A stretch of 64,000 bases of DNA from Owenia fusiformis. Its lineage: Eukaryota > Annelida > Polychaeta > Sabellida > Oweniidae. The notes under the pieces are model-generated. The model was not told the origin of the DNA. It searched no databases and saw nothing but the letters and a program-made list of their open reading frames with translations. The DNA lies in assembly GCA_903813345.2 (NCBI GenBank), contig CAIIXF020000001.1, positions 60,128,270 through 60,192,269 of the forward strand. The letters are read 5' to 3'. This document shows, piece after piece, positions 1 to 64,000 of the stretch. Within the stretch, counting starts at the first letter, position 1, and every line of letters starts with the position of its first letter. A program made the position numbers and the translations under genes.

Positions 1-904
1 GTTTTGTTCTGTATCGTTTTGTGACACTTGTTGATAAGGTTGATCCGTCCTGTTATTTATGTTATAAATTGTACATTTAACCTAATGATATGCATACAAA
101 AATAAGTTTTCGTTCAGCGCATTCCCTCATCCTTTATAATATTTAATCCCGGGGATTTTATACCGATTCCTTATTGTATTTCATGCACTTGAATATTGTT
201 TTCTTTTTAACATTTAAAAATGCATCATCATCATTAACTTCTGCCACATAATTATACAAAAATTAATTTTCTTCCAGGTCTTCACTCTAAACCTCCAAAC
301 CCCCTCCCTGACTAGGGGTCTATTTGTCATAGGAAAGTCAGGATTGTCTCAATTTAAAACTGACAAAAGTCGAAGATATCACGATACGCTTTACTTCAAT
401 TTAATTTTAACTACACCGAAATTGCTGCTGATTTTTGGTAAGACTAAAAACAAACGTCAAATTAATACGCGCTTATTTTACTCAAAATGGGGAATAAAGA
501 ATTTACCGATTTATATTTGAAATATACCCAAATTTTCATTCCACTTTTTAAATTGACTAACATTTTTAAAATGGTTACGTTCATTTAAAATCATATACAT
601 CATAAAATTTTAAGTGAGATCTAAGACATTAAGTTTGATTAAGCTTTGTTAAGTGAAATGCATGATTTTATTAATTGTTTACATTAGCGCTTAATTGAAA
701 AATAAAATAGGATTAACTCCAAGCAAATTAAGGCACATCAAAGAATATCTAGCCTCGCGTATAAGAGGCGTATAGTTTGTTTTTAGATTACGTAATACAT
801 ACTATTCTCATCTTTTCTATGTACTTATATCCTACTATTCCTGGCTCTTAAGAATAATCGGAGAATAGTTTAAACGATATTTAGTATCGTAGAGTATATA
901 CCAA
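1..904. other. AT-rich DNA, nothing recognised
   Basis: No convincing exon, RNA gene or repeat seen. Confidence 0.5.
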
Positions 905-1605
905 CAATACTAATTGTTCCGCTTCTGAGGCAAGAATAGTTTGTTTCCCATACCGAATACAATATAGTGAGGACATACTGAACTATTTTCACAAATAGTT
1001 TGCCACTCATACGCTACTATATTTGGCTTTTTGCACAGTGTCCGAACATAAATAGGGTCGCTTTCATGGACTGCCACATCAGTAAGTGTCCTTATTGTCT
1101 CTTTCCCCTGGTCTATGACAGAAACGAACACGATTATCCACTTTGTTGAGGACTCATCTTATTTCTTCACATGCTGTCATATGACACCAAAGATTAGGTC
1201 CAGCGTTTTGGTGCTTCCCTGCCCATTGAAGGCACCTTTCTTTGTTATGATCAGTCAGCTGTGGTCTCTTTGAAGGTCTCATGGCCTTGCATCCGATATA
1301 AAGAAATCACTGGTTGTCTATCGCTCTGGAACACGGGCTTTGATGTGAGTCAGCCATTCATCTCATAGACTACTGGTTGACTTAAAGCGATTTTGATGAC
1401 ATAAATGCAGCAGGTGGTGGTCTTTTCTTACATTTTTCTCTCTAGGGCTACTATTGCTGTGACCTGGAGTCATATTCCAGTGCCTTTGGTACCACTGCAA
1501 AATTTTAGGGACTGTTACCGACACACCCCTAGGGTCCTGGCAATGGCAGTTTGTTTCATGCCAGAGAGCGCCATCACTATGACCTGCCATGCTCTTTTTC
1601 GCTTA
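905..1605 (-). pseudogene. Decayed Tc1-like transposase
   Basis: Minus-strand reading, in broken frames, resembles the Tc1 superfamily. An N-terminal helix-turn-helix-like part is followed by a segment ending NRFKSTSSL, like the Tc1 R-x-R-F-K/R-S region. Further on are RPSKRPQLT-like and RVRFCHRPGER-like pieces, which recall the motif near the catalytic core. Several frameshifts and stops interrupt it, so no active protein is expected. No terminal inverted repeats were found around it. Assignment rests on remembered family motifs. Confidence 0.5.
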
Positions 1606-3618
1606 TTCTATGGAGCATGCCCTCAAAAAACACTTCCAACTCTAAATTACATTTTTATAAAATGTGCACAATGATTACAACTAAGATTTGGACACCTCTT
1701 ACAAGTTGCCAATATCATGAGGTCATGGGGTCACCTGGGTGAATACAAGTTTAATCAACCATAAATGTTTTAACTTTTCATACCAATCAGTTTTATATGC
1801 AAAACTGATGAGGGAATGAGAACACATTAAAAATTTTCATCAAAATGTTATCATTTTGTAGAAATTCCATCGAACAGTTCGTATCTGTAAAATATTCCAT
1901 ATTTATGAGCAACAGTGTACATTGCAGTAGATACGTTTGTCAAAGCCCAAGTATACTTGGCTACCCATCTATTCTGACTCTTGCCGAAGTATACTGACCT
2001 GACCTAAGTATTCTTAGTTTACTTATTTCTTCGAATACACTCGATAGATGTCCACGTTAGTTTTTTAATCATTTTGTAGTTGGATTTATTTTATTAAAAA
2101 GGTGGCTCCTGTTATTCTGGTATAGTTTTATATTTTTACTTCATTGATGTTATACGTTACGTTACGTCATATTACGGCTTCATCACTGGTTGTTATTTCT
2201 ACTTTTATATACTAGTAAGTAATTTCAGGTTCCGACTTCCATATGTTTTTATAAAAGGCAGTTTCCTATCATATAAGGGTCACTATGAATAAAATATCTT
2301 ATTAATCGTGGATATTGGATTGTTACAATAACATTTTGGTAGGTGGGTGATGTTGTTCTTTGTGCGTTAACCAGAATTATGCTGGGGATTCTTTTTCTTT
2401 TCTATGACTGATTCAATCAATGCTAGAACTAAATCACCAATAAATTGATAAAGCTATCTCGTAATTTGAGTCATGCAATTAAGGCACAATACAAGTTAAT
2501 AGTTTCAATGATATTTTCTTTATTACATATAACCTTACATGTAACATATGGACATAATATTTACATTTTCTAGATTATACAATCAGTATTGTACATCATA
2601 CGAGCTGCTTTTATTTCCATGTTGATAGGGAAAACCTTTGATGCTCCTATTAATATCAACGTGTTATCTTTAAAGTATACAATACGTGTATATTTATTAT
2701 TTAATAAATTTCAAATATACACACCCTATGGATTTAAAGTAGCACAATTTATTCAGAATATGTAGCATTTTTACCGTCCGATTATTTATCTCATAGTAAT
2801 GTCAATAGGCGATTATTTCCTATTCTACATACACAAGAAAAATATTGAAGTATTGATATTTAAATAACAAAAAGAGTGGGTCTAATTCTTTAAATAATGT
2901 CAGGAATTAAAAAAAATCAGAAATACAGATACTGACCCTTTAAGTATAAAATACAATGATAATAAAATAGGCGAGTATACTGTGTATCACTTAATCACTT
3001 TTATTACAATATATCATACATGGTTACAAAATATCTTATAATATACAGGGTGGGCCAAAAACATCCCTAGTCAATATTATTTTTTAACAGAAACACCAAC
3101 AATGATATATCATTTTAAAGATTTAATTTAATGATATATAACAGAATAATTTTCAACAACCCTGGCTTGAGATATAACCAATTACACACCCGGTGATCGT
3201 ACAAATTGGATGGAGGGGATTAGGCGATTTCTGCAAGAAAACTCCAAAAATTTGGAAGATTTTTTTTTCCAAGAGAAAATTTACAACTGAATTGCCAAAT
3301 GAATAGGCGCAGTGCATGGCAAAATATGTTAGGCCACCTAGTATTTTTTTTTGAACTGATACCCTTCTAAGATATGAGATCTATTAAAAAAGGCGCATCA
3401 TCAACAACGTGCAAGAGTCAATGTTTTTCCTATAAATCGGGCAACAATGGTCTACACGACCTGTAATAAGGGACGTTATTATCACAATACTAATGACATT
3501 GCTCACTTTTTAAAGTTAATTTCCATGCGTTATACAAAAAATAACGGGATAATGTGTATATAAGACATGATAAGACATGCTACTTGAATTTATTCTTATG
3601 ACTCCAAATTTTCGTCGA

Positions 3619-3933
3619 AAGTCGAAACACTTTTGTCAATCAGTTGTAGAAGTCTAAACACTTTGGTCAATCAGCTGGAAAAGTTGGAACACTTTGGTCA
3701 ATCAGTTGTAGAAGTCTGAACACTTTGGTCAATCAGTTGTAAAAATCGGAACACTTTGGTCAATCAGCTGTAGAAGTGGAAACACTTTGGTCAATCAGCT
3801 GTTAAAGTCGGAACATTTTGCTCAATCATCTGTAGAAGTCGAAACACTTTGGTCAATCAGCTGGAAAAGTTGGAACACTTTGGTCAATCAGTTGTAGAAG
3901 TCTTAGAGCACTCAGTTTGGTCAATTAGTTTTA
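3619..3933. repeat. 31-bp tandem array, about 10 copies
   Basis: Each unit holds the core ACACTTTGGTCAATCAG(C/T)TG. Units differ by a few substitutions, and the last is longer and degenerate. Each CAGCTG or CAGTTG is part of the unit, so the E-box-like sites are a by-product of the repeat. Confidence 0.95.
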
Positions 3934-4849
3934 GAATCATTGAAAAATGGGACATTTTATTCAGTCATGGTAATTATGTACTAAATGCGAATACATCTTT
4001 GTGATTGTTGTTGTTGTTGGTGCTATGCTTTTTGAAACCCTTGGAAAGTCAGGTTCGATACTCAACTACTACAAGAATTCTAGCAATGTTATATTTATCA
4101 AGTCGCATCCTCAGGCTTGGATGAGATATAATTAAACAATGACAATACAATCATTAAAATGTTTGATTTTAAATGTTGTTCATTTAGTATTTGCTTTATT
4201 ATTTCAAAACTACTCACTGAAAGATATTTCTGTTCCTCGTATTGTAGTTTGTGACTTTGCACAATCGGCCTCCTCTGTCTTGCTTTGCAGAACAGCTTGT
4301 ACATATTACACATGGCCTTAGATTTTGTATCTCAGGTTTCCAGTTACAAAAAATCTTGATGTATTAAACAGATAAAAACATGTTTTCAACTATGCATTGG
4401 AAGTGTTAAATGTACTACATTATAGCATTACTTCTAATCTCGGCATGTTTGTATTTATAGACTAATTAAGAGACTTGTAACATAGATACAGATGAGTTCA
4501 TCTGGTGTATTGAAAAATCTAAATTACACGAAGAGCGCTGAGCAGGCTGATATGGTGACCAAGATTTAAATATTGAAAATTCTTGTAGCTACTTTTACTG
4601 AAATTCAAACATATTTTATCTGATAAATTCAACGCTGATCCGACTCTGACCCTCTCAGGTTTGATGTTTATAACAAGTTCAGTCGATTTCTCCTAGAAAA
4701 AACAAGATGCATTTTGTCACGTGAAAGTTTACGAATTATTCGCTAAATGAATAGGTGCACGTTATGGTTAAAGGTTTTAGATTTTTCTTAACTGATACGC
4801 ATCAAGGAGTGGTAGTCTACAAGTAGTGACATATTGCTATTGTCTCCAA

Positions 4850-4950
4850 TTTTTTTGTGGACGGCGTTCAGTGGTTGGCGTGCGGCGTCTGTAACAAATG
4901 CCAGGGGTGACATTTTGCATGTCAATGCCTTGTTAAAATATGTTGCTGTC
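4850..4950 (+). repeat. Fragment of an interspersed repeat shared with 55.56-56.46 kb
   Basis: Contains TTGGCGTGCGGCGTCTGTAA and GTGACATTTTG...TCAATGCCTTG. The first element is inverted near 56395-56425 and the second near 55565-55590, at either end of the satellite block in the transporter's sixth intron. Confidence 0.6.
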
Positions 4951-5559
4951 ACTTTCAGCTGGCAAAGATGTCATAACATCATAACGAGGAAATCATTTTA
5001 TTACTATTACATTTTTGTTTTCAGGAATACACTCATGTTTATTTACACGAATAAATTTGGTCCAAATTTACATAAAAAGTAAAAATCGCACAGAAGATAT
5101 ACAGTGGCTGTAAAAAATATATTCGTTCCAGGGGCGGATCTGAAAATCAAGAGTAGGGGATCCTAAATCTGAAAATTGGAGTCCAGTTTATAAAAAAAAA
5201 CAGACTCAAAATTGAAATAAATAATGCCCAGTAATGCCAAGTTGTTACCTTTATTGCTCAATTTATGTGGCGAGAAGCAGATCTTGTGGCCGTATAAGTT
5301 TTTTGGCCCTTACTTTTTGGGGCCCTCCAAAGGCCCTCCGCCAGATCGGCCATAGCATTTTACCTTATGTATGCCAACACGCATATTCAAAAATTGGGTC
5401 CTCAGCCCTTGTAATTTTTCTTTTTTACATTCCGACACGAGGTAGTCATCTATCTTATTTATAAAAACATGAGCGGTTTCCAAATTAATTTCAGGAGCCA
5501 TCTTTTGAATATACGTGGAATCCATCGACAAATGATTAAAAAACGAACGCAGACATCTA

Positions 5560-6625
5560 CAGGGTGTCCCAGAAGTAATGATAATTATGCTCTTAAATTT
5601 TTATTTGACAAGGAAACAATATGAAATTCATACAAATTAAAGTTTAAGATATAAGCTTCATTTTGCTATATTACATTTATGAATTTATACAAAAATATTC
5701 CATGTATAGTTGCCATAGCAACATGTGTGCGCGTTCTGCGGAGCAGTTTCCGTATATTATAAATGTTCAAACTTAGTTTAGAAAAGCAGTTATTCTGTGA
5801 TAATGTTTCAAGCTTTTGAATCATTGTTATGGTAATCGTATACAGTTGCATGATGTCATAGTGGTTTAATATTATGTAATTTATCTCATTGTGACAGGAT
5901 TATCACTTTAATCTGATATTATGACATCACATGATGATGTCATATAGGGTTTCACAAAAGGAAAACTCTTGGGAACACAACCTAGGAATTTCCAGGGAGG
6001 TGTACACTATGCCACCAACGTTGAGCAAAGATGAAAAATTAGAGCAGAGAGCAGTCATAAAATTCCTTCAGAAGACAGGAGGTAAACCCAGTGACACTAT
6101 AAAGGAGTTTAAACAAGCATATGGTGAGAGAAGACTGTCCAACCCCACTGTGTATAGGTGGCATAAACACGAGAGCGAGGCACAATTGCGCCGCTTGGTT
6201 CAGTTGGCTCTGCAGGATATGTCCAACAGTGGTTTTGATCATGTCTTCCGATCCTGGCTGGAAAGGCACAGACAAATTGTCTCCAGCAAAGGACAGTATG
6301 TGGATAAGTGAATCAACAATGTACAATGCTCTTAAGGAATATCAGGAATGAAGTAGCAGCATTACAGTAGTGATGTGAACAGCAGGGAAACAAATGAACA
6401 TAAAATCTTTTTCAAAAATGTATGAAAAACACACAGCTGCTCCGCAGAACGCGCGTACATGTTGTTATGGCAACTATACATTGAATATATTTGTGTAAAG
6501 TAATAAAATGTAATATAGTAAAATGAAGCTAACATCTTGATCTTTAATTTGTGTGAATTTCATTATTGTTTCCATATCAAATAAAAATTTTAGAGCATAA
6601 TTATCATTACTTCTGGGACACCCTG
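5560..6625 (+). mobile_element. Mariner-type deletion derivative with TA target duplication
   Basis: Begins CAGGGTGTCCCAGAAG and ends with its reverse complement, flanked by TA at 5558-5559 and 6626-6627. The arms are unusually long, about 187 bp (5560-5746 and 6437-6625). Comparing the host repeat's intact left arm gives the pre-insertion site with a single TA. Confidence 0.88.
6009..6311 (+). pseudogene. Internally deleted mariner-like transposase
   Basis: An open frame of about 100 codons from the ATG at 6009. The first 50-odd residues look like the mariner N-terminal helix-turn-helix domain (AVIKFLQKTGGKPSDTI...YGERRLSNPTVYRWHK). The last 35 look like the extreme C-terminus (GFDHVFRSWLERHRQIVSSKGQYV). 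The whole catalytic DDE/D domain is missing between them, near residue 55. The frame is still open, so the deletion is in frame or the join is recent. It could bind DNA but cannot transpose. Confidence 0.7.
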
Positions 6626-6738
6626 TATCGAGTGTATTCGAAAAAATAAATAAACTCAGAATACTTGGGTCGGGTCAGAATACTTCGGCAAGAGTCAGAA
6701 TAGATGGGTAGCCAAGAATACTTGGGCCTTCACATACG

Positions 6739-7688
6739 TTCTAAGACGTTAGAGTCAGGGGTAGGTAACTTGATTCCCTAAATATGCATTATACAATTGT
6801 AGACTGTTCCTGAAGTCTACCTTATATATACCGAAACTGTAAATCTTGGATACTGTTAGTTATAACCGAGATAGAAGGAGATTGGGATTCCTTTCAACAG
6901 AGCCTGAATATCTCATTATCCTATCGAACAAAGTAGGATCTGTGCCCAAGAAAATGTTTTCAAGATGGCCGCTGATTTTCAAATTGCCCGCTATTTTTTC
7001 ATGTAATTTACAAAGACGTGAATATCATTTGTTGACCAGATATGAAACTTGAAGGCAAATTACCTCTAGGTATGGTGGCATTTTCAATATGGCCTCCATT
7101 TTCCTAGAAAATTGATGATAACTCAAATACCAGTCGATGGATTACGTTCAAATTTTATATGTTGATGCTTTGGGGACAAAGGACTCTGTTTGGAATTTCA
7201 AAGATGGCTGCTCAAATCAAAGAAAATTATGATTAGTTTTTGAAACAAGTACCAGTTCCAAGATAGCCCAAATTTAATGCTTTTATGACGCCATATCACA
7301 TTATCACGCCTAACCATTGACAACGTACAGTGACAAGATATACCGTCGTACACTTTAGGTGTACGGTGTCACTATTAACTGATTTTAAGCGAAAACTATG
7401 ATGAAGGTTTAATTGTGATTTTCAAAAATATATGGGTGTAGATTTTGTTAAAAGGAGACAATGCCACACGTACTACTATTTGTAATGACCAAAATAACTC
7501 CGTGGATATTTTCCAGTTATATTATAGTGTGTGTACTTTTCTTGAAGGAAAATACATGGGCCTAAAACACATTTAACTGTTTTAAAACGGTCTGTAAATG
7601 CCAACGATCAAGAATATTCTGTCTTACTTTGGATGTACTATCACGCAAGCTACTCTCTCCACCGGACTAGTACTAATATAGAGATTTT
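6739..7688. other. Non-coding, nothing recognised
   Basis: A short open frame near 6846 has no family resemblance. TCAAGATGGCC-type words recur at 6961, 7081 and 7200, but no clear repeat unit. Confidence 0.45.
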
Positions 7689-8065
7689 AGTCCATTTGTC
7701 ATTTTCTGAACGCCTAAATATTTAAAAGTATGATGTTTTTCTGTGTAAATACTATCATTAGGGATTATTGGAGTGATTTAGCTGGGTTGCCAAAAAAATA
7801 ACTTTGGGGAAAATTTTGTATCTATTACCATGGTAACATACCAGGTATATGGTGGTATCCAAACGCTAAGTCAATAGTCAACGCCATGTTAAGCGATTGC
7901 ACCCCTCCCTAATCAGGCTATATTATTTTTTCCCCAAACAAAATTTTTGGGCAACCCAGTTAAATCACTTCAGAAAACCCTTATTATCATAAATCGACCA
8001 TAAAACATCGTACTTTTAACAATTTCTAGGTTCACTATTGGATGTATAGGTGTGACAAATGGACT
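7689..8065. repeat. Foldback MITE
   Basis: The two halves are inverted copies: AGTCCATTTGTC at the left end pairs with GACAAATGGACT at the right, and GTGATTTAGCTGGGTTGCC pairs with GGGCAACCCAGTTAAATCAC further in. Nearly the whole 377 bp folds back. No coding capacity. Confidence 0.75.
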
Positions 8066-8721
8066 ATTTTGTGAAGGTGAGCAATAGAACTAGATCTGAT
8101 GTTACAAGTATAGACATATCAATTAACTGGACATGATTATTTGCAATAAATGATCATCTAAATAATTAATTAACAGTTAACACCAATGTAGTTCAAGAAT
8201 ACTCCATGCAACGCCTAACGTATCTACAATAACTACAATGTCTACAACAACCCCGTCCTGTTAATCTTACTAATGCACTTATTATCCTTCCAAAGCTTTT
8301 ATATCCTTGTATAAGGATAGTTTTATAATATGATACCACCCTTGGTATACGCAGCTAACGAAAATTGACCGGTACGGGTCAAAAGCTGGACCGGTACGGG
8401 TTAACGGTTTTATTTGAATTTAAAACAGCCATAACTTGCTCAATATTGACTTCCTCGTGTCTAATTTGAAATATATGATGCCTCCCGATGCTTTTTAGTA
8501 CCCCAATTATTTACAGATTTTTAAACGGACCAAAACTCTCTAAATGCGCATTTATGTTCTTTTCTCTCGAAAACGACTGTCTCATTTTCACGATAACTTT
8601 TATTTAGTACTTCTAACATATAAGATCTATTTTTCCCCATCAAGGTATGATGTAAATGACATGCTATTTACATCTTGTGAGTTTCAATGACGCGCGTTTG
8701 ATTTTATAAAAAATGCCAAAC

Positions 8722-8841
8722 TTTGTGACAAAGAATTTCATCAGCTATTGCCCCGAACCGGTCCGTCTTCTCGCTGCAAGGAGATTGCCCCGAACCGGTC
8801 CGTCTTCTCGCTGCAAGCAGGATGAAATTCTTTGTCACAAA
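8722..8841. repeat. Perfect 21-bp inverted repeat around a twice-repeated 34-bp unit
   Basis: Arms 8722-8742 and 8821-8841 are exact reverse complements. Between them, 8747-8780 and 8784-8817 are identical GC-rich direct copies (starting ATTGCCCCGAACCGG). It abuts the broken non-LTR fragment on the right. Confidence 0.9.
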
Positions 8842-9245
8842 TGGACATCTCGTACAATCGTGCTCGCAAGGCGAATTATAAATATTTTTTTCTGTATTAA
8901 GATGTCACTTAATCTGCATAGTCGTCCTAGAAACATTAATTTTAATTTATGTATATAAAATTTCACTGAATATTGCCCAAGAGAGCTTATCACAGCTCCA
9001 CTAGGTGTACGATTCACCATACCCTGAAATCTTTTTGCTATGTGACGCTGTGTAATCTCTACTGTTTCAATTTCATTAGGACTTAAAGAATACCATAGTT
9101 CGCATCCGTACATTGCCGTCGGCATAATGATACGATTCCATATTTTAAGACTTACTAATGGGTTAAGTCCTCCATTATATTGTACATTCCTATGTTGCAT
9201 AAAGAGTTAAAACACGCTCTAGCTTTTTCATTAGCATCTATCAAG
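8835..9245 (-). pseudogene. Non-LTR retrotransposon ORF2 fragment (after the RT domain), frameshifted
   Basis: The frame at 8835-9200 encodes GGLNPLVSLKIWNRIIMPTA and YGCELW, the region just after the reverse-transcriptase core in CR1-like and related ORF2 proteins, then KLMFLGRLCRLSD. Upstream codons (KARACFNSLCNIG, about 9245-9190) are homologous but in another frame, so there is a frameshift near 9190. Both ends are truncated. It aligns with the longer tail at 60.3-61.3 kb (N-P-L and G-C-E-L-W blocks), so both come from one broad family. Confidence 0.75.
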
Positions 9246-10457
9246 GCAGGTGCCATTTTTGAGAATTGAACAAAAAAACATTTTGTATTTCTAAATTGAT
9301 AGGTTTCTTGGAATCAACATAACTGTTAACCATTTAAGTCATTAATAATGTTTTCCTGAGTGATTCCATGATAAATAGACAAAAAACTGGGCCAATGATT
9401 TATGTTAAACCTTGTTTTCATGACTTTTAAACATGAGGAAATTCCAATTCCAAATATCAGCGTGTCAACTCGTGTTTTTCACAATATTTAGCCTTTTATC
9501 AAGATGGATCGCCAAAAAGTGCTTACCTTTCAATGAGATGATATGTTTTTAAATTTAAAGATGTAAGCTATAAACTCAAACAAAAATTCAAACTACCCGC
9601 TTTTATTTTGATTGCAAAAGACGAATTTTCCATTCCCAGGAGTAACACTTTAAAAGAGAATTATTGAAAAATCATTCGAATTTTCACAAGGGGTATTATG
9701 CATTTTATTGCTTTGTTTGAGCCTCTTTCGAAAATTAAGTTGGAAGTTACAGTGGCAGGAGATTACCGAAAACGTCAATCACTGTATTCAAATATCCGAA
9801 CGACGTCAAGTATTAACAATACACCTTTCGTGCATCTCGAACAAGGAAAGGGAGTATTTCCAAATATCAACAATTTTCATTGCGAAGGAGATTACATTCG
9901 AAATTACAACTTTCAAAATATTTCCTACTTGAAACATGTTGTTAGTTTTTCAAATCGCATATCCTCATTCACGTTCTTTTACAAGGATGAATCCATTTGA
10001 AAACATTTTCTTGATTAGTTTTCAAAACTACCCTTATGTAGGATATTACAGTGTAAACTGACACGCCCTTGTTTGCTCCATATCATGAAAAAATAAATGC
10101 AGTACCATCTGTCAATATTCGAAAATAGAAAGTTCATTCTATATGTAAACAAGAAAAAATACATTTATGGTTGGTTCATGATACAAAAAGACAAATAACA
10201 TACATCTTTTGAAGTAGGAGTATACATGGACAGAGGAAAAATTAAAAAATTTAGGCCATATCCTCAAGATTGCCAGAGGTTTACTTCAATTTTTACACCA
10301 TTCTCAGTAAATATTAAGGAGCATACGGATTTCGAATGTTCACTCAGTTGCTGGGCCTGACTGTTTATCAGTTCAAAACTTTGGTTGAAATAAGATTTTC
10401 CCTTGTCTTGTTCTTATTTCTGGAAAATTATCCTAGCAAGATTATTGATACGATCGT
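9246..10457. other. AT-rich DNA with an unrecognised 100-codon frame
   Basis: The frame at 9698-10000 has no recognised motif, and its composition matches the flanks. CAGCGTGTCA at 9460 and TGACACGCC at 10054 are weakly inverted, possibly an old element. Confidence 0.4.
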
Positions 10458-10462
10458 AACAT

Positions 10463-11720
10463 CACGATGCCCATGTCAAGCAGCGTGCCTACAAGGCACG
10501 CAGTTTGAAAGTCTGACAAACTGCGCGCATATTTCAAAATGTGAGACGGGGAGGACACGACTCCCAAAAAGAGCCAAAATACGAAAAATACAAGGTTAGT
10601 CTCGTTCCAAAGATAGTACCATTCTGTGAAGATGAACTTAATTTACTCATAGTACTCAATGTTTTTCCCGATGTAAACCTAGTTATCTCAATATAAGGGT
10701 CTTAAGTAACTTCTGTGTTCAAAATTTACAGTGTAAAGTTATATCTATGTCTTTTTATCGTCATTTGCCGTTTATTCAGCCATTGTGTCTGTGTATGCTA
10801 GAATATATAGGATCACTCCATCTGATTAAAACAGCAAAGTTTGTGTTCAAAACGATAATACGCCATAAACGTGATTTAAACATTTTTCTTGTCAAACTGC
10901 GCGCCTATATTCACATGTATTTCCCAAACTGCGTGCCTAATATTTCAAAACTGCTTGCCTATCCAAGCTTGTTTTGTATTATTAGAAAACATAAGCACCG
11001 TACAAGGCACATATGTGTCTAATAGTAGAACCCCATAATTGAAACACTATGAGAGTCCATCCACCAAGATGGTGATCTGAAAATAAATGTTTTTTTCGTT
11101 CCCAACTTAATTGTCACTTCTATTATACATTTTGACTTTCAATATGAAAATCTCATAAAATCTGACGATAAAGCAAAATTTCCAAAGCTACATCGAAAAA
11201 ACCTACACGTACCTCTGTAGAAATTCCAATGATAATATGTAGTTTTAATAGTGTATGCGCACAGATTGTAATTTCTGGCTAAAATAGGCGCGCAGTTTGT
11301 GGTTTATTTCTTTTTAATCTCCCGATTATCTGTTTTATTTCGAAATATTTTGAATTAAACATGATAAATGTGTAAGGAATTAAATATAAAACGAGTCTAA
11401 AGTATTTGTCATTTATGTTTAAAGTGCTAGATCGATTTACGTATAAATTCCCATTAAATCAGTGACGAAAATGCCATTAATCTGCTTATGTTTTAAAAGT
11501 AAGATTCATTTGCACACAGTTTTTGCTAGTATTTGCAAGATTCGTATATTCGCCACAGAATGAACGCATTGAACAAGAAAACAATGCAGGATAAATGTCT
11601 TTAAATAACGTTTCAAAATACAGACTCCAACTTAAATGATCCAATGTTCTTAGGCACGCAGTTTGTGATCGAAACAAACTGCGCGCCTAAGTAGGCGCGC
11701 AGCTTGACATGGGCACCGTG
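10463..11720. mobile_element. Non-autonomous DNA transposon with CAC termini and 5-bp target duplication
   Basis: 1258 bp. The left end CACGATGCCCATGTCAAGC and right-end reverse complement CACGGTGCCCATGTCAAGC begin TIRs of about 45 bp. AACAT flanks both sides exactly (10458-10462, 11721-11725). A 15-mer, CAAACTGCGCGCCTA or close variants, occurs at least nine times in both orientations inside and once in each TIR. There is no transposase frame. CAC ends and a 5-bp duplication are known for Transib/RAG-like elements and some hAT groups; which applies is undecided. Confidence 0.85.
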
Positions 11721-11725
11721 AACAT

Positions 11726-14700
11726 ACTCAATGATGAAAATGATCCAGATCAAATGGTCGAGTAATGCACTTATGATTGTGATTATTTCTCAAACTCTGG
11801 CCTTTTCGTTTTCCGTTGACATTTACATTGACATTGAGTCTGTCTGAATAAAGCAATCTGAGATGGGAGAGATGTACCCATTCGTATAATCACAAGCAAA
11901 AGATGTCCATGTTTCCAGACGTGTGACATATTCAGTACAATGAATTTATCCCGTTTTTTCATCGGACATGACATCTTTTAAAAATTCATATACCAAATGG
12001 CTAGAGCTACCATATCAAGAAAGAAAATGGACTGGCAATATCCCTTTTAATGTGCTTCTTGCGTTATTGGATTTATAAATTCATTCCATGATGATATCAG
12101 ACTGACTTACTCCTTACTTGAGCACTGTTCGAAAATTTGTTCAAACGATGTAAAATGTTTCTTTTTTTGAAATTGGAATGGACCATAGTCCATCATGTCC
12201 ATCTATTACAAAACAAGCGACTTTGACTTTTTCGGAATTTTTCTGTCCTCTGAACAATACGTTCAGTCATGTAACATTTAATTTTTCGGCAATGTGTATT
12301 TGAAAACGGTTCACAACTTCACACTTTATCACATTCACTATAACATTGAAAATAATCCTGATTATGTTCAGAAAGATGAACAAAAGTGACTCAAACTTTT
12401 CATGGGACCTTTAACCACATAATTTGTTCTCAGATATAATTCAATCGATGTCTAATCTAATATCGGATCAATGAAATCTAAGCCCGATGATTTATTCTCC
12501 TGGATCATCATTGCGTAAAATATTCATATAATTATCAAACGCTAAAGATAAGTTGAAAAAGAATTATGGGAATGAATGAACAATTCCATGACGTCATATG
12601 TGATCAGTTAAAGCAATAAAGCAATGGTCGCGGTTTACGATCTTGTTTGCTGTGGCATTTAACAGTATTGATTATCAAATACCACCAGTAGCACTTTGGA
12701 AAATGCATGTTTCATGTTATTGAGGTAATAATGTATTCAATGCTCTGAATAATGATGTTTTTAATATCATCGTGTACTAGTAGATTAACTAAGGCTTTAC
12801 TTATCCACCTGGTAGCAATTATGATTCAGAAACAACGACTGAACACCTAATTCAACAACGTGATGATAAGTTGATCTGTAAATGCGGAGCATCACAAATT
12901 AATTAAAGTAAATATGAGCGTTTTGCATGGGATGTATATGTTTTAATTAGCGTAAATCATGATAGGTGTGTTAATTGAAGGATCACGTTGTAATTATATC
13001 TGGACGATAGAGTAATGAAACACAAGGGGCGTCACAAAGGAGCAGGGATATACTCAATTGACGTAAGTTAAATACTCATTTTTTCTCATATTCACATAAA
13101 TACGGACATGTAAATGCTATAATATATAATTTGATTAAATCTTCCCTAAACTCTATTTAGGGCATTTCGATTTCTAAAGTCACAAGAAATTTTAACAATA
13201 CGCTGTAATTTACATAAGCGTTTAGTTCAGTACATATGGCAACATTAGAAACGCCCACAACAAACAATAATTCAATAAACTTGTTACTGGTGATCAGGTG
13301 ATGAGTTTAGTTTATTCGCGGGGTATTTCAAAAACCCATGGACTATGTAATGAAAACATTTTCAAAAGTGTGAATAAGATTAATCGAGTGTCACACCTAC
13401 CCTTTTAGTACGGAGGTGGTCTGAATGAGCCCTCCAATTACTTTTCAAAAGTCGATATTTCCGGCACTGGTTCTACATCAGAAGCCTACCTTATATATTC
13501 TTACATTCATTTTCAACGTTCTCCAAAAGTCACACAAGTTTCGGCTATTACAGAGGTGTTCACTTTTCTGTAAATTCAGCAAGAATTTCAAAATAGTTAT
13601 TCACTTGGGAGAGTTTATTCATTTTTGCGCATACTCTGTTGTGAAGAAATCGGGGAAGACATTCATTTATTCTGAAATATTGGCAGGATTTACCGAATCG
13701 AAAAATAGAATGAACATTTTGAGCATGTAGTATGCCTCTTTAAGAGGTGTCTCGTCGAAATTAGGTATTAAGAACTAATATTTTTCTCAACTCGGTAAAA
13801 AGCATTATTTTGAACAATAGACTCCTGTTCAAAATTTTACATTTTTAGTTTACCAGATTCTGGTACTTTAAATGAAATTGAATTCGCTAGAGCAATTTGC
13901 GTATTTCTACATTTCATTCCCTTTGTACATGTGTAAAGATCCATTTGAGATTCGCCAGTTGTGATATCACAAAGATTCAACTGGTCTGGCTCTGGAAATA
14001 AATGTGCCTTTCAATCAATTGACATAAAACTAAAGACTGCTTGTCTAGATGCTATGATGGATGGAATTGCAATACAACGATTAAAATATATAGAATATTC
14101 AAACAATTAAATATTATTAACATTAATAAGTCGGATGTGATGAGGAATGTGGATATTGGATTTAATTATTGAAAAGGCTAGGCAATGATTCCAACATCTG
14201 TCACCAATTCTTAGAAACGCGGATAGTATACTTGCCTTCAGTTTGTTTGGTTATACTATTGTTAATCTTTTATTACTTTATATGTTAAAGGCTTCATGTA
14301 AAGTTTAAACCGCATTGGAAAATACTAGTCTTACATATATAGTTCAAATTTTACACAGGTTCTTAAATAAAGATACAGACACAGTTTAGATAAATGAGCT
14401 GCCAAGGATGCTGCGAAAGACTGCTATAAATATTACATTATGATTTTATGGACGCACATAAGTTAGGTGTTAAGTACGCATTCTTATGGCAAACATAATG
14501 TAAAATGCATTACAAACAGTACTTATCATTGTCATTGTTCCCTTTTAAAAGTACAAATCTTGATTAATTTCTCTGTTGATCGTTTGATCATCAGATTACT
14601 ATGTGTCATTCTTGGTACTTTTACTATCATACATTTATCTTGGATGTCGCTTCTCGCCAGCTCAGTGTGGTTTAGGAGACAAAGAACAATAATACACTGT

Positions 14701-16133
14701 CATGTCATGTCATTCATTTCAACATTTTCCCAGTGTCGGCTTTCACTGTAGTAAATATAACCTTGTCCTTGATGATTTTAGTTGAGCTCGATTGGCCATG
14801 TAGGAAATAAAATATTTGTTTTTGGACATTGAGATCAATTTGCCTAATTGAAGAAATTTATGAGGATTCAAAATGAGAAATTTGACTACTAGTCTAATGC
14901 CATGGGCTCTGATAGAGCCCATGTCTAATGCCTACTAAGTATTCATTTGAGATTGTGTTTTTTACTAGAATGTTGTGGTAGAATGACGATTATTTTACCA
15001 GACGTCTTGTGGCTTCTGTTAGGTGAAAGACATAGCCTTTTCATTTCTGAGGATTTTGTGCATTCTGTTGAATGAGTTACAGTTCAAATTTCTTATTGGT
15101 TGTGAGTACCACACGAGTTGTTAATTTTACTGTTGGTCGCGAGATTCATATTATTTCTCTTCGAATGGAAACAACCGTTTAAACATCAGTAAAATAAGAA
15201 ATATGTGTATAATGCAAAACACTTATTCATTCTTATCTGATCATGATTGGCAACACGTTTCCTGAATATTAATTTTAATCTGATATCGTTCTGATGTGAC
15301 ACATTTTAAGATTAAGTTGTACTAGTCATTGACAAACCTGAGTATCTAGATTTTCTTATATTTAGATATGAATCAAGGTGCCATATACGACAGAAACATG
15401 AAATAAAATATGATGCTTCTTTCACAAGGGGGGGGGGGGGGGGGGATTTCAGATGCATACTTTTCTAAAGTCTTCATAATATATCATAATAACATTTATC
15501 ACAATATCAGATTGAGTTTTTGCATATCACAAATACACCTTACGTACTGCAACGAAATCGAAGAGCTTCGCGAGCTGATTTCATAGTTGTTAAAAAATGC
15601 TTACGTTCAAAGTTTTTAAACCACCTTTGGGCTCTATACAATCGTTAGAGAACACAAGTTGGCTAATCAAGACGTATACCGTATCTATTGGCTATTTCTT
15701 CAACAACATTATAAAAATTGTGCTTTTGATTTCTTCAATGACCATATCCAAATATGAGGATCCAGGAAGACGAGGGGACAAGCCACAGTACATACCTTTT
15801 GCCATCTATGATATCTAATTATCTAGGCCTATATAAGTTCTCATTCTAACGTGTGTTCAAGTATGATTACCAATATCAGGGGTTGCTGTACATTATTATT
15901 GTAGATAAAGCTGCAAAGTGCATGCTATATTCACATTTGCATATTGGTAAGGTGTTTATCATTCTGAATAAAATTATATGGAATTGTGTACGTGAGAAAA
16001 ATATATGACAAGATATCTACAACGGTGAATTTTCTTTCAGAAAAAGGTTTCTTTAAAGGTAGTTTCTATGTCTAATTTTCTCTAATAAGTGCAAGATATC
16101 AATCTCCTTTCCTTCCCCTTAGTTTTACCTACC
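11726..16133. other. Gene-poor AT-rich stretch
   Basis: Apart from the hairpin at 14892 and an 18-base G run at about 15429, no supported feature. Frames at 13425 and 14467 look like chance. Confidence 0.45.
14892..14932. repeat. Short perfect hairpin between 10-bp direct repeats
   Basis: ATGGGCTCT-GAT-AGAGCCCAT (14902-14922) is flanked on both sides by GTCTAATGCC (14892-14901 and 14923-14932). Confidence 0.85.
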
Positions 16134-16686
16134 TATCCAAGATGACACAAATATGCCACTCACCAATATTGTAATATCTTTCTCAAAAATGAAGGATTCT
16201 TCATGATTTTTGGTGTGTAGATAGAGCGTTCAATGGAAGAAACTGAGATTTAGAGATATTACGTTTTCCGTCCAGGTATGCTTTCGATGAAATCATCAAA
16301 AACTGAAAATACAATTTTCTGAAATGGGGATTTCTGTCCTTGCAATCATTTGAGTCATTTCTTTATTCCTTTCACATAAATTATCATAAATATGTCATAC
16401 CAACCGATTTTTCATAAATAATTTTGTCAAATTTGATGGACTGACTCGTTTATTGGATACATTTTAAAAATACAGCTTTTTCAATTTACATTTTGAGTGA
16501 TTTTGTTTCAGAGACTGCCTCCACAAAACGTGATGTCTCTTAATTTCGAAGTTGTTGATGCTATGCAAGCATACCAATCTTTCTTCCATTGAACACTCTT
16601 TTTACACATAAAAATCATGAAGATTCCTTAATTATTGAGAGAGTTATTCCGAAATTAGTGGGCGGCATTTTTTGTGTCACCCTGTA
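16134..16686. mobile_element. Mariner-type MITE, diverged
   Basis: The right end reads GTGTCACCCTGTA. Its reverse complement matches 16139-16235, including GACACAAA..ATGCC and GAATCTTCATGATTTTT / GTTCAATGGAAGAAA. The left terminus has decayed. No open frame of note. Confidence 0.65.
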
Positions 16687-17887
16687 CTATGGAGTCAATG
16701 GTATGTTTCAAATTCCCATTGTGGCTTGTGCATTTGATCAAGCTGTCAGTGGATCACCTAATTGTGTTTTGGAAATATCTCGTTTTATTTCTATTCCCGG
16801 ATGTTATTACCTGAAAAATGCTCGTATTAACCTATAATAATTACAGAGACAACTCGGATCTGTGTCGATAATATTTGCAACAAGAACAGCCTCATAAAGC
16901 TAAAAATGTATAATTCCTGCTAATAAGTAACACTTGTATTCTTTTATGTTAATATAATTTGCCCTTTCATTGAGAATAATGAAATATTAGTCCTAGATGA
17001 TTATAGATTGAAAAAATATTCAATGAAAGATAAGCCGCTTACTTTTTTCCATTGTCAAGACACAACAAAAGACCCGCTATCGAGAGAAAGACATCCAGGA
17101 AAATGATATCCTTGATTATACTTTTTATTAAAGCAATTAATGGATCAATATGATACAATATTGTTGAATTAGAAACATGATATCTTTTTTCCAATCGGAA
17201 TATCATTTTTCAAATCGGCGCTATGTCATAGGCTAGTATGGAAATAATTTCGAATCCGACTGGAGCATGCAGTCTTAATGGGTATATGCTAGGTGAGTCT
17301 ATGGAATTCAACCCATACTATAAATAAGCGTCAAGTCATATCGGGCATAAGTGGAGTATTGTCTTTGGCCCATATGGGAATACCATGCATCACAATACCA
17401 CACAATTGTCATCATTATGTTGGAACTTGGAAAATGAGTGGACTTAATGAGATCGTTGACAACAGGATGATCAACGATCAACGATTTAATTAACCCATCG
17501 CCATCAGACTCGATGTACCCAAGTCCTCATTTGATCACAATAGGCAACTAGGAATTGGATTTTGTATTTAGGAGGCCTGTAAGAGTTTATGACACAATTT
17601 ATGAGACTATCAAACTACGAAATACCTGATTATTTCGATAAAAGGTTATCCTGTTTGGCCATGTCTAGTGGGTACAATATGTTAGAGGTAATATCAGTGA
17701 GATCACTAAGCGATATCCGATGTATAGGGTCCCTTGACAAACGCCTTAACAGGAAACTATATATTCCTGTTACACTTATATAGGATATCAACTTACAATA
17801 AGGGTGTGGCACATTATGTATCTCAGCACAGTGTCGATTTAAGAACACTTGGAAGACTGGTTAAAATGTGCTGAACATATTGGTAAA
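16687..17887 (+). other. Upstream region of the putative first exon
   Basis: Would hold the promoter if the exon at 17888 is real. TATATAGG near 17777 is the only TATA-like hint about 110 bp before the ATG. Otherwise nothing. Confidence 0.3.
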
Positions 17888-17983
17888 ATGAAAGTTGATG
17901 ATAAACCAAAGGTTCAGGAAGAGGGTGTTGAATCTGCTGTTAAGAAGTCAGTTGAAAGTGCCGCTGCATCGGGCTCGGGTCAC
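17888..17983 (+). CDS. Putative first coding exon of the membrane-protein gene
   Basis: Starts at an ATG and encodes a Lys/Glu/Val-rich stretch (MKVDDKPKVQ...) then a small-residue run and His, ending at GTAAGTA. The open frame extends upstream to a TAA about 48 nt before the ATG. A TATA-like sequence sits near 17774. It could instead belong to another transcript. Confidence 0.45.
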
Positions 17984-20900
17984 GTAAGTATGAGATTAAA
18001 TTGACAATCCTGCCTTCGACGGTTTTGTTTCATTCTAAAAAGACAAACCCGACTATTTCATTGTATTGTGACAACTATGAAATCACTTATCTTAGTCAGA
18101 GACATCTCAACATATTTGATCGAACAGCTTTTTATCTCATCATCTGAGTGGATGAAACTCAACCAAAGATATTTTTCCAATTGATTAAAGTTAAATTATT
18201 TATAGATTGGCATTTAATCGAATCATACCTTTTAGATAATGTTAATTTGCAAGTAGATATAACATCTATATCTGATTATGAAAATGACATGAGATCAATT
18301 AATCAAAAATGAAATTCAATTAGAACTATTATGATGATACAAAAGAATGATTTGTCTTTAACTTGAGAAGATGCAAAAGTCAACACAGGCCATACAGCAC
18401 TACAAACTGCGTACACTTGAAAGGTAATAAGAACAAAGAACTAGTGCTGCCATCTTTTATTCAGATTTGTATTTGGGCCAGACTGCTATAGACGTGTTAA
18501 GTATCTTGGAATTTTGACTTAGTTTAATAATTTAACAAAACGTGTTGGTTGAATCTATCTAAAACTTGAATGGTATACCATATGATGACCCTGTAAGCAA
18601 TGTGATTAATCATCAACATTTGGGTTGTTAAACGAATAAACACAGGATTTTGGAGAATTTAAACATTGCATCAATGGAGATTTGGCCCAAGTTTTTTCAA
18701 AAAAGTTGAGAACGCCATGGAAATTATTTAAATAACGCAAAAATCAAAAATCAGTTATTCTAGTAAAAAACATATCACTGAATTCAAATATGCCATTTAA
18801 AAGAAGGAAATATAAGTCATTAGAGGTCTAATATGCAAATCTCTTAATGTCTCACAAAAACGAGATTTAGTGAGATTTCAAAAGCTATATGGAATCTGTA
18901 CTTTTACACGGTGCTTAAAGTCACGCTATGAAATTCGAGATTCACAAATGTTAGGTATCATAACATCAGCGTTGTAAGTTTTTATATAATGTGTAAACAT
19001 CTCAAATGTAATAGATATTAGATTTGAGATGAAATTCGATGGGTATTTCATACTGATGTTTAAAGGCCCTATACATAGTTTGAAATTATGTTTTTGTCAT
19101 TCATTTACACTTTTCATGACTTAAAAATATTTAGAGATTTCTCAAAAGAATATTTTTAGGAAATATTTCAAACTCACCGCCATTTTTCGAATAGATAAGA
19201 CATTTTTTAAATCATAAAATTTTCCTCATTGCAAAAACACAAATTGTCTTTCATGGCGAAGACTGACACACTATTTCAAAAATGAAATGTCAATGATAAA
19301 AAAGATGCCATGTCAATCTTTTATAGATATGGTCAAACTAATCCAATGTTTATTGTTTTGATAGGTTGAAAATAATATATTATGTTTTAAATACTACATA
19401 CGATTGGTTTATAGGAGAACTAAAATTTAATTTGAGTTATGTCAATGTGTCGTTTTTAGCATTCTTTATCAAAATAAAGACTTACTTTTCATCTCCATAG
19501 TATTTCTAATTGGGATTGATAAGTACTCGATCTTACTGGCTTTCATTTGACACCAAAGACAGCTGAAGCGGGCAATATTTGAGCTTATTATTAAATGATT
19601 ATCAATATAAACTTTGGACAGTCGTATTTCTAAGACATGTCTCTTATCAAACGACAGATGGCGAAGGTGGTATGCATATCAGATGAATCATTTATTTGGT
19701 CTCGGTATTTTCGTTGGCAAAATGAACCGCCGCTAGTTGTCGACCGTATACGCCATCTATTCGTTGACAAAATTAAATTCAAAACATCTTCATGAAGAGA
19801 ATATGTGAGTTATGTTTCACTTTACAAAAGAAGGTCTGAGAATCAAAGTTTTCAATCGATTGTGTAACATGTTTTCAGGCACAGTGCCTCTTTAAGCGAA
19901 GAGGCACGTGAACTGAATTGATACTTCGTAAGGATATATTTTACTCAAGGATTGAAGGCAAAGTACAAAAATCCATACGAACCGATAAATATGGTGCTTT
20001 CAATACGATAGTAGGCTATAATGGTAAGCTTACTACTTTAGTGACACGCAACTGAATATTTAACATTCGTCACTGTGATATCATATGACTACTTTATGAT
20101 ATCACCAATTTTGGCAACAAAAACGCGCGGGAATTATTGATATCTCATATATTTCACTGTAGACATTTTTGAATGGCTATATGTATTTGAGGTCAAATGT
20201 TAGGAAATCATTAATCATAAAAATCCAGTTCATAAATTGTGGGAGTCTCTGGGGCATAACGAGACACGGGCTAAGAATGGACACTAAATTATTCTCAAAT
20301 GTTTGTGGGGACAGCGTTTGTCAATGACGTCATCCAAGAAAGCGTCGTCGGACGTCATCTTGAGAAAACGCAGACGGCAGGAATGCATGAGAATCAATTT
20401 AGAGAAATTTAGATTTTAGACCACGTTGACTAATCACATCACTTTCAATAAATTGTCTTTATATGAAAAAGTATTCAAAAGAACAGTTTTTAACACATCG
20501 GATTTATATTTTCCTAAAACAAAAATTCAGAACACAGGGGTTTATTTGAAAAAATGTAAAACCAATATGGCTGAAGCTCTGCGGGGCAAAGCGGGACAAC
20601 TGTTTGTGCTTTTAGAAACATCCAAAATTGCCTAAATGTTTGCGACCGTTGGTACTCACAGTCACCGTGATTTAGAAAAAGAAGATGGAATATTTAGTCC
20701 CAAATGATGACGCACAGACAAAATCCAGACAAGTTTATACTTTCTTTGTTAACTATAAATAAACAATCAGGTAATCACAACGTACATCCTATCCTAGTTC
20801 ATTGTTACCCCAATAATATGTAATGAAATAAGATTTTAAATTCTATTCTTCCTCGTACTTTGTTCCCGTTAAAAGAGGTCTCATCTTTCATATAGAATTC

Positions 20901-23900
20901 TCGGTTATCGTTTCGCATCGTTATTAATTGCGTCTTTCCTACAAATAATTGATTTTACTTTCCCCGAGGATCAATTTGTAATCTAAGAACCGGTGTCTGA
21001 ATAACAAGAACAACGTTAATTAATAGTTTTCACTGCGTAAACCGATAACTTATAACTTATGTATATGTAATCCGATTGGTTCGCAGATGGTTATTGTGTT
21101 CTTCAATATACATATGAGTGGGGCGTTGGCTTATTACTAATCGAAGCTATTACTTACTTCGCGCTTGGGAATACATTCCCTTTCCAGCCAACACGATAGG
21201 AGATATAGATGCGACTGTCTGTTTGGAATGCGATTGATTGCTTTTGTACATGGGGACAGTTTCCCATTTTCAATTGAAATTTTATATCTTATGACAAGGG
21301 CCGGTTCAGTTCAGTTCAGTTCAGTTGTCAGTGACAATTACTGGCAATTCTAAGAAATAAGAATAACTCTACCCCATTATCACTGGTGATCCACTCGATT
21401 ACGCTGGTTACCGAAACGGTTCGTTTTGGCAACAAACGTGTTCTCGTCTCCTTAGATGATGATATAATTGACGAAAATATTATAATAGAAAAACGATTTT
21501 TCGGAGTGTTGGACATTTTCAGAATATTAGATGTTTTCTCGAGTATGTTCGAGAAATTATCAGTTATCACACGTTTCAGCATGTGATACAGGAAATATTC
21601 CACGAAAGGTAATACTGTATCATCCACGAAAGCGAAGCTTGAGTGGTGATACATTGTTACCCGAGTGGAATATTTCCTGTATCACATAAGCTGAAACGTG
21701 TGATGACGATTTTATCACATGTCTAGGAATTTTGAAGCATTTTGATTTGGTCAGTTATGATTGTGTTCAGTACTTCTGGTAACTATTATAATTTTTGATT
21801 TCGCTTTGAAACAATATGACGTCATACCGTTGTATTCGTACTTGTTTGTGAAATAGTATGACGTCATATTGTTTTCCTTAGCTAGAAGTGATATAATCAG
21901 TGACGTCACATCGTTGCTATTGATCATCACTGGTTGCCTCTAGTAACGTGTGTGACGGCCGTGTGAGACGGGAAAACTCACACGGTAATCAACCAATCAG
22001 ATTACTGGAATTTTACAGAGCATGTGATAAATATAGGTTATTCACTGGGAGGGATTGAATATGGGTTTTATTCCGAGGGACAATATGATATTGACCGAAG
22101 GGTAATATGATATTGACCGAGGGAGCGCAGCGACCGAGTGTCAATATCATATAGCCCAAGGTCAATATCATATTTTCCGAGGAATGAAACCCATATTCAA
22201 TCCCGACCAGAAATAACCTATTTATTCCATAATACACCCCTCTAAAATGCTACATTTGGATAATGCAAATAACCGGGAAAAAATGATCGGGAAACCGGAA
22301 ATAGGGTAAAATGCTCCAATACGATTTTTATCCCGGGGACAATACGATTTTTTCATGTAATACGCTCCAATACGATTTTTTCCCGGGGACAATACGATTT
22401 TTTCATGTAATACGATTCAATACGATTTTTATTCCTTCATATTTCCCTGGGAAAACAGTAGTATTATGGAATAAAATGTTATTTGACTCGAAGTTCTGAT
22501 ATATTATATATAACTGGCAATAAATAATTGCTTAAAATACATTTTGGTTTTTTAATTAAAGGAAGTAAAGGCAAGGAATCAGAGTCCAGAAAAGTCGGAT
22601 ATTCTGGTCCATTGTAATCATTAAGCTCACCTCATCTGATGTTCCTGCATTGTTAGTTAGGATTTCATTGCTGATTATTTGATGTCATTGTAACATTGTT
22701 GCTCAAGGCCATGTCAGGATGTCAAGGACAATGTTTTTTCAGATGTGTATTCTTATTTCTTCCGTTCCTCATTGTGGGCCACGTTAAATCATATTATTGA
22801 TAAAGCGTCAGATATGTTTTGGAATGGATAAATAGATTCTCGCTGGATGACATGATTCACTAGAAGGAATATTAAGTGGCTGATTGCGTATTCTAAATCA
22901 GAATACAAAGTGATTGATAGGTAGAAGGGGCCGTAAAAGAACAATTGTATTAGCAAATTGGCTTTACTTGCATGCATTGATGTAAGAGGTAATTTTCGAA
23001 TAAAAGTATACCTTGCAACTTGTACAGCGGCAAGTTAACTCGACTTGACATTATCAAGCTATGATATGTTGAAGCAATGCGAATAAAACACTACGAACAA
23101 AGACTTGATATAGATTGTAAATATGTCTACCAAGGAGAGATAAGAAATGTTGAAGACTGATATCTTGGTACCGTTTCTCATCACTTTCTCTTCATTTAAT
23201 CACAATGTTCTTTTTCTGTTACATCTAGATACATATGTCTTATTTTAGCATTTAGAAAGAGTCTATAAATAATCAGACAGGATGGATCACTTATGGCACG
23301 TTTTTATCTCGAACTAGTAACTATGCTGTATATAACGGTATTTCAGTAAACCTGTACTAATATAATGGATAATTTTGACAGCATCATAACAAGTTATTCT
23401 ATTATCAAAATCAAAGCATGTTTGCGAGGCAAAATAAACAATTCCTTTAGTTATGATAATAGTATTCGTTTTCGAATTATATGTTTTCAAATCATTTCTA
23501 TTCTCAAATCTAAATTACTATAAAACCAACCAAAGTAATTGAGGATGAAAAAAACAAAATATAGATACAATACTACTAAGCCCAGAGGCCTGCGGATCAT
23601 TAAACTAAAGAAGCGGGAGAAATCGGATTGGAACACTCTGGGAGGAAGTCCGAGCGATATTGCTTATGTTGCAAAAATGACAATGGTATGTTACAAGAAC
23701 GATTGTATATGTAACGAGTACGATACATAGACAGGTTCCAATTCTAATAATTCAAGTTTTTGAGGCATTTTTTAGAAAAAGCAACAGACCTATTTTTACT
23801 CAATCAGTTTTTCATGCTGATAAAGATATTAAAAGATGACAGCTCAACGGGGTGGTCACGACACTGAATTTTGGCATGTTTACCCCCCTTGGAAAATATT

Positions 23901-26900
23901 CTAGGGGGTACTATGAAACTAGTTCATAACTCAAAGGATATATGAGCTATTGTTCTGAGTTGTACACCATACATTGCTAGTACAAATATAAATACTATCC
24001 GAAAGTTATAGGTTGATACCCTTATTGGTCTCAGAAAAAATACAATAAACAGGAAAAAGATACGCAATTTTTGTCTTGCCAATTTTATATTTGTAGCTTC
24101 AAGCAAAATATGACAGCTTAAACAGCTCATAGTAGTATTCTAAAAACATTTCCAGGCTATATGGGGTATTGTAATACATTTATTTTAGTTATGAAGTACT
24201 ATTTTGTAATTTTAATATGACTTTATAGTGCCCTACCCCTGGAAAATTGAAGAAAGTGGATGTGGTGAATATAATCATTTTGCAGCATTAAGTTAGAAAC
24301 ATGTATTGATAGACACCAAATCAATAAATTCATACCATCATCAAATGTTAGGTGACATTCTAATTTATTTATTACTAGAATATAGGACTTAAGATATTTT
24401 ATATGTAAGTTTTCAATTTAGTACATGTATCATAATGAAATCTAGTATAATCATCAATTGATCTCATTTGAGCAACTAGACTATGGTGGTCATCATGCAC
24501 AAGTAATGTACTACAGTGCCCCATGTACTAGGGCACGAGTCATTTGAGCCATATATACCTCCTGGTATATACCTTTACAACCCATTCAGAAGGGTCATTT
24601 ACAATGTGCAAAACATGGCAAAAGTTCCGTAAAACTGTTAGTTCTCATCATCTGACCATAAAGCAGAGTCCTCACATTAAAAACTAATGTTTTCTTCCAT
24701 CTGATGGCATATTTGAATTCTGTGAGTAATTCTCTATCAAAACAACTTTGATTTGCACTGTAATTTACCATTATTCAAATTCTAATGATTTACTGGTTGT
24801 CTAAAAAAGGTTGGGCTAAATCCCCATTGACACAATGCTGAAAAATCTTAAAAAGTTCATTTACTCTTCCAAGGATCACAATTTTAATGTGAAATCACAA
24901 TCCACGTGTCAATAAGATCATAAAGTTACATTCCAATGATGTTTTAAGTTGATCCAAATGGAATTACTTCTTAAATCAAGAAATTAAGTGACTCTGGCAA
25001 TACATTTACATGTATTCTAGCCCTACCCAAGCTCTACCAATACCCATGATGCCATCTACTTTTCATTTATATGGAAGAAGGTCAATTCTAACTTGAATAA
25101 TGAATAGTTTCTGACCATGAACATAGGTATATCTTTTAGATCTATTCATTATCTTCAAGAAAAGTAAATATAATGATTAATCAGACCTAAGTGATATTAA
25201 AGGGAATGGACCAATCAACATACTTTTTACTAAGAATGATGACCTAGTTTTTACCAAAGATGCAACCTTTAATTATATAGGGTGTCAAAAAACAACGGCA
25301 CCCCCCTCTACAGTAAAAAGTCCCTAATGTTTCATATCGTGGCATACCTCATTTGAAAGATAATTTAATTCTGGAGTTACTCATCAAATTTCATTAAGTA
25401 AAACTTAATATTAAAAAAGCTACATTGTTTCAAAGTTTGCTACTTTGGCACTTTGTTTGCTGCTCTATAACTGGTGAAAAGTCAAATCTTCAGAAAGTGA
25501 AATATGAAAGAATTACACCAGATTTCAACTGCACTGAAAATATAGGTTCATTTCTGAAAAATAGGGTATAGGAACTGATGGACAAAGAACCTCTTGAAAA
25601 AAGACACAGTAAGGATGTATTTCTGAAGAATGTGAGGAAAGTGCGAAGAGGATTATGCAATGCTACACCTTTATGTGAATTTTTATTGAAATCATATCTG
25701 TCCTAATAAGCTGCTGTTTGAGCAGCAACTGGTGGTCGTACCAGCTACTAAGAATCAGCTGTAAATCTGTAAAATTATATGATATAAAGCTGAAATATTT
25801 CAGGTAACTCCAGAATTAAATTGTCTTTAAAATGAGATATGACACACCATGTAACATTAAGTACTTTTTGCTGTAGAGGGGGGTGCCGTTGTTTTTTGAC
25901 ACCCTGTATTGTTGAATGCATAATTAGAATATGCTTTGAGATATGTTCTATTTCCTAAGAGGAAAAAAGGATTGCTCCAGGGACTTTAAAGACACTGAAT
26001 TTGGATGACCAAAATGAACTGAAACCAATGGATAGCATGAATTTTTTCAAAGGGGAAATAACATGGGGAACACTAATCTTAAGGGAATTCAGTTTTCGTT
26101 TCAAGAGCTATTTGATATATTAAAATAAAGAATAGTAATGCATTAAACATTGTTAAAATGATTGCATTTTTGGTGAAAATGAGGTCAACAACTTTGAAAA
26201 AATATATTGATGGGTTGATTGCTAGTGAAATATCTCTGAGTCCGATTGACTTTATTATCCCTGTATACCTGTCTTCATGGTCGGGAAATAGTCATAATCA
26301 AAGATATAACTGTCTGAAATTGTTTGTGATAACTTACCTGAACATTTCCAGGTCAAATCAGGAGTGACACAATTTATTTCCACCAAATTTTTGACATGTC
26401 TTCAAATATACGATAGTATTTTCTTCATAAGATAGAGTGTCACTTGTGAAATTTATTGATTGACCTGAGATCGTATCATATCTTTATGACATAGAAGCGA
26501 AATAGCCATATTGAACTTTAATGAATGTTGTTTGCCACTTTTCGACAATTTCGGCAAAATTTGGGGGCTTTGGGGGAGGGGTACAATTAAGTTAAAAAAT
26601 TCACCTGATTCAGACTATCCTTAAATGAGCACTGATTCACCAGAGAGCATAACTTTTCCAAAACATGTTAGTGTTATTTTTGGACCACTCACATTAATGT
26701 TTCGTCTAATTTTCCCTCAGAGTTTCCTCATCATTGTCTTAGGCCATATTTATTGAGATATATGAATGTTCATTATTAAAATCTTGCCTTCCTTTGCAGT
26801 TGGAGAAGACTCGGCATTAGGTGTTATAAGTCCCAGACCACGATAAATAAAAAATAACAACACAATGACATACAACTGATAAACGTTTTCTCTTGTGCGT

Positions 26901-29900
26901 GTCAGCCATGGTCTACCAAATTAATTGCTATTCAGTGGGAAGAAACTCATTTTTCAGTTTCCATTTTAATTTCCTGACAAATAGAGCGATCATCCCAGCA
27001 TTTTTTCTATGATCTATATATCTATGTGCCTTAACAACTTCTGTTTTAGAGAACAATAAAACAATTGAAAGGATTACTTTACCATAATTGTAATCATCCC
27101 ACATTGTAGACATATTTAGAATAAAAATATGAAGAGAATGACAAAACCTCTTAAAACACATTTCTTAGGAAACAAATAGTGTGGTATTCTTGTTACTATG
27201 GCAACAGAGTTTTTTCTTTTTGTCATTTTTGTCATACAGATTACCTATCATACCAGGACCAAATCCTGAAAATTTGAATTCAGTATCTTCATTAGTATCT
27301 TAGATATATAGGTTTCTTATAGTATCCCCTGCAGATTTCATCGGAGTATAAGGAAAATGCTCTGAAGAGGGATGCCCAAGGATGCCACTTAACAGTTCTG
27401 GTATTTTTGAGGTCCCAACCCTCTATTCATGGGAATAGTTAACCATTGTAAAGCTACTCATGGTTAACTGACAGAATTGATTGTATCTTCAACTAAGAAG
27501 TCAATAAAATGTTAAAACCAGAAGAAAACCACACCAACTTTCTTCTATTTACCAGGGGTAGGGCATTATAAAGTCATATTAAAATTACAAAATAGTACTT
27601 CATCACTATAATAGATGTATTACAATATCAAACATAGCTTGGGAATGTTGTTAGAATACTACTTTGAGCTGTTAAAGTTATCATATTTTGCTTGAAGCTA
27701 CAAATATAAAATAAGCAAGAAAAAATGACAAAAATTACATATTTTTTTTCTAATTAATTGTATTTTTCCGAAACCAACAAAGATATCAACCTATAACTTA
27801 AGGATAGTATTCATCTCTGTACTAACAATGTATGCTGTAGAACTCAGAACAATAGTTTATATATCCTTTGAGTTATGAACTAATATTATAGTACCCCCTA
27901 AGATAATTTCCTAGGGGGGTAAAAACGCTAAAATGCAGTGTCGTGACCACCCCGTTGAGCTGTCATCTTTTAATATCTTTATCAGCATGAAAAACTGATC
28001 CAGAAAAAATAGGTCTGTTGCTTTTTCTAAAAAATGCCTCAAAAAGTCTTTCCCTTGAGATATTCTGAAATTGGAACCTGTCTAACATGGGGCCGCAACG
28101 GAGTCCGTTTTCGCATCCTTCAAGATTGGGATTCACTGCTATAGCAGCTCTGTAGAAGGTTTTAGTTACCATTTATTATTGTTCGTACCAAAGAATAACC
28201 CCTCATTCGATTACAAGAAATCTTGCAACTCATGCTATTATCGCCATCGCAATATACTAGACTCGCTTTTGATGCATATCGGGGAGTCTAGAGGGGGGGG
28301 GGGAGCTACTCACTTCTTCTTGGGGAGTCCATTATCGCAAACCAGTCTATGATGCAATGCAGGTTCAAAACAATAGCAAAGTTTTATGTTTTTAATCATT
28401 GACGATCGTTTTACACCTGCTCCAAGCTCTGAATAGCTGATCTGAATAAAAAGAACATTCGAAACTCCATAAAAACTGCAAATTAGCAAACTAGGTAAAA
28501 TAGCACACATTACGAAATATAAATATGATTCAAGTGTCAGTAATTTATGTAGGAATAAAGAATCATTCTTTATTGGAATTTAAAAGCATGCGTGCATGTA
28601 TCAACCCGTACACATAATGCACGAGGAAGGTGAAAGTACATTGTAAGGATGGGTTTATACATGTAAATCACTCCTTTATTAGAAATGACATTGTCCTGTT
28701 CTTTTTATGAAACCATAATGCACTGTGATACCGTCACAAATAATGACAATGCTCAGTTCATTATGAAACCATAATGCACTGTAAAATAATGTCTCAGCCC
28801 AGTTGACATCCCAGTATTTTCGTTTACGTAAAGGCCTTTTAGTAACGAATGGCAACATACGTGAGTCCGTTTTGTGACCTCTAAGCATCCCTTAACATGT
28901 TAAGATGTGTGTACTAGTTTTGCTGTCACGGTCCTCTAATCATTGACATTAACAATCTCGAAGCGTTTTTCATGCACAATATCCAGCGACTCGGCCTTGC
29001 CATGTCACCCTGCTATAGCATAACGGTTACGCCACCTCTGAAAACGAGGTTGGACGGCTACGTTGACTGATTTATCCAATAAAATGGCCGCGGTGGAACA
29101 GAAAACTAAGGTTCTTCTACTGTGTATCAATGAAAGGATGAACGATTTTTGTAGGTATTGCATTCGGTGATGCATTTAGTGATGTATATTTTGAACGTAT
29201 TCTTTGCAAATTGATGCCCGGGGATACCATGAAATAAGCGAAAATCTGTTGAGTTTGAAATTAAAAAATCCTATAAAGAATGATACAGGGCTCTTTATTG
29301 TAAATCACTCCTTTATTAGAAATGACATTGTCCTGTTCTTTTTATGACAATTAACAATCTCGAAGCGTTTTTCATGCACAATATCTCAGCGAATCGACCT
29401 TGCCATGTCACCCTGCTATAGCATGACGGTTACGCCATCTATGAAAACGAGGTTGGACGGCTACGTTCACTAATTTATCCAATAAAATGGCCGCGATGGA
29501 ACAGAAAACTAAGGTTGATGCATTATTTTCTACTACTGTGTATCAATGAAAGTATGAACGATTTATGTAAGCATCGCATTCGGTGATGCATTGAGTAATG
29601 TATATTTTGAACGTAGTCTTTGCAAATTGATGGTCGGGTATAACATGAAACAAGCGAAAAACTGTTGAGTTTGAAATTAAAAACTACACAGAATTTAGTA
29701 ATTTGTTTATTTTTGTCGTTAGGGCATGATCTACATTGCCTAACGACCTCGGGGTATATACAGTAGATGTAACCTACATACGATCATTAAAAGCCAATTG
29801 AGCATTGGAAACCACCTAAAATGTTCTACTCAAGCCATAATAATGTATTTTGAATTTGCGGGTTACGCAAAAAATTGATGGACGGTTACGCGAACCTCGT

Positions 29901-32900
29901 TCAAATATGTATCCCCGATTCATTGTTATTAATTTTGTCATATTCATCAGTACTTGATTCTTCTTTTGCCTCTTCATTGCTATCTTTTTGACTTACATTG
30001 GTTTCATAAATAAAGCACTACACAATTTTTTCCTTGCCCTACAAAGGCTCAAACAAGAGCGTCTCTTGCGAGTCCTGAAAACAAATATAAGCAATTCAAT
30101 ATTCCATTTCTCAACAATTATAACAATGTCATGGAAAGAGGCTATCAGAACTAGCAACCTTGACTTGAAAGGTGTACATGCACGTAACCGTCCGCTAAAA
30201 TCTAATGTACAACTAATACAATACGTTACCGTCCATAGAATTCATACGTAGTCGTCTAACGACATTGCGTTTGAAACTTTATTATTTACAATAAACACCA
30301 CGTTCCTGTTCTGGATTTGTCATTTTATGGCCTGTTTATACACAGTTTACTTACAGTTAATAGTTTTAGTGGCTCTGAGGCACATATACTGAGAAATCAC
30401 GAGAATGGCCTAAAAATTATGCACTTGGACATCTCAGTCGGTAAGTTTACAGCTTATATTCTGCTTCTAGTAAACCACCTGGCAGAGTTGACCCAGTCTT
30501 TATAACCATCCATATATACGTCACCGAATGATCTAGTTGAAAAGGAAATCTTATCTGTGAATCTTGCCTACAGGCGAGAAAGAGGACATGCTGTCTTTCC
30601 CATCCTCCATTTTTTGTCATCGTTACCGCAAAATATTGCAAATCGCCTTGACGTAACCGTCATGCTATAACACCGGGCATGTTAAACACCGTCAAGACTA
30701 GAAACTTGCGAAAGGGCCCAGTGGGTATTTCTAGGTTAACAATTATGCACTGTACTGATAGAAATACCACGTAAATTATTCATCACCTCCCCAGTTAAAT
30801 GTTACCACGTCCCTTGTTCAGCTTCCACACTGAGATAAAACGGCTCTGATGATAGTAAATAAGACTAAGCGGAAACCATAGAACGCCATATGAAATATAC
30901 TAGTCTATAGACATGGGGAATTCTTCAGATAGGCTTAATCTTTATTTCTTTGGCGAGAATAAATCTGACGCAAATTGTGTTTCCATACATTTTTCATATC
31001 TGGTTCCACCACTGACCAAAAGTGGCTCCAACCTAGGGCATGTAACATCATTTCAATACTGCTCATATCTCTCCGATATTCATCAACGCATCTAAATGAA
31101 AGATGAATTCTAATATATTCATTTTAGATTTCAAATTATCGATATGCATTCTGATACTCAGCATATTTTTCTGTTTTCAAATTAGCAATATGCAATCTGA
31201 TAATCATTACGTTTTTCACATTGACCTCTCATGATAAGTTAACATGGACACACCTAAGATATGATTTATTGAATTGTTATATGATTCATTTTCAATATAC
31301 ACGCCCTATAGTTTACCCAATAGTGTCTAACACGAAAGATATTTCTCAGAAAGGTATTATTGGTTCCGCTGGTAACATTATATTATATTACCTAAGTGTT
31401 ATTCTCGTTAGGCAAAAATCAATTTCAATCTTCTCGGACTTAAAAGTGTGACGACGATCCAGATAACTTATATAAATAAATTGAAGTCGATTGAAGAAAT
31501 ATTTATGCAACTTTTTCATCTGAACATGTAATGTATGTACAAGTGGTCAAGTTGGGAGTACAAATAGACATACAAATAATTGAATTGCATTCCGTAATCA
31601 ATTCGGATTATATTCTTCAAACTAATATCGCAATGCGCAAAATTACCAATTACTATAGGTGTACCACTATGCCGATCAAGATAATCAAATTTGTGAATAG
31701 GTTTATGTATATTTAATTCGTTTATTCTTCTCATCTATATCCGGGTAGAGGCTCTTGAAGGTAATCAGTCAAGTCAGTAGGAGAATAAGGATTATCGTCC
31801 ACCGGGGCAGTTATATTGTGGAGCTAATTGCTTTTACCTGTAGCGTGGAGTCTTTCTACCATCGTACATCCCAATAACCATTACCTGTATTGATTACGAA
31901 GAACCAGAAATTCTGATAGTCACAGCGCACGACCATTGAAATCAAAGCTGTAACCAACACAAAGTAATCATTTCAAAGTGGAAAGCGATTTACCTCAGAA
32001 CGCTGCATCTGGAGAAACATTTGTAGTGTTTCAATATTTAATTAAAAACGGAATGGCGTTCGGAAGGATTGTTCTCATTGCGGTATAGCAGAAGTATCGT
32101 ATACTAGGTTTGGTATAATATACGTCGTCGGATACAAATTGTTCTAAAGCAATGGTAGAGCTCTTCATTAGGTCTGGGTTGTCTCATGAATATCATGAGT
32201 AAGATACGTGAGCTTTTAGTGGCAGTATTTCCTTTGACAGAAGTCACTTACGAGAGCTGGATGGTAGCGGGTGGCAGGTAAATTAATACACTGAAACATC
32301 ACATTACAATTAGGAAATAATTGCAATTAAACGAGTTTAATGCAACACAATAAATTACAATTGGCGTTTTGTCACTTAGCAGATCCAACTATAGTATTGA
32401 ATTGACAACAAGAGTATTAATAATACTCACACAAGTGACACCCAAGCGTTTCGCTGTGTAGACTGCTCCATGACGGAAAGCAGTAAATCACAGAAACAAG
32501 GATCGTGAGTCAAAGAAGTGTGGTGGTGAAATCAAAACTCTTTGAGATTTGCAATTAACACAGATCGTAAATCGATACACGTAAAATAACAGTAAACTAT
32601 ATTTATAAGTCATCAAAACGAACGGAATGTATTCATTAAAAGAACACTAATTCAGTAGAAAAATCGAATAAAGAACCGCTATCCTGATACCAGTATGGTT
32701 ACATAAATGGTTATGGTTATATAAATGTAGGATATAAGCCTCTGGAACACATGAAAACTGAATGTGAAAATAATGTAACAATTAAAAGACCATGCATCAC
32801 TATTGCTACGATAAAGGATGAGAAAAAAGAAAGGACGGAAACACCACAAAAAGGCGAATTTGAACTGGGTAAGCATTGAAATATATGGTCTCTTAGCTTG

Positions 32901-35900
32901 AAAAAAGTTGATATTCAAATAAGTGAGCAACATTTGGAGGTGCGAAAACAATGTTTAAAACAAATATCATTATTGCAATATAAAACACCAGTAAGCATGT
33001 TTTATCTATGTTAAAATTGTTCTATAATTTATCTGTTTAGTTTACAATTTTTATTTAAAATTGGAGATATGGGAGTCTAACCTCGCATCTTGGTGTACCT
33101 AAGATGCAGTGCTTGCAGTTTCTTGAACTGGAATAAGAAGATGTTGTAAAAACAAACAGATATTAATTAGATGGGGCATATAAAAAGGCCCAAGCATGTT
33201 TTATGGCACTTGGATTTTATCGCATTTAAAATGTGCTATATTGTCATAATCGTCAGTTGTTGTGTGCATCATCGAGATAAAAGTCGGTATCCTTATTTCT
33301 AACGTTCACAAATATAACAACAGGCTTGTGACTTTCTCTCCCTTGTACTGGGGAAGGTTTTTGATATCTTTGTGCAGCTACCAGATGGCGCTCTTTTTAG
33401 GACTGTTTCTTGAAGTCCAAAGATATGAGGTCGTGTTGATTGGAAAGTGCGTTTCTAACCAAGTTAACTTCAATTGGTAACTAGGTAGCCACCTACAACA
33501 ACGATGTAATTTACTAATGATTCAGCTTATTCTATTAAGACCATATATATTTTATTGCAATGTTCAAATGTCAGAATTGGTTCTCTCAGGATCTATTAAC
33601 ATTGATTAACGTATTCAATATACAGGGCGTCCACAAAAAGTAAACCCAACTTCAAAACCAAATTAATAGAATTCTGAGCAATTTTCGAAATATATAAAGG
33701 TATAGGAGTTTGTTCTTCACTAAATGGTACTAAGATCATTATGTAACTGTCACGGATGACTGAGCAATAGGATAGTTTCTAAATAGCCGAAAAATCAATG
33801 AAATCTCGTGCTGCCATCTTTTATTCAGCTTTTAACTCTGGCTAGAGCTCCATTCACTTACATGCTAAAATCTTGGAAAAGTGGCTTAATTTCATGATTT
33901 ATCAAAGTGTGTTTGTTGAATCTGTATAAAACTTGAATGATATACCACACGATGACCCTGTTTATGAACATGTTGTGATTAAACATGCTAATGTTGATTG
34001 ACATACAAATAATCCACGGTTTTAAAGAATTTTAGCATTGCATCTATGGACATTTGGCCCAACTTTTTTTAAATTGTCATAGAAAATTATTCAAATTACA
34101 TAACTGTGTAAATCAAAGCTATTTTAGGAGAAAACATTCCACTGAATTCAAATATACCATTTAAAAGAAGGTAATGTAAGTCATTAGAGGTCTAATATGC
34201 AAGTCTCTTAAAATCTCACGAAAAACGAGATTTAGCGAGATTTCAAAAGCTATGTGGAAACTATACTATTGTGACCATTATGAGAGGTGGTAAAATTAGC
34301 GCTGTGCTAAGTTACCTTCCTGTGTGGCAATCGATGTGTAATTGGCTTAGAATCCCTTTCTGTTACATTATTTTAGGTGACAGGCCTTTCATAATGAAGT
34401 AGACCGGGGGCTGGGTAACTCTCTTATGCCTGGGTCACATTTGCTCCGATTCATCATAAAATTCTAAAATGCAAGTCCGATGTACCCCATATTCTTACTA
34501 TTGAAATGGATCCTAGCAATACTGTCCCACCTTAATCTACTCGTTGAGTTCTTCTAGGAAAATGAGGATTTCAGCAAGGGTGTATTTACTTTACATGGAG
34601 GATACAGTTGACTTCAAAGCTGCACATCATCACATCGAAGTTTCAGTGCTGATCAACAGGCTCTTGGGTTCCAATTTCCCGATAGGGAGGTACCAACAAA
34701 AAGTGAAGATCATGGAATAAGTTTGAATTTGAACATTAATAATGTTTTGAACACAAAACAACATTTACTGTGTCATTCCTACTTGAATGTTTATCTTGGC
34801 ACAGCGCTAATTTTACCACTTTTCATAATGGTCATGATTGCTGAGTTATCCACGACAATTACATAATGATCTAGGTACCATTTGAGGGAGAAAAAACTCG
34901 ATTACTGCTTCCTTTGTACTTTTAAAGAATTGCTCAGAATTCTAGAATTTTGAGTTTGAATATTGAGGGTGGGCATTTGGAAATTTAATGTCATCCCTTC
35001 AAGGTCAAAAAGGTCTTTTTCAACTTGCTTCAAATTTTTGAAAATCATTTTCAAGTTAGTTATCCGAAGATCAAATCTGACTTTAGATTTGAGATTTGAC
35101 CTTAAATGATTTTCTCAAGATAAAAAAAGTTAAAGAGGTATTTTTCAACTTGCTTCAAATTGACCATTTTTTCAATATCATCTTCAAGTTATCAAAAGTT
35201 CATATCTGACTATAGATTTGACCTTCAATGACATTCTCAAGGTCGAAAAAGATTTGACCTTCAATGACCTTTTCAAGGTCAAAAAATTAAGTTAAAAAGG
35301 TCTTTTTCCAACTTGCTTCAAATTGATCAATTTATTTTTCAAAATCATCAAGTTATCCGAAGTTCAAATCTGACTAGATTTTAGATTTCGCCTTCAGTGA
35401 CCTTCTCAGGGCAAAAAAGGTCTTTTTTCAACTTGCTAAAATTGACCAATTTATTTTTCAAAATCATGTAGAGTTCTCAGAAATTCAAATCTCACTTAAA
35501 CCTAAACTAATAATATTGTGAGCAACTAGGCACAGCCAGCACCATCTATCTAATATCTAATATAGTAGAATGAAGTCCGGTTACTTAGAAAAAAGGAAAA
35601 TTCTAAATATATTTTTCTCATGTCAGAGACTTTGATCAGTGATATTATATGTTTATTCAACTTTCATATTTTTGTATCTTGTCAGAATTTTTTTAACATT
35701 TTAGGCGATCTATAAATTGATAAGAGGTCATGTCCGTGAGCGGAGTTTTGGCCCAAAACAGTAAGAAATTTGTGCTTCAAGCTCAATATCTACGATTTGC
35801 AAGCGATTCTGACCATGTTTTATTTATCAAAATAATGCTTAGAGTATTAAGACTCAACTGACGTTAAAAAATAAGGTGGGATGTACACCAACAGTGATTA

Positions 35901-38900
35901 TGACCAAATCAAAAAAGGACTCCAAACCAGAAGTCAAAAGAGTAATTACCGCACGTTTAGTCTATAAATAACTGAAAAATGAAGATTGATAGTGCTCACC
36001 GTGTAACTAGGTGGTGACATTTTGTCATGTTAATGCATTGTTACTATTGCTCCTCGAAAATATGCAATTTTTCAATTCTATGGAGGATTTTGTCGAACAT
36101 TTTGCTATTTATGTACTAAAGTGCCAAAATATACACTAGAATGTCATTACTGGGTATTATTCATTAAATCCATCAAAATTGTAATATATATAAGGAGGAT
36201 TGGCTCTTGCCGACACAAAACTCCATATTTTCTAACATTGAGAATGTCGTTACTTTATGAAATTCTTACTATAAATTCATAATGAGCGACTCAAAAGATT
36301 TTTTTCATGTTATCAATTTATATTTCTAATAATAACATAGATAAACACAATCAGCAGATTGCCAAAGTTTTACAACATTAGCGGCAATTGAATATATACA
36401 TAGGTGAAATAATAGATATAATATAAAATACAATTATGTTTACTTATATAATTCCAAATCCCTGAAAAAGATTCGAACCAATGTCTCGATCACTTCTTGT
36501 GTTATTTGGCATTTTTTCGGAAATAAGACCAAAACTCGCGAAGAATCTATTTAAGAAACCATAAAAAATTAAAAACGAAACTTCAGGCTTATGTGCTCTA
36601 AAGGTAGAATATCAAAATAGAACGACCATATTGTATTGTACGGTAGATAACTGTAGAGTATTGATATAGAATATGGCGATCGCGATTGATCGTGTAGCTT
36701 TGATCAAATATACTAAATTGCATTACATGTTATGCATTCGTAGTGAATTAAGGATCCTTCCTGAGAATAGGTGTATTTCTGCTACAAGCCTTTGATTGTT
36801 GCATGTGCTACACTCCCCTTCTTCATTTGTTTACCTATCCATTTTATTTCAGCTATTTCGTTGCTACGAGTCTTCCAGATTTAGTTAGCTCGTATTGATG
36901 GTTGTAATTTCAATTGATTGGAATGATATGAGAAAAACATGACAAGGATTTAGAAAATTTTAAGATTGTGTATATTCTTTAAACTCAAGAATTCAATTTT
37001 TGAGGAAATAAAAAATTGTTACGCATGCGCAGTTGAGACACAGATCCACATACAAACGCCATAAATATTAAATAATCTTCAACAACCCCCAAGTAAAATG
37101 GAAAATAAAAAAGTAATGTCACATAATGTCAATATAATTTGATTTTATCATTTAAATAAGTTTTTGGAACATAACATTACAGGACCAAGAGTCTCATGCT
37201 GAAGGTTCATTAATGCATATATCAAATGGTTGAGTACATATTGTTTGATGAACACACACTGATGAATTGAATGTTGTATATGTTATTATGACAAATACGC
37301 CATTACAGGTAATTATAGTTATAAATATTCGTGTTCTCTGTGTGACAACAGGCTTATCTTCAACATAATAGTATACAATTAATTTAATTTGTCTTGATAT
37401 ATGGGTATACTAGTAGGCTATCCTACAGCATGCATCTTTCTTGAAATTAAAATTTCTGTTAGAATATTCAGAAAATTCTTGTTCTTCATGTAATCAAGAG
37501 GAAAATACAATATATCTGCCCGAGGGACCATGGGTTATAACCTGTATCCAAAACTGAGCATTAATTAAGAAATATAGACCGAAGAGCAGAGGTAATATTG
37601 TCGAATACACCCCGCAGGGCTAGGCACAAACGTTTTCTGTACCCCGAACGATCGAAGGGCCGGAAGTGAGGGGTTTGAAAGCTTTTGTGCCTTGCCCTAA
37701 GGGGTGTATTCGACGATATTACACCTGCTCTGAGGTCTATTTTACGATTCGAACATGAAAACTCACCAAAATGTGACGAATATTCATCATGGTTCACCAT
37801 TGCAGCAAATGCAGTCATGTTCGAATAACTAATTTATCCTATACCGTTTACGGCGTTTATATCATCGTTCAGTGCACGAACGCGCCCACCTTAGATATCA
37901 ATTATATTCACGCATGTTATTTACCAAAATAGGATAAATCATAACATTTTATAATATTTCGCATGAACTTTAAATGTGGTCAGTAATGACACAAAATAAC
38001 CGAGATAATATATCATTTGATGTCCATCGTCCTCTTTCAGTAAATAACCGATATGATATCATTAGACGGTTACCTGCTCCTGTCGTTGGCGCACAACAAG
38101 TTCATAAAGCAGGTATTTATCATATAAATACGGAGATATTGGATTTCTAGATCACGATTATCTTTTGAAGTTGTCGGTTAATTACACCAACTGTTCCTAG
38201 TCATTCGTCTCATCATTATTTATAGATTATGTCTCGTCTGTTTATTAAGTTTTATGATTCGTCTAACTGAAACTTACTGCTTTTGAGCTGCAGTTGGTTA
38301 TTTGACAAGTGCAGGACACCCATGATCGATGAATGCAAACAAAGTACTAATTGTTTAGGCAGAGATGTTGGTAATAAATGTCTATTTTGAACATCACACC
38401 CAAGTGCGTATAATATAATAGGGCGTAGTCTGATATAGAGGCGTTTGATATGGAATCTTGTGATTTCAAAGGGTTTACTCATATAACTATTATATTAGTT
38501 ATACGCGTATGATCATATATCTCTTTAGTAATCAAATGTTGTTTTGATATTATTCGATATTCACGTGCAAATTGATGCGATTCCTGTATCGTATACCAAT
38601 AGAATCTGGTGTTGTTCACCCCACGTGTATTTAGTATCCATTATATAAAGGACGGTAGAACAAGATACATTTTACTTGGTATCGAATTGATTTTTCCAAT
38701 ACAGTAGTGTATCAGATCATATTCGACGAATATCATTCTTTTATTTCCGTAAGTGGTAATTTTGCCGTATCATTAATTTGCCTATTGCCTAATTTTTGCC
38801 GGTTCGGAAAATTAAATGACGGAGATATTATCCTCAAAGTATCATATTCGAAATGTAAAACTCGACAACGATGAAAGTAACCACCCTTGCACTTTTTCGT

Positions 38901-41900
38901 AAGTTTATAAAGATAATTGCAAAAGTAAAAAACGACCCTTTAATGCGATACAAAAGTATAAAAAGTAACATTACTTGTACTACATGAGGCAAGTACTACT
39001 GTACTTTTCTGTCATCAAAATTGATAAACTGATATAAGAAGCAATAATATTGATAATATTATTACAAGTTGGTTCCAGTTAACACTACAAAGCAGAAAAG
39101 CATGTTAAGTGGAACATCAATAACCATACTTTACGAAGAGAAGACAATTGATTTTATTTTGCCATATTTTGCTGACAATTTGTGTTTTTTCAATTCTCTC
39201 GTTTAATGGCAAAGGTTTAATTACAAAGTGGCAATTAGTTTAGCCTTCGGAACAACTTTAATCTTTATTGTAAAGCTATGAATTGCATATCTTGAAATCG
39301 AAGGGTCGGTGATAACCTCAGTTCAGTTTTTTTTATTAACGACGTATGTAGATCATTTTACTAGAATGTAATTTTTCAATTCGGAATTATTTTTTGGCTT
39401 TTCTGTTAAATTCACATTAAAGCTTATTTGCCCCGCATTAATCTTCATTTGAACCGTTATACTAATATCGCACCAGTCCCCACATTGCCTTTTTATGAAC
39501 ATTTATCCTATGGCAAGTATAGCTTCAGGGAGATAAGTCGGTAAGATATATCCCGTATCCTGGTTTTGAAGTTTCCATTGCATAACCTCCATATCTCCCG
39601 CTCCAGTGCATATCTTCCCACTTTGAACTTTGAAGAAAAGTTGAAAAAAACTTTGAAAAAAACTTGTTGAAAATGTGATGTTGAAAAAATTAGAAAAAAT
39701 GAGAAAACCCAACCGGGTAAAGGATAAAGCAGTTATTCACGGTCGGTTTGGCTATGGGGTTTATCCCTCGTGAGATATGCACATGGATTATATCCCTCTG
39801 GATAAACTCCATATCCAAAACCTCCCAGTACACAACCCTTATTTACGTCATGTGCATTTTACCAAATATAAACTGATGGATTCATAGATTAAAATAATTT
39901 ATACAAATAGGACGAAAAGTTCAAATCTTATTTATAAATTGCAAGCATGGACTGTTCTTAGCACAAATAAACACAGAGCATCATTATTGATATCCACTTG
40001 AGATCAATGATCATAAAATAGATATAAAAATATTATAACTGATGAATATATGTTCCTAAGAAAAGGAAATATGAAAAAATGAAAAACAGTCTGACTTCTG
40101 CCAAATCGATCGGCAGCAGCACACCATACTTTCGCTTTCCTGATGAATTGCCATTTTCTCCAGCTCATATTTCTCAACGGGCTTGTACAATAGAAATTAT
40201 TTCCACACTTAGTGTCGACTAATGGAATAAAGATATATTTACATTAGCGAGGTTTTGGTGATGGCCTGTGTTTGTTCAAATTGTATGCGATTTCTTGCAT
40301 CCGTTTATTTGTACAAATAGCTCTTTAGAATCTAAGATACGAGTGTGATATTCAACCAAATTCTTAACATGAGCAATTCATTTTAATAAGAATAAAATTC
40401 TAGCAGAGAAACACAAGGGGTCAATTCCAGGCATTCGACTCGTTATTAATGAAAGATGTACGGATGTAAAATGTGCGAAACTAAACTGGTCCTCGAACGA
40501 GGTATATAAGCCTTATTATAAGGTCAACCATGATCGAGTTACGGTGTTTCTCCCACCCACCCCTTCTTTTGTACTTTTTAATTCATTGACGAAGCAAAGA
40601 ATTGTAGTTATATACTTTATTTTTATCTATTTCTACGCATCACTCATGCGCATGCGTATTTGAATAACGTAGACCACCACACGCATCTAATTTCGGATGT
40701 AAACAAACCGTTTCAGACAACACAGCCCGTTTAAAGTATTTTACAAACTCCCACAGCCAGTTTTGTTGAATACTAGTACTCGTACTGCCAGTGAAAAACA
40801 TTGAACTTCATTTCGTTGTTTCGGGAAATGGCCACATATTCTAAAAGGAGATACAGTCCATGGCATGTTTGACCTATGTTATACACACCTATGTCCTGTA
40901 TGTTTTTATTATGGCAGGCCAACTTCTGGCTTATTGACCGAATTACGTTTGTCATTAGCAGGTGTCAAAAAAGTAGTGAAAACTATCTAAGAAATATTCT
41001 ATTTGATTCTTTGTATACTGTATTCCAGGAATATCTTATTTGATTCTTTGATCACTAATACTTTATTCCAGGAATATTTTATTTGATTCTTTCTTAAATG
41101 GTTTATGAGCTATTTTTCAGTTTATTGGAAAATACGAAAGTTGCGTAATATTAGTGTATTGAAATTTTTTTGTATATTAAATATCGGTGGAGTAAACGGT
41201 ACGTACATATGAATCATTTTTATGTCTGAATGATAAATACTAATATCACGTTCGTTTTTCACAATATGTGATCGATAATACGTTTTGAGATATATGCTTT
41301 GTCATCCATATCCAGCAATCGTAATGTTAAATCGGACATCACCTTATCTCCTAACTGGTACTATTACTGAGATTTCGTATCAACACTTTAGTCTACTAAA
41401 TTATTGTTTAAAACTCATATATGTGAGCGTTAATGCAGGGGCATTTCATACAGCCTATAAACACCGCCCTTTCATTAAATGTGTTTTCTGGTTTCCTTAA
41501 TTTCGCCAATTTCTTAAGAAATTGATGGATAATTTGAAGATTATATGATCAGACACATAAACATGGCATATACCACATAAGTTTCTCATATTTAGTTGTT
41601 TTTAGTTGCTGTTTTTTGTTGAACCATAATATTACGTACATGGATAACGTATTTTATTTACAAGTAGGCTGCATCTTGTATTAGACCAACATAGCATCAA
41701 GTTTCACTAGAGCTGCTAAGAACACTTCTTATCAGATGTGTTGACAGCTCTCCTGATAAAGAAAGTGACCGGAGATTTCTGGATTTGCTCAGAGGTCCAT
41801 TATTATTTTGCTCATAGTTAGATATCGCTCAGTTGCTTAACTACCTAAACTTGATCAAATTCATGAGAATTCTTTTTGAATTTCACCATTTTTTGAAAAA

Positions 41901-44900
41901 ACAGCAATGTCGAAGAAGAAATGAGTGAGATGTTTTTAGTTTTGGGAGTGGTGACTTATTTTTGGGAGTGGTGACTTAGACCATGTCTTGAGACATCGAT
42001 CACCCGTTGTGAACACGCATAAGTCATGCAATCTGTGTCAAATGGTGAGCGGTTTCTTTTAGGGGACCTGGGAGTCATAGTCTAGTGTCTAAGCTTCCCC
42101 GAACCACCGTCAGTGATTATGTGACAGGTAGAGTATATTTAGTTGATCCTAGGATGATGACATTGGTGGTGTCACTCCTATTGTCATTTTTGTAGAGAAA
42201 GGCCGGACATCCCGATCCAGTAGTGGATCTTCTCCCTTACTTGTGAGTCACAGTAAGGGCCCAAGATGTTTCGAACTCATGGTTGGTGGTCCATGATATG
42301 TTCTTTATCAGCAGCCTAATGAGGGAGAGGGGGAGGGGGGATGAGTTGTCCCCGATTTGTTTTTGTTTTGGGATTGTCTCCAGTTGGAGACAGTTAGTTG
42401 GGTACTAAGTAAATTGGTATTATAGTTTGGTTGTGTTTGCAGATTGTGCCTGATTGTATTTAATAGTGTAGTTTAATTGATTCAGTATTGGGTTGTGACT
42501 GACTCTGTTGTGGTGGTTGATGTCAGGTTGTGTTGTGATGATTCAACCATGGGTTGATTTGAATTTGGTCTCGTTGGCTATGTTGTATTGTGTTGGTTTG
42601 TTGTTTGGTTGTGCTCCATTGTGTTAGTTTGATAGTCGATTGTGTTTTGGTGGTTGTTTGTCTGGTTGAGCCTGGTTGTGTTGTGTAAGTTTGGTATCGG
42701 GTTGTGTCTCAAAGTTAATTTCAAAGTGGTTGTGTTATGTTGTAATTGTGTTGTGCTGGTCGGGTAGCGGGTTGTGCCCAGTAGGATGAAGTATCTGGTT
42801 GTGTCAGATTGTGTTGCGTGATTGTTGTTGTTTTCAGAGAGTGTTGGTTGGGTGCTTTGGTATTGCAGTTTGGTTGTGCCTGATTGTGTTTTGATTGTTT
42901 TGTGTAAAATTGTGTTGTTCTTCATCAATAATGGGTTGTGTTTTGGTTTTGTTGTTTGATTATTTGGTTGTGCCAAATTGTGTTGCGTATATTTGACAAT
43001 TGGTTGTGTTTTCGGAGGTTAAAATAAGGTTGTAGTATTGGGTTGTGTCGTATTATGTTGTTGGCTTGTAGTTGGGTTGTGTCTGCTTGTTTTGTTTTAG
43101 CCTGGTTTCGAGTTGTGCCTCATTGTGTTATGTTAATTTTAGAATGCGTTGTGTTATGTTGTGATTGTGTTATGCTGGTCGGGGGGGGGGCAGGTTGTGC
43201 CCAGTCGGGTGAGGTAGCTGGTTGAGTCCGATTGTGTTGTGTGGTTGGTTGTGCCTGATCGTTAAATGATGGGTGGTGGCGGGTTGTGCCCGATTATGTT
43301 ATGATAGGTGGTCGGTTGTGCCCAGTCAGGTGAGTTATTTGGTTGTGTTCGGTTGTGTTGTGTGATTGTTGTAATCTCTCTGTGTTGGGGTTTTAGTCTG
43401 GTTGTTCCTGATTGTGTTTTGATAGTTTTGTTTTGTTGTGTGGTTGTGCCAAATTGTGTTGTGCTAATTTGACAGTGGGTTGTGTTCTTGGTAATTGTGA
43501 GTTCAGTTGCGTTCTAATTCTTCAGACATTGGTTGTGTTGCGTTGTTGGTGATCTTATGGGTTGTGCTTGGTTGTAATGGTTGGTTGTGATAGATTGTAT
43601 ATTAAGTAGCAGGTTATGCCGAATTGTGTTTTGGTGTATCGTGGAGTTATACAATTTAGTGGTTTGGGGTATTATAGTGTAGGTATATTCGTTAATTCTT
43701 AGTAGAGTCAATAATTTAATGTATTTGTGTACATTATTAGTATATGCGATAGGTTTGGTACCTATTCATACATAGTGAGATCTCTGGTGTGAGAAGTGCA
43801 CCTGGTATGATGGGCGTTAGCCTTGCGTTGTTCATTGGGTCTGAAGAGGTAGTTTCTTGTTGTTCATTGAATCTCAGAATGTGGCAATTTAGTTCGGCGC
43901 TCCTCTTTATATAATATTGCGCGGACGTTAGGGAACAAGCTTCCGGTTTTTGGAAATGCCTGTAAAGTGAACGATTTGTTCGGAAAGTTGTGTTTCTTGC
44001 CTGTTTTGTATCTTTTATAGTTTCTGTTGTGGTTTGTGGCTACATTTTGATGTATAGTTTTATATGTTTTGATATGGGTTTGGTGGTGTATGCGAATGTT
44101 TTGGGTGATAAACAAACACAGTTTGGCGCCGTGGGTTATTTTAGTTTTTATGGTTTCTTTATTTTACTTTACAAAATTATCTACAAATGACAGGGCCGAG
44201 GCTGAAATCAGCATTATTGGCCCTGTTAATACAAAGTTTATTCAAATTTACAAAATAGCAACAAAATGACTACCAACATGTATGTATGCAGGAATGTGTT
44301 AAAACTATATAATTATATCAATGCATTCACACAAAAAGGATGTAAAATGCTTTAATATTGAAGAATTGCATGTTATGCTAACTCCATCTCTGCCATACAT
44401 GCCGTGGGTTATGGTATTGAGATACGCAATTGATGGATCCTGAAATACAAAATTATATCATCCTTTAACGCTTTCCTATCCGTTGAAGTAAATTACTTTA
44501 AATGTGATAAAAAGAACAGAATATTTTTGTGTCAAAGAACCTTGCCAACAATGTTTTCACAACTTTGTAAGTCGCTTATCGTTTTCTAAACAGGAATGTT
44601 CTGTTCATGTACAGGTCTGAATAAAAGACGGCATCAAATCGGCATTGTAAGAGATGATAATCATTTTGAATTGTTAAAAGTTACAACTGATATAGACCAT
44701 GGGCTTTCAACTAGACTCAATATAATGTTTTTAGTAATAAAAAACTAACATGTAAGTTATCATAAAAACAAAAATGTTTACGTTTTTGACCCCTTATAGT
44801 GACAGGTAAAATTCGACCTGAAAGTCGGAAATTTTCCAAGCTGCTGGTATTAAAAGAAATCAAGACATGTGCTACAAAAACTTCATATTCTGGACCCGTT

Positions 44901-47900
44901 CCATGTACTCATTAATACATGGATGTGTTAATAGAATTCTGCTCAAAGATATAGCATGCGAGAGGAAGAACATGAATACCAGAATTTTGCGGCTGTGTAC
45001 CAACAATTTACAGAGACGACCCTCGGAACAGGATAATCCTATTCTAATTTGGGGCACATTTATTTCACTTATAGTTAATTGAAATTGGCACATATTCGTG
45101 GAGCTAATTATTTACATTCCCACGTTTCATAAGGAGAATTAATTAGCATCGTCTCCAATCGCTTCTACAAGGCTAACTTCAGTATCTGCTCATAATTGAG
45201 CTATCTACAAAGTGAATTTCTGGGTTACCAGGTGACATTAATTTACATCAGTTTACTTGATGCAGAACTAGAATATATAATCGGTCAGTAGAATATTTAG
45301 AGGGGACTATGGTTGTACTTAACGTTTGGTAAATAATTGAACGGGGTCACCAACGCACATTATTGCAGCTATATATGCAGATGCATCTAAAAACGACCAT
45401 GTTTTTGAGATTCACGTATGCATTGTTGTTTCTGGTAGCATTATCCTAACGAATTTTTTTTTCTAGACGAAGCTCACTCACCTTCAGTGAAATATATACT
45501 ATATAAAGAGAGATGGAGGAACCAACTCGTAACTAACCCATTTAGTCTCACCATTGCTAAACGTTAAATTACTGAGCTTAAACGGGTTGTGGGACCACTG
45601 GAATCGCTCTGTTCGATAGACGCCAAAAACTAATGTTTATTATAATATTTTGCTTGAACGAACCAACAAAATAGTAAAAGCACTTATAATTCGGCATCAT
45701 TTTGAGAACTAACATATTTTTGCCCTTTTCTACATCATCTTCCATTTGCAGGGAAAGACAAATGCGATTTACTGCATTTGGTTGCATTTTTTCTTGATCA
45801 ATAAAGAGGAATGGTAGAAACCATAGCAGATTAACTGACGAATGAAAACAACCTTTTGAGAATGGTTAAGATGGGGAAACGCTCTTCATTCTTGGTGATG
45901 GTCAGATCAATGAAAGCCACGATAAAGTGAGCTGTTTCCAATGAATTAAGTTGGTTGCGATGAAAAGCTAGGGGCACCTTACCCCCTTTTGATTAATTAA
46001 TCCGCTGCTTAATAAGGTTTATTTAGTTCGAGAGTGTTTTACTTACGCAATCAGAGACATAAATCAGTTTCAATCACCTTCATAGACTCACTTCATTTGC
46101 AGTTTTATCTGAAATGGGATGATAAGTTTAAAGGGTGTAACCTACCCCATATGTACCATTGGAGTATGCGCTTTAAAGGGGTCCATTCTTCTGCGCACCA
46201 TGTGCAACATGCAGGGTATGGATCCGAAAGGTATTTTGACTTGTTTGACTGGAAAATCTACTCTTCCCAAAATATCGTTCGTAATCTGTGAACTGTAATT
46301 CCAGGTGCACCACTACGACAATCCAGCGTTTGAAAACGATGGGTCAGCAACAACTGGTAACGCGAAATCAGGGACGTCTAATGGGACAACAAAACACATA
46401 CACAGATACACCCACCCTTTTGGTGACCACACTTCTGTCGAGGCCTTATTGTATGGACGGAGGGACACGTCAAATATCAGAGACTTTGGACGATTATTCG
46501 TGTGGATTCTTTTCACGGGTGTCTTGCTTGTCGTGGCTGCAGTTATAATTTACATGTCAGGTTAGTATACAATTTGAGAGTGACTGGACCTCTTTGGATT
46601 TATCAATACCTTACAATTAAATTCGGTTAAAAATAAAGATTCATGATTATAACAAAGTGGATCCAAATATGTCCTCGTGCTTGCGGGTTAGTACATACAC
46701 TCACACTTTCCAATCATACAGGGTGGGCCTGAAAACACGTCAACATTTTTGTTTTGCTACAACATTGTTGATATTACAGACAAATGTACTTGGCTATATG
46801 TCATTGGAAAGACAATTCAACTTCCAACAAGATGATATATAATTGATTCCATATAAATGAGTATTTGTCTTAAGATATCATTTTGATAACCACGGGGGTC
46901 AAACTCATGATTTACCAATTGCTGAATACAGAATGCAAAGAACCTGACCAGACAGATATCACCCCTTTGTCAGTTTTGGGGATGTAATTCTACTTATCGT
47001 AGATTTATATATCAAATGAAAGAAAATTGAGTTACAAATGCAATGTAATTGAGTTATTTTACCATTTTGATAGGTATTGGTAATATAGCCTAAATAATGG
47101 AGTGAAGTCTGTATCAAATAGTTGAATATTTACTCATTTTCAAGACATTTTGGAGATAATGCCTATTTGAGGCTAAACTATCAGGAGGTGGGCAATGATG
47201 ATGTTGTACTTTTTGTGACATTTAAGTGGCACACAATGCAATTATAGGCATCAGAAGAGGAAATAATGGCAATTCATTCCATATCATGAGTCTTGGCAAA
47301 ATTTCAACTGGGTTTCTTAGCAAAACGTGTTTGAAGCAAATATAAAATGTATAAACAATCTAACTTCATATATAGAACTACAATGCATAAAAATAGGGTT
47401 CGTGATTATTTTAGAGCTATAAAATGACTTACAAACAATAAAACTTAGCTCCAATCCTTTTTTTAATTAAAGGCCTAGACGTGTTGATTAAACAATGCGA
47501 TATTATAAGCTCAAAACATAAAGCAAAATCTTGTTTTCGACTGTTACCCCCCTATCACACCAAACTAGTTCTTACCCGTTCTTGCCAGTCCTACGAAAAC
47601 GTCGTAAAACGGGATCAATCTGGCTGTGGTCGGGAAGTATGTCTAAAATAATTAGCTACTTCGTTCATTTATAAACAGTCTTCAATACGTCCATCTCATT
47701 CGCAGTTCGTTCAGGTCGCACCACGTCGGTGTGCAACGTCGTATAATGCGTCCCTTAGTCTTGAAGGTCATCATACCTACAGAACGGTATGGTCGCCATC
47801 AAATTTTGAATCGATTCAAAATTCTGAATCACATTCCCCGTCCGGGAAAGGCCATGAAGTTCGTAAACAGACAGTAGAACGTTGTAGCTACGTTCATTCA

Positions 47901-48854
47901 GTTCGCACACAGTTTAAAACCGATTCGGCAAGGTTTTGACGATCACCAGAAAATTTTGAGCATGCTCTAAGTTCTGGAGGACCAACTCGTTCTAGTAGTT
48001 TCATGAAGTTTGTAAGCAGATCCCAAACGGTTCTTCGTGGGTTCTTAGTACGTCAAATCCGTTCGTGCACAGTTTAAGCCCGTTTTCGAGAACGTAGTGA
48101 GAACTAGTTTGATACCTCATGATACCGAAAATATCATGGAGTCACCAATAGCCAAAAGTGATATTACAAGAGGCAATCGATCAATCAACATCCTTTGAAG
48201 TGTTGACCCAATTTTAACTCAAAATTCAACCTTCTATTATAATGTTGAATGCATAATTAGAATGTTTGAGCCATGTTCTATTTTCCAATTAAAGATACCG
48301 AATTTGGATGACCAAAATGAGCTGAAACCAATGGATGGCATGAGTTTTTTCAATTTGGAAATAACATGGAGAACTTTATTTTCCTTTCAAGAACTAATCG
48401 ATTCATCAAGATAAAGAATAGTAATGCATATAATATTGAAAAAGTATGTCGATGAGTTACTGATTGCTAGCTAAATATCTCCGATTGACTTCATTATCGT
48501 TGTATAGTTCTAATCCGAGATATGACCTACCTGAACCTTTCTGAACAACACGTATGAGAATGTTCAGGACTCAACGATCCTCATACGGCCTTGTTCGGGG
48601 TCCGATGTAATTTGCCTCTGTAGTATGTGATTTCAATGGATTATGCCAACTCAAATATGGAATAATTCACTATTATATGGTAAATGACCTCACGAGGCCA
48701 TGTGAGAAAAACCTTGTAAGTTGTGGTAACCTCATTATGTGATGTATTTTTTCTTTTACTTTCAGAGCAACCAAAGGATGAGGTCGACTTTCCGTCCACG
48801 ACCCCAACGCCGCATAGATTCCAAAATACTACAAACTCGACCTCATTGACTTGA
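17888..48854 (+). CDS. Small type II single-pass membrane protein, 3-exon model, function unknown
   Basis: Joined model 17888-17983, 46305-46560, 48766-48854: 441 nt, 146 residues. Exon 1 ends in phase 0 at a perfect GTAAGTA donor, and exon 2 opens in phase 0 after TTCCAG. The exon 2-3 junction is phase 1. The protein starts with a charged cytosolic stretch, then YDNPAFEN (residues 36-43), a Gly/Ser/Thr-rich linker, basic residues GRRDTSNIRDFGR, one hydrophobic helix (about 96-116) and a 29-residue tail rich in Thr and Pro with sequons NTT and NST. Basic residues before the helix and sequons after it suggest N-inside, C-outside topology. I do not recognise the family. The weak point is exon 1: the 28-kb intron is inferred only from phase and motif fit, and other 5' exons are possible. 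Confidence 0.55.
18444..18902. repeat. Interspersed repeat copy A (about 460 bp)
   Basis: Aligns end to end, at roughly 85% by eye, with 33808-34266 in the same orientation. Shared landmarks include GTGCTGCCATCTTTTATTCAG at the start and CGAGATTTAG...TTTCAAAAGCTAT at the end. No coding frame. Confidence 0.85.
18903..21565. other. Intronic or intergenic AT-rich DNA
   Basis: Only a 9-bp hairpin, one further TGACGTCA (near 20326) and a short (TTCAG)n run near 21305 were noted. Confidence 0.45.
19884..19907. repeat. Perfect 9-bp hairpin
   Basis: GTGCCTCTT and AAGAGGCAC enclose a 6-nt loop. A related palindrome, CCTCTTTAAGAGG, lies near 13733. Function unknown. Confidence 0.6.
21566..21704. repeat. 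Foldback palindrome 1
   Basis: The arms pair along nearly the full 139 bp: ATCACACGTTTCAGC on the left with GCTGAAACGTGTGAT on the right, and ACAGGAAATATTCCAC further in. The central loop contains GCGAAGC. Confidence 0.85.
21818..21908. promoter_or_regulatory. Three CRE octamers at 41-42 bp spacing
   Basis: TGACGTCA occurs at 21818-21825, 21859-21866 and 21901-21908. The first two share the longer palindrome ATGACGTCAT. TGACGTCA is the CREB/ATF consensus. A regulatory role is inference, and the sites lie between two foldbacks. Confidence 0.4.
22027..22224. repeat. Foldback palindrome 2
   Basis: About 95-bp arms: ATAAATATAGGTTATT pairs with AATAACCTATTTAT and ATTGAATATGGGTTTTATTCC with GGAATGAAACCCATATTCAAT. 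Loop GGAGCGCAGCGACC. Strong hairpin potential. Confidence 0.9.
22313..22440. repeat. About 51-bp tandem repeat, 2.4 copies
   Basis: Units begin GCTCCAATACGATTTTT and contain CCCGGGGACAATACG. The second copy differs by a small deletion and the third is partial. Confidence 0.9.
22441..23728. other. Non-coding, nothing recognised
   Basis: A Lys/Arg-rich 63-codon frame at 23539-23730 abuts the long-TIR element but has no supporting splice or family evidence. Confidence 0.4.
23729..28085. mobile_element. 4.36-kb element with about 515-bp terminal inverted repeats
   Basis: Left arm 23729-24243 and right arm 27549-28085 are diverged reverse complements. Termini are AGACAGGTTCCAA and TTGGAACCTGTCT. 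ACA precedes and follows a TAGACAGG boundary, a possible 3-bp duplication. The 3.3-kb interior has no long open frame and carries a nested MITE. Superfamily unknown; long arms recall Mutator-like or foldback elements, but no 9-bp duplication is visible. Confidence 0.8.
25278..25906. mobile_element. Mariner-type MITE nested in the 4.36-kb element
   Basis: Ends (T)AGGGTGTCAAAAAACAACGG and its reverse complement, flanked by TA at 25276-25277 and 25907-25908. Inner arms also pair around the ACTCCAGAATTAAAT region. A related uninterrupted copy of the host repeat at 48.24 kb shows the empty site with one TA. No transposase. Confidence 0.88.
28946..29690. repeat. Tandem duplication, unit about 400 bp
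   Basis: Copy 1 (28946-29270) and copy 2 (29346-29690) are near-identical, including AACAATCTCGAAGCGTTTTT and ATGGCCGCG(A/G)TGGAACAG. The linker TTTATTAGAAATGACATTG (29305 region) duplicates 28670-28700. A 15-bp insertion separates the copies near 29516. Confidence 0.9.
30645..30690. repeat. Inverted fragment matching the 29.4-kb tandem unit
   Basis: The reverse complement of 30651-30669 contains TATAGCATGACGGTTACG, identical to 29417-29434 and nearly identical to 29017-29034. It suggests the far end of a fragmented inverted-repeat element spanning about 29.0-30.69 kb. Confidence 0.5.
30691..33621. other. AT-rich DNA, nothing recognised
   Basis: No exon-like stretch or repeat seen. Short frames are chance-like. 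Confidence 0.45.
33808..34266. repeat. Interspersed repeat copy B
   Basis: Second copy of the sequence at 18444-18902, same orientation, carried within the inverted-repeat element. Confidence 0.85.
34273..34833. mobile_element. Inner foldback MITE
   Basis: 35-bp terminal arms, GACCATTATGA..GGTGGTAAAATTAGCGCTGTGC and its near-exact reverse complement at 34798-34833. Interior non-coding. Confidence 0.8.
34985..35490 (+). repeat. Diverged satellite/minisatellite, about 4 units
   Basis: Recurring AACTTGCTTCAAATTGACC and CAAATCTGACT..AGATTTGACCTTCAATGACC modules at roughly 120-165-bp spacing. It is inverted relative to the block at 55620-56350, and both are bordered by GAGCAACTAGG. Confidence 0.85.
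35491..37572. other. AT-rich DNA with minor repeat fragments
   Basis: GGTGGTGACATTTTGTCATGTTAATGCATTG near 36010 matches (inverted) the border of the 55.56-kb repeat. No gene seen. Confidence 0.45.
37573..37740. repeat. Foldback palindrome 3
   Basis: Left-arm GGTAATATTGTCGAATACACCCC pairs with right-arm GGGGTGTATTCGACGATATTACACC; AGGGCTAGGCACAAA pairs with TTTGTGCCTTGCCCT. The loop is GC-rich. Confidence 0.85.
37741..40990. other. Non-coding, nothing firm
   Basis: Weak inverted arms around 39749-39825 (GGTTTATCC / GGATAAACTCCATA) may be another small foldback. No exon seen. Confidence 0.4.
40991..41095. repeat. Tandem repeat, about 43 bp, 2.4 copies
   Basis: Units share GGAATATTTTATTTGATTCTTT and TATTCCA. 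The first unit is slightly diverged. Confidence 0.8.
41941..41980. repeat. 20-bp tandem duplication
   Basis: TTTGGGAGTGGTGACTTA occurs twice in immediate succession. Confidence 0.9.
42365..43680 (+). repeat. GT-rich degenerate repeat tract (about 1.3 kb)
   Basis: Irregular recurrences of GGTTGTG, GTTGTGTTGTG and TTGTGCC(T/C)GATTGTG with strong T+G bias on the plus strand. The minus-strand open frame here is an Asn/Thr/Gln-rich artefact of this composition. Partial longer duplications are visible, for example GGTTGTGCCCAGTCGGGTGAG near 43192 and 43316. Confidence 0.85.
43681..46304. other. Region before the transmembrane exon, no further exon identified
   Basis: A TATA-like ACTATATAAAGAGAG sits at about 45496. 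It could mark an alternative promoter for exon 2, but no coding exon in a compatible phase was found here. Confidence 0.3.
44190..44226. repeat. Interrupted hairpin
   Basis: ACAGGGCC pairs with GGCCCTGT, and within it GCTGA-AA-TCAGC forms a second stem. Possibly a small structured repeat; function unknown. Confidence 0.5.
46305..46560 (+). CDS. Membrane-protein gene exon 2 (YDNPAFEN motif and transmembrane helix)
   Basis: Acceptor TGTAATTCCAG, donor GTTAGT, ends in phase 1. Encodes 85 codons with the YDNPAFEN motif, a low-complexity linker, basic residues and a 21-residue hydrophobic helix. Composition is clearly non-random compared with the flanking AT-rich DNA. Confidence 0.72.
47559..48113. 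mobile_element. MITE in the last intron of the membrane-protein gene
   Basis: Terminal repeats ACCAAACTAGTTCT and AGAACTAGTTTGAT, imperfectly continued for about 26 bp. Local composition is richer in C+G and CpG than the flanks. Internally CATGAAGTT(C/T)GTAA...CACAGTTTAA recurs about 149 bp apart (47852 and 48001). No clear target duplication. Confidence 0.75.
48120..48560 (+). repeat. Second copy of part of the 4.36-kb element's interior (without its MITE)
   Basis: Aligns with 25205-25277 plus 25909-26340, skipping the nested MITE. Shared blocks: GTTGAATGCATAATTAGAAT, AATTTGGATGACCAAAATGA and GAAACCAATGGAT. Confidence 0.8.
48766..48854 (+). CDS. Membrane-protein gene exon 3 (tail, stop)
   Basis: Strong acceptor with a pyrimidine tract before TTTCAG. 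The reading frame set by exon 2 runs E-Q-P-K-D-E-V and a Thr/Pro/Asn-rich tail to a TGA at 48852. No AATAAA was recognised immediately downstream. Confidence 0.68.
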
Positions 48855-51820
48855 AGGACGACGATACCTGAATGTTAAATTCAAGTAAAAATTGTGCAGT
48901 ATAAATGCAAGATATTCACGAACGTTCGTGATACTAAATCATGCTCACTTGAAATTGCGACAGGTGGAAATTATATAGTTCCAAGAATATGCATATATTT
49001 TTAATCGAGAGCAATCACTGAACGAGATACGGACGTTTGATTGTGATTGATGGTTGGAGTTTGAAGTGCTTAATGAATCACTTAATGTCGTAATGGAAAG
49101 ATTGCGTCTGATTGTCGACATTTAGATGTTACCATGCACAGGAAGAAATAACAGATTACCTTATATATCCAAGAGTTATATATCTCCCGTTATATGGAAA
49201 TTTACTTACCGGTGGAAAGCACAGAAAACTGAAGTAATTTGCAAGACGAGTAACTTGATTGCCACTCGTTCACTTAGTCCATTCATCATGGCCTTTGTGA
49301 TGAAGTTTGTATATTTCATCTGGAGTCTGATCAAAGGTCACACAAGCAAATCAGATGGAAGCCGATCCATCACCTCGGTGTTTGCATTTAAGGATTTTGT
49401 TCGTCTACTTTATCTTCACAATGATCGACCCACGTTCTTATGCAACACTAGTAGAATATACGTTTGTCATGAATCCAATTTAATCAAACCCAGACAAGGA
49501 ACTATATCTACTTAGCAAACTATATTATACCCTTTTTACTGATGATAGTATTTATAGTTCTGTCCTTCGCCTTGGGCTCTTAGGGGCTGCTACTGCTAAC
49601 GCCCTAAAAGGTAGGACAACTAATGGACGGTCATCTCTACATAATGTAGGTTCATGTTTGAATTATGAATTATTCCCCCACCCTCTCTTAAACCTGGTAA
49701 TATGGAGAAACTTCAATCACATTACCGACGTATAAAATGAATGTATCAATATCTTCACTTACATTCTTTTACTGACATTTTGATATCCTTATTTCATATA
49801 TAAAGCTACGTCATATTCAAGTGTTATTTTCTTACGAATATATGCCTATTGAAGGAAACTCATTAATACTTTTCTCTAAAACTGCCAAAGGCAAATTGTA
49901 TTTATTTCGATGACATATGAATCTATCAATTCGATTTTGTATACGTTTCCTAAATTAGCCCATATTTATCATCCAAAGAACAATGAAGATGTTCGCAATT
50001 ATCTTCTCCGCATCAATTGGAAATAGGGACTTTAGCTCTGGTAATAATACGTTTAAACGTGATAAGGAAGGAAAACAGGAACCAGATAACAATAGGCCAC
50101 TTGTTTCTCTCCATGCAGACTTGGATTTAATATCCTCAATTGCAGTACAATTAGTAATGTCACTTTTCCTAAGATTTACTTATATTTGTTGAGAAAAACA
50201 AAAGCAAAAACGAAACTTCCTCAGTCAGATGATTATGATAATTACATTGTCTGTTAGATGACTAAATGTCAAGAATATTCCTTCATCACTCACAGAATTA
50301 TTTTGTGTTTATCTCATTCAATTATTGTGTCACCCTGTATACCGTTACGAGTTATTTGCTTCTCCGGCAATGACTGTTAACAAGATGTAGAATGTGAAAC
50401 AATAATGTTTCTTGGATTGTATTTTACAAGTGGCATTACTCGGTGCCATTTGTCTTTATGCAGACTTATCACACATTTAAAAAGGTGAGTCTTATTTTCT
50501 AAAAGGACGCATATTAATAGTGACGATGCATCATCTAAAAATCGACCTGAACGAAAATTAATGGACCTGCATTTCAAAAAGTGGCCTCTCAAATTTCAAG
50601 AAAGAGCGCAAATTCTTTTCCTACAACCAACATCTTTCCCTGTTCGCCCGCTGCACCTGTAAAATACACCTATGATTACATGTGCATCAAGTTTTAATAT
50701 TTACCCCCTCTCGAGATCTTTGTTGCATTGGATGAGCAGGACACATGCTTAACTGCATTAACTTTTAGTAATTATCCATAGAGACGTTGATTGAACTAAA
50801 TAAATAATTGAATGTAAAATCTGTTGATAAGCTATATATCTATGCACATGACAACGTCTACAGTTTAATTATAATATACAGATGACGCTATTTTATATAT
50901 TCTACTTATGTATCATATCATATTGAATGTGCAGATCAATGTTACACAATACAAATATATAATAGGAAAGCGTATTTTATATGTATTATCTTTGCGACAA
51001 TTGGATGTTTAATGCGAGAAAAATACAGGCAAAATAGTTTTATTTTGTCAATAGGTAAAATATTCATATCTGCCCTCCTGTCGATATTTTATCTACTCGC
51101 ATAAAAGGAATTGAAAAAATCCAATAATTTGTCATTTTCGGGGCGTTTGAATTACCTGCTAAAGCAAAACACTAAGTCAGTTGCGGCTAAGGTAATGTAT
51201 GCGTTTCTTCTAAAGATGCAGCTTTCTTTTATGAAACTCATAAACGAGGACGATAGCCCGATTTTCTAGGTAAGCATGCGAAATAACAAACTCCAGTCCA
51301 GCAATAGTGTTCTAGGAGGATAAATGGTCTCGTATAGGTATGGCACAAACTGTTAGTTGAGCCTTCGAATTAACGAAACTTGTGACATGTCTTTGAAATG
51401 AGAATTTATTATTAAGCGTTATGATACAAATTATGTTTGTATAGAATATCATTGAATATAAAAGCACATGTATACAGAATATACAGTACAAGAAAATCCT
51501 GTGTATATAATTGTAGAAGTATTGAGAGGAAGACAAAGAAATTGTATACCTTTACTGGAATATTTTTTTTTATATTTTACCGAAAAGTAACAGATATAAT
51601 ACGCCATCAATTTCAAAAATTCAATATTACATGACAAACGCAGACGTATACTTGCAATACTTGAAATAATAGTTATTTCATTAGAGTATTTCAAATAGTG
51701 GAATGTCTGGATTGTAAGCATAATACACAGTCGTCCTACAAGCCAGTAGGGAGACATTTACTTCATCTATATATGTTCTCTGGGGCTTGTGCCCAGAAGT
51801 AACCTTCTCATGACAAGATA
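48855..51820. other. Between the convergent genes, probable 3' UTR plus intergenic DNA
   Basis: A 129-codon frame at 49126-49515 has no recognised motif and could be UTR. An orphan mariner-like end GTCACCCTGTATA lies near 50332. Confidence 0.4.
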
Positions 51821-52246
51821 CCGGGTGTCCCAGAAAAAGTAAACCGCTTTTTCGACAATATGTTCCCAGTAATAGAATAATGATTAATCATATTCTGTTA
51901 CACCGGGCTACTCATATTCAAAGTTATAATATATCTGAAAAATTACAACGGACGTATTTCCTGACGGACTTATTTTCCAATGGGACTTATTCTCATGTTA
52001 CACCGGGCTCGAAGTAACCTTCTCATTTCAAGATTTAAATTGAGCACAGGCCGAAATCAGTGATTGGTCCATTGACACTGTTTTTGGCACGCTGTTTTGA
52101 ATTACAATACTCGCATAATTTTCGACTGATCGATTATATATTTTGCAAACTTGTTGATGATACAGATATTCAGAATTATTTTTCAATAAATCCGGTTCAT
52201 CTCTTGCTGACAAAATACTTGTTAAAAAGCGGTTCATTTTTTTCTG
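51821..52246. mobile_element. Mariner-type MITE
   Basis: Ends CCGGGTGTCCCAGAAAAAG and the reverse complement of ACCGCTTTTT-type inner arms, flanked by TA at 51819-51820 and 52247-52248. GTTACACCGGGCT occurs twice inside (about 51897 and 51995). The left flank GAAGTAACCTTCTCAT is duplicated inside at about 52011. Confidence 0.75.
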
Positions 52247-52802
52247 GCACACCCGATACATGTATGAGATGGCATGGACACAATTTGTCATAATTATTGT
52301 AAAACACATATATATCCTAGATCTAAGCTTACAAAAAGCTTTGGATTATACGTTTATAAAAATAAATATTTACATAAAATCTTGGTAAAAATATGTCTAG
52401 TTATTATTTATATGGCCATATTCAACCTACCGTGTTGGCCTTTTTGCCTGTGCATATTACAATAAAAATATAGACTACATATCTGAACCCCCGATCCCAT
52501 GTTTGTTGCTTGATAATATCAATTACAAGCCCTTCATAATATATCAAATGGGCGTCAATGTTACTGATTACGAGATACGCGTAGGTCCGTTCGAATAGTG
52601 CAGCTAAAAATGTTATCATAAAAATACATCCAAAGCAATTAGCTTAAAGCATTCATGGTTTTAAATGTTATAATTTCTTACTCACTTTTGCTTACCAAAA
52701 TAGAAATATAGTCTCTATAAAAGTAAAACTAACAAGTAAAAATGGAGATAAAAAAAAGTCTTTAGAATATGTTCCAAGATGTTCAGGATTCAATTTCATC
52801 TA

Positions 52803-52998
52803 CTAAAGTCGGGTATGTGGCGCTGCAGCATCTGGCTCATATGCAGCGTTGATGATGGCGTCTCCATTAGACCGGGGAGGTCTATAGGCATCATTCATCA
52901 TTTCATCGTGTTTCATCAGCTCTTTCCGTGACCTCTGCGCAACAATCATTGCTCCAACACTATCACCCCACACGTTGATGGTGGTGCGACAACGGTCC
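52803..52998 (-). CDS. EAAT exon 12 (TM8 and C-terminal tail, stop)
   Basis: Acceptor TGTTTCCAG. Encodes residues 477-541: [17 protein letters not shown] carries the substrate and sodium residues, then a charged cytosolic tail ending H-T-R-L and a stop at 52803. No clear AATAAA was found just downstream, so the 3' UTR end is unknown. Confidence 0.95.
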
Positions 52999-55900
52999 CT
53001 GGAAACAAATTTTTGCCCACCCTGTATATCACAAATGATACAGTTCTTCCGTGGGATGAATCTTTTCAAAAGGCATGTCAACATTTCTCTTGTTATTTTA
53101 TTGTCTAATTGTGCATTAAGATACCTGGTCAAATATGGATGCTAGGGAAGAAAGTCATTTAGATTGAAAGGCCGGACGTCTGCTTTTTCAAAAAAATTGC
53201 CAGAAAAAAACGATTATCATTTTGCAAAATCATTATCATGATACATATCAGAGCGGTTTAAACTTCGAAAAACATATCATACACGATAATAAGATAATAT
53301 TGTGAACAAAGTTGTAAAATTATGAACATTTTTAAAGCTACTCTCAATTCAGGTCTTGTTATTCTTACACCTAATAGTTAGCAAATGTGGCAGGAATAGG
53401 GACGATAACAACTGTAATTTCAAAACTAGTTAGAATGACTTACAAGAACCAATCTATGGCAAAGATGAGTCCAATGTCGTCCACGGGGAGTCCAACTGCT
53501 TGGAGAACAATTGCCATGGTGATAAGACCAGCTTCCGGTATCCCCGCTGCACCAATAGATGCCGCTGTGGCTGTCAAGCTGAAACCAAAGAACACAAACA
53601 TGAAGTCGTTGCAATAATGAAATCTTAAATAGAAGTGTTATCTTGAAGTGTTATCATACTGTGCAGAGAACAGTATCTAATTGATTATTAGATCAATTTA
53701 GTGAAATTAGAAATAGAGTTCACCTGATGGTCACGTATTGTCCAGGGTCGAGTGGGATGTTGTTAACCTGCGCAATAAAGATGGCGGCAACAGCTTCATA
53801 GAGGGCGGTACCGTCCATATTTATAGTGGCACCTACTGGCAGGACAAAACCGGTGATTCTCTTGTCAACTTTACAGTTATTTTCCAAGCATCTCATTGTC
53901 AACGGTAGTGTCGCTGAACTGAAAACAAGTAAAACATATTTTATACTTTAATGTGAAGTTATATTTGAAGAAAATCCTATGAGCAATCTTCCCGGAGTGA
54001 AGGTTTATGGCAAAACGTACAAAATTGCTGCCAATGAACACGATTTAAAACCAGCCTACAGAATAGATAACGAAGTGTCGAATTTGATATCCGCTAAATA
54101 TGTATACAAATTTCGTCCTAACTTCACACTCTCTAACCATTTGAAGAAACCGATTAGGTGGTGTGATTCAATTATGTAAATATATGTCTTTTAACATTAA
54201 CTTCTTTCAAAAACTGTGAGATTATAAATAAATGTAGGAATTAATTGATAGATCTCAGTTACCTTGACGCTGTGCTAAATGCATTCATCAGAGCAGGAGA
54301 CATCTTTAGGACGAATTTAAGTGGATTATATCTTGCGAAAATCAAGAGTATTATCGGCAGAACAATGAAGCCATGTGCGAAAAGACCAACCATGACAGTC
54401 ATCATGTAGTAACCTAAAGCATATACGAACATTTAAGATTTCGCAACTCACTTATAGCGTGTTATCATTCCCGTATAACGTATAACTTATGAAGCGTTTA
54501 ATGTTTTCATTTCTCATTCCATTTGGAGTTTGAGTTGTGAAATACCATTAATATTGCTCTTTGTGGTACAATTTTTTTGCAATACTTTTTAGATCGTAAG
54601 AAAATGTAGGGATTCGGAAATTCCATGACATTCCAATATTCTCATACAGTTATTCGTCTGTATATTGATGCAATTATATGATATATTAAATGATTAATAC
54701 TTACCAAGTTGGGTGAGTGTCTGAATCGGGTTTTTCATGCTCACAATTTTATGGGCGATTATAAACATTATTCCAATCGGCGCACACCTATAAACATCGA
54801 TGAAATGTTCTATTTTTCAAAGTACAACGGGATATTTTCAGATCAATTATTATAAAATGAAAAACAATTTTTTTATCTGGCTTTGAATTGGACTTGTATT
54901 ACATTAATATTTCTCACATCCGAACACTGAGCCAAACATTCCGGAACACACGTACAACGTGTACAGACAGTCACAACGTGTATATGGATTGTACGTACCA
55001 GTTGGACGTTATATCGTCTAGAAATCTAGTAGTTTAACTGTGATCTAGATGACAATATTGTATGTACCTTGAGGATTACTCTCGTGCAATTGGGAGAATT
55101 TGGTAATAGATTTGTCCTGCATTACGGGAGATATTTATTAATTAATCTGTTGATGGATCTATCAGCTTGAAAATGAGAACGGTCACATAACTACATCTGA
55201 GACGAAACACGTGAAGGAAAAGACAGTGATTTGAACCTGAAAAAACGATGGGTGACTGTCATTTGATAAGTAGCCACGATCCATTCGTTCACTCTCTTCA
55301 CAGAGACTATCTAATACATCAACTTACCACATAATTCCCATGACCATTTTCATGATGGCGTAGTTGAACGATCTAAACACTCGGATTAACGGCATGCCCT
55401 CGTTATCCGGTAGTCTTCCCAAGCACAATCCAAATATAATACAAAATACGATGATACCCAACACGTTCATTCTCTCGGACTTCTTCACTTTGGGTACCGA
55501 TTTTGAGAAATCTGGTAATTGGTAACTGGGTCCTGAAAAATTAGGTAGTAAGCAGAAACAAGGCATTAACATGACAAAATGTCACCACCTAGTTGCTCAC
55601 TATATTATTAGTTCGATCTTAAGTCAGATTTAAATTTCTCAGGACTTGTAGAAGATTTTGAAAAGAAATTGGTCAATTTGAAGCAAGTTGAAGAAATGCC
55701 TTTTTTGAACCTGAGAAGGTCATTGAAGGTGAAATCTCAAATCTAAAGTCAGATTTGAACTTCTGAGAACTTGTAGATGAATTTGTAGATGACATTGAAA
55801 ATAAATTGGTCAATTTGAAGCAAGTTGAAAAAAGACCTTTTTGACCTTGAGAAAGTCATTGAAGGTCAAATCTTTTTTGAGTCATTGAAGGTCAAATCTA

Positions 55901-58900
55901 TAGTCAGATTTGAACTTCTGATAACTTGAAGGTGATTTTGGAAAACATGGTCAATTTGAAGCAAGTTGAAAGAAGACCCTTTTGACCTTTTTTGACCTTG
56001 AGAAGGTCAATGAAGGTCAAATCTAAAATCTAACGTCAGATTTGAACTTCCAAAAACGTGTAGATGACTTTGAAAAATACTGAAATCAGTCTTAAACAGT
56101 ATTTGTTAAGTTATTGGAAGTTTTAAGAATTTGTTACAGACGCCAAATCTAAAATCTAATGTCAGATTTGAAATTCTGATAATTTGTAGATGATTTTAAA
56201 AAAAATTGGTCAATTTGAAGTAGTTTGAAAAATACCTTTTTGACTTTTTTTTACCTTTAGAAGGTCAATGAAGGTCAAATCTAAAAACTTAAGTCAGATT
56301 TGAACTTCTGAAAACTTGTAGATGATTTTGAAAAAAAACCTGAAGTCAGTCTAAACAGTATTTGTTAAGTTATTGGAAGTTTTAAGAATTTGTAACAGAC
56401 GCCGCACCGCCGATCGCCAACCGCCGCAACAAAAAAAAACGGAGACCACCCCAATATGTCACCACTTTTTGATGGTGACATAAAAATGAATGTTAAAGCA
56501 TGGGTTTTTCTTGAAAGCTCGTGGTTAAAGCTATTGTAATATGCAGTATTTATTTGCAAATGGGCGTTCAGCATGCATAGATTGTGAGTTTGAAAATAAT
56601 CAAAATAATGAAGGAAAACTCTTGAGTTCCAAGCTGTTTCCAAAAAGAAGAATTAATGACACAGAATGAATAAAAAGTATGTCAAAGAGAGAGGATGTTG
56701 CGCGCGTATATAATATGAAACACCCTGTGAACAATGGAACATCATTACGTTCGTACATATGAAACACCCATTAGATTACAAGCGGAAAACACTGTTTAAA
56801 GTCCATCACTTCAGACTGCCTTGTTTATAACGAATCTTGAACTGAATTTCACATCTTTATGCTTAACGAAATCTTGATTCACACAGTTTCAGGACTCGGT
56901 TGAAAGCGACGATGTGTTAAGAGAGCACTTACTTGGTGTTGTAGTATTGGGCGCCATGGTGGTGTTCATAAAAGTCTCGTTCATAGATTGAGGTGGAGCC
57001 ACATTGTAAATTTCAGGAGGATAAACTGACTGTGTCTAAAATTTAAAAAATCTTGAAAATCAAAGAGAAGCATACATTAAATATTGCAGGCCTGATATTA
57101 CTTGGGTGGGTTAGTCGAGTAGAGCGAATCTTGGATGAAACTGATAGTTTATCCATATTTATGAAAATAGGATTGTCCATTGTTCATTATTGAAAAATAT
57201 CAGTTCCGCTAAATCCCTATTACATTGCCGTTTTAATTGTTGATTCCCAAGATTATGACTCAAATGCTACGTCTACTTACCGACCTGAACGTTGATTCAA
57301 GGATATTGTCAGGGAAGCAATTCCTAGAAAAGATAGAGGCATTTTTACTGAGACATAACGTAAGGGGTGACATCTATAGAAACATATGAACTAAAAAGTG
57401 TATATTAAAATTTGAACCGATCTGGACTTGGGAATTTCAGTCACACGACATAAAGTAGGCATAAATGTAACAAATGTTGCCACAGAAGACATATTCAGAT
57501 TATTTTAGGCACTCTCTGCATTGAATTTCCGAAAAATGAGTTTTGTGGCATGATAGCACATGGTTCACCATGTTGAGTAAAATCGACTTGAAAACTTGAC
57601 CTTTGACCTTTATTGTCATACCTGATGAGATCCAACAAAGAATCTATTGGTTCAACGGGCTCTCCCCTGTTCGCTTTGGCCAATTTTTCGGAGCCCTTGT
57701 AACCTGGCTGAATGATCACTACCAGAATGATACCAATGACTACTGCTATGATAGTCGTCGACATGTAATACAAAATGGTCCTTGCCCCTATCCAACCGGC
57801 GGCCTTCAGGTTAGCCATACCTGGATGTAAATGCAGACTTACTTGAAAGGAAGATGCAAAATGAGGCCAAATATGCAATTAAGGAATTGAAATGACCATA
57901 TTAGGTTAAAGGTAATCTCTCATCACACTCCTGCACAATCGAAAGAAGACGACAAGAACAGACATCCTTAAATACTTAACTTAAAAAAAACATTAACATT
58001 GACATAGAATCATCATATACATTGAAATTACAGATATTATATCCCACAGCCTTAAATATGAACGTACCAAAAATAAGACTTGACATGATCAGAGGAAGGA
58101 TCATCATCTTCAGCATTCTAAGGAACATTTCCCCGGGAAACTGGAAGTAGTGGATTTGTTTATCCGTCAAATTCGCGTATCTGGAATATCAGAAACATTG
58201 GTTGGCTACTTGTCTGGTATATGGCATATGTTGTCTGATAATAGATGGGGCAAAGTTAAATAGGAGGGGAAAAGTTAAATAGGTGGTGCAAAGTTAAATA
58301 GGTGGGGTAAAGTTTAATGGATTTGACAAAATCTAATAGGCGAGGCAAAGTAAAATCGGCGAGGCAAATTAAATAGATGGGGTAAAGTTAAATAGGCGAG
58401 GCAAGTTTAAATAGGCGAGGCAGAGTTAAATAGGTGAGGCAAAGTTTAATAGGTGGGGGAAAGTTGAACAGGTTGTCAAAATTAAATAGATGGGGTAAAG
58501 TTAAATAGATGGGGCACAATTAAATAGATGGGGCAAATTTAAATAGGCGAGGTAAAGTAAAATAGGTGAGGCAAATTTGAATGGGTGACGCAAGTTAGAA
58601 TAGACCAGACAAAGTTAAATAGGCGAGGCAAATTTGAATAGGTGACGCAAATTAGAATAGACCAGACAAAGTTAAATAGGTGAGGCAAATTTGAATAGGT
58701 GGGGGAAAGTTGAACAGGTTGTCAAAATTAAATAGATGGGGTAAAGTTAAATAGATGGGGCACAATTAAATAGCTGGGGCAAATTTAAATAGGCGAGGTA
58801 AAGTAAAATAGGTGAGGCAAATTTGAATGGGTGACGCAAGTTAGAATAGACTAAACAAAGTTAAATAAGTGAGGCAAAGTTTAATAGGTGGGGAAAATTT

Positions 58901-61900
58901 AAACAGGTTGTCAAAATTAAATAGATGGGGCAAAGTTAAATAGATGGGCAAAATTAAATAGATGGGGCAAAGCTAATTAGGTGAGGCAAATTTGAATAGG
59001 CGAGGCAGAGTCAAATAGGTAGGCAAAATTAAATAGTTGGGGCAAAGCTAGATAAATGAGGCAAAAATGAGTGGAATCAATATATTTCTATCAATAGACT
59101 TCCTCTTCACAATATAAATTGAAAGAATGTCTGAATTATTATTTATAGACTGTAAAATAGTGGCGAGGCAATTGCCTCTGCTGCCTCATGGCTGGCTACA
59201 CCCTTATCTCAACATTTCGTTCAGTGTACCTGAGTCCTATTCCCATTCCGATGCCTACGAGCATGCCTATCAGCATACACACCACAAACACGATGGATTC
59301 TTTTTTATTGGACATTCCACAGCATCCCTTGTGATCCTGGAAATTCATTTCAGGATCTCCGATGACCTAGAAAGAAAGGTGAATCTATTTAAAAGTTCCA
59401 ACGTCATATTGTGAATGGTGAATATAACATCTAAAAGTAAAAAAATATGTGATGACTCAGAATATGAGTATCCAAAGTTTATTGATACGAAATTCAATAT
59501 CTCATTTTTGGAATAAAATTCACGTCTACGAGGGATCTCAGACAGTCACATTTTGTGAGTCAATTCATGGAAGCCAACATGCCTTTTCCAAATTTTCTTC
59601 ACAGGCAACCTTTTAACATTAAATAAAAACCATTATTACCCGGATAACTTTATCTATGGCAATATCAGCTACTTTTTACTTTACATTAATTTGAGTTGAT
59701 CAATTGGTCTGAAATCAAACTTGTTGTCATGCATTTTCATGACCAGAAAAGTGAACGTTTTGAGGGTAAGGTGACACTCCACAGGTAATTTTATATATGT
59801 ATTGGACAATCGGTTGGTATTTATTTATACACGCCATAAAAATATGTTCAATAAGATATGTTAGAAATAAGCAATCATGGTATGCATAGCTTCAATACTC
59901 GCATTATACCAAATGTCATTATACCAAATATCTTAATGTTTATTGCACTTGTGCCATAGGGCTATAAAAGCCAACCTCCATATTCCATTCTAACCATTCA
60001 AATATTAATTCAATTGAAATTCAGTCGACTGAACCCTGATATTGTCTTTGACTTTACACTATAAATTCTATTCTTACAAAAGAGGCGTTTTCATACGTTC
60101 ATTCGACACATACCAAATCAAGATCTTTCCATCTTCCTACTCCCACAAGCTGTACTAATATGTAATTACAGGGTGTTCCGAAAGTATGGTACCCCCCTGG
60201 GCAGACATACACCAATGTCTCCATAGGATGTGCCACATATAATTTAAGCTTATTCCAAGTTACATTAATCTGCCAAGTATCACGGTTCAAGCCGCTACTA
60301 TATTGTGGAAAAAGTAATGCAGATATTTCAAAATTTAGTGTTTGTGTTTGTGTTCTTCATCCTTGAAAACAACTTTCGCTTCGCTCGTTGGAGTTGGCGT
60401 TCACCCGAAAGGTCTAAATCCTCTAACTGGCTTGAAGCTCATTAACACTATTTGCATCCCTTCCGCCTTACATGGTTGTGAACTGTGGAATGAATTGACA
60501 ACCTCCCAGTGCCTAATAATACAACGGGCCTACCGATTTATCCTCAAGCGCTTGCAAGGCCTATACAGATGCACGAAGACTGATATTGTACTTGGACTTT
60601 TAAACTGTAAAGACATTCTTCAAATTATTGAATTAAAAAAATTATCTTTACTTGGGCGAATCTGCAACATGGGCAACACTGTTACAAAGAACATATTCTT
60701 ATTTCGTGCACATCTATGCAGAACAGAAAATGCTTCCCATAAACAAAAAGGTTTTATACCAGACATCCAAAACATACTTCAGAAGTACAGTCTAAATGAA
60801 TACTTAGAAAGATTTTTAGATGACGGGTACTTTCCCCCAACAAAACTATGGAAATTGATTTGTAAAAATAACGTTCAAATACAAGTTGAAGCTAGCATCA
60901 GCACTCTAAGGTTGACCAAAGTCGAATTATCTAACAATATCATATGGACTACTGGTCAAAAACATCCGCATCTATTAGAATACTGTTACACACTAGCGAA
61001 ACTAGTAGCACTTCCTGAAGACAAAGAAACCAATCATTTATGTGAAAAATGCGGAAATTTATTTAAAGATACAATAAATCATTTACTCTTTCAATGCTGC
61101 TGTGATGCTGTCTGCAAAGGTATGACCATGCACGACTTAGTATGTGACCCCCGCGACGCTGATGAAGACACAAGCGACAAAATAGCAGCATTAAGTAAAA
61201 TTTTGCCACAAATACACAAATTGATTTTTGTAAACGGAATCTCATTGGTTCCAGCGTTTCCAGATTAAAGCGATAATAATGTAAGGTGTTAGAGCTTTCT
61301 GCTCAACATAAATGTATAAATGATGTAAATAACTACCATTTTTAAAAACAAAACATAAACAACCTTCGTTTGAAAGTTTTTTATACACTTTATTAACCTG
61401 TAATTACGTTGTAAAATGATCCATGAATAATGGGAAATAAAGATATAATAATAATAAATATCATTTTACTATCCTCGAAACACCTCTGACCTGAATGTGA
61501 CTGAAGATATGGGTGCCATCGTCAAGGATTGGATGGGTATTGAGTTGGAAAAGGGGACCGAGATAATCCAAGGAAATCCTTCTAAAGTGCCTTAAAATGG
61601 TTTTAGAGGATTACAAAACTGCAACAACCCTTTTTAAAGCGCGTTTAAGGTCATATACAAGAATCAGTAACTAGTCGAGGGGAGGACACACTGACTATTA
61701 ATCAGAGACATATAAAACATCTAATATATACGTGTACTGAATTTGATATTGACCAAACACTAAATTTTGAAATGCCTGTAACATTTTCCCATTTGTGAGT
61801 TAAATCATGATGGCAAATCAATGTAAAGGATATGCTTTAAAATGATATATGACACATACTATGGAGACATTGTTATCTCTGCCTATGGGGAGGGGTACCA

Positions 61901-62109
61901 TACTTTCGGGACATACTGTATACAATTGAATTTTAATTGCATATATTAAACTCAGCCTCTTATTCATACGGTATGTTTACTACATAAAAGATTATAATGA
62001 TTCTGTAGCAAACACTGATTGTTGGTATTTTAAGTTCTCTTACCTCATCGTCGTCGTCAGCGTCGTGAGGAATCGGCGCCTTCTTATGATCAACGTAATG
62101 ATCCTCCAT
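52803..62109 (-). CDS. Excitatory amino acid transporter (SLC1/EAAT family), complete, 12 exons
   Basis: Predicted sodium-coupled plasma-membrane transporter that takes up glutamate or aspartate. Joined exons (high to low): 62109-62044, 59366-59230, 58180-58068, 57820-57622, 57324-57282, 57035-56933, 55532-55328, 54787-54705, 54413-54263, 53918-53724, 53578-53444, 52998-52803. All introns are GT-AG and all phases agree, giving 1626 nt and 541 residues, normal for the family. Visible landmarks: TM1 about 47-67; FPGE...[11 protein letters not shown] at 82-98; sequons at N71, N205, N210 and N216; serine-rich HP1 tip 364-370; [10 protein letters not shown] at 400-409; GIPEAGL at 444-450; TM8 D478, R481, N485 and D489. 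R481 matches the arginine that binds the acidic side chain in EAATs, so an acidic substrate is more likely than a neutral one. E408 matches the proton-coupling glutamate. The start is the first ATG after an in-frame stop. The C-terminus is TRL. The exact orthologue (EAAT1, 2 or 3) is not assigned. Confidence 0.95.
53444..53578 (-). CDS. EAAT exon 11 (HP2)
   Basis: Acceptor GGTTTCAG, donor GTAAGTC, ends in phase 2. Encodes residues 432-476: [19 protein letters not shown] is re-entrant hairpin 2, followed by the VGLPVDDI segment and the start of TM8 (DWF). Confidence 0.97.
53724..53918 (-). CDS. EAAT exon 10 (HP1 tip, TM7)
   Basis: Two acceptors lie 5 nt apart. The upstream one, GTTTTCAG, keeps the frame and yields the canonical SSSATLP. 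The downstream TTCAG would shift it. Donor GTGAAC, phase 2. Encodes 367-431 with R[22 protein letters not shown], the most conserved SLC1 block, holding sodium and transport residues. Confidence 0.97.
54263..54413 (-). CDS. EAAT exon 9 (TM6 and start of HP1)
   Basis: Acceptor GCTTTAG, donor GTAACTG, ends in phase 2. Encodes residues 317-366: a helix with HGFIVLP and then [10 protein letters not shown], the ascending limb of re-entrant hairpin 1. Confidence 0.95.
54705..54787 (-). CDS. EAAT exon 8
   Basis: Acceptor TTTATAG, donor GTAAGTA, ends in phase 1. Completes the split Trp289 and encodes a helix beginning W-C-A-P-I-G-I (family W-Y-x-P-x-G-I) and a short hydrophilic segment. Confidence 0.94.
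55328..55532 (-). CDS. EAAT exon 7 (end of loop and TM4-5 region)
   Basis: Acceptor TTTTTCAG, donor GTAAGTTG, ends in phase 2. Encodes residues 221-288, including [18 protein letters not shown] and the [14 protein letters not shown] helix start, matching the corresponding EAAT region. Confidence 0.95.
55560..56460 (-). repeat. Satellite-bearing repeat in EAAT intron 6
   Basis: About five roughly 140-bp units with GGTCAATTTGAAGCAAGTTGAA and GGTCAAATCTAAA..GTCAGATTTGAACTTC, flanked by CACCTAGTTGCTCAC on one side and CGCCGCACCGCCGATCGCC on the other. Inverted relative to the block near 35 kb. Short parts match 4.85-4.95 kb. Confidence 0.88.
56933..57035 (-). CDS. EAAT exon 6 (variable extracellular loop)
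   Basis: Acceptor AATTTTAG, donor GTAAGTGC, ends in phase 1. Encodes residues 187-220, rich in Pro, Thr and Asn with sequons N205-E-T, N210-T-T and N216-T-T. This is the position of the long glycosylated extracellular loop of EAATs, which is poorly conserved between species. Confidence 0.88.
57282..57324 (-). CDS. EAAT exon 5 (43-bp micro-exon)
   Basis: Acceptor TTTTCTAG, donor GTAAGTAG, ends in phase 0. Completes the split arginine and encodes [14 protein letters not shown], matching the R-N-x-F-P-x-N segment found in animal EAATs. It is too short for ORF finders but fits phase on both sides. Confidence 0.92.
57622..57820 (-). CDS. EAAT exon 4 (TM3)
   Basis: Acceptor ATCCAG, donor GTATGAC, ends in phase 2. 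Encodes residues 106-171: the [18 protein letters not shown] transmembrane helix and the following cytosolic or amphipathic segment ending LLDLIR, conserved across EAATs. Confidence 0.95.
58068..58180 (-). CDS. EAAT exon 3 (TM2 region)
   Basis: Acceptor TATTCCAG, donor GTACG, ends in phase 1. Encodes residues 68-105 with the family signature FPGE followed by [12 protein letters not shown]. Contains sequon N71-L-T. Confidence 0.95.
58240..59066. repeat. Minisatellite filling EAAT intron 2
   Basis: About 40 units of 18-20 bp on the plus strand, consensus near AAAGTTAAATAG(A/G)TGGGGC. Variant subtypes (GGCGAGGC, GGTGACGC, AACAGGTTGTC) are ordered. A block beginning AGGTGGGGGAAAGTTGAAC at 58451 recurs in the same order at 58697, a 246-bp higher-order period. 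It sits between exons 3 (ends upstream at 58180) and 2 (begins 59230). Confidence 0.95.
59230..59366 (-). CDS. EAAT exon 2 (TM1)
   Basis: Acceptor TTTCTAG, donor GTACAC, ends in phase 2. Encodes residues 23-67, including a Cys-Cys pair, a Lys-Lys pair and then the glycine-rich TM1. Confidence 0.92.
60346..61460 (+). mobile_element. 5'-truncated non-LTR retrotransposon with (ATA)n-type tail
   Basis: Carries only the end of ORF2 and a 3' UTR of about 190 bp ending in an AATAATAATAA microsatellite near 61447-61457, as in several CR1/RTE-like families. It runs opposite to the host EAAT gene. Exact 3' boundary and target duplication are uncertain. Confidence 0.78.
60369..61268 (+). CDS. Non-LTR retrotransposon ORF2 C-terminal part (partial)
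   Basis: An uninterrupted frame of about 300 codons. It opens with the segment following the reverse-transcriptase fingers and palm ([19 protein letters not shown], then HGCELWNEL), continues through a KRLQGL...LGLL region and ends with a zinc-knuckle-like C-x2-C-x9-H-x4-C ([19 protein letters not shown]) before the stop. Endonuclease and RT catalytic parts are absent because of 5' truncation. The open frame suggests a fairly young copy. I start at the first codon that looks homologous; the open frame begins slightly earlier in MITE sequence. Confidence 0.82.
   Translation, partial: TTFASLVGVGVHPKGLNPLTGLKLINTICIPSALHGCELWNELTTSQCLIIQRAYRFILKRLQGLYRCTKTDIVLGLLNCKDILQIIELKKLSLLGRICNMGNTVTKNIFLFRAHLCRTENASHKQKGFIPDIQNILQKYSLNEYLERFLDDGYFPPTKLWKLICKNNVQIQVEASISTLRLTKVELSNNIIWTTGQKHPHLLEYCYTLAKLVALPEDKETNHLCEKCGNLFKDTINHLLFQCCCDAVCKGMTMHDLVCDPRDADEDTSDKIAALSKILPQIHKLIFVNGISLVPAFPD
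62044..62109 (-). CDS. EAAT exon 1 (coding part)
   Basis: Encodes residues 1-22, a hydrophilic cytosolic N-terminus ending in an acidic run of Asp and Glu. The ATG at 62109 is the first in frame: reading upstream gives codons for VYTSVYQGSQGSTNI and then a TAA. The donor GTAAGAG follows codon 22 in phase 0. The 5' UTR may extend upstream, or an untranslated exon may lie outside what can be recognised. Confidence 0.85.
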
Positions 62110-64000
62110 AATGTTCGTTGATCCTTGAGATCCTTGATAAACTGACGTGTATACCTGAATCGGGAGTTCTTAAGATGGCTTCGTTGTGTCTATAATTAAA
62201 GAACCAATCACAATATACGAGGAAGTGGAAAACACTACTGATTGATTTTTAAAATGTATATATGCCGAATGGATTATATTTATGCATACACCTCTCTATC
62301 CTAGGCATGCAGCGAATAAAAGTGTATACGACAGGTAAATAAAGTATTTGAAAGTCAAACTATAGAACCACTACAAAATAAGTAGGACGAGTTGGAAATT
62401 GCTTGTAGGTCAGGTTAAGAATTTCAATAATCCCTAATACTATTAAAAGTCCAACCAAACACAGAAACTGAACTTTCACTGAATTAACCAAGATTAGATG
62501 TTAACGTTCGAGGTCAATGTACATATGCATACAATCAAAGAGACATCAGAATGTTAAAGGATAATTTGAATTACAACGAGTGTCAGAATTAAAGAAACAA
62601 AACTATTAGAACTTTATTTTGACAAGCTTTGAAAATCTACTTAATCTTACGAACAATATACGTTGATTTTAATTGATTCACAACCTTTATAAAATAATGA
62701 TATTTTTCAGCAAGATCATTAACCTCTATATAAACATAAAATGAAAAATAAAGTAAAAAACCAACCTCTTGTTTGGGCTAACTAGAACTTTACTTAACTT
62801 ACGTAACATTACGTGTTGAATCAGAATTAACTCCATTGACAGGTTTCAATAGTATCTTAGACGCCCGATGTAATTTTAGTACAAAAAGATGATGTTAGAG
62901 TAAACGAAGCCTTATAATTGTTCATTAGGAATCAACGAGAAGGTATAATAGCATCATGATAGGTGAACATCCTCAGGTGAAACAGAAAGATGCTATGAGT
63001 ATCATAATGGTATAATAGCGCCAACTAACACTAACATACAAAAATGTAAAGCAACACATGTATATGTAGGTGCAACGCCAATCGGTACATCTTGATTCAC
63101 AGGGTTTTAGTTGTAACATGTAAACCTATGGGGAAAACCACTGGTCCTTAACTTTTTTTGAGGAGTATATGTTAAAACACTTTGGAAGATACCATTGGTA
63201 CGTTTGCTTCTGAATACTGTTTCGCTTGAGAGACGTCCAATTGACAGAGGTTAATTTGATATGAAATCGATATATGTATGTTCTACTTATGTATGGAAGT
63301 CCCGGATGGAAGTGTTCATTCTAGTTTTTCACTTTTCACTCTACACTTAAGTTATAGGTGCCTTCCCTGATCTCATACTATTAGTAAAGTTACTAAAATC
63401 ACCAAAGTATCGTTCGCCAATCTAAAATCATGAACGATATGTATTGAAATGTAAACATTTTAGGCGATGTGAAGATTTTTGAAGAATGGAATGGATGCAC
63501 CATGGGCAGAATAAAGTACAAGATGAATGTTGTTATCATATTTTGCAAGGTTGTTTTTAATTATATTCCATGTTTCCCCAGAAATGTGCACAAACGATCA
63601 AGTGCATTTGACTTTCCTAATAGATCCAATCCATCCATCTTATTACGACAACTGTCGTTTCGGTCAAAGTGGCACCAGGTTGTTAATTATCGTCAATCTT
63701 TCATTTTTGTATGCCTTTAAGCAAATGTCATCTGTAACTAGCAACCCATTCCATGTGAATATACTAGCTATTCAATAAAAACGTTTTTTTTTCACATTTA
63801 TATTTTTACATATTTTATACATTTATAATACGTTGATAAGACCATGCGCGTTTGGAGATGATACAGTAATATGGGAGGCAAAATATTAACATCCTTCGGT
63901 CAAAATACTTTGTGTCTATTATTTCTAAAAGTTTGATTTTTGCTTCTTTAAAAGTCATCACTGACACACAAGGTACACTACTACCAATCTCCATGTAGGG
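62110..64000 (-). other. Upstream region of the transporter gene
   Basis: Should contain the 5' UTR and promoter. No core promoter element, upstream exon or repeat could be recognised with confidence. Overlapping frames near 63469-63778 look like chance. Confidence 0.35.

Follow-up and report, generated by a model that had tools for sequence, protein, structure and literature searches.

The window, meaning the whole 64-kb stretch of Owenia fusiformis DNA that was analysed, contains a segment that starts with CAC on either strand, is flanked by a 5-bp duplication and is crowded with copies of a 15-bp motif, which raises the question of which group of transposons it belongs to. The sequence-only reading had proposed a CAC-ended, non-autonomous transposon copy between exact AACAT duplications, and this description holds. 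A complete element of 1258 bp lies at 10463-11720 on the forward strand, delimited by its ends, its duplications and comparison with other copies, and comparison of the flanks places AACAT exactly at both 10458-10462 and 11721-11725. The element begins with CACGATG on the left and, on the opposite strand, with CACGGTG on the right. Its terminal inverted repeats of about 70 bp (10463-10531, forward; 11652-11720, reverse) are 79-81% identical to each other and share one layout, in which the heptamer is followed by a 7-bp spacer (CCCATGT), a 15-mer, an inverted 15-mer and a third 15-mer. None of five open stretches examined in the element matches a Pfam family (0/5). The segment looks like a copy of a non-autonomous DNA transposon, with terminal inverted repeats, a target duplication, many copies in the genome and no transposase of its own.

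The 15-mer CAAACTGCGCGCCTA, searched with up to three mismatches, occurs at 11 sites in the window, all 11 within the element, where 0.38 would be expected by chance and at most 2 were seen across 100 shuffles. The left terminal repeat holds CAAGCAGCGTGCCTA at 10477-10491 (forward; element position 15), an inverted site at 10493-10507 (reverse; position 31) and a third at 10517-10531 (forward; position 55). An inner cluster of three forward sites starting at 10893, 10925 and 10947 (10893-10961) lies within a presumed former intron 1, and a right inner cluster on the reverse strand (11254-11299) comprises a weak site at 11254 and another at 11285. Three further sites follow at 11651-11665 (reverse), 11675-11689 (forward) and, in the right terminal repeat, 11692-11706 (reverse). 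The positions first given for the motif were accurate to within 1-2 bases, with the weak site at 11254 as an addition.

Across the 498-Mb genome, a 29-bp end pattern allowing up to three mismatches gives 280 and 264 matches (544 in all) and its reversed control gives none, so that the family numbers some hundreds of copies. Among the first 30 loci, the window included, 23 are both-ended and all 23 carry an exact 5-bp duplication, the 7 one-ended loci being left out of this count. An extended set, from which alignments falling short of either end were dropped by script and L041, L116 and L123 were excluded by hand, has exact 5-bp duplications in 26 of 27 both-ended copies, the exception (L118) agreeing at 4 of 5 bases. 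With L092, L132 and L133, each exactly duplicated, the total reaches 29 of 30. The GC content of 26 duplications is 21% vs 34.6% for the window, and no fixed motif was seen in them. Nineteen full copies differ from their consensus by 0.9-5.5% (median 2.1%), and the family is both young and non-autonomous. One copy (L005) contains a short repeat inserted at TTAA at element position 1151, which by eye is piggyBac-like in its duplication.

A sibling subfamily came to light through an old, divergent copy. Its three young copies (L136, L137 and L140) measure 1806-2043 bp, begin with CACGGAGCGGTAGGCAAACTGCGCGCCTA and are flanked by exact duplications of ATTAC, ATTAG and ATGTA respectively, so that 3 of 4 sibling copies have an exact 5-bp duplication. 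The layout consists of CACGG, a variable stretch and the 15-mer at position 15. The left end reads CACGGAG in all three young copies and the opposite end CACGGTG in L136 and L137 and CACGGAG in L140. Two older copies vary further: L139, with a duplication agreeing at 4 bases only, ends in CACGGCA and CACAGTG, and L138, of which the right end alone is visible, in CACGGCG. Within the lineage, then, the heptamer varies in its last bases. All three young copies are 73-77% identical to the window family over positions 15-500, a match that extends over 769-1258 in L136 and L137 and over 1014-1244 only in L140. The sibling interior begins with TTTTCAG and then codes for a basic stretch and a protein start that is conserved, and this acceptor with its first codons aligns between the window family (AG at element position 523) and the sibling (564). 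Comparison of the right part between the subfamilies gave no codon-phase signal (45, 50 and 38 substitutions).

The comparison of subfamilies also bears on the suggestion that the 15-mer is a subterminal site for transposase binding, a suggestion it upholds. Positions 8-14 change from CCCATGT in the window family to CGGTAGG/C in the sibling, and the 15-mer after these seven bases stays at position 15. Since CACG and the 15-mer persist between subfamilies while the intervening stretch varies, the 15-mer is a putative binding site. Among young copies the 15-mers diverge by 2.56% vs 2.60% elsewhere at non-CpG positions, i.e. as much as the rest, so no constraint is visible there; it is the subfamily comparison, rather than young-copy divergence, in which the motif behaves like a binding site. 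At L043:2861-3107 (C1 near 36.73 Mb) lies an old sequence related to the right end at 76% identity, and in it the CpG-rich 15-mers are eroded into GTGTGTC-like forms, a decay that suggests methylation of CpG sites and a lineage with a long history.

Judged by its predicted protein, the sibling subfamily still contains part of the coding sequence of a gene of the YqaJ-exonuclease family, the most important lead here and one that the sequence-only reading did not anticipate. The remnant has no convincing match in Pfam. A genome search with it returns 81 matches with E values no higher than 1, some of which lie within long frames: 93% identity over 43 residues (4-46) in a frame of 268 aa, 88% over 57 residues (4-60) in one of 238 aa, and 49% over residues 1-57 in one of 559 aa (L141). 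With a hybrid probe, composed of the sibling sequence and an extension of the same protein family, the number of matches at the same E limit of 1 is 149, and the best is again L141, which is 57% identical over positions 2-123 and thereby bears the extension out. Aligned directly, L141 and the sibling remnant share 35% identity over 115 residues (E 0.002). L141 in turn matches L142 over 373 aa (29%, E 5e-39), an alignment that stretches just into the YqaJ domain, at whose first residues the L141 frame ends; L141 itself has no significant match in Pfam. In L142 the domain scores 27.8 bits with PF09588 (cut-off 22). Compared with the YqaJ-domain second protein of ISL2EU, the sibling and L141 show a remnant of that protein family, and the domain itself scores in L142 only. 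The same YqaJ-type protein family occupies frames of 1467 aa in L142 (C5:4849364) and 1438 aa at C11:10096046, and some 800 further residues of L142 could include a second domain.

The connection between this gene and the transposon ends comes from L141, where a left end of the form CACGGTG-N7-CAAAC lies 545 bp ahead of the acceptor. L141 has a motif of its own, CAAACGCTCC, at positions 15 (forward), 37 (reverse) and 66 (forward), with an inner copy at 453 (forward). The exon-1 ATG is at 88, the donor at 143 and the acceptor at 545, vs 523 and 564 in the short subfamilies. Markov resampling of the 1240 bp upstream produced the pattern CACGGWG-N7-CAARC in 8 of 20,000 trials, a post hoc figure because the end was spotted by inspection after the repeat had been noticed. 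Read at its left end, L141 would be a full member of the lineage. Capture of a YqaJ-family fragment might instead predate the divergence of the subfamilies.

Taken together, the window element is probably an internally deleted derivative of a longer, YqaJ-carrying cut-and-paste transposon that makes 5-bp staggered cuts, and it appears to keep parts of that transposon because L141 shares its layout of repeats, inner repeat, intron 1 and acceptor. In the parent, the left gene would start about 80 bp inside the end and encode a protein of the YqaJ-exonuclease family. The window copy would then retain the left terminus, exon 1 in broken form, the first intron with its inner 15-mers and the opening codons of exon 2, after which it would jump to the right end, the remaining gene having been lost. 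The layouts of the sibling and L141 place the putative exon 1 remnant at 10539-10572 (forward), with an ATG followed immediately by TGA, and the remnant of the exon-2 splice acceptor (AG ending at 10985) with its first codons at 10980-11000 (forward). The proposed end design comprises CACGRTG, a 7-bp spacer that would vary between subfamilies, and the 15-mer in two mutually inverted copies and a third one. A transposase would bind the 15-mers, cut at CAC and paste with a 5-bp stagger, and the YqaJ-family protein, by analogy with ISL2EU, would serve as an accessory nuclease. A catalytic transposase for the element was not found among the loci and relatives examined.

Usual hAT ends follow the consensus YARNG, and hAT elements often have subterminal repeats. 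The latter would suit an explanation of the window element as a non-autonomous hAT5-type element with 5-bp duplications that captured a YqaJ-family gene, as would the 138 matches to the hAT dimerisation domain in the genome; the end consensus is, however, violated at base 3. hAT5 is a recognised hAT group with 5-bp duplications, and this length is the sole feature in common with the present element in what was available of its description (PMC12730594). Unlike in hAT5, no hAT gene is tied to the ends in the loci examined. Scanning of 39 of the 138 PF05699 loci (19 of them on the 3' side only) found two hAT matches near an element, both otherwise explained: at L041 and L050, other copies of the same hAT stop at their own boundary ahead of the element, and at L043 an old element copy adjoins the hAT gene. 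The element ends were also absent at all three loci scanned of the four that match DUF4371 (PF14291). The hAT attribution raised at the outset for its 5-bp duplications thus drew no support from either set of loci, and this explanation is improbable. Two hAT neighbours were considered as partners and rejected: the hAT adjoining half an element in L050 ends at its own boundary and was taken as a coincidence, and that of L033 and L034 has its own ends. An abundant hAT family accounts for L035, L037-L043 and L045-L048, with dimerisation matches mostly over positions 16-82; by eye its copies have a common TAGAG-like 3' end, and it is unrelated to the window element.

The vertebrate signal heptamer is CACAGTG, one base from CACGGTG, and CACGGTG marks one or both termini of the window family, of L141 and of two of the three young siblings. 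On this resemblance the element could be taken for a Transib/RAG-like non-autonomous copy, its CACGRTG being a RAG1-like heptamer and its YqaJ-family fragment unrelated cargo, and the CAC-starting ends and 5-bp duplications are indeed those of Transib and the RAG-like elements (ProtoRAG, RAGL), as far as the consulted parts of PMC7204232 and PMC1852546 describe them. However, the 21% GC of the duplications is set against a preference for GC reported for ProtoRAG, Transib and RAG in an excerpt of PMC8289069, and against the GC-rich sites favoured by the Transib family hopper in Drosophila according to part of PMC3276498. At positions 8-10, where protostome RAG-like ends read AAA according to the section of PMC7204232 consulted, the present lineage has CCC, CGG or TAT, without an A-rich block, and the uniform CACGGAG left end of the young sibling copies departs from a RAG-type heptamer as well. 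The subterminal 15-mer array and the presence in relatives of a YqaJ-family gene, not RAG1L or RAG2L, are further differences. A RAG1 profile gave no match in the genome, with the control genomes silent too, and no match was obtained with a Transib probe, a single motif run without a control genome, which recovers HzTransib at 7.6e-18. Membership in Transib/RAG, as first envisaged, is unsupported and quite improbable.

It is similarly hard to see the element as an ISL2EU (PHIS) transposon with an aberrant duplication length: that group of animal DNA transposons is the one described with a YqaJ-domain second protein in the parts of PMC4482050 and PMC9179366 consulted, which recalls the YqaJ-family gene in the relatives here, but its 2-bp AT duplications and ends usually beginning with GG, as given in the same portion of PMC4482050, differ from the varied 5-bp duplications in 29 of 30 copies, the CACG ends and the subterminal 15-mer array. 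A locus with ISL2EU-like DDE fragments recognised by eye (L122) is uninformative here because the element is represented there by a 46-bp end joined to a LINE.

Taken in combination, the ends, the insertion footprint and the cargo match no transposon group in the comparison. Given the mismatch with ISL2EU, Transib/RAG and hAT5, the element is filed as non-autonomous, within a YqaJ-associated lineage of DNA transposons that is left unplaced. In open-access papers, Repbase being outside the scope, no description of such a lineage was found, and four spellings of the element end retrieved only papers that are unrelated by title; the suspicion of an undescribed family is plausible, and its novelty provisional given that scope. 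A bolder proposal, which is possible but rather doubtful, is that of a group-level new eukaryotic cut-and-paste transposon with signal-like ends (a CACGGTG-like heptamer, a variable 7-bp spacer and a family-specific motif that forms an inverted pair and an inner array), 5-bp duplications of varied sequence, a YqaJ-type exonuclease gene about 80 bp inside the left end and a motif array in the first intron. Should this hold and the transposase prove RAG1-like, the group would count as a second RAG-type transposon, in which a nuclease takes the place of RAG2 as partner.

In the portions consulted of PMC4482050, PMC9179366, PMC7826175 and PMC10225492, ISL2EU is the sole named YqaJ transposon. YqaJ domains are among the most expanded in a clam, where they are termed endogenous viral elements (PMC7826175, in part), and among the contracted transposon-linked families in a scallop (PMC10225492, in part), and on these partial accounts the numbers of YqaJ-domain genes in molluscs would rise and fall with transposon load. 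A YqaJ gene tied to a transposon with a RAG-like end design and a different footprint would point to another origin for such genes. Such a link would also add a nuclease-plus-transposase system to set beside ISL2EU and RAG, and the ends would form a natural series with a varying spacer between constant outer bases and a constant motif.

Several longer or mixed loci were considered as autonomous partners and set aside. The long copies L001-L006, L091 and L092 are window-family elements interrupted by other sequence, and L093, in the sequence covered, consists of a right part (752-1258) that continues into a LINE. Probes 900-1150 bp inside the right end match the short element in 17 of 20 cases, the other three being L091-L093, and the further right-end probes L094-L096 all match it, L096 as a short copy. 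Left-end probes match it in 13 of 15 cases (L103 over 60 bp only); in L098 and L109, the two that do not match, 257 and 772 bp of left-end sequence persist in the part read. L025 and L028 consist of a 108-bp right end next to unrelated sequence, and L122 was discarded since its 46-bp element end is fused to LINE ORF1. Within the copy at L091 (1700-4000) there is a large minisatellite-like expansion of low complexity that is open in several frames. L122 (C2:33321029-33331000) is a repeat graveyard, with fragments of a Mutator-like transposase (weak, E 0.021), of an ISL2EU-like DDE gene recognised by eye, and of a DNA polymerase of type B (E 2.5e-7). L124-L129 (C5, C7 and C11) are LINE copies with long ORF1-like frames (437 aa in L124, 395 aa in L125), of which L125-L129 have five near-equal search scores.
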